Shown here: positions 1 through 64,000 of the stretch, one piece after another
Layout: every line of letters begins with the position of its first letter
How positions within the stretch are numbered: position 1 is the first letter of the stretch
The notes under the pieces: model-generated
Told to the model about the DNA's origin: nothing
What the model saw: only the letters and a program-made list of their open reading frames with translations
Database searches by the model: none
DNA from: Verrucomicrobiia bacterium
GTDB taxonomy: Bacteria > Verrucomicrobiota > Verrucomicrobiia > Limisphaerales > Pedosphaeraceae
Assembly (NCBI GenBank): GCA_036268055.1
Contig: DATAUW010000017.1
Span: forward strand, 496,001 to 560,000
DNA: 64,000 nt
Reading direction: 5' to 3'
Translations under genes and position numbers: made by a program

Positions 1-196
1 CCCTTCGCCCGAAGCGGGCAACTATGTCGAGATCGGCACCGAAGTCGGTCCCGAGACGGTCGTCTGCATCATCGAAGCGATGAAAGTCATGAACGAGATC
101 AAAGCCGAGGCGAGGGGTGTCATCACCCAACTGCTCGTCGAGAATGCCAAACCGGTCGAGTTCGGCCAGCCGCTGTTTAAGATTCGTCCCTTATGA
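1..196 (+). CDS. accB: Biotin carboxyl carrier protein of acetyl-CoA carboxylase (C-terminal part)
   Basis: Only the last 64 residues are in the window; the gene enters from the left edge in frame 2 and ends with TGA at 194-196. The biotin-attachment motif EAMKVMNE is visible, with the lysine that carries biotin, inside a lipoyl/biotinyl hammerhead fold (conserved glycines before it, GxI...V/E...G...L after it). The protein carries carboxybiotin between biotin carboxylase and carboxyltransferase in the first step of fatty-acid synthesis. It lies 42 bp upstream of accC in the same direction, the usual accBC operon. Confidence 0.95.
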   Translation, partial: PSPEAGNYVEIGTEVGPETVVCIIEAMKVMNEIKAEARGVITQLLVENAKPVEFGQPLFKIRPL

Positions 197-238
197 GGCT
201 CTGGTCGCGGCCGGGCTGCGATCCCTCACCATCAAGTC

Positions 239-1615
239 ATGTTTGAAAAAGTTTTGGTAGCCAATCGCGGAGAAATTGCCGTCCGCATCATCCGCGCTTG
301 CAAGGAGCTGAATGTCCGTACGGTCGCGGTCTATTCCGATCAGGACGCCAATTCCATGCATGTCCAGCTTGCGGACGAGGCCATCTGCATCGGCAAAGGC
401 CCGAGCAACGAAAGCTACCTGCGCATTGACCGCATCATCAGCGCGGCGGAAATCGCCGACGTGGATGCCATCCATCCCGGTTACGGTTTCCTTTCGGAGA
501 ACGCTCACTTCGCCGACGTTTGCGAGAGTTGCAACATCCGGTTCATCGGGCCGAATTCGCGCGCCATGAATGCGCTCGAAGACAAGGCCGTCAGCCGCAA
601 CCTCGCCAAGAAAGCCGGCGTGCCCATCCCGCCCGGTTCGGATGGCGTGGTCGAGCATGAGCAGGATGCGCTTGTCGTGGCTCGGCGCATCGGTTATCCG
701 GTGATGATCAAGGCCGTCGCCGGCGGTGGCGGGCGCGGAATGCGCGTGGCGCATAATGATATTTCGTTGGTGAAAGGTTATCACACCGCGCGCACCGAAG
801 CGGAAAAAGCGTTCGGCAACTCGGGCGTTTATATCGAGAAATTCATCGAGAATCCGCACCATATCGAATTTCAAATTCTCGGTGATCACAAAGGCCGCAT
901 CATTCACTTGGGCGAACGTGATTGTTCCATTCAGCGACGCAACCAGAAAGTCGTCGAGGAAACGCCGTCGCCGATGCTCGACAGCAAATTCAAAAAGCTG
1001 CGCGACAAAATGGGCAAGGCGGCCGTGCGCATCGCCGAGCTGGCGCATTATACGAATGCGGGCACGGTGGAATTCATCGTGGACGACCACGGCAATTTTT
1101 ACTTTCTCGAAGTCAACAAGCGCATCCAGGTCGAGCATCCGATCACCGAGGAAGTTACGGGCATTGACCTCGTGCGTTACCAGATCATGATCGCGATGGG
1201 CGAGCCGTTGCGCCATTCGCAAAGCGATATTCAAATCAAGGGCCACGCCATCGAGTGCCGCATCAATGCGGAAGATCCCTTCGACGATTTTCGCCCGTGC
1301 CCGGGCCGCATCGAAATGTATTATTCCCCCGGCGGACGCGGCGTGCGCGTGGACAGCCACGCTTACGCGGGCTACACCATTCCGCCTTATTACGATTCCA
1401 TGATCGGCAAGCTCATCACCTACGGCAAAGACCGTCGTGAAGCGATGGACAAGATGAGTCGCGCATTGGGCGAGTACATGATCAACGGCATCAAGACCAC
1501 GATTTCCTTCCAGCAGGCGATTTTGCAAGACCCGAACTTCCGCCGCGGAGTCTATTCGACAAACTTCATCGAGCAGTTACTTAGCGGAGCAAGACGCGGG
1601 TTGATCGAAGAATAA
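239..1615 (+). CDS. accC: Biotin carboxylase subunit of acetyl-CoA carboxylase
   Basis: 458 residues, the usual length. It carboxylates biotin on AccB using ATP and bicarbonate, in the cytoplasm. The N-terminal domain starts [16 protein letters not shown], then comes the ATP-grasp domain with the glycine-rich loop ([11 protein letters not shown], about 158-168), the [11 protein letters not shown] segment, and the catalytic strand ending [13 protein letters not shown] (about 289-301), followed by the biotin-carboxylase C-terminal domain. In most homologues the catalytic strand reads N-T-R; here the Thr is Lys, while the flanking Asn and Arg are kept. It is cotranscribed with accB. The region after the stop holds a short GC hairpin without a T-run. 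Confidence 0.97.
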
Positions 1616-1694
1616 TCCGGGTTATTTATCATCCGGAGCGGAGACCGGATGGAATTCCCGGTCTATCCTGACTTCGCCGGTCGTAGTATCAATG

Positions 1695-2174
1695 TTAGCT
1701 CTGAAAGTTTGCGCCAAGGTATCTATTGGATGCTGGATCGCTTTTTGCGAATATTTCCAGCTTAATTGTATAAGGATGAAAATATTGAATTCCCCATTCC
1801 GGCTCAGACGAACTGACCAGAACTCCATCATTATCCGGAGGCAAATCGGTGTCGCTTATCTTGAATTGGCCGGGTGTTTTTGAATCCTCGAATTCTGTTC
1901 GCAGCCGATATGTCTGGGTTATTTTCTGAAGCAGTTTGGCCTTCAAAAAATAATACGCTTTTGGCTTTCCCTCGCGCCGAAGAACTACGAAACCGGCTCG
2001 TTCAACTTGTAAAAAATGGCTTTTGTTCGGAGAGGGAACGGTGGGGTTTCCGCCCGGGACATAGACGTTATTGAAATAGACCGTCGGCAGGGCAATATCG
2101 TCGGGACGAGTGAAATCTCCGGTCGAGCATGAAACTAAAAATATGACCGGTAATAAAAAAACGATAACGCGCAT
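1695..2174 (-). CDS. Small secreted lipoprotein of unknown function
   Basis: The start at 2174 gives a 159-residue protein beginning MRVIVFLLPVIFLVSCSTGD, a classic lipoprotein signal peptide with lipobox LVSC and the lipidated Cys at residue 16. GAGGAAAA lies a few bases before this ATG, so it is preferred over a longer upstream frame. The mature part is hydrophilic with several aromatic residues and no family I recognise. It follows the GH92 mannosidase by 65 bp in the same direction, so the two may be cotranscribed. The role is unknown. Confidence 0.7.
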   Translation of the reverse strand: MRVIVFLLPVIFLVSCSTGDFTRPDDIALPTVYFNNVYVPGGNPTVPSPNKSHFLQVERAGFVVLRREGKPKAYYFLKAKLLQKITQTYRLRTEFEDSKTPGQFKISDTDLPPDNDGVLVSSSEPEWGIQYFHPYTIKLEIFAKSDPASNRYLGANFQS

Positions 2175-2239
2175 AGATTTTCCTCGCCTGAAGAGTAAGG
2201 CAACCGATTTTTTCTTACCACTGATTTTGATGCGCTTTG

Positions 2240-4588
2240 TTATCGGTTGGAAAGCGACGGTGGCAATTCTTCCGCACCCCAATTCTTGTTCGGCTCGCGG
2301 CCCATCTCGAATTCCAAAGTTCCGCCTGCCGCAATTTCTGCGTGCTTGATCCACGCGCGATCGAGCGGCTTGCCATTCAACTTCGCCGATTGAATATAAA
2401 TATTCTCCGCTGAATTGTTATGCGCAATCACTGTGAAGGTCTTGCCGGGATAATAATGCGGGTCGAGGCGAATCGTCACCTTATCGAACAACGGACTGCC
2501 GATGATATACACTCCATCCACCGGCGACACCGGGTAAAATCCAATCGCGCTCAACACATACCATGCCGACATCTGGCCCACGTCGTCATTGCCGCAGATG
2601 CCATTGACGCCGTTGCGATACGCGTCGTCCATGATATAGCGCGACCACTTTTGCGTGAGCCACGGCGCGCCCGCATAAGTGAATAGATACGCGGTGTGAT
2701 GCACCGGTTCATTGGCGTGGTTGCAATACGCGTTCCACAAAAAGTTCGTCGGCGTCTTCTCGAAAAACGTGTTCAGATAATTCAGGAACTCGTCCTTGCC
2801 CATCAATCCGATCAAGCCGCTAACATCCTGCGGCACGAACCAGCCTTGCTGATACGGGTTGCTCTCCACGCAGCCTTGGCCTTCGGTCGTCGCGCCCTTC
2901 CACGGCGTCCACGAACCGTCCGCCTCCTTCGCGTGCATGTTGTGAACGGCGGGATCGTAGATGTTGGTATAGTTCAACGCGCGCCTGAGCAGCACCTTGG
3001 CGTCGTCCGTTTTGCCGAGCGACTCCGCGAATCTTCCCGCGCAATAATCGAAATACGCATCTTCCAAAGTCCACGAAATACTTCGCGGCACGAATCCATT
3101 GGTCTTATAAAATGCCAAATCCGCGCGGCTGCTTTTCGGCCCAGTCACACTTTCACGGCAAAGCCGGTAAGCCTCGTTCACATCATAACCACGAATGCCT
3201 TTCTCATAAGCATCCGCAAAAACCGACACCGCCGGATCGCCTATCATGCAACCGGATTCCGCGCCGAGAATTTCCCAGCGCGCTAAATAACCATCACCGC
3301 TTAACACCGCCTGTTGCATCAGTGAGTTTACCAAATCATTCACAATGTCCGGGCGGATGATGCTCAACAGCGGACATTCACCGCGAAAAACATCCCAGCC
3401 GCTAAAGATCGTGCGACACGTAAAATCACTCGTCTTATGGACCTTGCCATCCGCACCGGTATAGAGTCCGTTCACATCCGAGCACGCTCGCGGGTCAATC
3501 AGCGAATGATACATCGCCGTTGCAAAAATCGTTTTCTGCGTATCTGTCCCGCCTTCGATTGCCACGCCTGACAATGCCTGCGACCACAAATCCCGCGCGC
3601 TCTTCCGTACAGCATCAAAATCCCAACCCGGAATATCATGCTGCAAATTTTCTCGCGCACCCTCAATGCTCACGAACGAAATGCCCACCTTCAGCAAAAC
3701 CTGTTGCCCGACTGTCGTTGGAAATTCGTCGAAGAACCCCAGATGCTTGTCTTCGCGCTCGCGGCAGCCATCAAAGATTTCTGCGTGTGCGACCGCGTCG
3801 CGATAGCGTTTGCTGCCGACGTCTTCGCGATGACGGTTCCAACCGTCGGGAATGTTCGCCGACCACACGCCAAATTTTTTCAACGGCTCGCTGAATTGCG
3901 CGGAAAAATAAACCGTGTAATTCGCTTTGCCCGCGCCGTCGCCCCAACCGCCGCCGGATGGTGGGCACTTCATCCAGCCTTCAATCGTGTGGTCGTCCAC
4001 AACTTTCACTGATTGCCGAGTGGATGTGCCGCCGATGCGCCGCGCTAAATCAATCTGGATGCGTGATTGGTCAGACTTCGGAAACGTGAAGCGCAAAATT
4101 CCCGCGCGCGCCGCCGCCGCAAGTTCGGTGCGAATATGATAATCATCCAGCGTGACGGCATAATAACCCGCTTGCGCGATTTCTGTGTCGTGCGAAAAAC
4201 GCGAACGATAACCATCCTCCGAGCCGTTCACACCGCGCTCGGTTTTGAGCGCACCGGTGGTGGGCATCACCGAAAAATTTCCCAGGTCGCCATACCAACC
4301 CACACCGCTCATGTGGGTGAAGCTGAAACCCTCGATGGATTTGTGTTCATAGGAATAACCAGGCCCGTTATCACCGCCGGTGATTGTGTCCGGACTGAGT
4401 TGCACTAGGCCGCAGGGAGTCGTCGCGCCCGGAAAAGTTTTGCCTTCGCCCAGCCGCGCGCTCGTGCTGGCGCCGATGATGGGATTGATGTAATCGGCGA
4501 GATCTTTCGTTGCTTCCGCGGCAAAACCGGTGAGTTCAAAAAGGGCACTTCCGGTAAGGAGAGCGATGAGGAAAAAGTTTTTGTGCAT
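2240..4588 (-). CDS. GH92 family alpha-mannosidase, secreted
   Basis: About 782 residues from the chosen ATG, which starts a clear signal peptide (MHKNFFLIALLTGSALFEL..AAEA); an in-frame ATG at 4627 would put 13 polar residues in front of it. The N-terminal beta-domain has YINPIIG...FPGATTPCGLVQLSPDT and the C-terminal (alpha/alpha)6 domain has NEPVHHTAYLF, CGNDDVGQMSAWYVLSAIGFYP and YIIGSPLF, all hallmarks of GH92. The family uses calcium and a Glu acid with Asp base to remove alpha-mannose residues exo-wise. It probably acts in the periplasm or outside on mannans or glycoprotein glycans. The exact linkage cannot be read from sequence. Confidence 0.93.
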   Translation of the reverse strand: MHKNFFLIALLTGSALFELTGFAAEATKDLADYINPIIGASTSARLGEGKTFPGATTPCGLVQLSPDTITGGDNGPGYSYEHKSIEGFSFTHMSGVGWYGDLGNFSVMPTTGALKTERGVNGSEDGYRSRFSHDTEIAQAGYYAVTLDDYHIRTELAAAARAGILRFTFPKSDQSRIQIDLARRIGGTSTRQSVKVVDDHTIEGWMKCPPSGGGWGDGAGKANYTVYFSAQFSEPLKKFGVWSANIPDGWNRHREDVGSKRYRDAVAHAEIFDGCREREDKHLGFFDEFPTTVGQQVLLKVGISFVSIEGARENLQHDIPGWDFDAVRKSARDLWSQALSGVAIEGGTDTQKTIFATAMYHSLIDPRACSDVNGLYTGADGKVHKTSDFTCRTIFSGWDVFRGECPLLSIIRPDIVNDLVNSLMQQAVLSGDGYLARWEILGAESGCMIGDPAVSVFADAYEKGIRGYDVNEAYRLCRESVTGPKSSRADLAFYKTNGFVPRSISWTLEDAYFDYCAGRFAESLGKTDDAKVLLRRALNYTNIYDPAVHNMHAKEADGSWTPWKGATTEGQGCVESNPYQQGWFVPQDVSGLIGLMGKDEFLNYLNTFFEKTPTNFLWNAYCNHANEPVHHTAYLFTYAGAPWLTQKWSRYIMDDAYRNGVNGICGNDDVGQMSAWYVLSAIGFYPVSPVDGVYIIGSPLFDKVTIRLDPHYYPGKTFTVIAHNNSAENIYIQSAKLNGKPLDRAWIKHAEIAAGGTLEFEMGREPNKNWGAEELPPSLSNR

Positions 4589-4792
4589 TCGGAATCGTCC
4601 GACGCCACAGTAAGTGCATTTGTTCATGCGTATTGTAATCAGGTTGAATCACGCTAGCCTAGTGATTGGGTTTCTGATTACAATAGCGTCTCCACCCTTT
4701 TAATGGTATCCCCGGAAGCGGGTGGGAGTTTTGGAGAAGCTTTCAGTTTGGAAAATTGATTCGAGCGACCGAAACTCCCAGCTGAAAACTTC

Positions 4793-5497
4793 CTACGGCC
4801 CCTTCAATATCACCCGAAAGCCAAAAGTTCCCTGTCGCTCGTCCGGTTTGCAATACCAGCGGAACTCCGGCCGCAGATTCACGTCCACGAAGTCCTGCCA
4901 TGAACCGCCCTTCAAAAAACGAAACGGCTGCGATACGTCGCTCATGCAAAACTCCATCACATTTCCGCGAATATCGTACAAGCCAAGATTATTTGGCGCG
5001 AGCGAGCCGACGTCGCTTGGCTGCGTGCGGTTCACCGCGCCGAGACTCGTCACGGCATTGTCCAGCGTCGCGTCGCCGACGAGCGATTGCCATTCGTCTT
5101 CCGTCGGCAAGCCATATTGAAAACCTTTCGGCAAAAATTTCTTTTTCAAATCGCGCGCAGTGAGTTTGTCGCAGAATTCCACAGCGTCATTCCAGCAAAC
5201 ATTCTCGACCGGCTGCGAATCGCCGGGAAAGGCGCTGCCGTTTACACCCATGATAGCAGTATATTCTTTTTGAGTGACCTCATACACGCCCGCCCAAAAT
5301 CCGCCCGGCACCTGCACCAGCTTCATGTTGACGCTGTTCGTAAAAGTAGGCCCCGGAACTGCTGGCTCATCCACATTCGTCCCATTTTTGGATGGAACTG
5401 GTTCAGTTACGGTATTCGTCGCCGCATCATCCGCCGCGTACGCGGAAATGCCTAATAAAACCGTCAATAAAACCAGCCAAAGATGCCGCAACTTCAT
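4793..5497 (-). CDS. Secreted SUMF1/FGE-fold protein, probably non-catalytic
   Basis: 234 residues from ATG 5497, with signal peptide MKLRHLWLVLLTVLLGISAYA; further upstream the same frame is Gly/Arg/Ser-rich and does not look coding. The formylglycine-generating-enzyme-sulfatase (SUMF1) fold is shown by VPGGFWAGVYEVTQKEYTAIMG, PVENVCWNDAVEFC, LPTEDEW, GLYDIRGNVMEFC and FLKGGSW, ending FGFRVILKG. True FGE has a C-x4-C pair shortly before the last Arg-rich strand. Here that region reads LRPEFRWYCKPDERQG, without the pair, so sulfatase activation is unlikely. Such copies are often binding or structural domains. It lies 205 bp upstream of the GH92 gene in the same direction. Confidence 0.85.
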   Translation of the reverse strand: MKLRHLWLVLLTVLLGISAYAADDAATNTVTEPVPSKNGTNVDEPAVPGPTFTNSVNMKLVQVPGGFWAGVYEVTQKEYTAIMGVNGSAFPGDSQPVENVCWNDAVEFCDKLTARDLKKKFLPKGFQYGLPTEDEWQSLVGDATLDNAVTSLGAVNRTQPSDVGSLAPNNLGLYDIRGNVMEFCMSDVSQPFRFLKGGSWQDFVDVNLRPEFRWYCKPDERQGTFGFRVILKGP

Positions 5498-5698
5498 GCC
5501 CAAAAAATCAGCACTTAATGTGCCAGAAACGAATAGCTTGCACCCGTTTTCCTCGACCGGAAACAAACCATCCCTTTCGCGCATCTTATAAATTGCTGGC
5601 GCGGTTTTTTTAAAAATGTTGGCGCCTATTTTCCTTTGGAATAACTGTTTGACAGTTCCACAGCGCAACTCTAACTTGACCCGAGAAAACATTTTTTT

Positions 5699-6094
5699 AT
5701 GGCAGACGAAACAACTCCAACGCCGGGCGGCGCGGTCCCTCCGAAGCCCCCTGAAGCCTCCAAGGTTCAACCCAAAAAGGAAACGGTCCGCATTAATTTG
5801 CCACCCAAACCTTCCGCCGCGCCGACGATCAAGTTGCCGACGCTGCCTCCCGGTGGTCCGACGGCTCCGGCTCCCATGCCGGCAGCACCCGCAGCCGCCG
5901 CTGCTCCTGCCGTTGCCCGCGCCGGTGCTGCGCCCGTGGCTCCCGCCGCTGTCCAACGTCCCGCTCCGCGTCCCGTCGTTCAGCAAGCTGCACCCGCATT
6001 AAGCGGATTGGACGTGGGCCTCGCGATTGCCGCCGCCGTTGCCGGTTTGGTCGCCGTCGGAAGCACTATCTATTGCATGATGTTGTTCACTTGA
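5699..6094 (+). CDS. Pro/Ala-rich single-pass membrane protein, unknown function
   Basis: 131 residues. The first about 100 residues are a disordered stretch of Pro, Ala, Lys and Val (for example RINLPPKP, IKLPTLPPGGP), followed by one C-terminal membrane helix (LDVGLAIAAAVAGLVAVGSTIYCMMLF). This suggests a tail-anchored protein or a spacer reaching across the periplasm. I do not recognise a family. It stands alone between a divergent SUMF1 gene and trxA, 56 bp before the latter. Confidence 0.7.
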   Translation: MADETTPTPGGAVPPKPPEASKVQPKKETVRINLPPKPSAAPTIKLPTLPPGGPTAPAPMPAAPAAAAAPAVARAGAAPVAPAAVQRPAPRPVVQQAAPALSGLDVGLAIAAAVAGLVAVGSTIYCMMLFT

Positions 6095-6150
6095 GAAAGA
6101 GCGGACATCAACGCCTCGTTGCACCACACCTATCCATTTAATTTTTACTC

Positions 6151-6480
6151 ATGGCCTCCACGAACATCGTTACGCTGACCAAGGACAATTTCCAGGAACA
6201 AGTCCTCAAATCCGCCACGCCCGTCCTTGTTGATTTTTGGGCCGAGTGGTGCGGTCCCTGCAAAATGATCGCGCCCATCCTCGATGAATTGTCCGATGAA
6301 TACGCCGGCAAGATCACCATCGGCAAGGTCAACATTGATGACCAGCAAAACCTGGCCACCGAATACGGCGTGCGCGCCATTCCCACGTTGTTGCTTTTCC
6401 AGAACGGTGAAGTGGCGGAGCAGATTGTCGGCCTGCGCAGCAAGCGCGACCTCAAGGCAAGCTTCGATAAATTGACCTGA
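6151..6480 (+). CDS. trxA: Thioredoxin
   Basis: 109 residues, the normal size. The active site WCGPCK lies at 33-38 in the sequence [20 protein letters not shown], the cis-Pro loop is RAIPTLLLF and the ending is GLRSKRDL. It is a cytoplasmic disulfide reductase taking electrons from thioredoxin reductase. There is no signal peptide. A GC-rich palindrome (cccgcgcgcgcggg, about 6486-6499) sits between it and the next gene, 23 bp on. Confidence 0.97.
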
Positions 6481-6503
6481 GGTTTCCCGCGCGCGCGGGC
6501 GTC

Positions 6504-7529
6504 ATGCCGCTAATCGTCACGCCCCGCCAACTCGTCCAGCGCGCGCAACTCTATCGGCAGCTCAGCCAGCTCACGGCGGCGGGCATTCCCATCATCGGCG
6601 CGCTGGAGATGCTCTCGCGTAATCCACCTTCCCGTTTCTTCCGCGAGCCCCTCAAGCAAATGGTCCTGCAGCTCTCGATGGGTGCGACCGTTTCCGAGGC
6701 CCTCGCGCATCCCGGCATGTGGGTTCCATCCTTTGACGTCGCGCTCGTGCAAGCCGCCGAACGCAGTGGACGACTCGACGCCATTTTCCGCCTGCTCGCG
6801 GATTTTTACGAAGACCGTGCGAAGATGCTGCGGCAAATCATCGCCGACTTATTATATCCCGCATTCCTGTTTCACTTTTCGCTGTTTCTATTTCCCCTGT
6901 TGCAATGGTTTAAGGGCACAATGACGGTAACCAGATTTTTTCTGGAAACCTTTGCAATTCTGCTGCCGATCTACGGCGGTATCGCATTGATAATTTATGC
7001 CGCGCAAGGCCGCCGGGGAGCGCACTGGCGCTCGATTTTTGAAAAGTTTCTTCGCCCGGTTCCTGTGCTGGGGACTGCGCGTCATTGCCTGGCGCTTTCC
7101 CGGCTCTCCGCCGCCCTTGAAGCGCTCATTAACGCCGGCGTTACGATTGTCGAGGCATGGGAAATGGCCGCCGCCGCGTGTGGTTCACCAAGAATTCTGC
7201 ACACGGTTCTCGCCTGGCGTTCGCAGGTTATGTCCGGCACGCTGCCCTCCGACGCCGTGAACGCCGCGCCGCGCGAATTTCCCGAAGTTTTTAGGAATCT
7301 TTACAAGAGTGGCGAAGTCAGCGGCCAGCTCGACGATTCACTCAAGCGGCTACGCGATTATTATCAGGAAGAAGGCACAACCAAGCTTCACCTGCTCGCC
7401 CAATGGATGCCGAAATTTGTTTATTTCATCATCGCCGGCTTCATCGCTTTCAAAGTCATCTCATTCTATACTGGATACTTCAACCAGATTAACCAAATCA
7501 CCAATGGCTTTGGCTCCGGTTCACAGTGA
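6504..7529 (+). CDS. GspF/PilC-family inner-membrane platform protein
   Basis: 341 residues. Two T2SSF domains can be seen, about 10-130 (FYRQLS-type start, LTAAGIPIIGALEML, GATVSEALAHPG, VQAAERSGRLDAIF) and about 195-310 (LSRLSAALEALINAGVTIVEAWEMA, FPEVFRNLYKSGEVSGQLDDSLKRLRDYY). Membrane helices lie near 120-165 and at the C-terminus (FVYFIIAGFIAFKVISFY). The protein anchors the assembly ATPase in type IV pilus and type II secretion machines. It is short for PilC (usually about 400) and stands apart from the pilM-pilQ block 4 kb away. Confidence 0.88.
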   Translation: MPLIVTPRQLVQRAQLYRQLSQLTAAGIPIIGALEMLSRNPPSRFFREPLKQMVLQLSMGATVSEALAHPGMWVPSFDVALVQAAERSGRLDAIFRLLADFYEDRAKMLRQIIADLLYPAFLFHFSLFLFPLLQWFKGTMTVTRFFLETFAILLPIYGGIALIIYAAQGRRGAHWRSIFEKFLRPVPVLGTARHCLALSRLSAALEALINAGVTIVEAWEMAAAACGSPRILHTVLAWRSQVMSGTLPSDAVNAAPREFPEVFRNLYKSGEVSGQLDDSLKRLRDYYQEEGTTKLHLLAQWMPKFVYFIIAGFIAFKVISFYTGYFNQINQITNGFGSGSQ

Positions 7530-7586
7530 ACGCATGCGGGGCAAATAATCTTTGCAGCCCGCGCCATCGCTCTATTTAATCCTTCC

Positions 7587-8741
7587 ATGACGCTCGACGA
7601 AGTTCTCAAAAATGAAGAGTTACGCCAGCACGAATTTCCCGTCACTCGCGACAAAATTTTTCTCGCGCATGCGGGTGATTGCCCGCTGCCCAATCGCGTC
7701 GCCGAAGCCGTCTCGAATTACGCCCGTGCCGCCACGCTCGGTGACCAGGAGCGTTTCATTTATCCGGCGGTGCTCGATGAAGGACGCCAGCTCGCCGCGC
7801 GTCTGCTCAATTCCAAGCCCGAGGAAGTTTCGCTCGTCGGCCCCACGTCGCTTGCGTTGAGCTTCTTCGCGTCCGGCCTGAATTTTCGCAAGCACGATAA
7901 CGTCCTCATTTATTTCGACGATTATCCCTCGAATGTTTATCCGTGGATGGCGTTGTCCGAGCGCGGAGTGCAAGTGCGCCTGATCAACACGCGTGAACTC
8001 GGCAGCATCCGCACCATTGACGTGATGGGGCAGGTGGACGAGCAGACGCGGCTCGTCGCGCTGGCGTCGTGTCACTTCGTGTCCGGCACGCGCATTGATC
8101 ACCAGGCGATCGGCAAATTTTTGCGTGAGCGAAATATTTTATTTTCCGTGGATGGCATCCAGACGCTCGGCGCCTTTCCAACCACGGTTGAGAATATTGA
8201 TTTCCTCGCCGCCGATGCTCACAAATGGCTGCTCGGCCCCTGCGCCGCCGGTTTGATGTATGTGAAACAGGATTTGCAGGAAAAATTGCGCCCGCCGGTT
8301 TACGGCTCGAACAACGTGCGCTCGCCGAATTTTATCGCGCAGGAGCAAATCACTTTTCGCAGCGGGCCGTATCGCTTCGAGGCGGGCACGTATAATTTGC
8401 TGGGACAGGTGGGGCTGAACGCGGCGATGGAGTTGCTCCTCGAAATCGGCATAGACAACATCGCCGCCGAGCTTTTGCGCAAGCGCGCCTTGCTCGTGCC
8501 CGCGTTGCAGGCGAAGGGTTATCAAGTCCTCGCCGCGAAAGCCGGGCCCGAAACTGCCAGCGGCATCGTGACTTTTTATCACGCGGACGAAACCATCATC
8601 CCCGCGCTCCATCAAAAACTCGAGGCCGCGAATATCATCACGTCGTTACGCAATGACCGCGCTGGACGCCGTTACATCCGCCTCTCGCCGCATTTTTATA
8701 ACACGGACGCCGAATTGAATCACCTCCTCGAAATGCTTTAA
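7587..8741 (+). CDS. Class V aminotransferase (cysteine desulfurase/selenocysteine lyase-like)
   Basis: 384 residues, PLP-dependent fold type I. The PLP lysine is K213 in FLAADAHKWLLGPCAAG, and D189 in FSVDGIQTLGA should pair with the pyridine nitrogen. The SCHFVSGTRID segment (161-171) is also typical. Cysteine desulfurases carry a catalytic Cys in a mobile loop near residue 330-350; I do not see one at GIVTFYHADE...NIITSLRNDRAGR. This may therefore be an isopenicillin-epimerase-like or other class V enzyme rather than a true desulfurase. The substrate is unknown. It precedes the NIPSNAP gene by 19 bp, suggesting cotranscription. Confidence 0.85.
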   Translation: MTLDEVLKNEELRQHEFPVTRDKIFLAHAGDCPLPNRVAEAVSNYARAATLGDQERFIYPAVLDEGRQLAARLLNSKPEEVSLVGPTSLALSFFASGLNFRKHDNVLIYFDDYPSNVYPWMALSERGVQVRLINTRELGSIRTIDVMGQVDEQTRLVALASCHFVSGTRIDHQAIGKFLRERNILFSVDGIQTLGAFPTTVENIDFLAADAHKWLLGPCAAGLMYVKQDLQEKLRPPVYGSNNVRSPNFIAQEQITFRSGPYRFEAGTYNLLGQVGLNAAMELLLEIGIDNIAAELLRKRALLVPALQAKGYQVLAAKAGPETASGIVTFYHADETIIPALHQKLEAANIITSLRNDRAGRRYIRLSPHFYNTDAELNHLLEML

Positions 8742-8760
8742 ATCAAACCGCAATAAAATT

Positions 8761-9561
8761 ATGAAGCGACGAAACTTTTTAAAAACTTCCGTGGCCGCCG
8801 CGAGTGTTGGTTCGCTGGCCGCAGTGTTCAACGCGCCTGCCCAGGACAAACCAGCGGGCCGCGAATTTTATGAACTGCGCCTCTATCATTTGCGCAAGGG
8901 GCCAAAACAAAAAGTTTTCGATGATTTTTACCGCGATGCCGCCATGCCCGCTTTCGGTCGCGCGGGCGTCGGGCCAATCGGAGTTTTTGAAATGATGATC
9001 GGGACGGATAACCCGACCATGTACGTCCTGATTCCCTATTCGTCTCCCGAACAATTTGTCACTACGACCGACCGGTTGCTTCAGGACGCAGATTATTTGA
9101 AAGCGGGCGCGGAATTCCTGGACGCGCCATCCTCAGATCCGTCGTACGACCGCGTGGAAAGCAGCTTCATGGGCGCCATTACCGGCGTGCCCAAATTGAA
9201 AGTTCCCGCAGGCGCGTCTGAAAACAAACCGCGCATCTTTGAGCTGCGCACTTACGAAAACCCCAGCAAGCGCGCGAACAAAAAGAAAATTGAGATGTTC
9301 AATAACGATGAACTGCGGATTTTCGCCCACGCCGGTTTGCGACCCGTTTTCTTCGGCGAGACACTCATCGGTTCGCGCTTGCCGAATCTGACTTACATAC
9401 TCACCTACGCGGACATGGCCGACCACGATAAATGCTGGGGTGCCTTCGGCGGCAATCCCGAGTGGAAAAAGTTAAGCAAGACTCCCGGATTCACCGACGC
9501 CGAGATCGTATCCAAAATCAGCCGGGTTTTCCTGCGGCCAACCGCATACTCGCAGATATAA
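8761..9561 (+). CDS. Tat-exported NIPSNAP-domain protein
   Basis: 266 residues. The start MKRRNFLKTSVAAASVGSLAAVFNAPAQ is a twin-arginine signal (RRNFLK) followed by a hydrophobic stretch, so the folded protein is sent to the periplasm. Two ferredoxin-like NIPSNAP repeats follow: YELRLYHLRKGPKQKVFDDFYRDAAMPAF and IFELRTYENPSKRANKKKIEMFNNDELRIF, each ending in the family's Tyr/Leu-rich strand. This two-repeat, Tat-signal form is common in Verrucomicrobia and Planctomycetes. The function is unknown; a dimeric alpha/beta-barrel ligand binder or enzyme is possible. Confidence 0.9.
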   Translation: MKRRNFLKTSVAAASVGSLAAVFNAPAQDKPAGREFYELRLYHLRKGPKQKVFDDFYRDAAMPAFGRAGVGPIGVFEMMIGTDNPTMYVLIPYSSPEQFVTTTDRLLQDADYLKAGAEFLDAPSSDPSYDRVESSFMGAITGVPKLKVPAGASENKPRIFELRTYENPSKRANKKKIEMFNNDELRIFAHAGLRPVFFGETLIGSRLPNLTYILTYADMADHDKCWGAFGGNPEWKKLSKTPGFTDAEIVSKISRVFLRPTAYSQI

Positions 9562-9575
9562 ATGATTTGCGGTTT

Positions 9576-10985
9576 TTAGTGACCGCCGATAATGCGCCAG
9601 GCCGTTTTGACTGATTCCGGCAGACCATAAAGGTCGAGCGCCGTGATCAAGATCGCACCGCCCCAGCCAGCGGCGAGCAGCAGCCATCCGTTTTTCCACA
9701 CGCCCATCCGCTTTTGCGAACTGGTGAAGTGCAGCAATGGAAAAAGCGCGAGCGGCAACTGCAACGCCAGCACGACCTGGCTCAAAATCAGCAGGTCATT
9801 CACGCTGCCATCGCCGCGCCACCAGATAACCAGCACTGCCGGCACGACCGCGAATAATCGCGTGATCATGCGCCGCAGCCACGGCGAGATGCGCCAGTGC
9901 ATGAACCCCTCCATCACGACTTGGCCAGCCAGCGTGCCAGTGATAGTGCTGCTTTGGCCGCTCGCCAAAAGCGCAACCGCAAAAAGCGTGCTGCCGATGG
10001 CCGTTCCCAATAGCGGCGCGAGCGTCAGGTAAGCGATGCGAATCCAATCCGTGTCGTCGGTGAATTTCACGATCTGTCCGCCTGGCACGCCCACGCTGTC
10101 GCGCCCGAAAAACACTGTTGCCGCGAGCACGAGAATGGCGGCATTGATGAAGAAAGCGACACTCAACGCCACGGTGGAATCAATCGTGTTAAAGCGAATC
10201 GCCTGCCGGATCGAGGCCGCATCTTTTTTCACTTTGCGGCTCTGCACCAATGCCGAATGCAGGTAAAGGTTATGCGGCATGACCGTCGCGCCGATGATGC
10301 CGATGGCCACATAGATCAATGCCGCCGGATGCAAGGCCGGATGAATCAATGCGTGGCCCATTTCCGAAATGCTGGGCTGCGTTTGCGGCAGCACGAAAAT
10401 TTCGATGTAATAACAGACGGCAATCGTCGCGATCAGCAGCAGAATAATTCCCTCCAGCGTGCGCATGCCGAGCCGTTGCAACGCGAGCAGCAGCAGAACA
10501 TCGAAACCCGTGATGATCACCGCCCAGAGCAGGGGAATGTGGAAGAGCAGGTTGATGGCAACGGCGCTGCCAAGCACTTCCGCGAGATCGCAGGCGCCGA
10601 TGGCGACTTCGCACAATAGCCAGTTTGGCCAGCGCGTCCAGGCGGGATACCAATCGCGGCAACATTGCGCGAGGTCTTTGCCAGTGACAACACCCAGGCG
10701 TGCGGCGATGACTTGCACCACGATGGCCAGAAGGCTGGCCATGGCGACCACCCAGAGAAGCCCGTATTTGAATTGCGCGCCGCCTTGCAGATCCGTGCCC
10801 CAGTTGCCGGGATCCATGTAACCGACGCTCACCAAAAAGGCCGGTCCGGCAAACGCCCGCCATTGCTTCCAGAAACCGGCACCCTTCGTGGGAACGGCAA
10901 TCGTGCCGTGCATGCCTTCGAGCGAAACGTGGTCCCTGTCCGCCCGCGCATCCGTTTCCACCGAGGCTGTAGCATCTGTTTTCAA
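9576..10985 (-). CDS. mntH: Nramp-family manganese/divalent metal transporter
   Basis: 469 residues, about 11 membrane helices. The metal site of Nramp proteins is present: DPGN in helix 1 (58-61, in YMDPGNWGTDLQGGAQF) and the Met-Pro-His-Asn motif in helix 6 (GATVMPHNLYLHSALVQ). It imports Mn2+ or Fe2+ together with protons. The first about 35 residues are a hydrophilic cytoplasmic tail. The gene is convergent with the NIPSNAP gene (14 bp between stops) and has a 404-bp upstream region. I found no clear Fur- or MntR-type operator. Confidence 0.93.
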   Translation of the reverse strand: MKTDATASVETDARADRDHVSLEGMHGTIAVPTKGAGFWKQWRAFAGPAFLVSVGYMDPGNWGTDLQGGAQFKYGLLWVVAMASLLAIVVQVIAARLGVVTGKDLAQCCRDWYPAWTRWPNWLLCEVAIGACDLAEVLGSAVAINLLFHIPLLWAVIITGFDVLLLLALQRLGMRTLEGIILLLIATIAVCYYIEIFVLPQTQPSISEMGHALIHPALHPAALIYVAIGIIGATVMPHNLYLHSALVQSRKVKKDAASIRQAIRFNTIDSTVALSVAFFINAAILVLAATVFFGRDSVGVPGGQIVKFTDDTDWIRIAYLTLAPLLGTAIGSTLFAVALLASGQSSTITGTLAGQVVMEGFMHWRISPWLRRMITRLFAVVPAVLVIWWRGDGSVNDLLILSQVVLALQLPLALFPLLHFTSSQKRMGVWKNGWLLLAAGWGGAILITALDLYGLPESVKTAWRIIGGH

Positions 10986-11389
10986 CTTTTACTAAAAGGA
11001 CGATACCACAATCAAAATTTGAATCAATAAAAAATATTAGGTGAGACTATATCTATGATTGTATGGCGTGCTGCCGTGGGAGAGAGAAAAGTTTCAAGTT
11101 TCAAGTTTTCAGTGGGGAGATGCGGGCTTCTTTTGCCAGCAGGAAGGGATAAGAACATCTGAAAAAATCCGGCGCTTTTAAAAAGACCCGGGGGCAGACG
11201 CCAAGGAGGTGGGGATGGGGAATCCCGCTGAAGAAACGTGCTGCCACCCGAATCGCGCCGATTTTTCTCTCGCAGGCCGCGCAAGTCAACGATTTTTACA
11301 ATTAGATAGTTGCCGCAAAGTTTCTTAAACGGCTTATCCGTGTCGTACGAATTAATGGACGCTCCAATCCACGGGGAGTAGATTAAAGT
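10986..11389 (+). other. 404-bp intergenic region with one dispersed-repeat half-site
   Basis: No credible gene lies here. At 11087-11120 it holds one arm of the TTTCAAG/TTTTCAG repeat family also found at 20829-20853 and 22100-22187, ending in cagtggggaga. A purine-rich block follows at 11185-11225. It should contain the promoters of both the leftward mntH and the rightward DUF971 gene, but I cannot place a convincing -10/-35 pair. Confidence 0.6.
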
Positions 11390-11698
11390 ATGCGACCTTT
11401 GGATATTCAACCGATCGGCGAGGAACTGGCGATCAAATGGGCCGACGGCAGTGAGAGCTTTATGAAGCTCGAACGGCTTCGTTGGTGTTGTCCCTGTGCG
11501 GGTTGCAAGGGTGAGGTGGACATCATGGGCAATCTTTACAAAGGCCCCGATACGCCCCTAAAACCCCAATCGTTTCAACTCCTGCGCATCGTGAATGTCG
11601 GCAGTTACGCCATTCAACCCATCTGGGGTGATGGCCACGCTACAGGGATTTATCCGTTTGAATATTTGCGCAAAATCGCCGACGCGCAATGGCAGTGA
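11390..11698 (+). CDS. DUF971 (gamma-butyrobetaine hydroxylase N-terminal-like) zinc-site protein
   Basis: 102 residues, a stand-alone DUF971 domain. The segment RLRWCCPCAGCKGEVD carries a C-x-C-x2-C set, and a His lies in GDGHATGIYPFEYLR. These correspond to the three Cys and one His that bind zinc in the N-terminal domain of gamma-butyrobetaine hydroxylase. The oxygenase domain is absent. Bacterial copies are often found near iron-sulfur or Mrp-type genes, but not here. A cytoplasmic metal-binding adaptor is likely; the partner is unknown. Confidence 0.88.
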   Translation: MRPLDIQPIGEELAIKWADGSESFMKLERLRWCCPCAGCKGEVDIMGNLYKGPDTPLKPQSFQLLRIVNVGSYAIQPIWGDGHATGIYPFEYLRKIADAQWQ

Positions 11699-11732
11699 AT
11701 TATTTTCGCTGATTTGTCGATCGCGATCTGCG

Positions 11733-11764
11733 CAAAAAACAACGCCCCGCTGGTTAGCGGGGCG
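11733..11764 (-). terminator. Rho-independent terminator of the pil operon
   Basis: Read leftward, an 8-bp GC stem (CGCCCCGC/GCGGGGCG, 11743-11750 with 11757-11764) and a 6-base loop are followed by TTGTTTTTT. It sits 19 bp past the secretin stop codon. No T-run follows it rightward. Confidence 0.85.
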
Positions 11765-11782
11765 CTCGTGAAAGTATCGCAA

Positions 11783-13765
11783 TTAATTGGTCGTCGGAAT
11801 ATCGTTGTCCGAGTCGTCCGTTTTCTTCTTGGAGTGGATCAGCTTGCTCCAATCTTGGGGTTCGCCGCTGTCCCACGCGCCGAAGTCAGCCGCTTTAAGA
11901 TTCGGGACTTTTGTCTTGAGGAACGAAGTCTCGGTCGGCTGGAAGTCTTCGCTCTGCACGATGGTCGGCGTCACGAAGATGATCAAATTTTTCTTGTTCT
12001 GGCTTTTTGTCTCGGAACGAAACGCATTGCCGAGTAAGGGAATATCGCCGAGCACCGGAACCTTCGTGTTGTTCTTGCTGCGGGTATCGCCGACGAGACC
12101 GCCCATGACCAGGGTGTTGCCGCTCGGAATGAGCACGTGCGTATCAATGCGGCGAATGTCAAACGAATCCGCTTGTGTGGTCAAACCGCTGACCGTCTTG
12201 GTAACCACCGCGCCCACATCCGAAACTTCCGGGATAACGCGCAAATTGATCGTGTTGTTCGCTGAGATGCGCGGTGTCACGCGGAGGATCGTGCCGAGGT
12301 TCGTATAAATAACCTGCGAACCGCCAGGAGAACCTTGCGTGCCGGCCGTCGTCTGAATGATCGGTTGAGCGGTCGTTACCGCGAGAATGGCTTCTTCATT
12401 ATCCAGCGTCACGGCGCGCGGAGTCGAGAGCACCGTCGCGTCGAAATTATTATTTAGGAACGAAAGCACCGCGGACGCGCCGTCGGCATTCAGGAACGCC
12501 GTGGCCGGGAACAAACCTTTCGCCGTATTCAAGCTCAGGCCGCCGTTGCCGACTGTGGAAGTAAGCAAACTGGTAAGGCCGGATGAAGTGTCCGTCCCCG
12601 TGGTGGCGCCGGTGCCATTGGCAGTTGGGCCGTTGGCGGTCGAAAGAATCGTCGGATTGCCAGTAACATAAGGCGCGGTGGATGAACCGACCGGCAGACT
12701 GCCGGTGCCAGTGTTGATGGCCGTCGTCGAACCTGTGTTATTCAAGCCGGTCTGGTTATAAGTTCCTGTAGTATTGCCATTGCCGAAAGTGATGTGCTGC
12801 GCCTGGAGCGTGCCGGACCAGTCAATGCCCTTGCTGCTCGTCGGATTCTTTGAAGTCTCAACGATGCGCGCTTCGATCAGAACTTGTTTGGTCTGCGTAT
12901 CGAGGCGGGCGACGAGTTCGTCAATCGTGGTCATTTCGCGTTCCGTGGAAACGATGACCAACTGACTGGTGCGCGTGTCTGAAGTCACTTTGCTGCGCTT
13001 GTCGAGCAGGATGGAAGAGGAGTTGATCACGACAACCATGTTCGAGGCGGAAGCATATTTAAGCTGGATGATTTTCGTGACCAGCGGATCGGGAGCGGCG
13101 GGGTCTTTGATGCTGATGCGGGCGATGCGCGTCTTGGGATCGTCAATGATGACCAAATTATAATTGTTAAGCACCGCATTGAGCGCCTGGTCGGCGGTCA
13201 AATTTTCCCAGCGCAGTGAAACGCTCGGCTGCTGATGGACTTGTCCGTTCGCATCGGGCACGCCGTAATTGATTTTCGGATCAAGCATATAATTCAAGCT
13301 GGCCTGGCGGGCGAGATTCTTGATCGCGTCGGTCAAGGGAACTTCATCCATCACGATCAACGGAATGACTGCCGAAGGATCATGGGCTTGAGGTGCATTT
13401 GCAGCATCCGAACTGGGAGCGGCAGCGGGCGCGGCAGGAGTCACAGCAACAACGGTCGCATTGGTGACGACTGTGGAATCAACGGGAGCAACCGGCGTAT
13501 TCGTCGAGTCCACCGCAGCGGCGGGAGTCACCGTAACCGTGGCGTTCGTTGCGACGACAACCGGAGCGGCCTCCGCCGGCGTGGTCGTCGTTGCCGGAGC
13601 GGCATTGTCCGCAACCACGGGAGTCGCGGTCGCGTCAGCCGCCGGGGTCGCATTTGCGACGGCAGCCTGGCTGCTGTCCGGCGCGGGCGCATTGATGCGG
13701 GCCATGGCCGTGGAACAGATGGCGATGCAGGCGATGAGGCCCAGTAGAGTTGATTTCAATTTCAT
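11783..13765 (-). CDS. pilQ: Secretin (type IV pilus PilQ/GspD family)
   Basis: 660 residues. A signal peptide (MKLKSTLLGLIACIAICSTAMA) is followed by about 105 residues very rich in Ala, Thr, Val and Pro. The N1-type ring domains come next (KIIQLKYASASNMVVVINS, LDTQTKQVLIEARIVETS). The C-terminal secretin beta-barrel carries ILRVTPRIS, NLRVIPEVSDVG, THVLIPSGNTLVMGGLVGD, VPVLGDIPLLGNAFRS and LIIFVTPTIV. It forms the outer-membrane gate for a pilus or secretion system. A Gly/Asn/Thr-rich insert at about 330-395 is unusual. As last gene of the pilM-N-O-P block it is best read as PilQ, though GspD cannot be excluded. Confidence 0.9.
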   Translation of the reverse strand: MKLKSTLLGLIACIAICSTAMARINAPAPDSSQAAVANATPAADATATPVVADNAAPATTTTPAEAAPVVVATNATVTVTPAAAVDSTNTPVAPVDSTVVTNATVVAVTPAAPAAAPSSDAANAPQAHDPSAVIPLIVMDEVPLTDAIKNLARQASLNYMLDPKINYGVPDANGQVHQQPSVSLRWENLTADQALNAVLNNYNLVIIDDPKTRIARISIKDPAAPDPLVTKIIQLKYASASNMVVVINSSSILLDKRSKVTSDTRTSQLVIVSTEREMTTIDELVARLDTQTKQVLIEARIVETSKNPTSSKGIDWSGTLQAQHITFGNGNTTGTYNQTGLNNTGSTTAINTGTGSLPVGSSTAPYVTGNPTILSTANGPTANGTGATTGTDTSSGLTSLLTSTVGNGGLSLNTAKGLFPATAFLNADGASAVLSFLNNNFDATVLSTPRAVTLDNEEAILAVTTAQPIIQTTAGTQGSPGGSQVIYTNLGTILRVTPRISANNTINLRVIPEVSDVGAVVTKTVSGLTTQADSFDIRRIDTHVLIPSGNTLVMGGLVGDTRSKNNTKVPVLGDIPLLGNAFRSETKSQNKKNLIIFVTPTIVQSEDFQPTETSFLKTKVPNLKAADFGAWDSGEPQDWSKLIHSKKKTDDSDNDIPTTN

Positions 13766-14052
13766 GATTAATTAGCGTTTTGTTCGGCCCGCGAATTTTC
13801 TCGTGCCTAAGTTGCGGGTTGAGTTCAGCAGCAAGGGTGCCAAGCGAAAACACCCTTTAAACAAGCCGGTTTCATTGAGGTTGTGCCCACTCTGCTCGCG
13901 AGGTTGTCCATCATTAAGACAAGCTGGTTCACGCGTTGGCGCGTGATTTGACGCGCTGATTTTGCCGGAAAGAAGCGGCTCAAAGTGCGGGGCGGTTTGA
14001 ACTGGCGAAGGAGTTTTCATGGCGACCGCCGCGTGAAATGCCGGCGCGGGAA

Positions 14053-14529
14053 TTACTGCGCGGCCTTGCGGAGAAAGATTTCGATCGGCTCGGACTGTGT
14101 GCTCGCGCGCACGATCACGGATTCTTCTTTGATCCGAACGCAATGAATCTTGACCTTGCCGTTGGCCGTGGTGATCTCCGTCGTTTCGCCATCAGCGAGC
14201 GTGCGGTTGTTGATCAGCGCCAGGCGATGGCCGGCCGAACCGGAAAGCCCCTTGAGCGCAAAAGACGATGCTGAGAACGCGACGACATTGGTCGCAGTCG
14301 GGAAGGGTTGGCGAACCGACAGCGGAAAGAATGGGTCCTTCGTGGGCTTGACCGTTGGATCAAACACCGAAAGCGGCACGGCCAATTCTGCGGGCGCTTC
14401 ATTTGTGCCGGCGCTTTTGCTGTTCGCGGCGGGTTTGGTATTCGTGCCGCGTGCGTCTGCCAGCAGCGTGAGGAACAGCGCGACCGCCGCGGTGAGCCGG
14501 ACAAACGAGATGAGCCGTGACGATTTCAT
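14053..14529 (-). CDS. PilP-like pilus assembly protein
   Basis: 158 residues with an N-terminal signal anchor (FVRLTAAVALFLTLLADA), a polar linker (TKPAANSKSAGTNEAP) and a small beta domain (SFALKGLSGSAGHRLALINNRTLADGETTEI... IHCVRIKEESVIVR). In PilP proteins this HR domain binds the secretin. Sequence similarity is modest; the call rests mainly on size, architecture and position between pilO and the secretin. A 287-bp gap separates it from the secretin. Confidence 0.7.
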   Translation of the reverse strand: MKSSRLISFVRLTAAVALFLTLLADARGTNTKPAANSKSAGTNEAPAELAVPLSVFDPTVKPTKDPFFPLSVRQPFPTATNVVAFSASSFALKGLSGSAGHRLALINNRTLADGETTEITTANGKVKIHCVRIKEESVIVRASTQSEPIEIFLRKAAQ

Positions 14530-14538
14530 GTGGTTGCT

Positions 14539-15120
14539 CTAGGAATCACTGGATTTAACGAGCGTGACAAGATCCATGCGGAACGTCAGTTTTTCGTGCT
14601 CCTCGGCGCTGGTGCCGAAGCCCGGCTCCAGTGTCAAACTTTGCACGCGCAAATAGGGAAAATGATTTTCAAGCTCCGCGAGAAATTTCCCGAAGTCATA
14701 ATAATACGCCGAACCGCTCACGACGACCCGCGCCTCCTTGTAGGGAAATGCTCCGAACATTCCGACTTTGCCGACCATCGGCGGCCCAAACTGCGGCATG
14801 TCCACCTTGTAACTGGGAACATTGAATTGGCGCATCGAACTCACGATCCACGAAAACAAATCGCCGGAAGGCATCGTGTTTTCGATCATGTTGAGGTGAT
14901 TGGTCGCATCCTTGAGCGCATCCGCCACCTGGTCCGCCTCCACGCTGACCTTTTGCATCTTGGAAATTTCCTGTTGCACGCTGTCGCTCTTGCGCTTGAT
15001 CTCGGCAATCTTATCTTTCTCCAGGCTGATCAAGCCGAACCAGAGTCCGGCGATGATCGCGCAGGTGACCAGTCCTACGAGAATCAGTTGCGTGCGTTTT
15101 TCTTTGGAAAGCTTGCTCAT
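14539..15120 (-). CDS. pilO: PilO-like pilus assembly protein
   Basis: 193 residues: short cytoplasmic head, one membrane helix (LILVGLVTCAIIAGLWFGLI), a coiled coil (about 32-75, KDKIAEIKRKSDSVQQEISKMQ) and a ferredoxin-like periplasmic domain containing YYYDFGKFLAELENHFPYLRVQSL, the typical PilO pattern. It pairs with PilN to form the inner-membrane alignment complex. It follows pilN with 2 bp between stop and start. Confidence 0.85.
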   Translation of the reverse strand: MSKLSKEKRTQLILVGLVTCAIIAGLWFGLISLEKDKIAEIKRKSDSVQQEISKMQKVSVEADQVADALKDATNHLNMIENTMPSGDLFSWIVSSMRQFNVPSYKVDMPQFGPPMVGKVGMFGAFPYKEARVVVSGSAYYYDFGKFLAELENHFPYLRVQSLTLEPGFGTSAEEHEKLTFRMDLVTLVKSSDS

Positions 15121-15122
15121 AA

Positions 15123-15800
15123 TCAGCGCTCGTGATCGGGATAATTTAATTCCAGGCTGAACAACACGTACGGTTTGCCCGAATCAGGATCCAACTGCGG
15201 GGTCGAAAGATTCTTGAGCATGATCTCATTCGTTGAGACCTGCTGTTTGGTGAAATAACCACTGTGCGCGAGCGTCTCCTTCAAATGATTGATCGCGTCG
15301 TTGCCGGGGTTGGGGCTGGTGTCTTTGGCATCGAGAACCAGCTTATTTCTTTCGAGCGATCCGGCGGGTTTGCCGCCGACCGAGTGCCCGCGCTCCATTA
15401 TCGGTGCGACTTCCGGAACAGCAATGAAACTTTGTTCCATGCGGAAATGCGTGATCTGAATTCCATCCACCGTTCCGTGCATCAGCGCGTCCAGCAGGGG
15501 AGCATTGAGAAAACGATTTGCCGCCAGGCGATTCAACGCTTCCAGCTTGCTTTTCACGTCAACGAGACTGTGTTTGTTCACGAGAATTTGATTGTAAGCG
15601 TTCGTATGCGAACTCAGGCGGGCTTCGAGATTCGAGAGATGGGCTTTGTCCGCCATGATTTTCACCTGCAACGAACTCATCCAGACCAGCACCATCACGA
15701 CGAGGCACGCCGCCACATAAATCGCGCGCTTGGTCGGGTCTTTCCGGCGGAGTTCTTCCGCAGACTGCGCCTCGGCAAGAAGATTGATGCGAATAGGCAT
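15123..15800 (-). CDS. pilN: PilN-like pilus assembly protein
   Basis: 225 residues from the ATG at 15800. The start MPIRINLL is the short N-terminal motif by which PilN binds PilM. It is followed by one membrane helix (AIYVAACLVVMVLVWMSSL), a coiled coil (LSNLEARLSSHTNAYNQILVNKHSLVDVKSKLEALNRL) and a periplasmic domain (GIQITHFRMEQSF). The region upstream in the same frame is Arg-rich and overlaps pilM, so it is not used. It begins 8 bp after the pilM stop. Confidence 0.87.
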   Translation of the reverse strand: MPIRINLLAEAQSAEELRRKDPTKRAIYVAACLVVMVLVWMSSLQVKIMADKAHLSNLEARLSSHTNAYNQILVNKHSLVDVKSKLEALNRLAANRFLNAPLLDALMHGTVDGIQITHFRMEQSFIAVPEVAPIMERGHSVGGKPAGSLERNKLVLDAKDTSPNPGNDAINHLKETLAHSGYFTKQQVSTNEIMLKNLSTPQLDPDSGKPYVLFSLELNYPDHER

Positions 15801-15808
15801 AAACGAAA

Positions 15809-16888
15809 TTAGAATGCGACGGCCGCTGCGCCTATGGCGACGGTCAGTTGGGGAGCCACCTGTTCGATTTCGCTCACCTGGACGGCGGGCAGCGCCATTT
15901 GCAGATTCGCCACCGGGCTCCACGATTTGCAGGGAGCCATCAACTCGGTCTCGAGGGCTTTCATGATGAATTCTGATCGGGCGGATCCGCCCGAAACATA
16001 AATCTGGCTCACCGTGCGGTCCTGCTGATGTTCAAAGAAATCCACCGATGCCCGCAATTCGCGTCCGAGCGGTGTGAGCAACGGTTCGAGATTCGATTGC
16101 ACTTCGCCCGGCATACCGACCTTGATGCCTTCCGCCTCGGCGTAGCTGATGCTCATCGCTTCGGCCAGGCCCTGGGTAAGTTTGTCTCCGCCGATATTCA
16201 CCACGCGGCTGACCATCAATTCACCCTTTTGCAGCAGGCAAATCGAAGTGCTTTTGAAACCGATATCCACCAGCGCGACCGCTTCCTTTTCAAAGATTTC
16301 CGGCATCGTCATTTCAAAGGCATTGAACGGCCCCACGATCCCGGGAATCACCTGGTCGGGAATCAATCCCGCGCCACGGATCGCCGCCGAGAGATCGTCC
16401 GTCAACTGTTTCTTCGCGCCACCCACGAGCACCTTCAGCTTTTGCGACGTGGCATTGATGGCCTTGGGCGTTTCACCAGCCACGGCCGTGTTCTGGCGGA
16501 TGGGAATGAAATAGCAATCGAAAGTATAACCCGGTAAATCCTGCTGGAGATAATTCTTCGTGTTGATGCGCAAAATTTGCCGCATGTCGGCAACGGGTAT
16601 CTGCGGCAATTCCGCCTGGCGCACGATGGAATCATTCACGCTGATGGCCAGGCTCACGTTTTTAGTCTTCGTGTCCAGCGCAGCGTAAACGGCTTTCAAA
16701 TGGTCGGTAAGCACATCCACCGACAACTCTTTTTCATAGAGCGGCGCGTCCATGATGCAGTAACGCAACAAGGTATAAACATCCCCGCGGCGCTGCAGCA
16801 GGATCGCTTTCGTAGAACGTCCGCCAAGGTCAATGGCGATGACCTGTTCGCGTTTTTTCGACTGACCGTTTAAAAATGGCAAAGCCAT
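15809..16888 (-). CDS. pilM: PilM-like actin-fold pilus assembly ATPase
   Basis: 359 residues with an actin/FtsA-type fold: VIAIDLGGRSTKAILL (phosphate 1), ALVDIGFKSTSICLL (phosphate 2), NIGGDKLTQGLAEAMSISYAEAEGIK (connect region) and QIYVSGGSARSEFIMKALE (adenosine). It is cytoplasmic, binds ATP, and docks on the PilN N-terminus. It is the first gene of the five-gene leftward block. Nothing else of the pilus (pilin, PilB, PilT) is in the window except the GspF-like gene at 6504. Confidence 0.9.
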   Translation of the reverse strand: MALPFLNGQSKKREQVIAIDLGGRSTKAILLQRRGDVYTLLRYCIMDAPLYEKELSVDVLTDHLKAVYAALDTKTKNVSLAISVNDSIVRQAELPQIPVADMRQILRINTKNYLQQDLPGYTFDCYFIPIRQNTAVAGETPKAINATSQKLKVLVGGAKKQLTDDLSAAIRGAGLIPDQVIPGIVGPFNAFEMTMPEIFEKEAVALVDIGFKSTSICLLQKGELMVSRVVNIGGDKLTQGLAEAMSISYAEAEGIKVGMPGEVQSNLEPLLTPLGRELRASVDFFEHQQDRTVSQIYVSGGSARSEFIMKALETELMAPCKSWSPVANLQMALPAVQVSEIEQVAPQLTVAIGAAAVAF

Positions 16889-16968
16889 AGCATTTTTCTT
16901 AACTACTTACCGGCGGTGAGTAGCAACTCCTTTGCCATGTTTCGCCAAGCCGGGCGGGACTGCCGGAA

Positions 16969-17307
16969 TCAACCTTTGAAACTCGCGGCTCGCGCCTGTA
17001 ATTCGTCCAAAAGTGTCCGCATCGGCAGGGAAGGTTTGCCGCGCCAGAGCGCGCCCATGATGACATTCGGAAAGCCGGTCAGCGGCAGCGAACGGACTTT
17101 TGGAGACATCTTTGTCTTGGGAATAGACACCGTCAGGCCAATGCCAAAACCGTTCGCCACATAGGTTTCTATGGCGTCCACCGAATTGATTTCGATGCTC
17201 GGAAACCCGATGGAAGACCTTTCAAAGGACGGCGTGAATGAAGAACGATTAATGGGAAGGCGAGCGTACTCGCGAGCCCCATATAATTCAGACGCCTTCT
17301 TCAGCAA
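16969..17307 (-). pseudogene. Truncated LysR-family regulator (effector-domain fragment)
   Basis: The last about 75 residues (INSVDAIETYVANGFGIGLTVSIPKTK...VRSLPLTGFPNVIMGALWRGKPSLPMRTLLDELQ) match the end of a LysR-type substrate-binding domain, including the VANGFGIGL turn. The helix-turn-helix and first half of the effector domain are missing. The DNA upstream is the 10-bp-period tract, not coding sequence. This is a remnant with no DNA-binding part. Confidence 0.65.
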
Positions 17308-17337
17308 CGCGCAAGACAGCGAAAGACGCGCAAAAAT

Positions 17338-17516
17338 TTATCCGCACTTAAGCGCACTTATCCGCTCCGACCCGCACTTTCGGGCATTTTTCCGAAATAA
17401 ATATTTTGAAGATTTATGCGAACCTAAGCGGGCTTAAGCGAACTTATCCGGACCAAAGCGAGCCAACACGAATTATTGAGCTTACCTGATGCGGACCAAG
17501 GCGAGCCGACGCGTCT
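17338..17516. repeat. Degenerate 10-bp-period tandem tract
   Basis: From about 17338 the sequence repeats with a 10-base period on a TTA(A/T)(G/C)CG(C/A)AC theme: ttatccgcac, ttaagcgcac, ttatccgctc, then decay, and again from 17414 ttatgcgaac, ctaagcgggc, ttaagcgaac, ttatccggac, caaagcgagc, with further decayed units (tgatgcggac, caaggcgagc) to about 17516. At least ten units can be counted. A 10-base period is not a coding period; it places the CG core on the same face of the helix at every turn. The rest of 17308-17751 shows no gene. Confidence 0.75.
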
Positions 17517-17751
17517 GATCCGGCCTTTTTCGTCCGCTTCCGCAGTTGGATGGCACACGAAAGCCTGCTGATCTCCTCTCGCGCTCCTCCTTATGTCAAG
17601 GAACCGCACCATTTAAGCACATCCCAAAGCCCTTTGCAAATTGCCGCCACAGTTTAGGCCGTACGGCGGTTTGTGACCGCCAAATCCCTCGCAGAACGAA
17701 CTTCGTTGCCGCTGACTTGCCAAAAGCCATTAAAAGTTAGAAATTCTTGCC

Positions 17752-17991
17752 ATGACGAGCACAGTCACCAGCAAAGGCCAAACCGTAGTGCCAAAGGCGC
17801 TTCGCGAACGATTCAATATCAAACCTGGAGCGACATTGGACTGGAAGGAAGACGGCCAATCATTACGCGTCGTCAAACTGGAACCTTGCAAGTCGGGAAA
17901 TTTTATCGAAAGCTTGCGGCGATTGGGCCGCGTTCCGGCTGCCGCACGCGACAAACGCCCGGTTAAACCGGCTGAGTCAGGCAGACTGTAA
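17752..17991 (+). CDS. AbrB/SpoVT (MazE/VapB-type) DNA-binding antitoxin-like protein
   Basis: 79 residues. The swapped-hairpin AbrB domain is clear: STVTSKGQTVVPKALRERFNIKPGATLDWKEDGQSLRVVKL (2-42). Such proteins are usually antitoxins that also repress their operon. The tail (GRVPAAARDKRP) could bind a PIN or MazF toxin, but no toxin follows on this strand; the next gene is convergent. It looks like an orphan. Confidence 0.85.
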   Translation: MTSTVTSKGQTVVPKALRERFNIKPGATLDWKEDGQSLRVVKLEPCKSGNFIESLRRLGRVPAAARDKRPVKPAESGRL

Positions 17992-18033
17992 ATTCACAAA
18001 ATCTTGGCTTTCCCGGCAAAACCGAAACGAAAA

Positions 18034-18387
18034 TCACAATACAACCCGCACCGTTTGCCGATCCACCTCAACGAGTGAATTTTCCTCAAGCGCGGCAATG
18101 ATCTCCCGTAAATGCCGTTCAAACAGCGACTTGAGTTCGCGTGAGCGGATATTGCCAGTTCGCACAAGCAATAGTTTCCAGGGCTTTTCCTGTAAAAGAT
18201 GCGAATAGTAAAAATCCGTGTCCTTGGTAATGACGATGCGCTGTTCGTTCAGAGAAAGCGCATTTAAGACCTTATCCGCCGTGCGATTTTGGGCGGGCAG
18301 TTGCGAAGTATGGATGGCATCGTGTCCCGCCGCTTGCAACATGACGCACAATCCCGGCGGTAGATGTGCATCCACAACAAATTTCAT
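18034..18387 (-). CDS. DUF5615 PIN-like toxin
   Basis: 117 residues from ATG 18387, which overlaps the stop of the DUF433 gene as ATGA. MKFVVDAHLPPGLCVMLQAAGHDAIH and IVITKDTDFYYSHLL give the PIN-like fold with acidic residues (D6 and the two Asp of TKDTDF). The family (DUF5615, Mut7-C-like) is the presumed nuclease toxin partner of DUF433 antitoxins. The chosen start fits the overlap; the upstream extension of the frame lies inside the partner gene. Confidence 0.88.
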   Translation of the reverse strand: MKFVVDAHLPPGLCVMLQAAGHDAIHTSQLPAQNRTADKVLNALSLNEQRIVITKDTDFYYSHLLQEKPWKLLLVRTGNIRSRELKSLFERHLREIIAALEENSLVEVDRQTVRVVL

Positions 18388-18623
18388 GTCAACGCCAAAT
18401 GACGGCTTTTGAGCCTGAGCGATTGCGCGGCAAACTCTAGGCACGCCTGCAAATCCTCGCGCTCAAGGTCGGGATATTCCGCCAACAAATCTTCAACCGA
18501 ATCACCTCCTGCCAAATATTCCAGTATGGACTCCACCGGATAGCGCAATCCACGCACACAAGGTTTGCCGTGGCAGATCTCCGGATTGATTGTGATTCGC
18601 GACAATAATTCAGCGCTCGACAT
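18384..18623 (-). CDS. DUF433 antitoxin
   Basis: 79 residues, a complete DUF433 domain: SRITINPEICHGKPCVRGLRYPVESILEYLAGGDSVEDLLAEYPDLEREDLQACLEFA. It has a winged-helix-like fold and pairs with DUF5615 toxins. Order (antitoxin first) and the 4-base overlap are typical of toxin-antitoxin operons. This pair looks intact, unlike the RelE module next door. Confidence 0.9.
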   Translation of the reverse strand: MSSAELLSRITINPEICHGKPCVRGLRYPVESILEYLAGGDSVEDLLAEYPDLEREDLQACLEFAAQSLRLKSRHLALT

Positions 18624-18640
18624 GTCGCCAACTTACATGA

Positions 18641-18914
18641 TTTGGGAATATTTGCCAAGCGCGTTGCTGTATGAGGCCTCGCAAACTGAGAAGTTAGCAT
18701 TTTCTTTCTTGAGCGGATACTTTGCTTCAGCAGGGTACCAACTGATACGCGCCGCGGACGAACTAGATAAGTCTAAGCGTTTGAGGTTGGGAATTTCCTG
18801 GAAGGTTCGGGCGGCCTCGACTTGTTCGATCACTTTTCATATCCGCCGCCGCAGGGCATCGTCGGTAAAAGCGGACAAATCTTTTTCAAAAGATTCTCGA
18901 AAAAAGGCTTTCAC
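18641..18914 (-). pseudogene. Broken RelE/ParE-family toxin
   Basis: From a GTG at 18914, 17 bp after the antitoxin stop, the frame reads VKAFFRESFEKDLSAFTDDALRRRI, then a TGA (18837-18839), then in the same frame KVIEQVEAARTFQEIPNLKRL. This is the start of a RelE-type toxin. After that the expected Y-R-I-R core is lost; a second frame near the end reads FARPHTATRLANIP, like the family's closing FLHRKDIYRYFP. One nonsense codon and at least one frameshift make it inactive, while the antitoxin is still open. Confidence 0.75.
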
Positions 18915-18931
18915 GCCGCGCTCTCGAGCTG

Positions 18932-19114
18932 TCAAAAGACTTTCTTTCGGCTGACGAGCGGAGTTTTTTCACCGGTTTGAATGGCGTGAAGGATGGCCAT
19001 ATCTTCCAAACTTTCGCGCAAGGCATCGCGCAGCAAATCCTGGCGTTCTTCCAAAACTTCGGTGACAGCGGCTTTGAGAAGTCCCTTCAATCGGCGTTCC
19101 TGAATGGCGGTCAT
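18932..19114 (-). CDS. Small antitoxin of a RelE-type module
   Basis: 60 residues: IQERRLKGLLKAAVTEVLEERQDLLRDALRESLEDMAILHAIQTGEKTPLVSRKKVF. This is the usual helical antitoxin found upstream of RelE-like toxins, with the closing TPLVSR..VF motif. The gene directly downstream is the broken toxin. It could still act as a free antitoxin against a related toxin elsewhere. Confidence 0.8.
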   Translation of the reverse strand: MTAIQERRLKGLLKAAVTEVLEERQDLLRDALRESLEDMAILHAIQTGEKTPLVSRKKVF

Positions 19115-19200
19115 AATGATTCGACGTTTGATAGCCTGCTAATAATTCTACCTAGTCCGTACTCAATGCAAGGCGGCTTTTTATTGGTGAGCGCACGCAC

Positions 19201-20736
19201 TCACTTCTTCGCCCTTCGCAGCCCTCGCGTATCCTTCGGCCCCACCTTTGGCGGATTGCGCCGCTTCGGTTCAACCGTTTTAGGCCGCGACTTCGGCACC
19301 AGAATTACCGGACAACCTTCGTAACCGAACGCCACGCGCATCTGGTCGCCTAAATATTTTTTATACGCGTCCGAAAACAATTCCTCGCGATTCACGAACA
19401 GCAAAAACGTCGGCGGCGCCTGCCGCACCTGCGTGGCGTAGAAAAATTTCAAACGATGCCCCGCCGCACTGACCGGTTGGCGTCGTTCCACCGCGTCGTT
19501 GAGCGCGCGATTCAAAAGCGCCGTTGGGATTTTCTGCGTCAACTGCGCCGCGACATATCGCACCGCTTCAAGCAGGCGATCCAAATTGAAGCCCGAGTGC
19601 GCGGAAGTAAAAATGACCGGCGCATAATCCAGGAAGAAAAGATGCTGCTGCACCCAGTCGCCGAATTCGCCCAGCGTGGTCATGTGTTTTTTACGACGCT
19701 CATCGCGGCTGCGATCTTTCGCCTGCCGGCGTTCGATCTCCTCCTCACGCGCCTTCCGCACCTGTTCCTCGACGAGGTCCCATTTGTTTACCACCACGAT
19801 ACACGCCTTGCGTGCCTCCACGATTCGGTCCGCCACTTTTTTATCCTGCTCGGTGATGCCCGCTTCCGCGTCCAGCACCAGCACGCAAATATCGCTGCGC
19901 ACGATGGATTCCTCCGCGCGATTCACGCTGAAAAATTCGATCGAATTATCCACCCGCCGCGATTTGCGCATCCCCGCCGTGTCAATCAAGACATACGATT
20001 GCCGCACGCCATCCGTCTCTACCTCGAACGGCACATCCACCGAGTCGCGCGTCGTGCCCGCGATGGGACTTACAATGACGCGCTCCGAATGCGTGAGAGA
20101 ATTGATGATCGAAGACTTGCCGACATTCGGTCGCCCGACAATCGCCAGCTTGATCGGCCCTTTGATCTTGTTCTCCAACGGCGGAACTTCTTCGCCTTCC
20201 ACCACTGCGGGTTTTTCCACCACTTCTTCGCGCGGCAACAAAGCCAGCGCCGCATTCATCAACGCGTGGATTCCTTCGCCATGAATCGCGCTCACCGGAA
20301 AAATCTTTTCAAAACCAAGTCGCGAAAATTCAAACGCCGCCGCCTCAGTGCGATATGTATCCACTTTATTCGCCGCCACGAGCACAGTCTTGCCCGACTT
20401 GCGCAAACGCATCGCCACTTCATTATCGAGCGGCACGATGCCCTCCTGCACATTTACCACGAGAATGATGACGCTTGCCGATTCAATCGCCAGTTCCACC
20501 TGGTCGAGCGCAGCCTTGGTGATCACATCCATCGCTTTTTCGCGCCGCAGCAAGCCGATGCCGCCCGTGTCCACCATCGTGAAAGCGCGGCCACCCCATT
20601 CCGCCTCGGCGCTCACGCGGTCGCGCGTCACCCCGGGCTCGTCATGCACGATGGCGATGCGCTTGCCCACGATGCGATTAAACAACGCCGACTTCCCGAC
20701 ATTCGGACGACCCACTATGGCAATAAGACCAGACAT
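19201..20736 (-). CDS. der: Ribosome-assembly GTPase Der (EngA)
   Basis: 511 residues from ATG 20736 (MSGLIAIVGRPNVGKSALF). It has two tandem Era-like G domains, each with GRPNVGKS, a DxxG (DTGG; DTAG) and NKxD (NKVD; NKWD), followed by a KH-like domain (FFYATQVRQAPPTFLLFVNREELF). It acts in 50S subunit maturation. The linker between the G domains is long and acidic (EEVVEKPAVVEGEEVPP). The second G domain contains an insertion of charged residues (VRKAREEEIERRQAKDRSRDERRKKH) after NKWD. The C-terminus is Lys/Arg-rich. Confidence 0.96.
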   Translation of the reverse strand: MSGLIAIVGRPNVGKSALFNRIVGKRIAIVHDEPGVTRDRVSAEAEWGGRAFTMVDTGGIGLLRREKAMDVITKAALDQVELAIESASVIILVVNVQEGIVPLDNEVAMRLRKSGKTVLVAANKVDTYRTEAAAFEFSRLGFEKIFPVSAIHGEGIHALMNAALALLPREEVVEKPAVVEGEEVPPLENKIKGPIKLAIVGRPNVGKSSIINSLTHSERVIVSPIAGTTRDSVDVPFEVETDGVRQSYVLIDTAGMRKSRRVDNSIEFFSVNRAEESIVRSDICVLVLDAEAGITEQDKKVADRIVEARKACIVVVNKWDLVEEQVRKAREEEIERRQAKDRSRDERRKKHMTTLGEFGDWVQQHLFFLDYAPVIFTSAHSGFNLDRLLEAVRYVAAQLTQKIPTALLNRALNDAVERRQPVSAAGHRLKFFYATQVRQAPPTFLLFVNREELFSDAYKKYLGDQMRVAFGYEGCPVILVPKSRPKTVEPKRRNPPKVGPKDTRGLRRAKK

Positions 20737-20828
20737 AACACCAGCATGCCGGACAAACCCCCATCGCGAAAGGCAAAAGCGCACGGATCTAATGCTGCGA
20801 GCACTCTCTCGATAGAACCGGAAAAGTG

Positions 20829-20853
20829 AGCACTTGAAACTTGAAACTCCTTC
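20829..20853. repeat. Half-site of the TTTCAAG dispersed repeat
   Basis: The string cacttgaaacttgaaactcc is the same as one arm of the inverted repeat at 22100-22187, in the same orientation as that element's right arm. It lies between der and the next gene and includes the ATG at 20841, which is one reason not to start the next protein there. Confidence 0.7.
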
Positions 20854-20876
20854 CCGGGAAACCCATTGTCCATCGG

Positions 20877-22094
20877 ATGCCGCTTAATTCGTTGTTCAAA
20901 GATGTGGATCGTCGTACCGCCTGGCTGCGCGTGGTTCTTCTCGGCGCGACCCTTTCCGGGCTGCTCACTTCGATCCCGCTTTGGCTCAACGCGCGGATGT
21001 TTCCCTTGATTCCCATCGTCCCCGGTTTTCCAACCTTGCCCGCGCCCCTCGACACCATTTTTTTCCTGCTCATGCTGGCGAGTTTGCTGGCCGCGTTTTG
21101 GTTTTATCGGCCGGCCATAAAATGTTTTTTGCTCCTTGGCTTGTTTGCGTTTTGTGAAGACCAGAATCGCGGGCAACCGTGGTTTTACCTGTATTATATA
21201 TTGCTCGGTTTGACGTTGCTGCCACCTCCCAGCGCTATCGCTGCGGCGCGGCTCGCCATTTCCGCGATGTATATCTGGAGCGGGCTGCAAAAATTAAACG
21301 CCCGCTTCTTCGCCGTCGAACCCGCGTGGTTTATCAGCCCGGCGACGCATTGGCATTTGCCCGGTTTTGTTCTTGGCTTCATGCGTAGCGTCGTCTGGTG
21401 CGCGCCTTTCATTGAAATCGGCATCGCCACCGCCGTCTGGTCGAAGCAAATCTGGCGGGTGGCGATTGCGGTTGTGATCCTCATTCATCTCGGCTCGGTC
21501 CTGCTGCTCGGCCCGCTCGGCTACAATTATAACTGGGTCGTGCTGCCGTGGAACTTCGCGATGATCGGCCTCGTCGGTGTGCTCTTCTGGCGTGGCAAAC
21601 CGTTCGAACTCGTGAAAGCCGAACCGCAATCATCCGGTCAAATTAATTTTGTCCAAGCCTTCAACGACCTTCGTCGTTCACCGATCGGGTTCGGTGTCAT
21701 TATCGCATTTGCAATTCTTCCCGCGCTGAGTTTTGTTGGCCTGTGGGACTCTTATTTTTCATTCGCGCTTTATTCAGAGAATTCCGCCACTGCGAATATT
21801 TTTGTCAGCAAGGCCTTCGCCGATCGCTTGCCGCCGAAACTGGCTGGGGATGTAATTCCTTATGGAAAATTCGACCCGCAATATCAAGGGCCATACATTT
21901 TTCGCTACGCCGTGTGGGGTTACCAGGAACTACATGTCCCGCCGATTTCCGAGCCGCGCGCCTTTCACGCTGTTTTTAAGTATCTGCGCAAATACTCCGA
22001 GGCGCCGGGCGACTTGCGCATGATCACCGGTGACCGCCGCGGCGACGTCATCTTTTACGAGGGCGATTTTCATCAGTTGCTCAAGGCGAAATGA
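20877..22094 (+). CDS. Polytopic membrane protein (DoxX/HTTM-like)
   Basis: About 405 residues from ATG 20877; an in-frame ATG at 20841 lies inside a dispersed repeat and is not used. Roughly eight to ten membrane helices are visible (LRVVLLGATLSGLLTSIPLWL, IFFLLMLASLLAAFWF, IWRVAIAVVILIHLGSVLLLGPLG, FGVIIAFAILPALSFVGLW). The segment ISAMYIWSGLQKLNARF resembles the DoxX/HTTM core helix with its conserved Gly and Lys. The soluble C-terminal about 110 residues are unrelated to anything I know. Function unknown. Confidence 0.7.
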   Translation: MPLNSLFKDVDRRTAWLRVVLLGATLSGLLTSIPLWLNARMFPLIPIVPGFPTLPAPLDTIFFLLMLASLLAAFWFYRPAIKCFLLLGLFAFCEDQNRGQPWFYLYYILLGLTLLPPPSAIAAARLAISAMYIWSGLQKLNARFFAVEPAWFISPATHWHLPGFVLGFMRSVVWCAPFIEIGIATAVWSKQIWRVAIAVVILIHLGSVLLLGPLGYNYNWVVLPWNFAMIGLVGVLFWRGKPFELVKAEPQSSGQINFVQAFNDLRRSPIGFGVIIAFAILPALSFVGLWDSYFSFALYSENSATANIFVSKAFADRLPPKLAGDVIPYGKFDPQYQGPYIFRYAVWGYQELHVPPISEPRAFHAVFKYLRKYSEAPGDLRMITGDRRGDVIFYEGDFHQLLKAK

Positions 22095-22099
22095 AAGGA

Positions 22100-22187
22100 A
22101 GTTTTCAGTTTCAAGTTTTCAGCGGGGAGAAGAAGATCGCCATTTTCTTGCTGAAAACTTGACACTTGAAACTTGAAACTTCTTGCC
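22100..22187. repeat. Full inverted copy of the TTTCAAG dispersed repeat
   Basis: The left arm (22100-22130, gttttcagtttcaagttttc then agcggggaga) and right arm (22150-22187, ctgaaaacttgacacttgaa then acttgaaact) are reverse complements with a few mismatches, around a spacer of about 20 bases. The transcript would fold into a long hairpin. It sits between the membrane protein and the sensor kinase. Confidence 0.75.
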
Positions 22188-22222
22188 TCTTGCCTTCACT
22201 TTCACTGGCAGCCAAACTGCAA

Positions 22223-25200
22223 ATGAATATGCCGAAGCGAAGCTGGATACGCGTGGTGAGTTGGGCATTGCTCAGCGGCATTTTTTTCTGCGCTTCCGCA
22301 ATGGCCGTCCCGCGTTACAACGTGGACGTCTGGAACACCAAGAAGGGCTTGCCGGAAAATACCGTCATCGCCATGACACGGACGCACGATGGCTATCTCT
22401 GGCTCGGCACTTATAACGGCTGCCTCGTCCGCTTCGACGGTGTGCGCTTCACCACCTTCGACGAAAGCACCACCCCCGGTCTGGACAACAGCCCCATCGT
22501 TTATCTTTTTGAAGACAGCCGCAGCAACTTGTGGGTCGGCACGCAATCCTCCGGCGTGCTGCTGATCAAAAACGGCATCGTATTCCCGCAACCCATCGGC
22601 GGTCATACGCGTGAAAGCCGCCTCGTTTCCGCGTGCGAAGATTCCTCCGGCGCGATTTGGTTTTATACCATGGATGGGCGCGTTTTTCGCTACAGCAATG
22701 ATCAGGTTCAGGAGGCGCACATTCCGACGCTTGATGTCCCCAGCAACTGTCGCGCGCTCATTTCTGAAAAGTCCGGCCTCGTTTGGATGGGAACTGATCG
22801 GCGCGTCTTCGGCATCAATCCCAACCCGGCCGTCGGTGCTGAGTTCGTCGAAAAAGTTTTGGAAGTCACCAACCAGCTTGATTTTCTCCTCGCCAGCAAA
22901 TCCGGTGGCTATTGGCGTTTCGCCAGTCATGAAATCCAAAAATGGAACGGCGATCACCTCGAGCGTAGCCTCGGCGCTTACCCGTGGCACACTCGGATTA
23001 ATTGCGCCTGCGAAGACCGCGACGGCCATCTCGTGATCGGCACTGATAACGAAGGCATTTGGCTGATTGATGCCGAAGGCAAAACCCCGCCGGTGAATTT
23101 GTCGGACACCGGCGGCTTATCGTCCGATACAATTTTGTCCGTGAGCGCGGACGCGGAAGGCAGTGTTTGGGTGGGCACTGACGGCCGCGGGTTGAATCGC
23201 ATTCAACGTGAATTATTTGAAGTGGTTCCCGAGACGCGCGGCGTGACCGTCCTTTCGGTTCGCGACGATGGCCACGACGGCATGTGGTTCGGCACGTTCG
23301 GTGGCGGTCTTCGGCATCTGCAAAATAATACCGTGGAACAGATCGGCGTGGCGCAAGCTGATGCCACGAACCTGGCCATTCGCAGTATTTGTGTGGATGC
23401 TGATAAAAAAACCTGGGTCGGCGCGGACGGCAACGGCGTGCTGCTGGTGAACGGCGCTTCGTTCGCGCGACCGGTCGAATTTGCCAAAGCCAACCAGCAC
23501 ATCTCCGTCATCTTTGAAGACCGCAATCATCGCCTGTGGTTCGGCACGCAAGGCGGTTTGGTGTTGTATGACGGGCGCAGTTGGCGGGTGATGACCACGC
23601 GCGATAATTTATCCTCCGATGTTATTCGCGCGATCGCCGACGATGCCGATGGAAATGTCTGGATCGGCACCGACGGCGGCGGCGTCAATCGCTGGCACGA
23701 CGGACAAATCACCGCGTTTCAAAAAAAGGACGGCCTGCCCAGCGACCACGTCTCCGCATTGTTTGTAGATGCGGAAAATATTTTGTGGGTCGGCACTTCC
23801 AGCGGCCTTGGCCGATTTCACGCGGGCGCGTGGTCGCGTTATACCACCGCCGAAGGACTCGCCGGCAACAGCATTGATTATCTCAACGACGATGCCCAAA
23901 GCAATTTGTGGGTCGGTTCCAGCGCGGGCCTGATGCGCGTCTCCAAGCAATCGCTGGCCGATGTTGCGCAAGGCCGCCAAAATCATCTCGAATGCCGCAC
24001 CTATGGCGAACCCGACGGCTTGCCCACGCGCGAATGCACTCCCGGCGCCCAACCCGCCACCTGGCGAACGGGCGAAGGCGAACTGTGGTTCGCCACCATC
24101 AGCGGCCTCGTTTATGTGAATCCCGCCGAGCTTCGCCAAAACACCAACCTTCCGCCGGTCGTCATCGAATCGGTGGAGGTTGGCGGCGCACCCATTGAGA
24201 CAAACAATCTGCGCGTCTCGTTGCCGCCCGTCGTCATCGTTCCTGCGGGCCGGGAAGGCGTGGACATCCAATACACGAGCCTCAATCTCGCCGCCGCCGA
24301 CAAGACGCGTTTTCGCTATCGCATGGAAGGCCACGATCATCTGTGGACCGAAGCTGGTGAAACCCGCAGTGCGCATTATCCGAACCTGCCGCCCGGCAAT
24401 TATCTTTTCCACGTCATCGCAGGAAATGAAGATGATGTTTGGAATTATAACGGCGCGACGCTCGCTTTCATCATCGAACCGCCTTACTGGCAGAAATGGT
24501 GGTTCCGCACGGCGATGGCGTTGGTGTTGCTCGGGCTGATTATCTCCATCGTGCGTTATCTTTCGACCCAGCGCCTCCAACGCCAGCTTGAAGGCATGCG
24601 CCAGCAGCAAGCCCTTGAAAAAGAGCGCGCGCGCATCGCTCGCGACATCCATGACCAGCTCGGCGCAAGTCTCACGCAAGTTTCGATGCTCGGCGAAATG
24701 GTCGAGAGCGATAAAAATGAACCCGCCGAAGTCGAGGCCCACGCGCGCCAGATTTCCCAAACCGCCCGCGACACTTCCCGCGTCCTCGACGAAATCGTCT
24801 GGACCGTCAATCCCTCGAACGACACGCTCGAAGGCCTCATCAATTACGTTTGCAAATACGCGCAGGAATATTTCGCCGTCGCCGGTTTGCGCTACCGGCT
24901 CGATGTCCCCGCGCAACTCCCTGCCACGGATATTTCACCCGAGGTGCGCCATAATGTTTTTCTTGCGGCGAAGGAAGCCGTGACGAATGTCGTGCGCCAC
25001 GCGAAAGCCACCGAGGTTTGGTTGCGCCTGCATTTCGAGCCGGGTAAATTCATTCTTGAGTTGCAGGACAACGGCCGCGGCCCCGTCGGGCTCGAGGGCA
25101 AGCAATCCAGAAATGGATTGCGCAACATGCACAAAAGAATGGAAGATGTGGGCGGCAGTTTTTCGATCACGGCGGCGCCCGGCGGCGGTGCGCTGGTGCG

Positions 25201-25231
25201 TTTGACCGTGCCCATCAGGAATGTTGAATGA
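22223..25231 (+). CDS. Beta-propeller sensor histidine kinase (HisKA_3 type)
   Basis: About 1002 residues from ATG 22223 (a second ATG follows two codons on). After a signal peptide (VSWALLSGIFFCASAMA) come about 650 residues of Reg_prop repeats (NLWVGTQSSGVL, SVWVGTDGRGLNRI, NVWIGTDGGGVNRW), forming two periplasmic seven-bladed propellers. A Y_Y_Y domain (VDIQYTSLNLAAADKTRFRYRMEGHD) and one membrane helix (WFRTAMALVLLGLIISIVRYL) follow. The kinase core has the phosphoacceptor His in RIARDIHDQLGASL and the ATP-binding HATPase (EAVTNVVRHA, DNGRG, GLRNMHKRM). It signals to the response regulator directly downstream. The ligand, possibly a polysaccharide fragment, is unknown. Confidence 0.93.
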   Translation: MNMPKRSWIRVVSWALLSGIFFCASAMAVPRYNVDVWNTKKGLPENTVIAMTRTHDGYLWLGTYNGCLVRFDGVRFTTFDESTTPGLDNSPIVYLFEDSRSNLWVGTQSSGVLLIKNGIVFPQPIGGHTRESRLVSACEDSSGAIWFYTMDGRVFRYSNDQVQEAHIPTLDVPSNCRALISEKSGLVWMGTDRRVFGINPNPAVGAEFVEKVLEVTNQLDFLLASKSGGYWRFASHEIQKWNGDHLERSLGAYPWHTRINCACEDRDGHLVIGTDNEGIWLIDAEGKTPPVNLSDTGGLSSDTILSVSADAEGSVWVGTDGRGLNRIQRELFEVVPETRGVTVLSVRDDGHDGMWFGTFGGGLRHLQNNTVEQIGVAQADATNLAIRSICVDADKKTWVGADGNGVLLVNGASFARPVEFAKANQHISVIFEDRNHRLWFGTQGGLVLYDGRSWRVMTTRDNLSSDVIRAIADDADGNVWIGTDGGGVNRWHDGQITAFQKKDGLPSDHVSALFVDAENILWVGTSSGLGRFHAGAWSRYTTAEGLAGNSIDYLNDDAQSNLWVGSSAGLMRVSKQSLADVAQGRQNHLECRTYGEPDGLPTRECTPGAQPATWRTGEGELWFATISGLVYVNPAELRQNTNLPPVVIESVEVGGAPIETNNLRVSLPPVVIVPAGREGVDIQYTSLNLAAADKTRFRYRMEGHDHLWTEAGETRSAHYPNLPPGNYLFHVIAGNEDDVWNYNGATLAFIIEPPYWQKWWFRTAMALVLLGLIISIVRYLSTQRLQRQLEGMRQQQALEKERARIARDIHDQLGASLTQVSMLGEMVESDKNEPAEVEAHARQISQTARDTSRVLDEIVWTVNPSNDTLEGLINYVCKYAQEYFAVAGLRYRLDVPAQLPATDISPEVRHNVFLAAKEAVTNVVRHAKATEVWLRLHFEPGKFILELQDNGRGPVGLEGKQSRNGLRNMHKRMEDVGGSFSITAAPGGGALVRLTVPIRNVE

Positions 25232-25232
25232 T

Positions 25233-25859
25233 ATGGCGACCAACGTATCCATCGTGGAAGACAACGACCAGCTTCGCGGGACGCTTGCGCGCCTCATCAA
25301 TCGCGAAGAAGGTTTCCGCTGCCTCAGCCAATATCCCAGCGCCGAAGCCGCACTCGAAGCGCTCCCGAACGACAAGCCCGACGTCGTCCTCATGGACATC
25401 AATCTTCCCGGCATCAATGGCGTCGAATGCGTGCGCAAACTCAAACAACTCTCACCCACGACGCAGGTCGTGATGCTCACCGCCTACGAGGACACCGAGA
25501 ATATTTTCAACGCCCTCGCCGCCGGCGCAAACGGTTATCTGCTCAAACGCGCGCCCCGCGCCGAGTTGCTCGACGCCTTGCGCGAAGTTTGCCGCGGTGG
25601 TTCCCCCATGACCACGCACATCGCACGTAAAGTCGTTCAGTCTTTCCAGAAAGCGGGCGTCAGCGCGCAACCCACCGAGAATCTCTCCACGCGCGAACAG
25701 GAAGTGCTCGATTGCCTGAGCCAAGGCTTTCTCTACAAGGAAATCGCCGAGAAACTCGGCATTAGTTACGAGACGGTTCACACCTACATCCGGCGCATTT
25801 ACGAAAAACTCCAGGTTCGTACCCGCACCGAGGCCGTCGCGAAATTTCTTCGCCGCTGA
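25233..25859 (+). CDS. NarL/LuxR-family response regulator
   Basis: 208 residues from ATG 25233; an upstream in-frame ATG at 25221 overlaps the kinase end. The receiver domain has the acidic pair at E9/D10, phosphoacceptor D55 (VVLMDINLPG), T83 region VVMLTAYED and K105 region GYLLKRA. The C-terminal LuxR helix-turn-helix is LSTREQEVLDCLSQGFLYKEIAEKLGISYETVHTYIRRIYEKL. It is coupled to the kinase at 22223, with start and stop separated by one base. It should activate or repress target genes once phosphorylated; targets are not visible here. Confidence 0.95.
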   Translation: MATNVSIVEDNDQLRGTLARLINREEGFRCLSQYPSAEAALEALPNDKPDVVLMDINLPGINGVECVRKLKQLSPTTQVVMLTAYEDTENIFNALAAGANGYLLKRAPRAELLDALREVCRGGSPMTTHIARKVVQSFQKAGVSAQPTENLSTREQEVLDCLSQGFLYKEIAEKLGISYETVHTYIRRIYEKLQVRTRTEAVAKFLRR

Positions 25860-25883
25860 CCGAATCGTTGTTTGCGCTCTACA

Positions 25884-25979
25884 TTAGCGCAGCACGACCA
25901 CGATAATCACAATTAGCAGAATCAAGCCCAAACCTCCGCCACCGACCCAAATCAGCGTGCCTAACATAGGAGTCAACAT
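25884..25979 (-). CDS. 31-residue hydrophobic membrane peptide
   Basis: An ATG at 25979 preceded by GAAAGG (about 7 bases away) opens a 31-residue frame: MLTPMLGTLIWVGGGGLG then LILLIVIIVVVLR. It is a single glycine-rich membrane helix with one terminal Arg, similar in style to the DUF3309 group of tiny bacterial membrane proteins. It lies opposite and just after the response regulator, and the good ribosome-binding site supports expression. Confidence 0.55.
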   Translation of the reverse strand: MLTPMLGTLIWVGGGGLGLILLIVIIVVVLR

Positions 25980-26311
25980 AGAGTGCCTTTCGTTTGTACG
26001 TCGCAGTTCATGTCTCCGTTTTATCAGTTTCCGTACCGTCGCGTTACTGATGTATTTGTTGGGTTTTTAGCGATAAAAATTGCCCCAAGGCTGCGAATTG
26101 CAAAGAAGCCAGCAACCTCTGGCAAAATGCGAAAAACCGACTGAATTTAATTTTTGCGCGTTGTCCCCAGTACTGGTGACTGGCAGCCCGTCGCCAATCG
26201 GCTATCGTGTTGGCGTTGACGATGCAAAAACGCAGTGTTCTGTGTGTGTTTTAAGGTGTATGTCTGCGGCACCGCATCATTGAAATCGAAAATTGAAATT
26301 TGTTCTCATCG

Positions 26312-26346
26312 GAAAGGCCGGACGAAAGTCCGGCCTTTCTATTTTT
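26312..26346 (+). terminator. Strong rightward terminator without an obvious gene
   Basis: A perfect 12-bp stem GAAAGGCCGGAC/GTCCGGCCTTTC (26312-26323, 26328-26339) with a GAAA tetraloop is followed by TATTTTTT. The nearest rightward gene, the response regulator, ends 450 bp upstream. The stretch 25980-26311 has no convincing gene and may encode a small RNA. Confidence 0.85.
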
Positions 26347-26385
26347 TATAGGTAGCAGTTTTCCTTTTCCCCCTCCATCTCCTCT

Positions 26386-26425
26386 CGACCTCCGCGTCTC
26401 CGCGCCTCCGCGTTTAATCCGGCCT
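26386..26425. repeat. CTCCGCG dispersed repeat, copy 1
   Basis: The sequence cctccgcgtctccgcgcctc and its continuation match the repeat at 52909-52950, which also sits directly past the 3' end of a leftward gene. It is a short iterated CTCCG(C/T)GxCTCCGCG block. Confidence 0.6.
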
Positions 26426-26432
26426 TTTACCC

Positions 26433-29400
26433 TTACGAAGCCTCATACGCCGCCGCATCCACTCGCGCCGCGCGCCGCCGTTCACGCCAGGCTTTTGCGC
26501 GAACGCGCATGTGCTCAAACGCCAGGTAAACCACCGGCGTCGTATAAAGTGTCAGCACTTGGGAAAACAACAAACCGCCGACAACCGCGATGCCCAGCGG
26601 ACGCCGCAGTTCAGACCCGTTGCCCATTCCAATCGCCAGCGGCAGCGAACCCAGCAACGCCGCCATCGTCGTCATCATGATTGGCCGAAAGCGCACGATG
26701 CACGCCTTATAGATCGCATCTTCGGGACTCAAATTTTCCGCCCGCTCCGCGTCCAGCGCGAAATCAATCATCATGATCGCGTTTTTCTTCACGATGCCCA
26801 TCAGCAAAATAATTCCGATGAACGACACCAGCGAAAGTTCCGAACCGCACACCATCAACGCCACCAGCGCACCCACACCGGCCGACGGCAGCGTGGACAA
26901 AATCGTGATGGGATGAATGAGGCTTTCGTAAAGCATTCCCAGCACGATATACACCGCCACGAGCGCGGCCATTGCGAGCATCGGCATGCTGGAAAGCGAA
27001 TCCTTGAATACCGCCGCCGTGCCCTGAAAACTTCCCTGCACCGTCGAGGGCATGCGCATTTCCTCGGTCACGTGCTGGATCAATTCCGTCGCCTCTCCCA
27101 ATGAAACGCCCGGCGCGAGGTTGAAGGAAATCGTCACCGCCGGAAATTGTCCCTGATGATTCACTGAAAGATAAGCATTGCTCGGCACAAATTTCGCCAC
27201 CGCCGAAAGTGGAATGGAAGATTGCCCGTTGGTCGTCGTCACATAAATTTTCGAGAGCGACGCCGGGTCGAGTTGAAACTTCGGGTCCACTTCGAGAATG
27301 ATGTGATGCTGGCTGTATTGCTCGTAGATCACCGAGACCTGCCGCTGGCCGAAAGCATCGTAAAGTGTGTTGTCCACCACCATCGGCGAGACGCCGAGGC
27401 GCGAGGCCAGGTCGCGATCCACCACCACGTTCGCCTGCAAACCGCGCGTCTGCTCGTCGCTGCTGGCGTCCTTGATCTCTGGCATTTTATTCATGCGGTT
27501 GAGCAACTGGTCGGACCAATGATTCAATTCCTCCAGGTCGCCGCCGGTCAAAGAATATTGATATTGCGCGCGGCCAAATCGTCCACCCACGCGCACGTCC
27601 TGAACCGCCTGCAGGATCAGCGTAATTCCCACGATGTCCGACGTCTTTTTGCGCAACCGTCCGATCAACTGGTCGGCGGAAACGTCGCGTTCCGAAAGTG
27701 GCTTGAGCGTGATGAACATCGAGCCGTTGTTCGCCGTGGAAGCGCCGCCGCCGCTGCCGAGAAATGAGCCCACCGTCGCCACGGCGGGATCACTGAGAAT
27801 GCGTTCAGTCACCCGTCGTTGCAGCTTCGACATCTGCTCGTAAGAAATATCTTGTGAGGCATCGGTCGTGCCGCGAAGCGTGCCGGTGTCCTGTTGCGGC
27901 ACGAAACCTTTTGGCACCACGCCGTAAAGCCATACCGTGGCGATGAACGTCACCAGCGCCAGCAGCAACATGAAATGCTGATGCCGCAGCACCCATTTCA
28001 GTCCACGCGAATAAACTCCCAGCACGAAGTCGAAAGTCGCCTCGCTCGCGCGATAAAATCTTCCCGGCGCCGGATAATCCTTGTCCGGCTTCAAATAGCG
28101 CGAGCACAGCATCGGCGTGAGCGTGAGCGAGATGACGCCGGAAACGAGAATGGCCATCGTCAACGTCATGGCGAATTCATGGAACGTGCGTCCAACCAGC
28201 CCGCCCATGAACAGTAAGGGAATAAATACCGCCACCAGCGACAGGCTCATCGAAACCACCGTGAAGCCGATTTGCTTCGCGCCTTTGAGCGCCGCTTCCA
28301 TCGGTTTTTCACCATGCTCGATGAAGCGATACACATTTTCGATGACCACGATGGCATCGTCCACCACGAAGCCCACGCAAATCGTGATAGCCATCAGGGA
28401 AAGATTATCCATGGTGTAATTCATGAGATACATCGCGCCGAAAGTCCCAGCCAGCGCCAGCGGCACGGTGACGCTCGCGATGAACGTCGGCCAGAATCGC
28501 CGGAGGAAAAGAAAGATGACCATCACGACGAGGAAAATGGTCAGCATGAGGGAAAATTCCACGTCATTCACCGAGGCGCGAATCGTCGTCGTCCGGTCGC
28601 TTAACATCGAAAATTTGATGCCGGGCGGTATCCACGCCTCGATTTGCGGCATGCTCTCCTTGATGCGATCCACCGTTTCGATCACGTTCGCGCCCGGCTG
28701 TTTGAAGATGATGAGAAGCACCGCGCGGTTCGTGCCGTTCCAGCCCGCCTGCCGGTCGTTTTCCACGCCTTCGACGACGTTGCCCAATTCCCGAAGCTGG
28801 ATCGGCACCTTGTTCGACTGCGAAATCAGTAGCGTCTGATAATCGTCCACGTTGGTGAGTTGATCGTTCGAGGCGATGGCAAACGAACGGTCGCTGTCCA
28901 CGCTGCCCTTGGGCAAATCCACATTAACTTCACTGAGCATGGTGCGGATGTCCTCGAGGCCAAGGCCGGTGGAAGCGAGCGCCGCGGGATTCATCTGCAC
29001 CCGCACCGCGGACTTCGCGCCGCCGCCCACCAGCGCCTGGCTCACGCCTTCGATCTGGCTGAGCTTTTGCGCGACGATGTCATTGGCATATTCGTAAATG
29101 CGCGCGAGCGGCAGCGTGTCCGACGTCATGGACATGATCATGATCGGCGCGTCGGCGGGATTGATTTTGCGGTACGTTGGCGGACCGGGCAGGTCAATCG
29201 GCAGGTCGTTCGCCGCCGCGCTGATGGCGGCTTGCACGTCGCGAGCCGCGCCATCAATGTTGCGGTTCAAATCAAATTGCAACGTCACGTTCGCCGAGCC
29301 CAGCGAACTCACCGAGGTCATTTCATTGACGCCCGCGATTTGGCCCAAATGTTTTTCGAGCGGCGCAGCGCAGGACGAAGCCATCGTCGCCGGGTCTGCG

Positions 29401-29558
29401 CCGGGCAGGGACGCCGAGACGGAAATCACCGGCGAATCCACTCGTGGCATGGAAGCGACCGGAAGATATTTATACGCCACGATGCCGAGTAGAAACAAAC
29501 CTGCCGCCAGCAAGGTTGTGCCGACTGGACGGCGGATGAAAGGCTCCGAGATGCTCAT
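26433..29558 (-). CDS. RND-family efflux pump permease (second of pair)
   Basis: 1041 residues, the normal size, of the HAE1/MdtC type. There are twelve membrane helices and two large periplasmic loops. The proton-relay Asp pair is in GFVVDDAIVVIENVYRFIEHGE (helix 4), and PMLCSRYLKP and GIVKKNAIMMIDFALDAERAE are typical. It takes substrates from the periplasm and pushes them to an outer-membrane duct. Its start overlaps the stop of the upstream RND gene by 4 bases. Substrates (drugs, bile-type compounds or metabolites) cannot be assigned. Confidence 0.95.
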   Translation of the reverse strand: MSISEPFIRRPVGTTLLAAGLFLLGIVAYKYLPVASMPRVDSPVISVSASLPGADPATMASSCAAPLEKHLGQIAGVNEMTSVSSLGSANVTLQFDLNRNIDGAARDVQAAISAAANDLPIDLPGPPTYRKINPADAPIMIMSMTSDTLPLARIYEYANDIVAQKLSQIEGVSQALVGGGAKSAVRVQMNPAALASTGLGLEDIRTMLSEVNVDLPKGSVDSDRSFAIASNDQLTNVDDYQTLLISQSNKVPIQLRELGNVVEGVENDRQAGWNGTNRAVLLIIFKQPGANVIETVDRIKESMPQIEAWIPPGIKFSMLSDRTTTIRASVNDVEFSLMLTIFLVVMVIFLFLRRFWPTFIASVTVPLALAGTFGAMYLMNYTMDNLSLMAITICVGFVVDDAIVVIENVYRFIEHGEKPMEAALKGAKQIGFTVVSMSLSLVAVFIPLLFMGGLVGRTFHEFAMTLTMAILVSGVISLTLTPMLCSRYLKPDKDYPAPGRFYRASEATFDFVLGVYSRGLKWVLRHQHFMLLLALVTFIATVWLYGVVPKGFVPQQDTGTLRGTTDASQDISYEQMSKLQRRVTERILSDPAVATVGSFLGSGGGASTANNGSMFITLKPLSERDVSADQLIGRLRKKTSDIVGITLILQAVQDVRVGGRFGRAQYQYSLTGGDLEELNHWSDQLLNRMNKMPEIKDASSDEQTRGLQANVVVDRDLASRLGVSPMVVDNTLYDAFGQRQVSVIYEQYSQHHIILEVDPKFQLDPASLSKIYVTTTNGQSSIPLSAVAKFVPSNAYLSVNHQGQFPAVTISFNLAPGVSLGEATELIQHVTEEMRMPSTVQGSFQGTAAVFKDSLSSMPMLAMAALVAVYIVLGMLYESLIHPITILSTLPSAGVGALVALMVCGSELSLVSFIGIILLMGIVKKNAIMMIDFALDAERAENLSPEDAIYKACIVRFRPIMMTTMAALLGSLPLAIGMGNGSELRRPLGIAVVGGLLFSQVLTLYTTPVVYLAFEHMRVRAKAWRERRRAARVDAAAYEAS

Positions 29559-32500
29559 GCCTGCGCGGGGTTGGGGGCGGGCTGGCCGGTCGGCTGCAAA
29601 TCCTTGGGATCGGTTTTTTTAACGTGTTCGGCATGTTCAGGATTGCCCAGCGCGCCACGTATACGGCGTTCGATGCGGTCGAGATAAAGATAAATCACCG
29701 GCGTGGTGTAGAGCGTGAGAAATTGCGAGAGCAGCAGTCCGCCGACGATGGAGATGCCAAGCGGCTTGCGCAACTCCGACCCGGTGCCGCTTTCCAATGC
29801 CAGCGGCAGCGCGCCGAGCAACGCGGCCATCGTGGTCATCATGATCGGACGGAAGCGCAACAGGCACGCCTGGTAAATGGATTTTTCGGGCGGCAACCCC
29901 TGGTCGCGCTCCGCCTCCAGCGCGAAGTCAATCATCATGATCGCGTTCTTTTTCACGATGCCGATGAGCAAAATAATCCCGATGAGCGCGATCAGCGACA
30001 AGTCCTGATGAAACAGCAGCATCGCCAGCAGCGCACCCACGCCCGCCGACGGGAGACTCGACAAAATCGTGATCGGATGGATGTAACTTTCATACAACAC
30101 GCCGAGCACGATGTAGATCACCACGATCGCCGCGAGCAGCAGATACGGCTCGCTCTTGAGCGACGAACGGAATTCCGCCGCGCTGCCGGAGAAGGTGGTG
30201 GTCACGGTTTGCGGCATGCCGATATCGGTCTGCGCTTTTTGGATGGCATCCACCGCCGCGCCCAGCGAACTGCCGGGACTCAAGTTAAATGAAAGTGTGA
30301 CGGCGGGAAATTGTCCTTCGTGGCTGATGGCGAGCGGCGCAGGGACTTGCCGCAAATGCGCGATCGCGCTGAGCGGAACCATTTGTCCGGTCGTGGACTT
30401 CACGTAAATTTTCGCCAGCGCATCAGGCGTCAGTTGGAAACTCGGCTGCGCTTCGAGAATGACACGATACTGGTTGAGCTGGGTGAAAATGATCGAAACC
30501 TGGCGCTGGCCGAACGCGTCGTAGAGCGTGCCGTCAATCGTCGCCGGCAAAATATTCAGGCGCGAAGCCTGGCTGCGGTCCACATCAATGAATAATTGCA
30601 ACCCGCTCGATTGCTGGTCCGAAGCGGAATCCGCGAGTTCCGGTAACGACTGCATTTTCGCGAGCAACTGCGGCGCCCATTCGGCGAGTTCATCGCTGTC
30701 GGCATCCTGCAAGGTATATTGATATTGCGTGCGGCTGACCCGGCTATCAATTTGCACGTCCTGGGCGGCCTGCATGTAAAGCGAAATGCCCTGGACGTTC
30801 TTGGTCGCGTCGCGCAACCGGTCAATGATTTCCTGCGCGTTGGATTTGCGGTTGTCGCGCGGCTTCAAATTGATGTAGATGCGCCCGCTGTTGACGGTGG
30901 CGTTCACCGTGCCCGCGCCGACGAACGACGCCACCGACGCCACGTCCTGATCGCGCGCCACGATCTCCGCGATCTGTCGCTGCCGCTCGACCATCGCCTT
31001 GTAGGAAATCGTTTGTGAGGCATCGGTCACGCCGGTGATAAGGCCGGTGTCCTGCTGCGGCAACAAGCCCTTCGGCACAATGACATAAAGCCAGATCGTG
31101 GCAATCAGCGTGGCCACCGCAACCATCAAGGTAAAAAATTGATGGCGCAAAACCCATTTCAACCCCGTCTCATAAGCGTCGAGCATGCGCTGAAACATGT
31201 TTTCGGTGACATGATAAAACCGGCCGTGCTTGCTCTCATCTTCCGGCTGCAAAAATCGCGCGCACAACATCGGCGTGAGCGTGAGCGAGACGACCGCCGA
31301 GACGCCCACCGCCACGCTCAGGGTGATGGCGAATTCGCGGAACAACCGACCCACGATTCCCGTCATGAAGAGCAGGGGAATGAACACCGCCACCAGCGAA
31401 ATACTCAGCGAGATCACCGTAAAACCGATTTGCTTCGCCCCTTTAAGCGCGGCTTCCAGCGGCGCTTCGCCCGCCTCGATGAAGCGGACGATATTCTCGA
31501 TCATGACGATGGCGTCATCCACCACGAAGCCCGTGGAAATCGTCAACGCCATCAGCGAAAGATTGTCGAGGCTGAAGCCCGCGAGCTTCATGATGCCGAA
31601 CGTCCCGATGACCGCGAGCGGCAAGGCGATGCTCGTGATCAGCGTCGCGCGCAGCTTGCGCAGGAAAACAAAAATCACCATCACGACCAGGGCCACGGTG
31701 AGGATGAGCGTGAATTGCACGTCGGCAATCGAGGCGCGAATCGTTTCCGTGCGATCAGAGAAAATTCCAACCTTGACCGCTGGTGGAATGGACGTGCGCA
31801 ATTTCGGCAGCAGCGCCTTCACGCGATCGGCGGTCTGGATGATGTTCGCGCCGGGCTGGCGTTGAATATCGAGCAGCACCGCCGGATGGTCGCCCACCCA
31901 CGCGCCGAGCCGCACATTTTCCACGCTGTCAATCGCTTTGCCGATGTCCTTCAACCGCACCGGCGAACCGTTTTTGTAGGCGACGATGACATTCGCATAT
32001 TCGTCCGCGGAAAAAATCTGGTCGTTGACGCCGATGGAATACGATTGCTTCGCGCCGTCGAAACTTCCCTTGGGCACGTTGATGTTATTATTCATCAGGG
32101 CGGTGCGGATATCTTCGAGCCCGATGCCCAGCGAGGCGACTTGCGCGGGGTTGACCTGGATGCGCACGGCAGGTTTTTGATTGCCTTCGATCGTGACCAA
32201 ACCGACGCCGCTGACTTCGCTCAATTTTTGCGCGAGCACCGTGTCGGCGAGATCGTTGACTTTTTCGAGCGGCAATGAGTCGGAGGAAATTTCCAGCGTG
32301 AGAATCGGCGTGTCGGCGGGATTGACTTTGCTGTAAACCGGCGGGCTGGGCATCGTCGTGGGCAGGACACCGCGCGCGGCATTCATCGCGGCCTGCACGT
32401 CCTGGGCGGCGGCGTCAATATCGCGGTCGAGGACAAATTGCAACGTGATATTCGCCGTGCCGAACGAACTGATCGAAGTCATCTGCTGCAAACCGCTGAT

Positions 32501-32719
32501 TTCGCCGAACTGCGTTTCCAGTGGCGTGGTGACGGACGAGGCCATCACGTCCGGGCCCGCGCCGGGATACTGCGCGGTCACCTGGATGGTGGGAAAATCA
32601 ACCGGCGGCAGCGCGGAGATGGGCAGCAAAAAATAGCCGAGCATCCCCATGATGATGACGCCCGCCATGAGCAGGGACGTGGCGATCGGCCGATGAATGA
32701 AAGGCTCGGAGATGTTCAC
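29555..32719 (-). CDS. RND-family efflux pump permease (first of pair)
   Basis: 1054 residues, HAE1/MdtB type. It shows STGFVVDDAIVMIENIVRFIEAGE with the Asp pair, PMLCARFLQP and GIVKKNAIMMIDFALEAERDQ. The N-terminus MNISEPFIHRPIATSLLMAGV is the standard cytoplasmic helix. It overlaps the adaptor gene upstream and the second pump gene downstream by 4 bases each. Two tandem RND pumps behind one adaptor is the MdtABC layout, in which the two pumps form mixed trimers. Confidence 0.95.
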   Translation of the reverse strand: MNISEPFIHRPIATSLLMAGVIIMGMLGYFLLPISALPPVDFPTIQVTAQYPGAGPDVMASSVTTPLETQFGEISGLQQMTSISSFGTANITLQFVLDRDIDAAAQDVQAAMNAARGVLPTTMPSPPVYSKVNPADTPILTLEISSDSLPLEKVNDLADTVLAQKLSEVSGVGLVTIEGNQKPAVRIQVNPAQVASLGIGLEDIRTALMNNNINVPKGSFDGAKQSYSIGVNDQIFSADEYANVIVAYKNGSPVRLKDIGKAIDSVENVRLGAWVGDHPAVLLDIQRQPGANIIQTADRVKALLPKLRTSIPPAVKVGIFSDRTETIRASIADVQFTLILTVALVVMVIFVFLRKLRATLITSIALPLAVIGTFGIMKLAGFSLDNLSLMALTISTGFVVDDAIVMIENIVRFIEAGEAPLEAALKGAKQIGFTVISLSISLVAVFIPLLFMTGIVGRLFREFAITLSVAVGVSAVVSLTLTPMLCARFLQPEDESKHGRFYHVTENMFQRMLDAYETGLKWVLRHQFFTLMVAVATLIATIWLYVIVPKGLLPQQDTGLITGVTDASQTISYKAMVERQRQIAEIVARDQDVASVASFVGAGTVNATVNSGRIYINLKPRDNRKSNAQEIIDRLRDATKNVQGISLYMQAAQDVQIDSRVSRTQYQYTLQDADSDELAEWAPQLLAKMQSLPELADSASDQQSSGLQLFIDVDRSQASRLNILPATIDGTLYDAFGQRQVSIIFTQLNQYRVILEAQPSFQLTPDALAKIYVKSTTGQMVPLSAIAHLRQVPAPLAISHEGQFPAVTLSFNLSPGSSLGAAVDAIQKAQTDIGMPQTVTTTFSGSAAEFRSSLKSEPYLLLAAIVVIYIVLGVLYESYIHPITILSSLPSAGVGALLAMLLFHQDLSLIALIGIILLIGIVKKNAIMMIDFALEAERDQGLPPEKSIYQACLLRFRPIMMTTMAALLGALPLALESGTGSELRKPLGISIVGGLLLSQFLTLYTTPVIYLYLDRIERRIRGALGNPEHAEHVKKTDPKDLQPTGQPAPNPAQA

Positions 32720-34158
32720 TTCGTGATGTCCTGGGGAGCCGACTCGACATTCGTGCTCTGATCACTCGTGGGCGCGGATTTTTTTGCGCCGTTGGAAACC
32801 CGGATGGGCGAACCGTCCTGCAATTTATACTGTCCGTCGGTGACCACGCGTTGGCCTTTGGTCACGCCGGTCTCAATCAACGCCTGTCCAGCTTCCATCT
32901 GCGATGCGACGGTTACGTTCTGAATCTTCGCCCACATCGTCGGCGCATTCGTGCCCTGGGCCTGAGAATGGGAAGAACCGCCCAATGCGGGTGTGCTGTC
33001 CGCTGCGGAGCCGGCGCTGTTCGCGCCGCGTTTGCCTTTTCCGCCCGCAATGCTATTGGTCGGCTTCACATTGGTGACCACGAAAACGTACGCGCCCGTC
33101 GGGCCGCGCTGGATCGCCGCCTCGGGAACGGTCAAACTATTTAGCCGCATCATCGTCAGCAGGCGGGTGTTCACGAATTCACCCGGCCACAACTGCAAAT
33201 CTTCGTTGGGGAAATTCGCCTTGAGCCGGATCGTGCCGGTGGTGGTGTCAATTTCATTGTCAATCACTGCCAGCGTGCCGGTATCGAGATTGGTTCCGTT
33301 ATCACGGCCAACCGCGAGCACTTTCAATTCATTCGTGGTTTTTTCGTGCTTGTGGATTTGTTCGAGGTCCTGTTCCGGCAAGGTGAACACCACCGAAATA
33401 GGTTTCAACTGCGTGATCACCACGATGCCGCCGAGATCCGCGGCGTGCACAATATTTCCCACGTCCACCAAACGCAAACCGGTGCGGCCATCAATCGGCG
33501 AAACCACCGAGCAATAATCCAGATTCACCTGCGCGGCATCAATCGCCGCCTGGTCGGCATTCACCGCCGCCTGATCCTGAGCGACGAGCGCCTTTTGCGT
33601 GTCATATATTTGTTGTGAATCCACCTTGGCGGCGTACAGATCCGTCTCGCGTTTCATGTCGAGATTCGCGTTATCGAGCAGCGCCTGGTCCTGGCCTTTC
33701 TTCGCCTTCGCTTGATCCAGCGCCGCTTGAAACGGGGCGGGGTCAATAATCGCGAGCACGTCGCCCTTGCGGACGTCCTGGCCCTCGGTGAAATTGATTT
33801 GCTTCAACTGGCCATCCACGCGCACATGCACAGTGACGGTGTTGAAGGCTTGCACAGTTCCAAGGCCGTCCAGATAAACCGGCACGTCGGATTCCTTGAC
33901 GGGGCTGACGACGACCGGGACGGGTTGCTGCGCATTGCGGGCTTGCGCGAGTTGTTTGGCGGCAGCTTCGCGCCGCCGCACGATAGCCAGTCCGATGATC
34001 ACCAGCACTAGGACCACGCCCACGATGACGATCCATTTCAGCGGGCTCGAACGCTTCGGCGGCGGGAGGGCTTTGCGCTCATTTGCGGGATTACCATTGT
34101 TCATTGGTTGAAGTGGACGACGCTGCTGCTCGGTTTCAATTTGGCTTTCAGTTAACAT
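32716..34158 (-). CDS. RND efflux periplasmic adaptor (membrane fusion protein)
   Basis: About 480 residues from ATG 34158; an ATG at 34104 (MNNGNPANERK) is an alternative, and neither has a good ribosome-binding site. One membrane helix (LKWIVIVGVVLVLVIIGLAIV) is followed by the biotinyl-lipoyl halves (VHVRVDGQLKQINFTEGQDVRKGDVLAIID and YCSVVSPIDGRTGLRLVDVGNIV) around an alpha-hairpin (FQAALDQAKAKKGQDQALLDNANLDMKRETDLY) and a beta-barrel (TTGTIRLKANFPNEDLQLWPGEFV). The C-terminal Gly/Ser/Asn-rich stretch is an added linker. No outer-membrane factor is encoded nearby. Confidence 0.93.
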   Translation of the reverse strand: MLTESQIETEQQRRPLQPMNNGNPANERKALPPPKRSSPLKWIVIVGVVLVLVIIGLAIVRRREAAAKQLAQARNAQQPVPVVVSPVKESDVPVYLDGLGTVQAFNTVTVHVRVDGQLKQINFTEGQDVRKGDVLAIIDPAPFQAALDQAKAKKGQDQALLDNANLDMKRETDLYAAKVDSQQIYDTQKALVAQDQAAVNADQAAIDAAQVNLDYCSVVSPIDGRTGLRLVDVGNIVHAADLGGIVVITQLKPISVVFTLPEQDLEQIHKHEKTTNELKVLAVGRDNGTNLDTGTLAVIDNEIDTTTGTIRLKANFPNEDLQLWPGEFVNTRLLTMMRLNSLTVPEAAIQRGPTGAYVFVVTNVKPTNSIAGGKGKRGANSAGSAADSTPALGGSSHSQAQGTNAPTMWAKIQNVTVASQMEAGQALIETGVTKGQRVVTDGQYKLQDGSPIRVSNGAKKSAPTSDQSTNVESAPQDITK

Positions 34159-34594
34159 ATTGCGAACACAAATCAGTGCCCTTACACCTGAAGATACCTG
34201 CAATGCTAATAAGTTACATATTTCATTCACAAAAAGCGCTTCTTGCAAGGCCAAACAATCGCCAACTATTTCCAAAACAACGTAGTATCGCCATGTCGCA
34301 CTTAAACCGCAGCGTATCCGATCGCGCGGGCGCGCCTCAGTTTCTTACAAACCGGAGGGCTCAGGGACCTTAGCCCGGCGTCGAGGAGTGCGAAGCATAT
34401 TCCGGGGTGTTCGTCGCGCGACCCGATCCGGGAGTGGTGCTCAGGCTTATCCCCGTCTAATCTCCGGCATCGTTTCCCAAGTCTGATTCCGTTATTTGCC
34501 TGCCAAAATCGTAAGCTGCGCCCAATGACATTCGCGCATTAAATAAAAACTCGAATCCCAACGTCCAATCTTACAGATTAACCGAGTGTCTAAT
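34159..34594. other. 436-bp divergent intergenic region
   Basis: This region separates the efflux operon from eboD and should hold both promoters. The left half is AT-rich (around 34195-34290), the right half GC-rich. I see no convincing operator, RNA gene or repeat. Confidence 0.5.
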
Positions 34595-35785
34595 ATGTCT
34601 GTCATAGAACGCCATATTCAGGTGGGTTTTCAGCTTCGGGTGTTTTTCACCCGCAGCGTGTTCGCGTCCGCCAATCCGCTGCTTCGCGATATTCTTGCGC
34701 CGGGTGAAGGCAATCGGGTTCACGGTGTTTTGATTGTCCTAGACGAAGCGCTCGCGCAAGCGCGACCGGAAGTGCTGGCGGAAATCGAAAATTATTTTGT
34801 CCACGCCTCACCGCGGTTGAAACTGGTTTGCCCGCCGCTGGTCATTGAAGGCGGTGAGCGCACGAAGAATTCCTACTTTCACGTTTCCGAAATTCATTCG
34901 CACGTGGACCGTTACCATATTGACCGGCATTCGTATTTGCTGGCGATCGGCGGCGGAGCATTGCTCGACATGGCGGGACTGGCGGCATCCACCGCGCACC
35001 GGGGCATCCGGCATGTGCGCCTGCCGACCACGACGCTTAGCCAGGCGGACTCCGGCGTGGGCGTGAAAAACGGCATCAATGCTTTTGGAAAAAAGAATTT
35101 CATCGGCACCTTCACACCGCCATTCGCGGTCGTGAACGATTTTGAAATGTTGCACACGCTCTCGGAACGCGACAAACGCGCCGGTTACGTGGAGGCGGTG
35201 AAGATTGCGCTCATTCGCAGTCGTGAATTTTTTGAGAAGATTGAGGCCGACGCCGAAAAACTCGCTGCGTTCGAGCCGGCCGCGATGGAGGAATTGATTC
35301 AACACTGCGCCGAGTTGCATCTCAATCATGTGGCCATGTCCGGCGATCCGTTTGAATTCGGCTCGGCGCGCCCGCTGGATTTTGGGCATTGGGCTGCGCA
35401 TAAACTGGAGCAACTTTCCGAATACAAAATCCGGCACGGCGAAGCCGTCGCGGTGGGGATCGCGCTGGATGTGATTTACTCGCGCAATATGGGTTTTCTC
35501 GACGCGGCATCGGCGGACCGGGTTTTGAAATTATTGGAGCAACTGGGTTTTGAACTGTTCGCGAATGAGTTGATGCATGTGGATTCCGATCATTCGCTGC
35601 TGGTGTTGAATGGGCTCGAGGAATTTCGCGAGCATCTGGGCGGCGAATTGTCGGTCACGTTGCTCAAGGAAATCGGCCGGGGATTCGAAGTCCATGAATT
35701 GCGGATACCGCAAGTCATCGAGGCGATTTACGAATTGCAGGCGCTCCACGCCAAACGGACAAAAATACTTCGTGCGGCGAGTTGA
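34595..35785 (+). CDS. eboD: EboD, 3-dehydroquinate-synthase-like cyclase of the Ebo cluster
   Basis: 396 residues from ATG 34595 (a GTG nine bases earlier is possible). It has the DHQS fold: GGG-type NAD site YLLAIGGGALLDMAGLAAS, and the metal ligands Glu in AGYVEAVKIALI and two His in FGHWAAHKLEQL and IRHGEAVAVGIA. The segment TLSQADSGVGVKNGINAFGKKNFIGTF and the ending EFREHLGGELSVTLL...GFEVHE are, from memory, characteristic of the EboD group rather than shikimate-pathway AroB. The Ebo gene set (eboA-F) is known from cyanobacteria, algae and other bacteria and is linked to moving a scytonemin precursor to the periplasm. The chemistry is unproven. Confidence 0.87.
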   Translation: MSVIERHIQVGFQLRVFFTRSVFASANPLLRDILAPGEGNRVHGVLIVLDEALAQARPEVLAEIENYFVHASPRLKLVCPPLVIEGGERTKNSYFHVSEIHSHVDRYHIDRHSYLLAIGGGALLDMAGLAASTAHRGIRHVRLPTTTLSQADSGVGVKNGINAFGKKNFIGTFTPPFAVVNDFEMLHTLSERDKRAGYVEAVKIALIRSREFFEKIEADAEKLAAFEPAAMEELIQHCAELHLNHVAMSGDPFEFGSARPLDFGHWAAHKLEQLSEYKIRHGEAVAVGIALDVIYSRNMGFLDAASADRVLKLLEQLGFELFANELMHVDSDHSLLVLNGLEEFREHLGGELSVTLLKEIGRGFEVHELRIPQVIEAIYELQALHAKRTKILRAAS

Positions 35786-35851
35786 GCTAAAGAAAGGTTG
35801 ATTAAAATTCCGTGCGTGTCTTCTCAGGATGCTCTTGGTTAAACTGAAACG

Positions 35852-37276
35852 GTGAAGCGCACCGTAGTTCTCAATGTGGTCGGACTGACCGCTTCGTCGC
35901 TCGAACGGCATCAAGCGAGCGACGCCCATACTCCCGCAGCCGGGCGCATGCACGATTTCGCCACGCGCGGCGCGATGGCCCGGATCGTGCCCGCCTTGCC
36001 CGCTGTCACCTGCACCGCGCAATCCACCTATCTCACGGGCACGCCGCCCGCACAGCATGGCATCGTGGCGAACGGCTGGTATAATCGTGAATTGGCCGAA
36101 GTGCAGTTTTGGAAACAAGCCAACCAACTCGTCAGCGGCAAAAAAATCTGGGACGAATTGCGCGAACTCGATCCCACGTTCACCTGTGCGAAACTTTTCT
36201 GGTGGTACAATATGTATTCAAGCGCGGATTACTCCATCACCCCGCGTCCGATGTATCCCGCCGATGGCCGGAAATTTTTTGATGTTTATTCCTGGCCTTA
36301 CTCGATCCGCACGGAGATCAAAAAAGATTTGGGTGAATTTCCTTTCGCCACTTTTTGGGGGCCAGCGGCGGGACTGCCCAGTCCGCAAGGCGCGCGCGAC
36401 GCCGCCACGCGCTGGATTGCGGAATCCGCCAAATGGATCGAGAATAAATATTCGCCGACCCTAAGCCTCGTTTATCTGCCGCATCTCGATTATAATTTTC
36501 AACGGCTCGGTCCCAACCATCCCGGCACGCTGCAAGACCTTCGCGAGATTGACAACATCGTCGGCGGCTTGATGGATTTTTTTGCGAAGCGCTCGGTGCA
36601 GGTGATTTTGCTTTCCGAATACGGCATCACGCCGGTGGACACGCCCATCCACATCAACCGAATATTGCGCAAAAAAAATTGGATTGTCGTGAAGGACGAA
36701 CTCGGCCGCGAAATGCTCGATTGCGGCGCGAGCAAGGCTTTTGCCGTCGCGGACCATCAGATCGCGCATGTCTATTTAAAAGATCCCTCATTCGCCGGTG
36801 AAGTGCGCGCGACTCTGGAAAAGGAACCCGGCATTGCACAAGTTCTGGATCGCGCGGAGCAGGCGAAACTGGGGATTGATCATCCACGCGCGGGAGACTT
36901 GATCGCTGTGGCGCGAGAGAACGCGTGGTTCACTTACTATTATTGGTTCGACGACAACGCGGCGCCGGATTTTGCGCGTTGCGTGGATATCCATCGCAAG
37001 CCGGGATACGACCCGGTGGAATTATTTCTTGATCCGAAAATTTCCGCCGTGAAGGCCAAAATTTTTTGGCGTCTGCTGAAAAAGAAACTGGGTTTTCGCA
37101 TGTTGATGGATGTGATTCCTCTCGACGCGACACTGGTGAAGGGCTCCCACGGTTGCCGTCCGGAGAACGAAAATGATTATCCGGTCTTCATCTCGGAGCG
37201 GAAGGATTTGCTATCCACGGAACAGATTGAAGCGACGGACGTGTATCATTTGATCAAGCGGCACGTGCTGTATTGA
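35852..37276 (+). CDS. eboF: EboF, alkaline phosphatase/nucleotide pyrophosphatase-family protein
   Basis: 474 residues with a GTG start. It has an alkaline-phosphatase superfamily (type I phosphodiesterase) fold: VLNVVGLT at the start, the nucleophile Thr53 in ALPAVTCTAQSTYLTG, LPHLDYNFQRLGP, the metal-binding ILLSEYGITPV and SKAFAVADHQIAHVYL, and VKGSHGC near the end. There is no signal peptide, so it is cytoplasmic. The segment FTCAKLFWWYNMYSSADYSITPRPMYPADGRK fits the Ebo-associated subgroup. It follows eboD by 66 bp. Other ebo genes are not in the window. Confidence 0.83.
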   Translation: MKRTVVLNVVGLTASSLERHQASDAHTPAAGRMHDFATRGAMARIVPALPAVTCTAQSTYLTGTPPAQHGIVANGWYNRELAEVQFWKQANQLVSGKKIWDELRELDPTFTCAKLFWWYNMYSSADYSITPRPMYPADGRKFFDVYSWPYSIRTEIKKDLGEFPFATFWGPAAGLPSPQGARDAATRWIAESAKWIENKYSPTLSLVYLPHLDYNFQRLGPNHPGTLQDLREIDNIVGGLMDFFAKRSVQVILLSEYGITPVDTPIHINRILRKKNWIVVKDELGREMLDCGASKAFAVADHQIAHVYLKDPSFAGEVRATLEKEPGIAQVLDRAEQAKLGIDHPRAGDLIAVARENAWFTYYYWFDDNAAPDFARCVDIHRKPGYDPVELFLDPKISAVKAKIFWRLLKKKLGFRMLMDVIPLDATLVKGSHGCRPENENDYPVFISERKDLLSTEQIEATDVYHLIKRHVLY

Positions 37277-37281
37277 CAATT

Positions 37282-40041
37282 TTATTTCCTATCGCCGCCC
37301 GCCGAAGGAGTGTTCGCGCCGGATTTATATTCTTTCAACCATTGTCCAATCTGGTCGGTTTCGGGCGCGTTAGGTGGGACGTTGGTCAGGTAGAGTTCGC
37401 AGTTTTTGATCAGCTCGGGAATGTCTTTGCGCCGCTGGGCGATATCGGCGAGGCCGTAGTAGGCCGGAAATGCCGTGGGCTGTTCGTGAATCACAGCCGT
37501 ATAGTCTTCATGCGCGGCGTTGAGTTTATCCATTTTTAGAAAAGCCAGACCACGAGCGAGGTGGGCGTCCACATCATTGGTTTTCAGATGGATCAAAGTA
37601 TTGAGCGGAAGGATGGCTTCATCATATTTTTTAAGCTCGATGAGGTCGAGACCCTTGACGAACAGCGCGCGGGAGTTTTCCGGTGAATTGGTAAGCGTGC
37701 GCTGTGCCTGCGCGAGGGAATTGCTGGTATCGCCAATGCGCAGGAATAATTCCGCCAGCCGCAATGACGCATCGGGCGAAGTGGGCGCGAGGCGGGCCGC
37801 GCGGCCAAATTGCTGGATGGCCTGGCGATACATGCGCGAGTCGAGGCAGACCAGGCCGAGTTGATAACATGCATTGGGCTCGTCAATGGGACCGTCCTGC
37901 AAAAGCGCCGCATCCCATTCACGGCCGCGGCCCAGTTTGTCAACGACGTGCGCGGCTGGATTTATGGTGAGCGTTTTATGCGCGCGCAAATCTTCGTTGC
38001 ATTGCAAATTCATTTGCGCGGCGCTGTTTTCCGGATTGAGCTTGCGGGCTTCGTCAAAACATTGGCCGGCCTCACTGAGCACCCCGGCGCGTTGCAAATC
38101 CACCCCCCAGGAATTGAGCATCATCGAATAATAAAACCCGGCGATTTGCGTGGGGCGATCCGGTTGCGGAGCCCGTCGCATGAGCGCGAGAAGCCGTTGC
38201 TGAAAATTTTTATCCGGTGCGGGCCGCGGTTGCATGAGTGCCAGCAGCCGGGGCAATCTCTCTTCGCGGAAGGCGCGCCAAAAATCGGTGTTCGTCGTGT
38301 AAATCTCCCTGGTGAGCGGCGGGGGAAACAGGGCGTTGGTGGGATAAGGGCGCAGTTGATTGAAAATCCCCTCGGTTTGTGGGAAGAAATTTTCAGTCAG
38401 GAAACCTGCGCACGGGTGCATGAAATATACGCCGCCGCTGCGGGAAAAATGACGCAGCCAACTTACGACGACCGCCGGGTTGGTGGCACTGGCAAAAGGG
38501 ACGGCGAGCGTCTGCGCAATTTTGAATTGCGGATTCTCATCGGACACGGATTTTAAATAATTGGGAAAACGCGTGATGAGCGTCGCATCCACCAGCAGGT
38601 AGTCGGATTTTTTTCCACTGCGGATGAGGCGCGTGGCCAGGCCGTTGAGACGATCGGGATCTTCGCTGAGGATCGCGGAACCGGGCGGTGGCAGCGTGCT
38701 TTCGGCCAGATCGAGATAGTCGGACACGGCATCGTGCCGCTGGCGAAGAATGTCCGGCAGGTTTCTTCCAAGCATGATAGCGGGCGCGAGGAACACCAGC
38801 GCCCAGACTGCCGCGATGGACGTGACGTTCAACATGCGATTGAACGAACGGTCGCGCCGGTTATCGCGATGCCGGCGCATTCCAAACACCAGCAAAAAAT
38901 AACCGGCATAATATCCGACGCTCAAGGCATTCAGGAAATACAGCGGCAGACAGGCGTAGATGGGTTGAACGCGCGTCGGGCTGAAGGGCGCATCCGCCGC
39001 GACCCATAACGCCAGGAGCAGGAAGACGGCATGAATAAAATGGAAAAGCCAGGTGACGATCGGGGCCGAAGTAGTCGTCTGCCGCGTGACGCGCGACCAG
39101 CGAATGCCCATGAAAGCCACCGGCACAATGGTGGTGAGGACAAGATAAAGTATGATTCTTGCCGGCAACGCGCGCGAGCGCAAAAGCAAATCGTACTGAT
39201 GCAGCACGAACTTCAGCATGGGCCAGAAATTCACATGGTTTCTTCGCGAACATGAGGCGATCAGCGGAAGCAGGAGAATGGTCATGCAACCGGCAAGCCA
39301 CAGCACGGCCATTCGTAAAGGCAGCCGGAATTCGATTTGTTTTCCCTTGAGAAACCGTGCGAAATGAACTGGATTGAAAAAATTAAAGAGGCCTTTCATC
39401 CAAAATATCGCGAGCAGGAAAGCAGGCAGATAGGCGACCATTGCCCAGTCTTCAGCGGCGGCCAGGCCAGCCACAAAAGTGAACTTCAACAACCACGATT
39501 CATCCTCTGAAAGACGAAATTCGAGCAGGCAGCGGACGAGGTAGGCGAAGAGTAACAAGTCAACCATCTCACCGGTGGCGGCCACGGAATGATGCCAGAA
39601 CGCAGCCTGCAATCCGCACATGAGAACTGCGAGCACAGGTGGAACCCATGCGCTCGGAATGGTCAGAAAAGCGAGGTGATTGGAATTGCGCTGGCGTTCC
39701 AGACGGGTGCGATCATGCGGCAGGATGGCAGCGCAACGGGCGAGCAGCGCCAGCGCGAGCGCGGCACAAATGACGGTGAAGAAATTGATGGCCAGGGGAA
39801 TCCACGCGCCCGGCAGCCAGCGAAAAGGATAAGTGACCAGATAATTGATCGGGGCAGCCAGTTCGGTTTGCCAAATGAGATGATCGAGATTGGCTATCGT
39901 GCGAAGGCTTTCGGGAGAGGTCGAATGCTGAAGCGTGAACGTGTAGAACAAAAGCATCCCGGCGGCGAGAATCCAGGGAAGCGTGGACGTGTTAAAAGTC
40001 GAACGCCCGGGGTGTGAATGTTCACGGCTGCTGGTGGTCAC
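37282..40041 (-). CDS. DUF2723-like membrane protein (glycosyltransferase fold) with C-terminal TPR repeats
   Basis: 919 residues. The first about 420 hold a dozen membrane helices in the pattern of DUF2723/GT-C proteins (SPESLRTIANLDHLIWQTELAAPINYLV...AWIPLAINFFTVICAALALALLARC; LQAAFWHHSVAATGEMVDLLLF). A periplasmic region follows, then about six TPR repeats (YQLGLVCLDSRMYRQAIQQFGRAARLAPTS; LFVKGLDLIELKKYDEAILPLNTLIHL; YYGLADIAQRRKDIPELIKNCELYL). Lipid-linked sugar transfer to proteins or polysaccharide is possible. The usual HPPGYP motif of DUF2723 is not seen. The gene converges with eboF (5 bp between stops) and lies downstream of the PEP-CTERM gene beyond a terminator. Confidence 0.75.
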   Translation of the reverse strand: MTTSSREHSHPGRSTFNTSTLPWILAAGMLLFYTFTLQHSTSPESLRTIANLDHLIWQTELAAPINYLVTYPFRWLPGAWIPLAINFFTVICAALALALLARCAAILPHDRTRLERQRNSNHLAFLTIPSAWVPPVLAVLMCGLQAAFWHHSVAATGEMVDLLLFAYLVRCLLEFRLSEDESWLLKFTFVAGLAAAEDWAMVAYLPAFLLAIFWMKGLFNFFNPVHFARFLKGKQIEFRLPLRMAVLWLAGCMTILLLPLIASCSRRNHVNFWPMLKFVLHQYDLLLRSRALPARIILYLVLTTIVPVAFMGIRWSRVTRQTTTSAPIVTWLFHFIHAVFLLLALWVAADAPFSPTRVQPIYACLPLYFLNALSVGYYAGYFLLVFGMRRHRDNRRDRSFNRMLNVTSIAAVWALVFLAPAIMLGRNLPDILRQRHDAVSDYLDLAESTLPPPGSAILSEDPDRLNGLATRLIRSGKKSDYLLVDATLITRFPNYLKSVSDENPQFKIAQTLAVPFASATNPAVVVSWLRHFSRSGGVYFMHPCAGFLTENFFPQTEGIFNQLRPYPTNALFPPPLTREIYTTNTDFWRAFREERLPRLLALMQPRPAPDKNFQQRLLALMRRAPQPDRPTQIAGFYYSMMLNSWGVDLQRAGVLSEAGQCFDEARKLNPENSAAQMNLQCNEDLRAHKTLTINPAAHVVDKLGRGREWDAALLQDGPIDEPNACYQLGLVCLDSRMYRQAIQQFGRAARLAPTSPDASLRLAELFLRIGDTSNSLAQAQRTLTNSPENSRALFVKGLDLIELKKYDEAILPLNTLIHLKTNDVDAHLARGLAFLKMDKLNAAHEDYTAVIHEQPTAFPAYYGLADIAQRRKDIPELIKNCELYLTNVPPNAPETDQIGQWLKEYKSGANTPSAGGDRK

Positions 40042-40120
40042 GTTATGACGGATTTGAATTCACGCCGGGCCGCTTGGCAAGCCAAGAAAAATGCGATCGC
40101 ATCTTCGGCTTGAAATGGAC

Positions 40121-40148
40121 AAATAAAAAAGGACCCCTTGCGGGGTCC
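40121..40148 (-). terminator. Rho-independent terminator of the PEP-CTERM gene
   Basis: Read leftward, the 7-bp stem GGACCCC/GGGGTCC (40131-40137, 40142-40148) with a 4-base loop is followed by TTTTTTATTT. It lies 25 bp after the stop codon and should isolate this gene from the TPR gene beyond. Confidence 0.9.
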
Positions 40149-40172
40149 TTTGCAGATCGTTAAAGATAATGC

Positions 40173-40952
40173 TCAGGCTTTGAATTTGCGGCGAGCGAGG
40201 CCGAGAGCCGTAACCGCGAAACCGAGCAACGGCAGAGTAGTGGTGGCATCCGGGCCGCCCACCGTCTTGGTGCCGGTCGTTTCATAAAGCAAACCCTGGG
40301 AACCGGTGGTTTTGCCAGTGGAAGAGGTCGGCGCGAGCCATTCCACGTTTTGTTCAGCCGGGAGATTGTTCAGATTGTTCAACACGGAGCAAGCGTATTG
40401 TTCAGCCAGCGATACGGCACTCGCATCATAAGTGGTCACGAGTTGAAAACCCTTGTTGGAGCTGCTGGAAAACTGGGAGGTGGTGAAGCTTCCGGGAGTG
40501 ATGTTATTGTAAAGCAATTCCCAAATGGCCAACTGCAAACCGGCAGTCTGAGTCGCCGCAGTCTGTCCGGCAGCGAGCGGGGCATTCTGGTCGTTATACC
40601 AAAGTTTCGCCACATTTTGAATACCGCCGGTGATCCAGGCCGGAGCCACGCCCGTGGCGGAACCCAAAGCGGTCGGCGTGTAATTATAGGTATTGGCAAG
40701 TACCGCACCGATGTCGGTGCAATAGGTCAAAAGGGTGCTCGAATAGTTCGGGTTGGAGGTCGTCATGATGAACTGGCCGACCGAGGCATACGTGCCCTGG
40801 CTTGAACCGTTAATCTTGATGTCCATGGAAACGCCGCCGCCGGTTTCGCCGGTGTAGGTATAGGAGACGGTATCGGCCGAGGCGACTTGCGCGATGCTGA
40901 CCAAGCCAGCAGCCAGCGCAACCAATTTCCCAGTAGAGAGCAGCTTTTTCAT
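40173..40952 (-). CDS. PEP-CTERM/VPDSG-sorted surface protein with thioester-domain signatures
   Basis: 259 residues from ATG 40952, with in-frame ATGs at 40970 and 40991. A signal peptide (LVALAAGLVSIAQVASA) leads the protein. The tail GGPDATTTLPLLGFAVTALGLARRKFKA has a Pro-Asp motif, a hydrophobic helix and Arg/Lys end, as exosortase substrates do in Verrucomicrobia. In the body, C78 in TYCTDIG and Q140 in LQLAIWELL match the Cys and Gln motifs that form an internal thioester in surface TED adhesins. A sigma-54 promoter lies upstream and a terminator downstream, so it is monocistronic. No exosortase is in the window. Confidence 0.85.
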   Translation of the reverse strand: MKKLLSTGKLVALAAGLVSIAQVASADTVSYTYTGETGGGVSMDIKINGSSQGTYASVGQFIMTTSNPNYSSTLLTYCTDIGAVLANTYNYTPTALGSATGVAPAWITGGIQNVAKLWYNDQNAPLAAGQTAATQTAGLQLAIWELLYNNITPGSFTTSQFSSSSNKGFQLVTTYDASAVSLAEQYACSVLNNLNNLPAEQNVEWLAPTSSTGKTTGSQGLLYETTGTKTVGGPDATTTLPLLGFAVTALGLARRKFKA

Positions 40953-41028
40953 ATTGTTTTCGATTGTCATTCTAAAAATTATGTCCGGCACTTCTGAGTG
41001 ATGTCACCTGACAAGTAAGAGGGAGTTC

Positions 41029-41044
41029 AGCAATATTCTTGCCA
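41029..41044 (-). promoter_or_regulatory. Sigma-54 (-24/-12) promoter of the PEP-CTERM gene
   Basis: On the minus strand the sequence is TGGCAAGAATATTGCT, with GG and GC separated by ten bases, matching the TGGCAC-N5-TTGCT consensus at nearly every key base. Transcription would start near 41019, leaving an untranslated leader of about 65 bases before ATG 40952. PEP-CTERM systems in other bacteria use the sigma-54 activator PrsR. Confidence 0.75.
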
Positions 41045-41102
41045 ATCGCGAAAGGGGTTTTGGCATATTGCGCTAACCGCTTATGCTAAGATACTTGTGA
41101 AA

Positions 41103-41115
41103 TTGCATACTGCAA
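41103..41115. promoter_or_regulatory. Palindrome, possible enhancer site for a sigma-54 activator
   Basis: TTGCATACTGCAA is a perfect TTGCA-N3-TGCAA dyad about 78 bp upstream of the -12 element at 41029. NtrC-type activators bind such dyads at this kind of distance. The rest of 41045-41400 shows nothing else I can name. Confidence 0.5.
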
Positions 41116-41400
41116 ACCGCCAGACAGTTTCACTGTTAAATGAAGTGTTTTTTGTAAAGCTTTCCGACGTTTTTTCGGGGCTTTTAAACTTAGGAACGGC
41201 TAAGAAATGACATTATTTCCAAAATCTTTGAAATATAAGGGGTTTTCAAAAGGAATAATGATGGGAAGAAGACCCTCGGGCTGCGAATGAGGATTGTAAA
41301 TGTTTCCGACGAATGCGCCGGTACAAGGGCCAGCCGATTACTTGCGTTGCAGTCGGTTTAAGGAGAGGCGGTTAAGACGGCATTGCCGACTTCGATCTAT

Positions 41401-42636
41401 CTAGCGCCGCCGACGGGCCGGGCCGAAATAATAGCCCCCACTCAGGCGGACGCCTTTGACTTTGCCGGGATAGCCTTGCGGCTGGCCGGGCTTGCCTTCT
41501 TCAAAAAGGGCGGTGTAGCGGTAATTAAAATTCTCCAGTTTCACGCGTTCGACTTTCTTGCCGATGAAGCGCTCGATGGCGTGAACATGTTGAGCATCCT
41601 CGGCGACCATAAGGGTGAAGGCATCACCCGTCGCCTCGGCCCGGCCCGTGCGGCCAATGCGATGGATGTAATCTTCCGGATGCTGCGGCACGTCGTAATT
41701 GATCACGTGACTGACATCGGCGATGTCCAAACCACGCGCGGCGATGTCCGTGGCGACGAGGACCTCAAACTTGCCATTGCGAAAACCCTTCAAGGCGTCT
41801 TCACGTTCGCGTTGCGTGCGATTGGAATGCAGCACGGCAACGGCGTGATTATTTTTCTTGAGCAGCCCCGCGATGCGATCCGCGCGATGTTTCGTGCGGC
41901 AAAAAACAATGACCGACTCGTAATGCACTCGTTCGAGCAATTCCCGCAACAGATCGCTCTTTTGGTCTTCGGCTACTGGGTAAATGACGTGCTTGACGGT
42001 TTCCGCCGGCGAACGGCGCGCCCCGATCTCAATCGTTTGCGGCGACTTCATCGCCCACTTGATCAAGGTTTCGATCTGCACCGGAACCGTGGCCGAGAAA
42101 AGCGAGGTATGGCGATTGCGCGGGCACTTGTCAACGATGCGGCGCACATCCGGCAAAAAGCCCATGTCCAGCATGCGGTCGGCTTCGTCGAGCACCAGAA
42201 ATTCAATCTTATCGAGCTTGCAAGTCCCACGTTCGAGATGGTCAAGCAGGCGGCCGGGAGTTGCGATGAGAATATCCACGCCCGAGCGTAAGGCATCCAT
42301 TTGCTTGCCATAGCCCACGCCGCCATAGAGCACCGCGGCGCGCAAATTTGTGAAACGCGAGAAGTCGCGCACGGCCGTTTCCACCTGTGCCGCGAGTTCG
42401 CGCGTCGGCTCCAAAATGAGCACGCGCGGGGCAGGGGAATGCTGGCCGAGCTTCGAGAGAATGGGCAGCGCGAACGCCGCCGTTTTTCCAGTGCCGGTTT
42501 GGGCGCTGCCGATAACATCCTGCCCAGCCATGATCAAAGGAATGGCGCGAAGCTGAATCGGCGTCGGTTCGGTGTAACCCATGGCTTTGACCCCGTCCAC
42601 CATGGTGCTTGAAAGGCCCAGTGCGCTAAATGGCAT
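41401..42636 (-). CDS. DEAD-box RNA helicase (RhlE-like)
   Basis: 411 residues. All core motifs are present: F-S-A-L-G-L with Q motif TPIQLRAIP, motif I AQTGTGKT (45-52), PTRELA, TPGRLLD, DEAD in VLDEADRMLD, SAT, IVFCRTKHRAD, ARGLDIADV and HRIGRTGR. The short basic tail (GYYFGPARRRR) is RhlE-like. It unwinds RNA in ribosome assembly or decay. It lies 31 bp after the RGG-rich gene in the same direction, suggesting joint expression. Confidence 0.95.
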   Translation of the reverse strand: MPFSALGLSSTMVDGVKAMGYTEPTPIQLRAIPLIMAGQDVIGSAQTGTGKTAAFALPILSKLGQHSPAPRVLILEPTRELAAQVETAVRDFSRFTNLRAAVLYGGVGYGKQMDALRSGVDILIATPGRLLDHLERGTCKLDKIEFLVLDEADRMLDMGFLPDVRRIVDKCPRNRHTSLFSATVPVQIETLIKWAMKSPQTIEIGARRSPAETVKHVIYPVAEDQKSDLLRELLERVHYESVIVFCRTKHRADRIAGLLKKNNHAVAVLHSNRTQREREDALKGFRNGKFEVLVATDIAARGLDIADVSHVINYDVPQHPEDYIHRIGRTGRAEATGDAFTLMVAEDAQHVHAIERFIGKKVERVKLENFNYRYTALFEEGKPGQPQGYPGKVKGVRLSGGYYFGPARRRR

Positions 42637-42667
42637 AAGAAGAAATTATATCCGAAACACCCGTGAA

Positions 42668-44452
42668 TCAAGTCGCGGGAGTCGCCGGCGGCTGAGGTTC
42701 AGCGGCAGCCGTAGCGGATTCCGCATGAGCCGCCATGTCAGTTGCGGCGTCAGTGACCACGTTTTCGGCTGCTTGAGATACGGCGCTCGCAGTGGTTTCA
42801 GCGGCTGCCTCAGATGGATGTTCGGTCGTCGCTTCGGCGACAGCGGGTGCGGTGGCATCCGGCGCGGCGGCGGGTTTGGCTTCGGCCTTCGGGGGCTTGG
42901 GCGGTTTGATGAGCGGTTTTTTGGCGGTCTCCAAAATGCCGTTCGCAAATTCGATCACATGCCCCTGATGAATCAGCCAATGCAAATCACCAATGATGGC
43001 AGCCTGTTCCGGCGTCGGCGCCGCTTCGACATGAGCGGGAGCGGGAGCCGCGGCGGTAGTGCCTTCGGCTGGAATTGCGGACGCTTCGGGCGTCGGAGCG
43101 GGTGCGGGCGCAGCGGCGGCGGCAGGCGTCGGTGACAACGTCTCGACCAATTTGCGGCGGGTGCATTTTGGATGCGCATCAATGAACTGTACGATGCGTT
43201 TGACTTGGTCAGACACCGGCGTCACATCGAGATCCAGATAATGCGGACGCGCCACGGAGACATGCGTGATGGTCTTGTTGACCTTGAAAAATTGCAGGCC
43301 GTGACTGGCGAATTGCTGGCTGAGGACCGTCGCGATTTGCAGCGGGAAACGCTTTTGTTCTTCCCACGCGGAGCGCATGAGACGTTGCAAACCGGGCGAG
43401 CGTAATTGCCGGCTGGCCGGGCCGCTGAAAGTATATTTCTCGACCTGCTTGATGATATTCGGCAAATGCACTTCGCGAAAATGCGCGAGCACGGCTTCGC
43501 GGCTCGGCAGGCGCTGGGCCTCGGGCACATTGAGACAGATGTATTCCGTCTTGGTGCTTTGGTCTTCGACCCACTTCTTGACCACCGCTTCTTCGCGGAC
43601 AATTTTCACGCGCGCCTTGAAGGCATCAAAAGGCATCCGCGAAAAACGCTCCGTATGTAATTTGTGCAACTGGTTCTGGTAATCGTGATAATTCGGCGGA
43701 CCCAAAATCACACCGCTCATACCACATTGCGCCACAAAGGTATAAGTTCCCTTGGGCGGCTCGGTCGGCGTCTTCTCCGCTTGATAAAACATGCCGAAAT
43801 GCTTTTCCAAAACGTGATCCACCGCTTCCTGTTCGCTCAGCCAAAGCGTGTCGTCCACGGCGCACAAAAATAGCGGCTGGATCGCCGCGCCATCAGGCTT
43901 TTTCTTCACCTCGAAACGCACTTGCTGGCGCTCGGGCTTCTGCAAAATCATCTGCGCGATGTCGAACAGCGGGAATGAACGCCCGCTCATCTTGATTTGG
44001 CGCGAAAGCGAATCTACACCCTTGTCATCCGGCATCAGCGTCACCGAAACTTCGGGCAACGGCAGCGGCTTTTCAAACCGGTCATCCCGGTGGCGGTCGC
44101 CACCGCGATTATCCCGACGAAAATTCCCACGCGGGCCACCGGCATTGGGGCCGCTCGATTGTCCCGGACCGGCCGGACGCGGGCCACGATCTCCATCGCG
44201 GCGAGGCGGGCCATCCCGGCGCGGACCGCCCTGGCCAGGAGCGCGATTCTGGTCGCGATTAAACCCACCACCACCGGGGCGGGGGCCATCGCGGCGCGGC
44301 GGACGGCGTCCACCCGGGCGATCGCCAAAACCGCGCTCGGGACGGTCATCGCCGGAGTGTTTGGCATAACGGTTTACGTCCGGCGATTCCTGTGCCCACG
44401 CGGGGAGGAAAAGCTTTTCCAGGTCAAAATCTGCTTCAGGAGATGTGCTCAT
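42668..44452 (-). CDS. RGG-rich nucleic-acid-binding protein, conserved unknown
   Basis: 594 residues from ATG 44452. After a short acidic head, residues 30-125 are Arg/Gly/Pro-rich with many RGG- and RRDG-like repeats (GGRRPPRRDGPRPGGGG, GGPRRDGPPRRDGDRG). The central about 300 residues form a folded domain (SGRSFPLFDIAQMILQKP, FEVKKKPDG, LWLSEQEAVDHVLEKHF). A winged-helix-like part follows (RIVQFIDAHPKCTRRKLVETL ... DLHWLIHQGHVIEFANG), split by an Ala/Pro linker, and the tail is Ala/Glu/Thr-rich. RGG regions bind RNA, and the next gene is a DEAD-box helicase, so an RNA-related role is likely. Confidence 0.75.
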   Translation of the reverse strand: MSTSPEADFDLEKLFLPAWAQESPDVNRYAKHSGDDRPERGFGDRPGGRRPPRRDGPRPGGGGFNRDQNRAPGQGGPRRDGPPRRDGDRGPRPAGPGQSSGPNAGGPRGNFRRDNRGGDRHRDDRFEKPLPLPEVSVTLMPDDKGVDSLSRQIKMSGRSFPLFDIAQMILQKPERQQVRFEVKKKPDGAAIQPLFLCAVDDTLWLSEQEAVDHVLEKHFGMFYQAEKTPTEPPKGTYTFVAQCGMSGVILGPPNYHDYQNQLHKLHTERFSRMPFDAFKARVKIVREEAVVKKWVEDQSTKTEYICLNVPEAQRLPSREAVLAHFREVHLPNIIKQVEKYTFSGPASRQLRSPGLQRLMRSAWEEQKRFPLQIATVLSQQFASHGLQFFKVNKTITHVSVARPHYLDLDVTPVSDQVKRIVQFIDAHPKCTRRKLVETLSPTPAAAAAPAPAPTPEASAIPAEGTTAAAPAPAHVEAAPTPEQAAIIGDLHWLIHQGHVIEFANGILETAKKPLIKPPKPPKAEAKPAAAPDATAPAVAEATTEHPSEAAAETTASAVSQAAENVVTDAATDMAAHAESATAAAEPQPPATPAT

Positions 44453-44692
44453 TCGATCAAACCAGGGCTGCAAAACTCGCGCCCCGAAATATTCGCAACC
44501 GTAGCATGGACGCTATTTCCTTGGAATGCAAGCGCGTTCGCAGCGCACCAACCATTTTCGATCAATGGGAGGGAGAGCGTAATCGCGAGCCCCAATAATT
44601 CCCTCGGGTGAATAGCGCCACCCCCATCCCAGTCCAATCCTTAGCCGCAGAAATGGCGGCTCGACGTAACCTCAACTATTTAAAGGACGATT

Positions 44693-44833
44693 ATGAATCA
44701 TTTAGTCACCCTCGCACGATTTGGACATTTTGGCGGCCACGGCGGAGCCGGTTTCGCACTCCTCATATTAATGATCATTCTTGCCGCCGTCGCAGTCGTG
44801 GCACTCTCCAGCCGCAGCAACAACAATCGCTAA
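44693..44833 (+). CDS. 46-residue membrane peptide
   Basis: ATG 44693 is preceded by AAAGGA at a good distance. The peptide is MNHLVTLARFGHFGGHGGAG, a membrane helix (FALLILMIILAAVAVVALSS) and a polar RSNNNR end. The His/Gly-rich head could bind metal. It is divergent from the RGG gene and followed by a double-hairpin repeat. Function unknown. Confidence 0.6.
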   Translation: MNHLVTLARFGHFGGHGGAGFALLILMIILAAVAVVALSSRSNNNR

Positions 44834-44866
44834 ACCAGCATCGGCTTAAGTCGGAAGGGGGTATTG

Positions 44867-44916
44867 GGGAGCGCACGCGTCTCGCGTGCAGTGTTCGGCG
44901 TCTCGTCGAACACATT
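44867..44916. repeat. REP-like double hairpin, copy 1
   Basis: Two adjacent hairpins: GCACGCG-TCT-CGCGTGC (44873-44889) and a 10-bp stem GTGTTCGGCG-TCT-CGTCGAACAC (44891-44913). It lies between the 46-residue peptide and a leftward gene. A related copy with compensating base changes is at 54345-54396. Confidence 0.85.
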
Positions 44917-44935
44917 TCCATCTTCTTCTACCGCC

Positions 44936-45391
44936 TCATCGCAACCGGTCTTTTTTAATCGCCTCCGTATCCAGCGGCCCGACCTCATTCGTCTTCACCA
45001 CGGGAACCAGAGCATTGGTTCCACAATCCCACAAAGGCAAGTTAGTCGTTTTAGAACTATAAGTGCCAACCCGCATCGCCAAGGCGCTGATGCGATTACC
45101 CTCCATCACCAGCTTTTCGTAATTACGAATAGCGAAGCGCTCCGGCAAATTCGTGGTGACATTCTGGACCAGATTATTTTCCACTACCACTACACCCGGG
45201 TCCACAACGACCACGCGGCCGGAAATGTTTGTCCAAAATGGCGAATGACTCGTGTCATAAACAATATTGTTCACCACCCGATAATTCGGCGGCGCCACGA
45301 CCCAATTCGTGGTGTAAATGACATTCGTCTGCGCAAAGACACTCTGTGATATTCCTCCAATTACCAGCGCCGCAAGAAAAAATCGAATCAT
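44936..45391 (-). CDS. Small secreted protein of unknown function
   Basis: 151 residues from ATG 45391 (ATGs at 45406 and further upstream are alternatives). A signal peptide MIRFFLAALVIGGISQSVFA is followed by QTNVIYTTNWVVAPPNYRVVNNIVYDTSH. The mature part is rich in Asn, Val and Thr with short beta-prone stretches (GRVVVVDPGVVVVENNLVQNV). No family recognised. Probably periplasmic. Confidence 0.65.
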   Translation of the reverse strand: MIRFFLAALVIGGISQSVFAQTNVIYTTNWVVAPPNYRVVNNIVYDTSHSPFWTNISGRVVVVDPGVVVVENNLVQNVTTNLPERFAIRNYEKLVMEGNRISALAMRVGTYSSKTTNLPLWDCGTNALVPVVKTNEVGPLDTEAIKKDRLR

Positions 45392-45601
45392 CCCATGCCT
45401 CATCATATAAAGGCATTCTAGCACCAATACGCCGCGCGCAAAATTGAACCGCACTCGCGCAAAATTTTATTGGATACGCCTTCTAAATCTTCCTCCCTCG
45501 CCTGCATCGTGGTTGTGGGAGTGGGCCGGAGAGAAGGTGTGCTTATTGTGAAAACCCAACCCGTGAATATTCATCAAATGCGCACGCCAAAAAAATTCTT
45601 C

Positions 45602-45633
45602 TCCCCCAGTGGCCGTCCGCAAGGACCAAGGAC
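45602..45633. repeat. cagtggccgtccgca dispersed repeat
   Basis: The string cccagtggccgtccgcaagg is shared with 52900-52917 (ccagtggccgtccgcagaac). Both lie just past the 3' end of a leftward gene, here the sulfatase, and belong to the same family of short intergenic repeats as the CTCCGCG block. Confidence 0.55.
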
Positions 45634-47103
45634 CTACTTGCCGTATTCCGTTTTCTTCGTCTTCGCCGCCGTCAACGCCGGCCAATTCGTATCCTCCGTC
45701 CGCGCCGTCTTCAAATACTCCTCAATCTTCGCCACGATCGGCGCATTCTCCGCCGCAACATTTTTTGTCTCACCGATGTCCGTCTTCAAATTATAAAGTT
45801 CCAGCGGCCCATCCACCCCAAAGCGCACTCCCTTCCAATTCCCCATGCGCACCGCTTGTTTGAAACCATTCTCGTGAAATTCCCAATAAAGAAATTCATG
45901 GCGATTCGTCTGCGCCTGGCCCAGCAGCGTCGGCAAAAATGAAATGCCATCAATATTACCCGGCGCCGGTTTTTCCGCGATGCCCGCCACCGTCGGCAAA
46001 ATATCCCAAAACGCCACCGGCAAATCGCTGACCGTGCCCGCCTTGATTTTGCCTGGCCACCACACGATCATCGGCACACGAATTCCCCCTTCATACAAAT
46101 CCCGCTTGATGCCCCGCAACGGCCCGCTCGCATGAAAAAATTTCGGGTTCACGCCGCCTTCCTTATGTGGCCCGTTGTCGCTCGTGAAAATGATGATCGT
46201 ATTCGTGTCTGTTTTGGCCTCTTTCATTGTGTCCAGCAGCGTGCCCACGTAACGGTCGAGCCGCGTGATCATCGAGGCTTTATTTTTCTCCACCTGCGGC
46301 CAGGGTTGATTGGAGTAAGGCGCGTCCTCGGGAACTTCCATGCCATTGCCGGTTTTTGCGCCCAATTCATCATTCGCATGCGGAATCGTGTAAGCGAGAT
46401 AAAGAAAATATGGCAGGTTGACCGTGTACCATTTGGGCTTCATCATCCGGATATAATTCAGCGCGGCCTCTGTGAAATAATCATCCGAATATTTTCCCTT
46501 TGCGCCGTTCAGGTTTTCCGACACCTCGACATTTCGTTCACTAGTGAGATCGCTGCGATTAAGCAGGACCGGGTAATAATCATGCGCTTCGACTTGGTTG
46601 AGATAACCGAACCATTCATCGAACCCCTGCAAACGCGGCATGCCCGTCGAACCCTCGTCGCCCAAACCCCATTTGCCCAATGCGCACGTATTATAATTGG
46701 CCGCCTTGAGAAATTCCCCCAGCGTGAGATCCTCCGGCGACAGCGGAATCTTCTTGTTGCCGCGGATGCGCACATGCCCCGTGTTCAACCCCGTCATCAA
46801 CGCCGCCCGCGACGGCGCACAAACCGTGCTGCCCGCATAACAACTGGTGAACCGCATCCCTTCACGCGCCAGCCGGTCAAGGTTCGTCGTCAGAATCTGC
46901 GTCTGCCCGTAACAACCCAGTTCACCATAACCCAAATCATCCGCGAGAATAAAAATGATGTTCGGATGTTTCGGTGGCGGTGATGGATGCTTGCGAAAAT
47001 CCTCACTCGGCTGCGCCCAAAGATTTGCGCCCAGGCCAAGCGCCACCGCCAGCAAAAATACAACGACGCCCAACCGACGACAAATACCGATACGACGGGT
47101 CAT
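45634..47103 (-). CDS. Secreted type I sulfatase
   Basis: 489 residues from ATG 47103 (MTRRIGICRRLGVVVFLLAVALGLGANLWA, signal peptide). The formylglycine motif is C95-A-P-S-R in GSTVCAPSRAALMTG, and the metal site includes ADD (54-56), FTSDNGPH and GGIRVPMIVWWPG. It hydrolyses sulfate esters after Cys95 is converted to formylglycine by an FGE or radical-SAM enzyme. Likely substrates are sulfated glycans. The closing region (LELYNLKTDIGETKNVA) is typical of arylsulfatase A-like enzymes. It lies 65 bp after a methyltransferase gene. Confidence 0.94.
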   Translation of the reverse strand: MTRRIGICRRLGVVVFLLAVALGLGANLWAQPSEDFRKHPSPPPKHPNIIFILADDLGYGELGCYGQTQILTTNLDRLAREGMRFTSCYAGSTVCAPSRAALMTGLNTGHVRIRGNKKIPLSPEDLTLGEFLKAANYNTCALGKWGLGDEGSTGMPRLQGFDEWFGYLNQVEAHDYYPVLLNRSDLTSERNVEVSENLNGAKGKYSDDYFTEAALNYIRMMKPKWYTVNLPYFLYLAYTIPHANDELGAKTGNGMEVPEDAPYSNQPWPQVEKNKASMITRLDRYVGTLLDTMKEAKTDTNTIIIFTSDNGPHKEGGVNPKFFHASGPLRGIKRDLYEGGIRVPMIVWWPGKIKAGTVSDLPVAFWDILPTVAGIAEKPAPGNIDGISFLPTLLGQAQTNRHEFLYWEFHENGFKQAVRMGNWKGVRFGVDGPLELYNLKTDIGETKNVAAENAPIVAKIEEYLKTARTEDTNWPALTAAKTKKTEYGK

Positions 47104-47168
47104 GATGATATGGACTGTAAAGGAACCCAGGCGTTCAGCGCCAATCTTTTTCCGTGTTCCATCCGTGA

Positions 47169-48245
47169 CTAAGCTGGCTTCGCCACCAGCCACGTCTCCA
47201 CCGCCAGCAAATCCTCTCGCGAATAGTTTTGAAATTTGGGCGCCAGCTTCACTTTTTCCAAATCGCTCGCCGACGCCACATTATTGACTTCCTTCACAAT
47301 CTCCCATCCGCTCTCGCGCAACAACGCGCGCAGATCCGACACCCGCAACCGCCATTGCGGAATCAGCGGACTGTTCAGCCAGGCCCACGCACTATCGGAG
47401 AACTTGAGAAAATTAAAAACTGTCAGCGACTTGTCGAACGCCGCATATTGATCTTTCAAATCCACGAACTCGATCAGCACGCCGCGTGGCGAGGCCAGCC
47501 GCAAAAATTCCGCGTTGAGCTTTCGCTGTACGAATGCCGGAATGTGTTCCAGCACCACGCATGAAAAAAATAGGTCCACGGATTTCGCCGGCAGGCCGGT
47601 GTCCTGGGCATCGCGCACGATCGCGTGCAAATTGATTTTTTCCAGCACGATCTCGGGACTTTCTGTGTCCACGAGCCGCGCCGCTTCGTGCAGCCGCGCC
47701 ATTCGATCGGCACGCAAGGCGGGCAGAAAATTTTTCAACGTGCCCGCGCGGTCGTATTCGCAAAAATAATTCAGCAAAATTTTCAACCGCTCCCGTTTCA
47801 GCAGCGAAACAATATCGAACGACCAAATCTCCGTCGCCCCGCAAAGATATAATCCAATCGGAATGATCGGATACCATCCTGTCCCCAACTCCAGTGCCGT
47901 AAAACCCTCAGCACACTCCGGCCGCACCGCGATAAAATCCTCGAAGTACCGTCGGCAATAATTCAACCGAAACTCAAACGCCCCGGCGGTCAGTCCCAGC
48001 GATTTCGTGACGCGCTCCTGAAAAAGTTCATTAAATTTCTGACTGTTCGGCAACAGAGAGATGAAGCGATGAATCGCGGATTTGACCAGCCAACTGGGCA
48101 TAATTTGAAATATAAATTCAAGGATTCCAGCCGCCCATGTGGGAAATCCGGAAGCCAATTCGCGCCATACTGCTTGCCCGAGCTTCGCCCTGTCAAGCGC
48201 GGCTGTCCGCTTAAACTCTGCCACCTGTATCGTGCGCTTAACCAT
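47169..48245 (-). CDS. Class I SAM-dependent methyltransferase
   Basis: 358 residues. Motif I is ALELGTGWYPIIPIGLYLCGATEIWSFD, motif IV is VDLFFSCVVLEHIP and post-I acidic residue D is in SFDIV. About 110 residues come before the Rossmann core, including a hydrophobic helix (FPTWAAGILEFIFQIMP). The substrate is unknown. The DNA upstream (48246-48452) is AT-rich and separates it from the divergent ClC gene. Confidence 0.8.
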   Translation of the reverse strand: MVKRTIQVAEFKRTAALDRAKLGQAVWRELASGFPTWAAGILEFIFQIMPSWLVKSAIHRFISLLPNSQKFNELFQERVTKSLGLTAGAFEFRLNYCRRYFEDFIAVRPECAEGFTALELGTGWYPIIPIGLYLCGATEIWSFDIVSLLKRERLKILLNYFCEYDRAGTLKNFLPALRADRMARLHEAARLVDTESPEIVLEKINLHAIVRDAQDTGLPAKSVDLFFSCVVLEHIPAFVQRKLNAEFLRLASPRGVLIEFVDLKDQYAAFDKSLTVFNFLKFSDSAWAWLNSPLIPQWRLRVSDLRALLRESGWEIVKEVNNVASASDLEKVKLAPKFQNYSREDLLAVETWLVAKPA

Positions 48246-48506
48246 CGGTAGGTAGGATTGGCGCTACCGCCCCGCCCCAATAAAAAACAAACGAGTTATG
48301 CGGGCAGATGTAGCCCATCACTTTTAAAGGCGAATTTTCGACTTTCTTTAAAAACCTTGTTTTAATCAAAATGCTGCTAAAAATCCGGATATTATAATAT
48401 TCTGTATCGTTAAAGATATCAATAACCATACCTATTTTCAAATCCGCTTTATTTGTGGATTACCATAAAACTTGAACCGCCCGCCGATTGCGGGAAACTA
48501 TTCCCA

Positions 48507-50255
48507 GTGACATTAAATTCGATTCGGTCGTATCTCAGAAAGCTTCCGCAGCGGACGCGCTCCATCCTTTCCACTTCCGTTTACGGCTTGGCCGCCGGTG
48601 GCGCGGCGGTGGCGTTTCAATTAAGCATCAACCTGCTTTTTAATTCGACGTTCGTCGCGCTTTCCTCCCAATCCAAAACCATTTTCCTCGCCGGCAGCTT
48701 TGCCGTCATCATGGCGTCCTCGCTGGCGGTGGGTGTTCTGCTCGCTTCTTTTTGCCGCGAGGCCGCTGGTAGCGGCATTCCGCAACTCAAGCTGGCGTTT
48801 TGGAAGGATTTTGGCTACGTGCCCTTCCGCGTGGTGTGGGTGAAATTCGTGGCGGGCATCATTAGCATAGGCGGTGGCTCGAGCCTTGGGCGCGAAGGCC
48901 CCAGCGTCCATTTCGCGGGCGGACTCGCCTCGAACCTCGGTGGTCTCATGGGCGAAGCCAAACAAAACCGGCGCAACGCCGCCGCCGCTGGCGCCGCCGC
49001 TGGCCTCGCCGCCGCCTTCAACACCCCGCTTGCCGCCATCACCTTCGTCCTCGAGGAAATCATCGAAGACTTGAACAGCCGCTTTCTCGGGAGCGTCCTG
49101 CTCGCGTCGGTCATCGGCGCGCTGGTGGTCCACGGCCTGGTCGGCAAGCAACCCGCCTTCAGCCTCGCCAATGATCTCGAGCCCTCTTCATGGTGGCTTT
49201 ACGCGGCCACTCCGTTTGTCGCGCTTGCCGCCAGCATCGTCGGTCTCACCTTTCAAAAATCCACCTTGAATCTTCGCGCGCGCAACAAGGAATTGACCAG
49301 TGTGCCGCCGTGGCTGCGGCCCTGCCTCGGAGGTTTCATTACTTGGGTGCTCGGTTCCGCGGTCTTCCTGCAAACCCACAGCCTTGGCATTTTCGGATTG
49401 GGTTACGGCGATTTGTCCACCGCGCTCAGCCAGGGATTCAGTTGGAAACTTGCGGCCATTCTGGTCGTCGCAAAGCTGATCACCACCATCGTGTGCTACG
49501 GTTTCGGCGGATGCGGCGGCATTTTTTCGCCGCTGCTGTTCCTCGGCGGCATGACCGGCGCGTGCCTCGGCGGAATCTTCGGGCATATCATTCACCTGAG
49601 CGTTGCCGACCAAATCGTGCTCGCTGTGGTCGGCATGAGCAGTTGCCTGGGCGCGGTCGTACGTGCGCCGGTGACAAGTATCCTCATCGTCTTCGAGATG
49701 ACCCATGAATTTTCCCTCGTGCCCATTCTGATGCTCGGCACGCTTGTCAGCCAGGCGATTCGCCACCGCTTCGCCAGGCATAATTTCTACGAGGAAATTC
49801 TAATCCAGGACGGCCACGAACTCGAACACGTCATCCCCCCGCGCGACCTCCAAAGCTGGCAACAGCTTCCCGTCTCGGCCATCGCCAATTTCCATCCTGT
49901 CATTCTGCAAAGTCTCACCGAAGACGAAATCCAAAAAACTTTGGCCGCGCATCCTTACGGATATTTTCCCGTCGTGTTGCCCGACCAGCCGATCCAAATG
50001 CTCTCGCGGCGCGAAGCCGAGCTTGCCCGGGTCCAGCATCGGCCCGCGTGCGTTGAGGCCGCCACCACCTGCCTCGCGTCGCAAACCATCCGCGACCTGC
50101 AACTGCTCCTCATGGAATCGAATCAAGCCGTCATCATCGTGCTCGACCGGCCAAATGGAAAAGTCCTCGGCATCCTCACCCTCCACGACCTCCTGCGCGC
50201 CCAGGTCTCGTTGGGCAAACCAGACGGGACTTCCGGCGCGATCACGGTCGGTTAA
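48507..50255 (+). CDS. ClC-family chloride channel/exchanger with CBS domains
   Basis: 582 residues from GTG 48507, preceded by GGGAA; a TTG at 48453 would add 18 residues. The three ion-path motifs are present: GSGIPQ, GREGPSVHF and FGGCGGIFSPLLF (in place of GxFxP). The gating Glu in GREGP is kept, as expected for a Cl-/H+ exchanger. Two CBS domains form the C-terminus (PVSAIANFHPVILQSLTEDEIQKTLAAHPYGYFPVV; QTIRDLQLLLMESNQAVIIVL) and may bind nucleotides. It transports chloride or a similar anion across the inner membrane. Confidence 0.93.
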   Translation: MTLNSIRSYLRKLPQRTRSILSTSVYGLAAGGAAVAFQLSINLLFNSTFVALSSQSKTIFLAGSFAVIMASSLAVGVLLASFCREAAGSGIPQLKLAFWKDFGYVPFRVVWVKFVAGIISIGGGSSLGREGPSVHFAGGLASNLGGLMGEAKQNRRNAAAAGAAAGLAAAFNTPLAAITFVLEEIIEDLNSRFLGSVLLASVIGALVVHGLVGKQPAFSLANDLEPSSWWLYAATPFVALAASIVGLTFQKSTLNLRARNKELTSVPPWLRPCLGGFITWVLGSAVFLQTHSLGIFGLGYGDLSTALSQGFSWKLAAILVVAKLITTIVCYGFGGCGGIFSPLLFLGGMTGACLGGIFGHIIHLSVADQIVLAVVGMSSCLGAVVRAPVTSILIVFEMTHEFSLVPILMLGTLVSQAIRHRFARHNFYEEILIQDGHELEHVIPPRDLQSWQQLPVSAIANFHPVILQSLTEDEIQKTLAAHPYGYFPVVLPDQPIQMLSRREAELARVQHRPACVEAATTCLASQTIRDLQLLLMESNQAVIIVLDRPNGKVLGILTLHDLLRAQVSLGKPDGTSGAITVG

Positions 50256-50323
50256 GCAAAATGCCGGTCATTCTTTTGGCTTCAATCTCGCAATGACGGC
50301 AAGCCTTCGGGTTGGATGATTCA

Positions 50324-52561
50324 TTAAAATGTCGCGGTCACTCCGACGCGCACTTGGAAAGGTTCGACCGGGTGCGACACAGCGGTAAATTGTGGCAAAA
50401 CCGCTGCCGAAGGAACCACGCGCGAAGTATAGGCATAATCAATATCGTGATCCCGATTGTCCAGCAGGTTCAGAAATTCCGCCGTCACCCGCCAGGTTTT
50501 ATTGATTTGGTAACTCGCTTCCGCGTTGAGCAGCAAGGTCGAGTCCGAACGGTAAATTCCGTCCGAAGTCAAATCCCGCGGCCCAAAGTAACGCAACCGC
50601 AGGCTCGCGGAGAACCCACCCAGGTCATGCAGCGTAATGCCCGACGCAATCACCAATCCGACCGCTTCCGGAACCCGCGTTCCGCCGGGGCCTTGCACCG
50701 TCGTGCCCGGTCCAATCGGCGCGGCATCGTCCGAATCAACCGAGGTAAAACGGGCGATGGAATCCGCAATATCAAAGTCGAACGTCAGATGTTCCACCGG
50801 CGTATAATAGTTCGCCCATTCAATGCCGTAACGGTCGCTCGGTTGCTTCGACGCCGTCGTCCCTCCCGTATCGCCGTCCTGTTGTAATTCGGAATCGCTG
50901 CGCAGATACCAGATTGAAAACGTGCTTTGCAAATGCGGCACGGCGAGGGTGCGCACTCCGATTTCCGCGCCTTTGGTTTGAATCAGGCCGGGGATTCTCG
51001 CGACCGGTGTATTGGGCGTCGGATTATCCGCCGAAATGGGTTCCACGGTTTGCGTCGCGCCGCGTCCGTCATTGCTGTGAAAACTGAATCCGCCTTCGGC
51101 ATAGAACTCCGTCCTGGCCCACGGCCCGAAAATAAGACTGAGCTTTGGACTTGGCAACGCCGTGGTTGAAGTGCCCGAATTAACGGGATCGGATAAACTG
51201 GTCACGTCGAAGTAGTCCACATCGCCGCGAATCGCCACCACCGAACGAAACTTGTCCGCCCACTGGATTTTATTTTCCATGTAAGCGCCGGCCTGCGTGT
51301 CGGTGAACCGGTCCCTTTGCGTCTCCGCGGGCAACGTGACGGGTATGCCATCGTCCGTGTCCACATCGGTTTTGTTGACCCGCACGCGGTTGTCCGTCTG
51401 GTAAAGGCCGTTGTCAATCCAGTCATTGCGGACCTGCACGCCGAAGGTGTTTTGCACGTCGCGATCAAACCAGCGATTGAAGATCGTATGATGCGCATCC
51501 ACCCCGGCAACGAAGCGATTGTCCTGTTGCTCGAACTGATCGCCCTGAACCGGGTCGGTCAGGAAATAGGTGAAGTCGGAAAATAAATCGAGATAGTAGT
51601 AGAATCCGTAAGCCGTGATTTTCGTCTCCGACTCGTCGTCGTGGCGATGCCACTCGGCTTGCAGGCTGTAACGCTGCGACACGCCTCCATCTGTTGGGTT
51701 CAGCGTTCCAAAAATACCCACCTGCGGAATGGCGTCTTCAGGAAGTTGATCGCTCGAATTCCATTTGCCGCGATAACCCCGCGCAATGACGCTAAAACCG
51801 CTCGCATCATCGCCCTGGCTATAGGTGAGTATGCCGTTAAACTTATGATAATCATCTGGATGCACCCATGGACCGTCATCGTGATAAACTTCAGCGCCGT
51901 AGGTCAAAGTACCCGCCTCAATTTTTTGCGATGCGCCGAAAGCGCCCCGTTCAAAACTGTACATGCCCCCTTCAATGGTGACGAAATCCTGCGGCAATAC
52001 CTTGTAAAAATCCAGGTGCGCCGCGCCAGCCGAACCGAAGTTGCCCACGTCCGCATAGTACGGCCCTTTCTCATAATTTAGCCGCTCCACAAATTCGGGG
52101 ATGACGATATTCATGTCCGAATATCCCTCGCCGTGCGCGTGCGAAGGCAGGTTGAGCGGCATGTCATCCAGGAAGATGGCGAAGTCCGTGCCATGATCGA
52201 GATTGAAACCGCGCAGAAAATATTGGTTGGCTTTGCCGCCGCCCGCGTGTTGTGTGATGATGACACCCGGAACCGTTTCCAAAATTTCTCCCGTGCGCAG
52301 CAATGGCCGATCCTGAATTTCCGCCGCGCCCACCGTTCCTTGCGAAGCGGAAGCTGCGATGCCAAGCAGGCTGTCCTGCCGTCCGGTGACAATTACTTCC
52401 GGCAACCTTGTGATTGCATTGGTGTTGGTGTTCGTGGAATGGACTGATTGAGGGGGCTGGTTGGTTGCGGATTGCGCCAGTCCATTGAGGGCGCCGGCCA
52501 TAAATGGAATCACCATGAACGGCAGGGGAATATTACGAAGGGATTTGTCCTGTTTTTTCAT
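50324..52561 (-). CDS. TonB-dependent outer-membrane receptor
   Basis: 745 residues from ATG 52561, with a signal peptide (MVIPFMAGALNGLAQS). The plug domain has VTGRQDSLLGIAASASQGTVG, RTGEILETVPGVIITQHAGGGKANQYFLRGFNLDHGTDFAIFLDDMP, and the rest forms a 22-strand beta-barrel ending KTWRVTAEFLNLLDNRDHDIDYAYTSRV...FQVRVGVTATF, with a terminal Phe. It imports a bulky ligand, possibly a siderophore or glycan. There is no N-terminal signalling domain. Its leader holds a terminator-like hairpin (52616-52680). It converges with the ClC gene. Confidence 0.92.
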   Translation of the reverse strand: MKKQDKSLRNIPLPFMVIPFMAGALNGLAQSATNQPPQSVHSTNTNTNAITRLPEVIVTGRQDSLLGIAASASQGTVGAAEIQDRPLLRTGEILETVPGVIITQHAGGGKANQYFLRGFNLDHGTDFAIFLDDMPLNLPSHAHGEGYSDMNIVIPEFVERLNYEKGPYYADVGNFGSAGAAHLDFYKVLPQDFVTIEGGMYSFERGAFGASQKIEAGTLTYGAEVYHDDGPWVHPDDYHKFNGILTYSQGDDASGFSVIARGYRGKWNSSDQLPEDAIPQVGIFGTLNPTDGGVSQRYSLQAEWHRHDDESETKITAYGFYYYLDLFSDFTYFLTDPVQGDQFEQQDNRFVAGVDAHHTIFNRWFDRDVQNTFGVQVRNDWIDNGLYQTDNRVRVNKTDVDTDDGIPVTLPAETQRDRFTDTQAGAYMENKIQWADKFRSVVAIRGDVDYFDVTSLSDPVNSGTSTTALPSPKLSLIFGPWARTEFYAEGGFSFHSNDGRGATQTVEPISADNPTPNTPVARIPGLIQTKGAEIGVRTLAVPHLQSTFSIWYLRSDSELQQDGDTGGTTASKQPSDRYGIEWANYYTPVEHLTFDFDIADSIARFTSVDSDDAAPIGPGTTVQGPGGTRVPEAVGLVIASGITLHDLGGFSASLRLRYFGPRDLTSDGIYRSDSTLLLNAEASYQINKTWRVTAEFLNLLDNRDHDIDYAYTSRVVPSAAVLPQFTAVSHPVEPFQVRVGVTATF

Positions 52562-52615
52562 AATCTCAGTTCCGGTTGTGAAGCCGGGGCGTGACAGATT
52601 TTTGAAACGCAGGCA

Positions 52616-52680
52616 GCAAAAAGCCACCTGTTTAAATTCAGCTACGGGCTTTTGCCCGCCATCGCTGATCCAGGTGGCTG
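52616..52680 (-). promoter_or_regulatory. Structured leader of the TonB receptor
   Basis: On the minus strand an outer stem GCCACCTG/CAGGTGGC (52671-52678 with 52623-52630) encloses TCAGC/GCTGA and CGGGC-AAAA-GCCCG stems, and the outer stem is followed by TTTTT. It ends about 55 bases before the start codon. It resembles an attenuator or small riboswitch but fits no class I know. Confidence 0.5.
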
Positions 52681-52889
52681 AAAGAATTTATGACACGAGT
52701 TTTACGAAATGCAAATATTTTTGCGACGTCAATTTTTTTAATCAACCCCCCAAAAACCAACGCTTCTCATTAACTGCGCCCATTTTAAATCCACTATCCC
52801 GAGAGAAGCGAGGCAGGCCTGTAAGTCAACGCCAAACGAAACAAAGCTCGCGTTCGCCTTTGCCAACCCAAGTCCAATAGAGTTTTTTT

Positions 52890-52950
52890 CTCTTCCTCCT
52901 CCAGTGGCCGTCCGCAGAACCTCCGCGCCTCCGTGTCTCCGCGGTTAAAT
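52890..52950. repeat. CTCCGCG dispersed repeat, copy 2
   Basis: This copy holds ccagtggccgtccgca followed by cctccgcgcctccgtgtctc and cgcggttaaat, sharing its first part with 45602-45633 and its second with 26386-26425. It begins a few bases past the larA stop codon. Confidence 0.65.
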
Positions 52951-52955
52951 TCAGC

Positions 52956-54218
52956 CTAAGCCAAATACGGAATCGTCAACGGCCCCTGCGGCAGCACCGC
53001 CACTCGCGCTTCCGGTCCCAGTTGCGCCAGCCGCTCATTCACCGTTGCGCCGATGTCATGACATGGCGTCAGATGCGCCGTGCGCACGATTTCATCCGGC
53101 AACGAACTATGGATCAGCACCCGCGCCTTGCGCTGGATCAACGCCTGGATTTGCGCCTGCCATTGTTCTGGCCGCACGAAACCCGGCGTCGCCAGCAACG
53201 CCAGGATTTCCTCGGGACTGCCCGCGCTGCGCAACAATTTATCCAGCGGACTTTGCGCCGGCACACCCTCGCGGCATTCACACGCCAGGATCAAAGTGCC
53301 GCCCTCCTGGATAATCCGCGCGCCCGCGCTCATGCCCTTCACGCCCTGATAAAGGTTCTGGTCGAGTGGATACCCGCTATTCGTCGTCACCACAATTTCA
53401 AACGGCGACTTCACCCGCTGCATCGCCGCATGGCGCACGAATTCAAAACCAACCTTATGCGCGGCCAATAAATCTCCCGCGAACACACCCGTGATGGCGC
53501 GCGTCTCATTCAGCGAAACATTCAGCAAAAAACTTTTTCCCACGCGCAACGCGATATCGCGCATCTCCTCCCAGATCGGATTGCCATCGGTCACGCCGAA
53601 CGTCGCGCGCGGATCGCCAATCATTTTTTCGCCGTGATTGCTCATCACCGTTTCGAGTCCCGCCAGCCCGGGCATGATGCCTTTCGGCCCGCCGCTGAAT
53701 CCCGCGAAAAAATGCGGCTCGATAAAACCGGTAACGATGCGCACGTCCGCCTCCGCGACATGACGGTTGATCAACGCCGGTGTGCCATCACGTGTCGTGC
53801 CGAATGGCACCAACTCCGCCGGATTTTCCGGCTCATGATTCAGCACGCGATAATTGCGGACCACTTCCGGCGTGAGCAACTGCTCCAATTCCGCGCGCGT
53901 GTTCGGCCGATGCGTCCCTAGCGAATTGAGCAACGTGATTTGTTCGCGCGGCACATGCGCGAGATATTCCAGCAACCACGGAATCAGCCGGTGATTCGGC
54001 GTCGCCCGCGTGATGTCGGTGAACCCGATGCACACCTTGTCACCCGGCTTGATCCATTCGCGCAGCGGCGCCGCGCCGATCGGTTTCTCCAGCGCCGCCA
54101 TCATCGCCGCGCGTTCGTCGGCCAGCCCCGGAGTATGCGCCGGTTCGATCACCGTCGTCCGCTTGTCCGGCAGTTCGATCGGCAAATGCCCGCGTCCGTA
54201 TGCGAGATTAATTTTCAT
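52956..54218 (-). CDS. larA: LarA-family nickel-pincer racemase/epimerase
   Basis: 420 residues. Residues that hold the nickel-pincer cofactor and catalyse in lactate racemase are all present: H103 (GTHRP), H169 (EPHFFAGFSGGPKGIMPG), K179 and H195 (MSNHGEKM), each offset by five from the Lactobacillus enzyme. The enzyme inverts an alpha-hydroxy acid, lactate or a sugar acid. The cofactor needs LarB, LarC and LarE, none of which is in the window. The DITRATPNHRL segment is also typical. It is cytoplasmic. Confidence 0.92.
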   Translation of the reverse strand: MKINLAYGRGHLPIELPDKRTTVIEPAHTPGLADERAAMMAALEKPIGAAPLREWIKPGDKVCIGFTDITRATPNHRLIPWLLEYLAHVPREQITLLNSLGTHRPNTRAELEQLLTPEVVRNYRVLNHEPENPAELVPFGTTRDGTPALINRHVAEADVRIVTGFIEPHFFAGFSGGPKGIMPGLAGLETVMSNHGEKMIGDPRATFGVTDGNPIWEEMRDIALRVGKSFLLNVSLNETRAITGVFAGDLLAAHKVGFEFVRHAAMQRVKSPFEIVVTTNSGYPLDQNLYQGVKGMSAGARIIQEGGTLILACECREGVPAQSPLDKLLRSAGSPEEILALLATPGFVRPEQWQAQIQALIQRKARVLIHSSLPDEIVRTAHLTPCHDIGATVNERLAQLGPEARVAVLPQGPLTIPYLA

Positions 54219-54344
54219 GCAGGAAATTCACCCTTCCATAAGTAACCCAACCCCATGAAATCGAAAAGGGCAATCATTCAGACAACAAAGGGGGTGCGCA
54301 TCTTGACATTGTTCTTGAATGCGGGAGGGCTGATTTATATTCCC

Positions 54345-54490
54345 GGGGAGCGCACGCGCCCTCGCGTGCAGTGGTTGGCGCCCTCGCCAGCCACATCCGA
54401 GATGACCGGAAAATTCGCACATTTCCTTTAAAACTCGCTCACCCAACCACCATCGGCGAGGGCGCCGATGGCAGCACGCGAGGACACATG
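54345..54490. repeat. REP-like double hairpin, inverted pair (copies 2 and 3)
   Basis: Copy 2 (54345-54396) has GCACGCG-CCCT-CGCGTGC and a 10-bp stem GTGGTTGGCG-CCCT-CGCCAGCCAC. Copy 3 (54450-54490), in the opposite direction, has a 9-bp stem CCATCGGCG-AGGG-CGCCGATGG beside a decayed GCACGCG arm. The rest of 54219-54603 holds no gene. Arranged face to face, they resemble a REPIN. Confidence 0.8.
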
Positions 54491-54603
54491 GCCACATTCA
54501 ACCACCTCGCAATTAAATTGTAACCTCCCGCCCTTCATTTCCGTATGCCTCAATGTGGTCGAGGCATAAAGCCATCCGATCTCGCGATTATTATTATTAT
54601 TTT

Positions 54604-55563
54604 ATGAAATCAATTTTTCAAAGATTCACCCTTGGCGTCACCCTCGCATGCGCAACCGGCTTCTCCGTCTGCGCCGCCCCATTGCAACGCACCGACGTGA
54701 TGGCCGACCCCGCCTGGTTATTGCATCTCGACGCCGATGCCCTGCGCCCCACCGCCATCGGCAAATATATTCTCGCTCAACTGGACAAGCCGGAAGCCAG
54801 GGACAAACTCGCCGACCTGCAAGCCATTTTCAGCATTGACATTCGGACCCAGCTTCACGGCTTCACGCGCTATGGCACGACTCCCTCACCCGAAGACGGC
54901 GTGTTGATCGCCTACGCGGATTTTGATGCCGAGCGTCTTGTCACCCTGGCCAAGGGCGTGGGCGAATATCAAAGCACTCATCATAATAAGCACGTCATCC
55001 ATAGCTGGGTTGTCAAAAAGAAAGTGGAAGGGGGCGAGGACAGTTCGCGCGTCTTCGCGAGCATCGTGGGAAACCGCGTTGTCTTTAGCCGGCGCGAAAC
55101 CGATGTCGCAAAAGTGTTGGACGTCATGGATGGCGCATCGCCAAGTCTTGCCTCGGGAGCGGCGTTCCCGGAACTAGGTGCTCCGGGCGACAGCTATTTC
55201 CTCGAAGCCGCCGCGACCAAAATAAATTTCCCCAACTCCAATCCCAGCGCCGCCATTTTGAAACTTTCCAAAAGTGTTCAACTCACTTTTGGCGAAACGC
55301 ACGAACAACTTCACGGCGCGCTGACCCTCATCGCGGACAACGAAGACGTCGCCCAACACATCCTCTCCATCGCCCAGGGTTTGATCGCGCTGATGAAAAT
55401 CCAAACCGACAAATCGGACATCGTCGCCATTGCCAATGCCCTCGCGGTGAAGCAAAATGGTTCCAGCGTGATCGTGACCCTTGCTTTGCCCGCTGATAAA
55501 GTCGTCACCATTATCAAGGCTGACGCCGCGCGTAAAGCGGCCGCTCGCGATGCAAATCAATAA
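54604..55563 (+). CDS. Secreted protein of unknown function, upstream of a sigma factor
   Basis: 319 residues from ATG 54604, with signal peptide MKSIFQRFTLGVTLACATGFSVCA. The mature part has WLLHLDADALRPTAIGKYILAQL, GFTRYGTTPSPEDGVLIAYADFD and FGETHEQLHGALTLIADNEDVAQHI, with strands in a DUF3352-like pattern. I do not recognise a specific family. It lies 30 bp before an ECF sigma factor in the same direction and may be part of its operon. The start follows an unusual ATT-rich run. Confidence 0.75.
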   Translation: MKSIFQRFTLGVTLACATGFSVCAAPLQRTDVMADPAWLLHLDADALRPTAIGKYILAQLDKPEARDKLADLQAIFSIDIRTQLHGFTRYGTTPSPEDGVLIAYADFDAERLVTLAKGVGEYQSTHHNKHVIHSWVVKKKVEGGEDSSRVFASIVGNRVVFSRRETDVAKVLDVMDGASPSLASGAAFPELGAPGDSYFLEAAATKINFPNSNPSAAILKLSKSVQLTFGETHEQLHGALTLIADNEDVAQHILSIAQGLIALMKIQTDKSDIVAIANALAVKQNGSSVIVTLALPADKVVTIIKADAARKAAARDANQ

Positions 55564-55593
55564 AATAATCTAAACAACTGGAGTTCGATCAAC

Positions 55594-56253
55594 TTGGCTG
55601 AAGAACTTCCATCCATCTCCGACGAGGAACTGGCTCGCGAAACGCAGGCCGGTTCGCTCGCCGCGTTTGAGCAACTGGTTTATCGTTATGAGCATCGTAT
55701 CTATGCGTTCATATTTCAATTTTGCCGCAACCCGACCGACGCCCGCGAAGCCACACAAGACACCTTTGTAAAAGCATTTCAAAACATCGGACGATTCGAC
55801 ACGCGCCGCGTTTTTGCGCCGTGGCTCTTTACCATCGCGCGCCGGATCTGCATAGACCGCCATCGCGCCGCGCCCGTCATCGCCGATTCACAAATCCCGG
55901 AACTCCCTGAAATTCCCGACCCGTCCCAAGTCGCCGCGCGCCGCGAAGCCGGGCAGGATTTGTGGCGATTGGCCCGGCAACATTTGAAGACCAATCAATA
56001 TCAAGCGTTGTGGCTTCATTATGTCGAAGACCTGGACGTGGCGCAAATCGCTCAAACGCTCGGCAAAACCAAAGTCCACGTCAAAGTGATGCTCTTCCGC
56101 GCGCGCCAGATTCTTGGCCGCGAATTAAAATCAAACGCCGCGTGCGGCGAACCGATTTCGCGAATCAATTCAAAGACCGATCATGCCCTTGCCGAAAAAC
56201 GGCCTTCTGCTTTTCTGGAATCAAAATTATTGGCCAAGGAGAAAATAATATGA
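55594..56253 (+). CDS. ECF RNA polymerase sigma factor
   Basis: 219 residues with a TTG start preceded by GGAG at ten bases. Sigma region 2 is FEQLVYRYEHRIYAFIFQFCRNPTDAREATQDTFVKAFQNIGRFD (about 30-74) and region 4 is TNQYQALWLHYVEDLDVAQIAQTLGKTKVHVKVMLFRARQIL. The extra about 45 C-terminal residues are unusual. It recognises promoters on demand, and its stop overlaps the next start (ATGA), as in sigma/anti-sigma pairs. Confidence 0.93.
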   Translation: MAEELPSISDEELARETQAGSLAAFEQLVYRYEHRIYAFIFQFCRNPTDAREATQDTFVKAFQNIGRFDTRRVFAPWLFTIARRICIDRHRAAPVIADSQIPELPEIPDPSQVAARREAGQDLWRLARQHLKTNQYQALWLHYVEDLDVAQIAQTLGKTKVHVKVMLFRARQILGRELKSNAACGEPISRINSKTDHALAEKRPSAFLESKLLAKEKII

Positions 56254-56765
56254 AAACGTGGTTCTTAAAATTCCTGGTTTCAAATTCCCTCAATGACCGC
56301 CGTCCCTTGCCGCCCACGCTGGAACGGGTCGTTAGTCAGTCGCCATCGGCGCAGCGTTTCCGGGAAGAGTCCCAAACCTTGGATCAGCGACTCAAAAATC
56401 AATCACCCATTCCAGAAGCTCCGGCGTTTCTTCACACCTCGATCATGCGTTCGGTATCGGCTTCTGCAAAAGTTCCCGCAACGCAAAACCGTTTCTCGAT
56501 ATTTCACGTAGTCCGCTATGTCTGCCTCGCTTCGCTGGTCTTATTAGCCGTCTTCGTGTCAGTCCGCGTTTTCACTCATGCACTCGCAAAAGAAAAATCG
56601 TCCGAACCGCCCGCGTTCGCCGCCGCCGATTCCGCTTTGGAATTAGGCGGAAATATTTTAAGCGAAGCTCCCTCCGCCGCTATCAGCCCGTTGTACGATG
56701 AAGCCGCGCACCTCGACCACGACATGGCGAGCACCAAACAATTTCTCCTTGCGAGCCTCCCTTGA
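56250..56765 (+). CDS. Putative anti-sigma factor, single-pass membrane protein
   Basis: 171 residues. A cytoplasmic part of about 85 residues (with no clear ZAS zinc motif) leads to one membrane helix (VVRYVCLASLVLLAVFVSVRVF) and a periplasmic tail of about 60. It overlaps the sigma gene by 4 bases. The layout suggests it holds the sigma factor at the membrane, although no sequence motif proves it. Confidence 0.7.
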   Translation: MKTWFLKFLVSNSLNDRRPLPPTLERVVSQSPSAQRFREESQTLDQRLKNQSPIPEAPAFLHTSIMRSVSASAKVPATQNRFSIFHVVRYVCLASLVLLAVFVSVRVFTHALAKEKSSEPPAFAAADSALELGGNILSEAPSAAISPLYDEAAHLDHDMASTKQFLLASLP

Positions 56766-56850
56766 AGCGCGTCCCACGAGTCCGTGGCCAGATTCGGCGC
56801 TAAGAGCCGCGGATCTTGGGGCAGATATTCCGGGTTTTATTGCGTTAACA

Positions 56851-57531
56851 TCAGCGCGCTTCGCTGCGTTTCCGTTGCTGATAAATAAAGTACGCCAGCC
56901 CCACAGTTCCCGTCACTGTTGCAGGCACCAATAAAACATTATTTCCAAGCCTGCCAAAACCCGCCGCACCCAGAATCGTCCCGCCCAAAAACGATGCGAG
57001 CAACAAAACGTACAACTGCAACCGCCGGGTGTCCACTTTCAGTCCCGCCAGCAGTTGCCCCAGAAATATTCCGATGTCCGTGAACAATCCCGACACATGC
57101 GTCGTCCGCAACACCGCGCCGCTGTACGTGCTCACCATTCCGTTTTGCAGTCCGCATGCGCATGATGCCAGGTACATTCCGGTTTCGCGGTTGCGATTCA
57201 AAAATGGCACCGCCGCAAACAGAAACGCCGCTTCAAACAGGAGCGCGAAACCGTAACGCCGTCCCAATTTCAAAGTGCTGTCCTTCACCAAATAACCGCT
57301 GAAAATGCAACCCACGAGAAACGCGCCGATCACCATGATAAAATGCCGAAGGTTCTCCACGTCACCCTGCGCAATCGCGATTCCCAGCAGGGTCGTGCTG
57401 CCGGTCAGATGGGTGACGCCATGATGCTCGAAGCTTAGGAATCCCACCGCATTGATCGCGCCTGCCATCAACGCCATCACCGAACTTCCCAGCCAGACCC
57501 ACCGTGGAAGTTTGCTAATCATGACGGACAA
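56851..57531 (-). CDS. YoaK/DUF1275 family membrane protein
   Basis: 226 residues, six to seven helices. AINAVGFLSFEHHGVTHLTGSTTLLGIAIAQGD, GCIFSGYLV and CACGLQNGMVSTYSGAVLRTTHVSGLFTDIGIFLG are the conserved DUF1275 blocks. An ATG nine bases on (57522) is an alternative start. The function is unknown; members are sometimes placed with transporters. It is divergent from the sulfatase at 57675. Confidence 0.9.
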   Translation of the reverse strand: MSVMISKLPRWVWLGSSVMALMAGAINAVGFLSFEHHGVTHLTGSTTLLGIAIAQGDVENLRHFIMVIGAFLVGCIFSGYLVKDSTLKLGRRYGFALLFEAAFLFAAVPFLNRNRETGMYLASCACGLQNGMVSTYSGAVLRTTHVSGLFTDIGIFLGQLLAGLKVDTRRLQLYVLLLASFLGGTILGAAGFGRLGNNVLLVPATVTGTVGLAYFIYQQRKRSEAR

Positions 57532-57674
57532 TTTTCCCCGGATTAAAAACCATCTGCCACTTGTAACCTATCCCGACTTGAATTCAAATCCTTTGCCATC
57601 GTCTCCGCGACAATCTTCACTGCATAAAAAAGCATTGGCCGTCCGCGCAAAAATTCGTTATCTCGATAGTAGAA

Positions 57675-59168
57675 ATGATCTCCGCGAAACCATCCCGCGT
57701 ATCCAGAATCTATACGGCCCTCGCGCCGTTGATTTTCTTTCTGGCAATTCTTTCCACCAAACCCGCACCCGGCGCGGAACGACCGCCGAACATCGTGATC
57801 ATTCTCACCGACGACCAAGGCTACGCCGATATCGGCAAATTCGGCGCCGAAGGCTTCGACACGCCCAATTTGAATCGCATGGCGGACGAGGGCGTGATCT
57901 TCAGAAATTTTCACGACGCTCAACCGATCTGCTCCGCTTCGCGTGCGGCGCTGCTGACCGGTTGTTATCCGAACCGCATCGGCATCCACGGCGCCCTCGG
58001 GCCGCATTCGAAAGTCGGCATTGGCGATGGCGAAGTGACGCTCGCGCAACTGCTCAAGCAAAAGGGTTACGCAACCGCGATGTTCGGGAAATGGCATCTT
58101 GGCGATTCGCCCCAGTTCATGCCGATGCAGCATGGGTTTGATCAATATTTCGGCCTGATGCTCTCGTGCGACTTCTGGCCGGGCCAGCCGGATTTGATCA
58201 CGAATTTTCCGCCTACCATGGTGGCCATCAAACGCGAATATCCAAATCTGCCGATCTACGACGGCGACAAAATTTTCCGTCCCGAAATGTCCATTGATGA
58301 TTTGAATCACCTCACCACCTGGTACACCGAGCGCGCTGTAAAATTCATCGCGCAGAACAAATCGCATCCGTTTTTTCTCTACGTGGCCCACAGCATGCCG
58401 CATGTGCCGCTCGGTGTGAGCGACAAATTTCGCGGCAAAACCAAGCGCGGCCTTTACGGCGATGTCATCGAGGAAATTGATTGGTCTGCCGGGCAGATTT
58501 TGACCGCCCTCAAGGAAAACGGCGTTGACGAAAATACCTGGGTCATCTTCGCGTCGGACAATGGCCCGTGGCTGAACTACGGCAACCACGCCGGGTCCGC
58601 CAAGCCTTTGCGCGAAGGCAAAGCCACGAATTGGGAAGGCGGCACGCGCGTTCCCTGCCTCATGCGCTGGCCCGGCCACATTCCCGCCGGCGCGGAAACC
58701 TGGGACATGCTGATGACCATTGATCTGTTCCCCACGATTGCCAAAGTCACCGGCGCAACTTTGCCGGGGCACAAGATTGATGGCTTGGATATCTGGCCGA
58801 TTATTTCCCGCCAGCCCGGCGCGAAAAATCCCCACGACGCCTACTCATTTTATTATCACGTGGACGACCTCGAAGCCATGACCACCAGCGACGGCCGCTG
58901 GAAACTGCAATTTCCCCACACTTACCAAACCCTTGCCGGACAGCCCGGTGGCACCAACGGCGTGCCCGTTCCATATTCGCATCGCAAAATAGAAAAAGAA
59001 GAACTCTACGATCTCGCCAACGACATCGGCGAAACCACCGACGTCTCCGCGCAACACCCCGACATCGTGAAAAAACTCGAAGCCGCTGCCGAAGCCTCCC
59101 GCACCGACCTCGGCGATGGTTTGACGAAGCGCCGCGGCGCCGGGTTGCGCAGTCCGGGACGTTTGTGA
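57675..59168 (+). CDS. Secreted type I sulfatase
   Basis: 497 residues with signal peptide (IYTALAPLIFFLAILSTKPAPGA). The formylglycine motif is C86-S-A-S-R in PICSASRAALLTG, and the other metal and substrate residues lie in LTDDQGYADIG, MFGKWHLGD, IFASDNGPW and GGTRVPCLMRWPG. This is an arylsulfatase A-like enzyme that needs a formylglycine-forming enzyme to become active. It is 35% larger at the C-terminal side than minimal members. Sulfated polysaccharides are likely substrates. Confidence 0.94.
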   Translation: MISAKPSRVSRIYTALAPLIFFLAILSTKPAPGAERPPNIVIILTDDQGYADIGKFGAEGFDTPNLNRMADEGVIFRNFHDAQPICSASRAALLTGCYPNRIGIHGALGPHSKVGIGDGEVTLAQLLKQKGYATAMFGKWHLGDSPQFMPMQHGFDQYFGLMLSCDFWPGQPDLITNFPPTMVAIKREYPNLPIYDGDKIFRPEMSIDDLNHLTTWYTERAVKFIAQNKSHPFFLYVAHSMPHVPLGVSDKFRGKTKRGLYGDVIEEIDWSAGQILTALKENGVDENTWVIFASDNGPWLNYGNHAGSAKPLREGKATNWEGGTRVPCLMRWPGHIPAGAETWDMLMTIDLFPTIAKVTGATLPGHKIDGLDIWPIISRQPGAKNPHDAYSFYYHVDDLEAMTTSDGRWKLQFPHTYQTLAGQPGGTNGVPVPYSHRKIEKEELYDLANDIGETTDVSAQHPDIVKKLEAAAEASRTDLGDGLTKRRGAGLRSPGRL

Positions 59169-59204
59169 AATCGGCCTTCAGGCTGAATCACATCCAAACT
59201 CGGC

Positions 59205-59804
59205 TCACCCTTCTTTGTGCGTCAGGTCGTCGAAATCCCGGCGCACACTTTCCAGGCGCTTCCGGTATTGCTCCGCGTCGCCGTATTCGAAAAAATGCGA
59301 ATAGCGGCTATGGGTGGACTTCACTCGCAACGCGTGTTTGATGGGACACCAATATTGTTCCGTCCGGCCCGCTACCTCCTGCACATACGCCAGCACGCCG
59401 TTCACATACTCACAATACCCGCAGTTCCACTTTTCCATCCAGTTCAGGTAGGCTAATTTTCGCCGGTCCATCAGCACGTAATCCTTCCGAACTACTTTGG
59501 GAATGCCGTACACGGGAAAGCAGACGAATTGAAATACCCCGGCCACAAGATCAATGAAGACCACTGGCAAAGCACAAAACAATAACATGGGCGTGGTGAG
59601 CACAGTCAGCGGTTTGGAATCATAAAGATAGCGCGTGAATTTTTTCACCAGCCGCTCGTGCGCGGCTTGCACGCCTTCGTGAAAGCGAACCTTTCGATCC
59701 TGTACCGTGTAACGAAAGTCCTGTTGCTTTTTTCTCGCTTCGTCCGGCAATTCTTTCTCGAGTTGTTTGATGCGTTCGAGTATTCCGTCGAGCTTGTCGT
59801 TCAT
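59205..59804 (-). CDS. Membrane-anchored protein of unknown function
   Basis: 199 residues: an N-terminal coiled coil (LDGILERIKQLEKELPDEARKKQQDF), two hydrophobic stretches (LTVLTTPMLLFCALPVVFIDLVAGVFQFVCFPVYGI), then a Cys-containing segment (KWNCGYCEYVNGVLAYVQEVAGRTEQYWCPIKHA) with C-x2-C. The three Cys and one His near the end could bind a metal. No family recognised. It converges with the sulfatase gene. Confidence 0.75.
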   Translation of the reverse strand: MNDKLDGILERIKQLEKELPDEARKKQQDFRYTVQDRKVRFHEGVQAAHERLVKKFTRYLYDSKPLTVLTTPMLLFCALPVVFIDLVAGVFQFVCFPVYGIPKVVRKDYVLMDRRKLAYLNWMEKWNCGYCEYVNGVLAYVQEVAGRTEQYWCPIKHALRVKSTHSRYSHFFEYGDAEQYRKRLESVRRDFDDLTHKEG

Positions 59805-59964
59805 GGTATTTTGTTCTGGCTTTCTGTATGATGGAATCTATCCCAGATTCGACGCGACCGGCAGTAATTTGTTGATTGGCTCATTATCGCAACGAAGCGC
59901 ACAACGAATTGGCTGCAAAACTACTTGCCTCTTCCCGTGAGTGAGGCATAATAACCGCCCGTTT

Positions 59965-60040
59965 GGGTTGGTAGCTCAGTTGGTAGAGCAGTGCCCTTTT
60001 AAGGCATTGGTCCAGGGTTCGAGTCCCTGCCAACCCACCA
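59965..60040 (+). tRNA. tRNA-Lys (UUU)
   Basis: A full cloverleaf: acceptor GGGTTGG with CCAACCC, D arm GCTC..GAGC, anticodon stem GTGCC/GGCAT around loop CTTTTAA (anticodon TTT), T arm CAGG-GTTCGAG-TCCCTG, and an encoded CCA end at 60038-60040. It stands alone. Confidence 0.97.
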
Positions 60041-60087
60041 CTTTTTATTTATAACTGCCTCGCCGAACGCAGTTTCGGGAGTGTCAC

Positions 60088-61419
60088 ATGAAATCTCCGC
60101 TCCTTGAGCAAATCGTCAGCGCGGTTCTCTACGAGGGATATATTTTGTATCCTTACCGGAGTTCCTCGATCAAAAATAAACGCGAACGCTTTACCTTTGG
60201 CCGCATCTATCCAAAGGATTACAGCGATTCGCAAAAAGGCGCCGAGCCGTGCGCGAACCTTACGGAATGCCTCCTGAAACCCGCCAGCGAAACCGTCTCG
60301 GTCGAAATTATCGCAGGCTTCCTGCAACCTATATGGCGCGAAGTCGGTTATCTTTCCGGCGCGGACAAATCATTTCGTCGAGTTGATCAATTATCCGTGG
60401 GGAACGTCGTCCATCATTCGTGGCAGGAAGCTGTCGAGCGTAAAATTCCAGTTGCACTTGGACCATTGAGCGCGTCAGAAACCCGGCACGCTACGGTTCC
60501 GTTTGCTTTTGACGCGTCGCGCACCGTCGAAATGCTGGGCATCGAAACCAGTGCTGAAGCAGCGGTCATTCAACGCCGCCTCGAAGCCGTCTCCGGCGTG
60601 ATCGAAATAGCTGCGGCTCCGCTTCCCGGCGGCATTCTCAAAATCAGTGTGCGGATTTGCAACCTCACGCCGATGAGCGCGCCGGATTGTGAAAGTCAGG
60701 ACGCCGTCATCATGCGCACATTCGCTTCCACGCACGCGGTTCTTCACGCCATCGGCGGCGAATTTATTTCCCTGCTCGAACCGCCGGATGAATTTGCAGA
60801 CGCGGCGGCGGCTTGCAAAAACACCGGCGTCTGGCCCGTGCTCGTTGGCGACAAACAAAAAGCCGAGCGCGACACGCTCCTTTCTTCGCCGATCATTCTT
60901 TATGATTATCCAGAGATCGCTGCGGCCAGCAAAGGCAGTTTTTTTGATGGCACCGAGATTGATGAGATTCTGACGTTGCGGGTGATGACCATGACCGACG
61001 CCGAAAAACTGGAGATGCGCCAGGTGGATGAATTTGCGCGCGGAATTTTGGAGCGCAGCGAGTCCGCCACGGCTGAGGATTTTCTAAAGATGCACGGCGT
61101 CATGCACGGCGCAAAAAATGTCGAGGAGTTTTTCAATCCCACCCGGCCGCTGCAAGAGGTCGCGCTCAGCGGAAGAAAACTCAAGGCGGGCGACCGTGTG
61201 CGCATCCAGCCCAAACGCCGCGCCGATGCCATTGACATGCTGATCGCCGGCAAAATCGGCATCATTGAAGCCATCGAACAGGACGCCGAGGAAGGCATCC
61301 ATCTCGCGCTGGTTCTTGAAGACGATCCCGGCAAGGACATGGGCCTCGCGCGGCAAACGGGGCATCGTTTTTTTTACGGTTTGGATGAAGTCGAACCGCT
61401 CGCGGACGCGGCGACGTGA
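60088..61419 (+). CDS. Conserved protein of unknown function, possibly hydrogenase-linked
   Basis: 443 residues, no signal peptide. The N-terminus LEQIVSAVLYEGYILYPYRSSSIKNKRERFTFGRIYPKDYS recalls a family I remember near [NiFe]-hydrogenase gene sets, but I cannot confirm this. The C-terminus (GRKLKAGDRVRIQPKRRADAIDMLIAGKIGIIEAIEQDAEEGIHLALVLEDDPGKDMG) has a beta-barrel-like, SH3-type pattern. No hydrogenase gene is in the window. It follows tRNA-Lys by 47 bp. Confidence 0.6.
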   Translation: MKSPLLEQIVSAVLYEGYILYPYRSSSIKNKRERFTFGRIYPKDYSDSQKGAEPCANLTECLLKPASETVSVEIIAGFLQPIWREVGYLSGADKSFRRVDQLSVGNVVHHSWQEAVERKIPVALGPLSASETRHATVPFAFDASRTVEMLGIETSAEAAVIQRRLEAVSGVIEIAAAPLPGGILKISVRICNLTPMSAPDCESQDAVIMRTFASTHAVLHAIGGEFISLLEPPDEFADAAAACKNTGVWPVLVGDKQKAERDTLLSSPIILYDYPEIAAASKGSFFDGTEIDEILTLRVMTMTDAEKLEMRQVDEFARGILERSESATAEDFLKMHGVMHGAKNVEEFFNPTRPLQEVALSGRKLKAGDRVRIQPKRRADAIDMLIAGKIGIIEAIEQDAEEGIHLALVLEDDPGKDMGLARQTGHRFFYGLDEVEPLADAAT

Positions 61420-61461
61420 AAAGATTTTCGGCAGTGAAAAGTATTTTGGCAGCGTGAAGCG

Positions 61462-62493
61462 TTAGACGACTTCGCATTGGCCGTCAATCCGCACACGCAC
61501 AAGCTGGCCAAGCTTTAATTTTTCATCGCGGGCAAAAACTCGCAGAAGCGCGCCGCCGACGCGTACGGCCGCCACTTGTTGAACTACCCGCATTTCCGGG
61601 GGACGCAATTCGAGGGAAACAATTTCTCCTTCCACCGCTCCGGCGTCGTTGACAATCACCGGCTGGGCCGGCCTTACCAAAACCCGCACCGGCCCGGACG
61701 CCGCGCTGCCCGTGACGCGAATTTTTCCGAATGGAGTTTGCGCTTCACCAGTCGCGACGATTTCGCCATTTACGATTTGCCCAAGGCCAAGACAGCGAAC
61801 CGCTGCGGAGTGCGGCGGCCTTGCGAGAATGGATTCGAGTTGGTCATACGCAACCGTCGCGCCTTTTTCCAGGACCAAAACTTTTTGCGCCAGATTCAAG
61901 GCGTCGTCGCGCGAATGCGTCACGAGGATAAGTGTGGTCTCACTTTTTTCGAGCAGCGAGCGCAGCAAGTCGCGCATCTCGGCGCGTTTTTCATCGTCGA
62001 GACTGGCGAACGGTTCGTCCATCAACAAAATTTTCGGCTGCTGCGCCAGCGCGCGAGCGAGAGCGATGCGCTGGCGTTCGCCGCCGGAAAGTTGGTCGAG
62101 CGGCGCGTTTTCGCGATGCCCCAGGCCAATGCGATTCAACAATTCGCGCGCCTTTTCCACGCCGCCGCGGCCGCGCGCCGCGAAAGAAATCTGATCGAGC
62201 GCGCGCAAATGCGGAAACAGCGCGAGCCCTTGAAACACCAGCGCGATTCCGCGATGCTCCGGCGCGATCAAAATTTTTCCCGCCTGCGCCGCCGCCTTTC
62301 CCGCAACAAAAATTTCCCCCGACGTCGGCGCTTCGAGCCCGGCGATCAAGCGCAGCAATGTCGTTTTGCCGCTGCCTGACGGGCCGAGAATGGCAAGGCG
62401 TTCGCCCGCCCCGACGGCAAAATTGGCATCGCACAAAACTCTCGTGCCGTTGAACGCCTGGCTGATATTCGCAATGCGAAGGACTTCGTTCAT
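61462..62493 (-). CDS. ABC transporter ATP-binding protein (Fe3+/thiamine/spermidine type)
   Basis: 343 residues from ATG 62493, which overlaps the permease stop as ATGA; a longer frame upstream is Arg-rich and lies within the permease. Walker A is GPSGSGKTT (37-45), the signature is LSGGERQRIALARAL, Walker B is ILLMDEPFASLD and the switch His is in VTHSRDD. A C-terminal TOBE-like domain (VRVLVRPAQPVIV...LGQLVRVRIDGQCEVV) is present. It powers the permease next to it; the binding protein is not in view. Confidence 0.93.
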   Translation of the reverse strand: MNEVLRIANISQAFNGTRVLCDANFAVGAGERLAILGPSGSGKTTLLRLIAGLEAPTSGEIFVAGKAAAQAGKILIAPEHRGIALVFQGLALFPHLRALDQISFAARGRGGVEKARELLNRIGLGHRENAPLDQLSGGERQRIALARALAQQPKILLMDEPFASLDDEKRAEMRDLLRSLLEKSETTLILVTHSRDDALNLAQKVLVLEKGATVAYDQLESILARPPHSAAVRCLGLGQIVNGEIVATGEAQTPFGKIRVTGSAASGPVRVLVRPAQPVIVNDAGAVEGEIVSLELRPPEMRVVQQVAAVRVGGALLRVFARDEKLKLGQLVRVRIDGQCEVV

Positions 62494-64000
62494 GATGATG
62501 ATTTTCGGACGGCGCGCATTTTTGCGCCGAGCGTGGCGAGCGCGATGGGCACGAGCGGAAGCGCGACCACCGCAAGCAGCAGGAATTGGCACGCCGCAAT
62601 TTCAGGGTCTTGCCCACGCCGCATCAGGTTCACAACTGAGGGCGCGAGCAGGGGGCTTCCGGGCGGCGCAATCAAAACGGTCGCGCTGAATTCTGTCGCG
62701 CAAAGCACATACATGGCGAGCCACGCGGCTGCCAATCCGGGCGCGGCAATGGGCATCACGACGGAAATAAATCGTTCGAGAAAATTTCTTCCGGCCAGGG
62801 CCGCAGCCTGTTCGAGTTCGCGCGGCACGCGCGCGAGCGCGCCCTGCGTGAGAAAAATCGCGATCGGCAAAAATCGTGAAAACCACGCGAGCACAACAAT
62901 GGCAGGCCCGGAATAAATCATCGCGCTCCAGCGATGGTCCCACAAAAGAATCAGCCCAAGTCCCACGATGGGCGCGGGCACGGCCATCCCCGCGCCCATG
63001 ACGCCGAGGAGCGCGCCCCAGCCGATCCGCGACGCGAGTCGCGCGAGTACAATGACAAATGCAGTCGCCATCGTAGCCGCCAGCGCTGCCAAAAGAATTG
63101 TGCGGATCGCATCGTCGTGCGCCAGCGTCCAGGCCCCTTGAAGCGATTCCCAAAATCCCGTCGCGCGCAAAACTTTGTAAGTTCCCGCTGCGGTAGTGAC
63201 CGGTAATTTCGCCGTCGTCGCAAGCCACGCAAGCGAAGTGAACGGGACGATCAGTGCGGGCAGGATGGCGCAAAGCGTCATGCCACCGGCAAACCATTCA
63301 CCGGCGGCATCGGCGGGTTTGCCGCCGAATTTTGGAACGTCGCCTTCCAGTCCGGCGAGGCTGGCGAGACGCGCGCGCGTCAGCACAAACGCGCCCAGCG
63401 CGCCTGCCGCGACTACGAGTGGCAACAAAGGAAGTCCCAACGCCGCCGCCATCGCGAGATCGCCTTCCTGAATGCGTTCATACACGGCCTCGCCGACCGT
63501 TCGCACGCGCAGCAGTTGGGGAACGGCGAATTCCGTCAACGCCACCGCAAACACTAGCAACGCCGCGCCCAGCGCCGGTGGCGTGAGCACGCGCGCTGCA
63601 ATGCGCCACACACCACGCGCACCTTGCGCCATTCGCGCCGACTCGAAAATTCTTTGGTCTGTCCGGCGAAACGCGTTCGCCACCGCCAAAGCTACAATCG
63701 GAAAAAAACATCCGCCGAGCACGACTCCCACGGTGGCCCAATGATAAACGAACCCGGGGATTTCAAACCGCGCCAGTGCGATGGGATCATTCGAGTGCGG
63801 TGCGAAGCCGAGCGAGCTGGCCACGAGCATCGAAATTTTTCCATGCGGCCCGAAGAGAACAATAAAAGCTTCCGCGACAATATAGGGTGGAACCATGAGC
63901 ACTAGCAAACCGACCGTCCACCAAACTCGTTTCAAGCCCGGCTTCGCGCGCTCAACCAGAATCGCGAAGGGTGTTCCCAGCAACAACGCCACGAGCGCAC
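62490..64000 (-). CDS. ABC transporter permease with two fused domains (FbpB/ThiP-like), partial
   Basis: About 500 residues are in view; the gene begins beyond the right edge. It has at least ten membrane helices and two EAA-type loops: IFESARMAQGARGVWRIAARVLTP (first half) and ELEQAAALAGRNFLERFISVVMPIAAPG (second half). Two permease domains in one chain is typical of iron(III), thiamine and phosphonate importers. It forms an operon with the ATPase. The substrate cannot be assigned without the binding protein. Confidence 0.9.
   Translation of the reverse strand, partial: ALVALLLGTPFAILVERAKPGLKRVWWTVGLLVLMVPPYIVAEAFIVLFGPHGKISMLVASSLGFAPHSNDPIALARFEIPGFVYHWATVGVVLGGCFFPIVALAVANAFRRTDQRIFESARMAQGARGVWRIAARVLTPPALGAALLVFAVALTEFAVPQLLRVRTVGEAVYERIQEGDLAMAAALGLPLLPLVVAAGALGAFVLTRARLASLAGLEGDVPKFGGKPADAAGEWFAGGMTLCAILPALIVPFTSLAWLATTAKLPVTTAAGTYKVLRATGFWESLQGAWTLAHDDAIRTILLAALAATMATAFVIVLARLASRIGWGALLGVMGAGMAVPAPIVGLGLILLWDHRWSAMIYSGPAIVVLAWFSRFLPIAIFLTQGALARVPRELEQAAALAGRNFLERFISVVMPIAAPGLAAAWLAMYVLCATEFSATVLIAPPGSPLLAPSVVNLMRRGQDPEIAACQFLLLAVVALPLVPIALATLGAKMRAVRKSSS

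Follow-up and report, generated by a model that had tools for sequence, protein, structure and literature searches.

The window that we analysed, a 64,000-nt stretch of a Verrucomicrobiia bacterium genome, contains a gene for a 259-aa exported protein preceded by a large intergenic region that holds a sigma-54-type promoter element, two copies of a second conserved motif and a short palindrome (Table 1). The tail of the protein, GPDATTTL, is probably of the VPDSG type and is not of the VPEP-type PEP-CTERM class. PF18205 scores the gene at 27.1 bits in its genomic frame and the isolated protein at 23.8 bits (cut-off 25), and TIGR03778 scores the protein at 15.5 bits against a cut-off of 22. A paralogue on contig C38 is 56% identical; in a footprinting attempt across seven genomes of the same family we found no homologue, leaving the C38 paralogue as the sole relative. 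An AlphaFold model of the product built from three sequences had a mean pLDDT of 35 and was unusable.

Table 1 Features of the regulatory region and the gene that it precedes (window coordinates)
Feature	Position	Strand	Description
Controlled gene, 259-aa exported protein	40173..40952	minus	Probable VPDSG-type C-terminal sorting signal (GPDATTTLPLLGFAVTALGLARRKFKA) and TED-like (Cys-Gln thioester) region
Intergenic regulatory region, 448 nt	40953..41400	minus	Between the 259-aa gene and a DEAD-box helicase ORF (41401-42636)
Sigma-54 -24/-12 element (motif 2)	41029..41045	minus	TTGGCAAGAATATTGCT; GG-N10-GC; equivalent sites at sister genes
TTGCA-N3-TGCAA dyad	41103..41115		TTGCATACTGCAA; exact palindrome; probably chance
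Proximal copy of motif 1, putative binding site of the activator PrsR	41153..41169	minus	CGTCGGAAAGCTTTACA; lies 107 nt upstream of the promoter element; 11/11 conserved positions
Distal copy of motif 1	41295..41311	minus	CGTCGGAAACATTTACA; 125 nt farther upstream than the proximal copy; 11/11 positions

The -24/-12 site reported ahead of this gene is present, with exact GG-N10-GC spacing on the minus strand and an end 76 nt from the ATG at 40952 (58 nt from a possible alternative in-frame ATG at 40970). Its sequence differs from YTGGCACGRNNNTTGCW by a single mismatch, falls within TGGCA/TTGCW and scores 30/31 on a weighted consensus, and the 76-nt distance to the start codon agrees with the value of about 71 nt (SD 38.5) for the PEP-CTERM box. 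Sigma-54 patterns with up to two mismatches match 39 times in the window versus 41.6 expected; genome-wide, the exact pattern is commoner than its reverse (37 versus 10 matches). The -24/-12 element gains its significance through a partner motif and through sister genes, and not alone.

This partner, motif 1, is a 17-mer of the form CGTCGG-N6-TTACA that the preliminary description had not noticed. Both copies in the window read CGTCGG-N5-TTTACA, and the distal copy lies 249 nt from the promoter. Motif 1 is an imperfect dyad (yGT...ACA) and the likely operator. Doubled sites also occur at several sister genes, and the motif recurs in other Verrucomicrobiota. Elsewhere in the window, a lone 10/11 match (AGTCGGGATAGGTTACA, 57562-57578, minus strand) near a start codon is probably due to chance.

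We gathered the VPDSG-CTERM and VPEP-type genes of the same genome by HMM and scored their upstream regions against a background of 116 genes, taken from 400 kb, whose upstream intergenic DNA measured 150 nt or more. A composite of motif 1 and a sigma-54 site 80-112 nt apart precedes 9 of the 11 VPDSG-CTERM genes but none of the 21 VPEP-type PEP-CTERM genes and none of the 116 background genes. At nine VPDSG-tailed genes of the genome, GG-N10-GC sites lie 64-148 nt before the ATG and the common 17-mer stands about 100 nt farther 5'. The proposal that such a -24/-12 promoter marks PEP-CTERM genes therefore stands for the VPDSG-CTERM class and fails for PEP-CTERM genes in general. A regulon of all PEP-CTERM genes was rejected, as sigma-54 sites precede 4 of the 21 VPEP-type genes versus 12 of the 116 background genes, no significant excess (p=0.27). 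A strict version of the composite occurs seven times genome-wide, always before VPDSG-type genes (control, 0), and found a gene (C12:225374, tail APDVSATAPLFALALGSLSAFASRKNRAAK) that the tail HMM had overlooked. As motif 1 was first recognised by eye in these same promoters, p-values from this genome are inflated; its significance must come from elsewhere, and other genomes provide the independent test.

Individual loci of this genome show other arrangements. One of the 11 genes (L011, G000:C39) has a PEATST tail and a perfect motif 1 whose spacer measures 63 nt, a proteobacterial distance that is unlike the genome's other promoters and places it outside the composite. At G000:C27:118079-118186 (L127, L128), motif 1 is present twice, with a sigma-54 site at a distance of 98 nt; the short ORF that follows (MKVSKLNLLLGTALVLCSLG...) lacks a VPDSG tail and may be an additional regulon member. 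The VPEP-type genes L056 (G000:C23:40215) and L018 (G000:C19:46341) have good sigma-54 sites (TTGGCACCAGCTTTGCT and GTGGCAAGACTTCTGCT) and no motif 1, and are perhaps driven by another activator.

The earlier suggestion of a sigma-54/PrsR system is well supported by gene content, with PrsR, PrsK, PrsT, an XrtC-like exosortase and RpoN (one gene) all encoded. Polysaccharide genes, the exosortase, PrsT, two VPDSG genes, PrsK and PrsR lie within 27 kb on contig C10, and the search for an NtrC-type gene near the exosortase led to PrsR itself, about 16 kb away. PrsR scores 609.5 bits (cut-off 502.6), PrsK 422.6 (300) and PrsT 495.5 (312.2); the best model for the XrtC-like exosortase is TIGR04151 at 273 bits, below its cut-off of 300. 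The genome encodes nine NtrC-type activators; L082 alone among the activators scanned is PrsR by the curated cut-off, and a survey of the class likewise counts one PrsR in the genome. A recognition-helix segment, RPT[LF]Y, is common to PrsR of both Verrucomicrobiota and Proteobacteria where readable and occurs in none of the eight other NtrC-type activators of this genome.

As an independent test, we used 67 loci around prsR in other genomes, MAG-derived loci among them; nearly all are from Verrucomicrobiota, including Limisphaerales, Opitutaceae, Chthoniobacterales, Akkermansiaceae, Pelagicoccus and DG1235. PrsK is encoded in 60 of these loci, PrsT in 41 and XrtC in 31. Contigs labelled Planctomycetes or Gammaproteobacteria (L164, L173 and L159) carry a verrucomicrobial-type PrsKR-XrtC cluster, which suggests misbinning or transfer; the layouts of L164 and L173 are nearly identical. 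The 67 loci yield 40 composites versus 1 in a control that used the reversed motif 1, and the genes that follow nearly always have VPDGG/VPDSG/VPDAG tails, with the consensus yGTCGGaa.t.yTTACA for motif 1 and tTGGCAtg-N5-TGCT for motif 2 and sigma-54 sites that reach the full 31/31. Spacings between the two motifs in Verrucomicrobiota fall at 84-86, 96-100, 106-109, 118-122 and 133 nt, mostly 96-109; their period of about 11 bp was reached by 0 of 5000 smoothed nulls, in a list reduced manually to a single spacing for each promoter, in which some loci are closely related and values are not all independent. Such 11-bp steps fit an activator that has to bind on a single face of the DNA. In a survey of 208 genomes of the class, the strict composite is present in 7 of 12 PrsR-positive and 3 of 196 PrsR-negative genomes (p=2.9e-8; p=3.6e-7 without the genome studied here), its exact form being missing from the other 5 PrsR genomes. 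It replaced a loose class-wide pattern (TTACR, CGTCGR, GG-N10-GC) that was swamped by matches in coding sequence.

The arrangement recalls the PEP-CTERM box described in Proteobacteria by Haft et al. 2006, a 17-nt motif 1 ending in TTTACA and sometimes repeated, followed by a sigma-54 motif 2 after 62.8 +/- 10.6 nt (32-92) and, about 71 nt later, by the ATG (PMC1569441). The two share the TTTACA-ending motif that may repeat, the sigma-54 motif some 70 nt before the start codon, a large upstream intergenic region, and PrsR, PrsK and PrsT that pass the curated cut-offs and are encoded close to exosortase and polysaccharide genes. They differ in phylum, in the start of motif 1 (C/T-GTCGG in Verrucomicrobiota versus TGTC[A/G/C] in the proteobacterial box), in a spacer that advances by helical steps and measures about 97 or about 108 nt (the 107 nt of the present promoter exceed the proteobacterial range) and in targets, here the VPDSG-CTERM genes of a genome that encodes an XrtC-like exosortase, to the exclusion of VPEP genes. 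By sequence, the element thus resembles the PEP-CTERM box in its predicted working and, as spacer length and target class differ, is a variant and not a plain member. In Vibrio, Photobacterium and Nitratidesulfovibrio plasmids that encode PrsR, we found motif-1-like sites at 4 of the 12 PEP-CTERM genes examined (TGTCGATATATTTTACA, TGTCGGATAGGTTGACA, TGTCAGTATTTTTTACA and TGTCCATTTTTTTTACA, at 71, 76, 51 and 61 nt), and the PrsR homologue on the N. vulgaris plasmid is 47% identical to PrsR here. Experimental precedents come from related systems. The RpoN1-dependent PEP-CTERM gene pepA of Aquincola tertiaricarbonis has a -24/-12 promoter of the GG/GC type that has been mapped, with an enhancer predicted upstream (PMC9850573); it has the same kind of promoter but is betaproteobacterial, of the PEP-CTERM type and tested experimentally. 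DVUA0057, the PrsR of Desulfovibrio vulgaris, bound its five predicted PEP-CTERM targets in vitro (PMC3333781), and is likewise a PrsR-type activator although from another phylum and serving another sorting class.

We consider it very probable that the region upstream of the 259-aa gene contains an enhancer-dependent sigma-54 promoter under PrsK-PrsR two-component control, a verrucomicrobial, VPDSG/XrtC-specific variant of the known regulon. The sequences show motifs that keep a fixed helical spacing, are confined to VPDSG-CTERM genes and co-occur with PrsR; from these we infer a chain of phosphorylation, binding, activation and sorting. PrsR would be phosphorylated by PrsK and bind, by means of its Fis-type helix-turn-helix, the CGTCGG-N6-TTACA sites that lie 107 nt and also 249 nt upstream; the imperfect dyad of motif 1 would suit a Fis-type dimer, and the presence of two copies may raise occupancy. 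A DNA loop would then bring the AAA+ domain of PrsR to RNA polymerase-sigma-54 at TTGGCAAGAATATTGCT for remodelling. The surface protein would be switched on together with other VPDSG-CTERM genes and sorted by the XrtC-like exosortase, with the VPEP-type PEP-CTERM genes of the genome remaining outside the PrsR regulon.

Motif 1 and the sigma-54 promoter could both be real and yet serve a different NtrC-type activator, for which the nine activators in the genome leave room. We regard this as very improbable, as only one of the activators scanned is PrsR by the curated cut-off and the class survey counts one as well, motif 1 tends to be present in the genomes that have PrsR and clusters around prsR, and the recognition-helix segment matches proteobacterial PrsR and not the other activators of this genome. 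It is extremely unlikely that the -24/-12 match arose by chance, with the gene read from another promoter and the shared 17-mer representing some other element; a single near-match of this kind in 64 kb would not in itself exceed chance, but the two elements recur together at most sister genes at a nearly fixed, helically phased distance, are never paired in the background and include full-consensus sigma-54 sites in other genomes.

The same promoter could also be combined with a different operator, and the preliminary description had suggested that the TTGCA-N3-TGCAA dyad could be that of PrsR. The dyad is exact as described, but it lies 57 nt from the -24 element and not about 78 nt. Its perfection, its position between motif 1 and the promoter and the lack of any exact copy in the 400 kb of background sequence speak for a role as operator of PrsR or another regulator. 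Against this, the dyad is missing at 10 of the 11 promoters of the VPDSG group, as it is at all 21 VPEP-type genes, all 116 background genes and all 35 promoters in other genomes, and the promoters of the VPDSG group and of other genomes have the 17-mer CGTCGG-N6-TTACA in common instead. The promoter of the C38 paralogue lacks it, copies with up to one mismatch are as frequent in the window as expected (4 versus 4.2), and about 40% of background upstream regions have a perfect dyad of the 5-5 type whose loop is likewise 3 nt long. We therefore rejected the dyad as the operator, a role that is very unlikely for it under any regulator; it is probably a chance palindrome.

We think it likely that in Verrucomicrobiota PrsK-PrsR and sigma-54 form a dedicated switch of the VPDSG/XrtC class, with the VPEP class regulated in some other way within the same cell, and that the activator acts from farther upstream than in Proteobacteria, by several helical turns, and always on the same face of the DNA. 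The whole unit occurs across Verrucomicrobiota, tied to a different sorting signal; the founding paper reported the box in Proteobacteria only and listed Verrucomicrobium spinosum without Prs proteins (PMC1569441). Our literature search, of work other than the 2012 exosortase classification, found no papers on VPDSG or XrtC, and an earlier mention of Prs proteins with XrtC is possible. The composite offers a sequence-only route to listing predicted XrtC substrates, as with the one that tail models overlooked, and makes the link between exosortase class and transcription testable. Promoters with helical spacing steps constitute a natural series for the study of sigma-54 activation at a distance.

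The product of the controlled gene and its neighbourhood have further features. Residues ~75-150 of the 259-aa protein, like L003 and L097, contain YC[TL]D/FCLD...LQLAIW, a pattern that recalls the Cys-Gln thioester domain found in adhesins of Gram-positive bacteria; the TED model (PF08341) scores the 259-aa protein at 21.5 bits (cut-off 22), and of the three proteins of the genome in which such a region is paired with an exosortase-type tail, the third scores 15.4 bits. Downstream on the same strand (37282-40041), the window encodes a 919-aa TMEM260-like O-mannosyltransferase-type membrane protein with C-terminal TPR repeats, which is possibly related to glycosylation.
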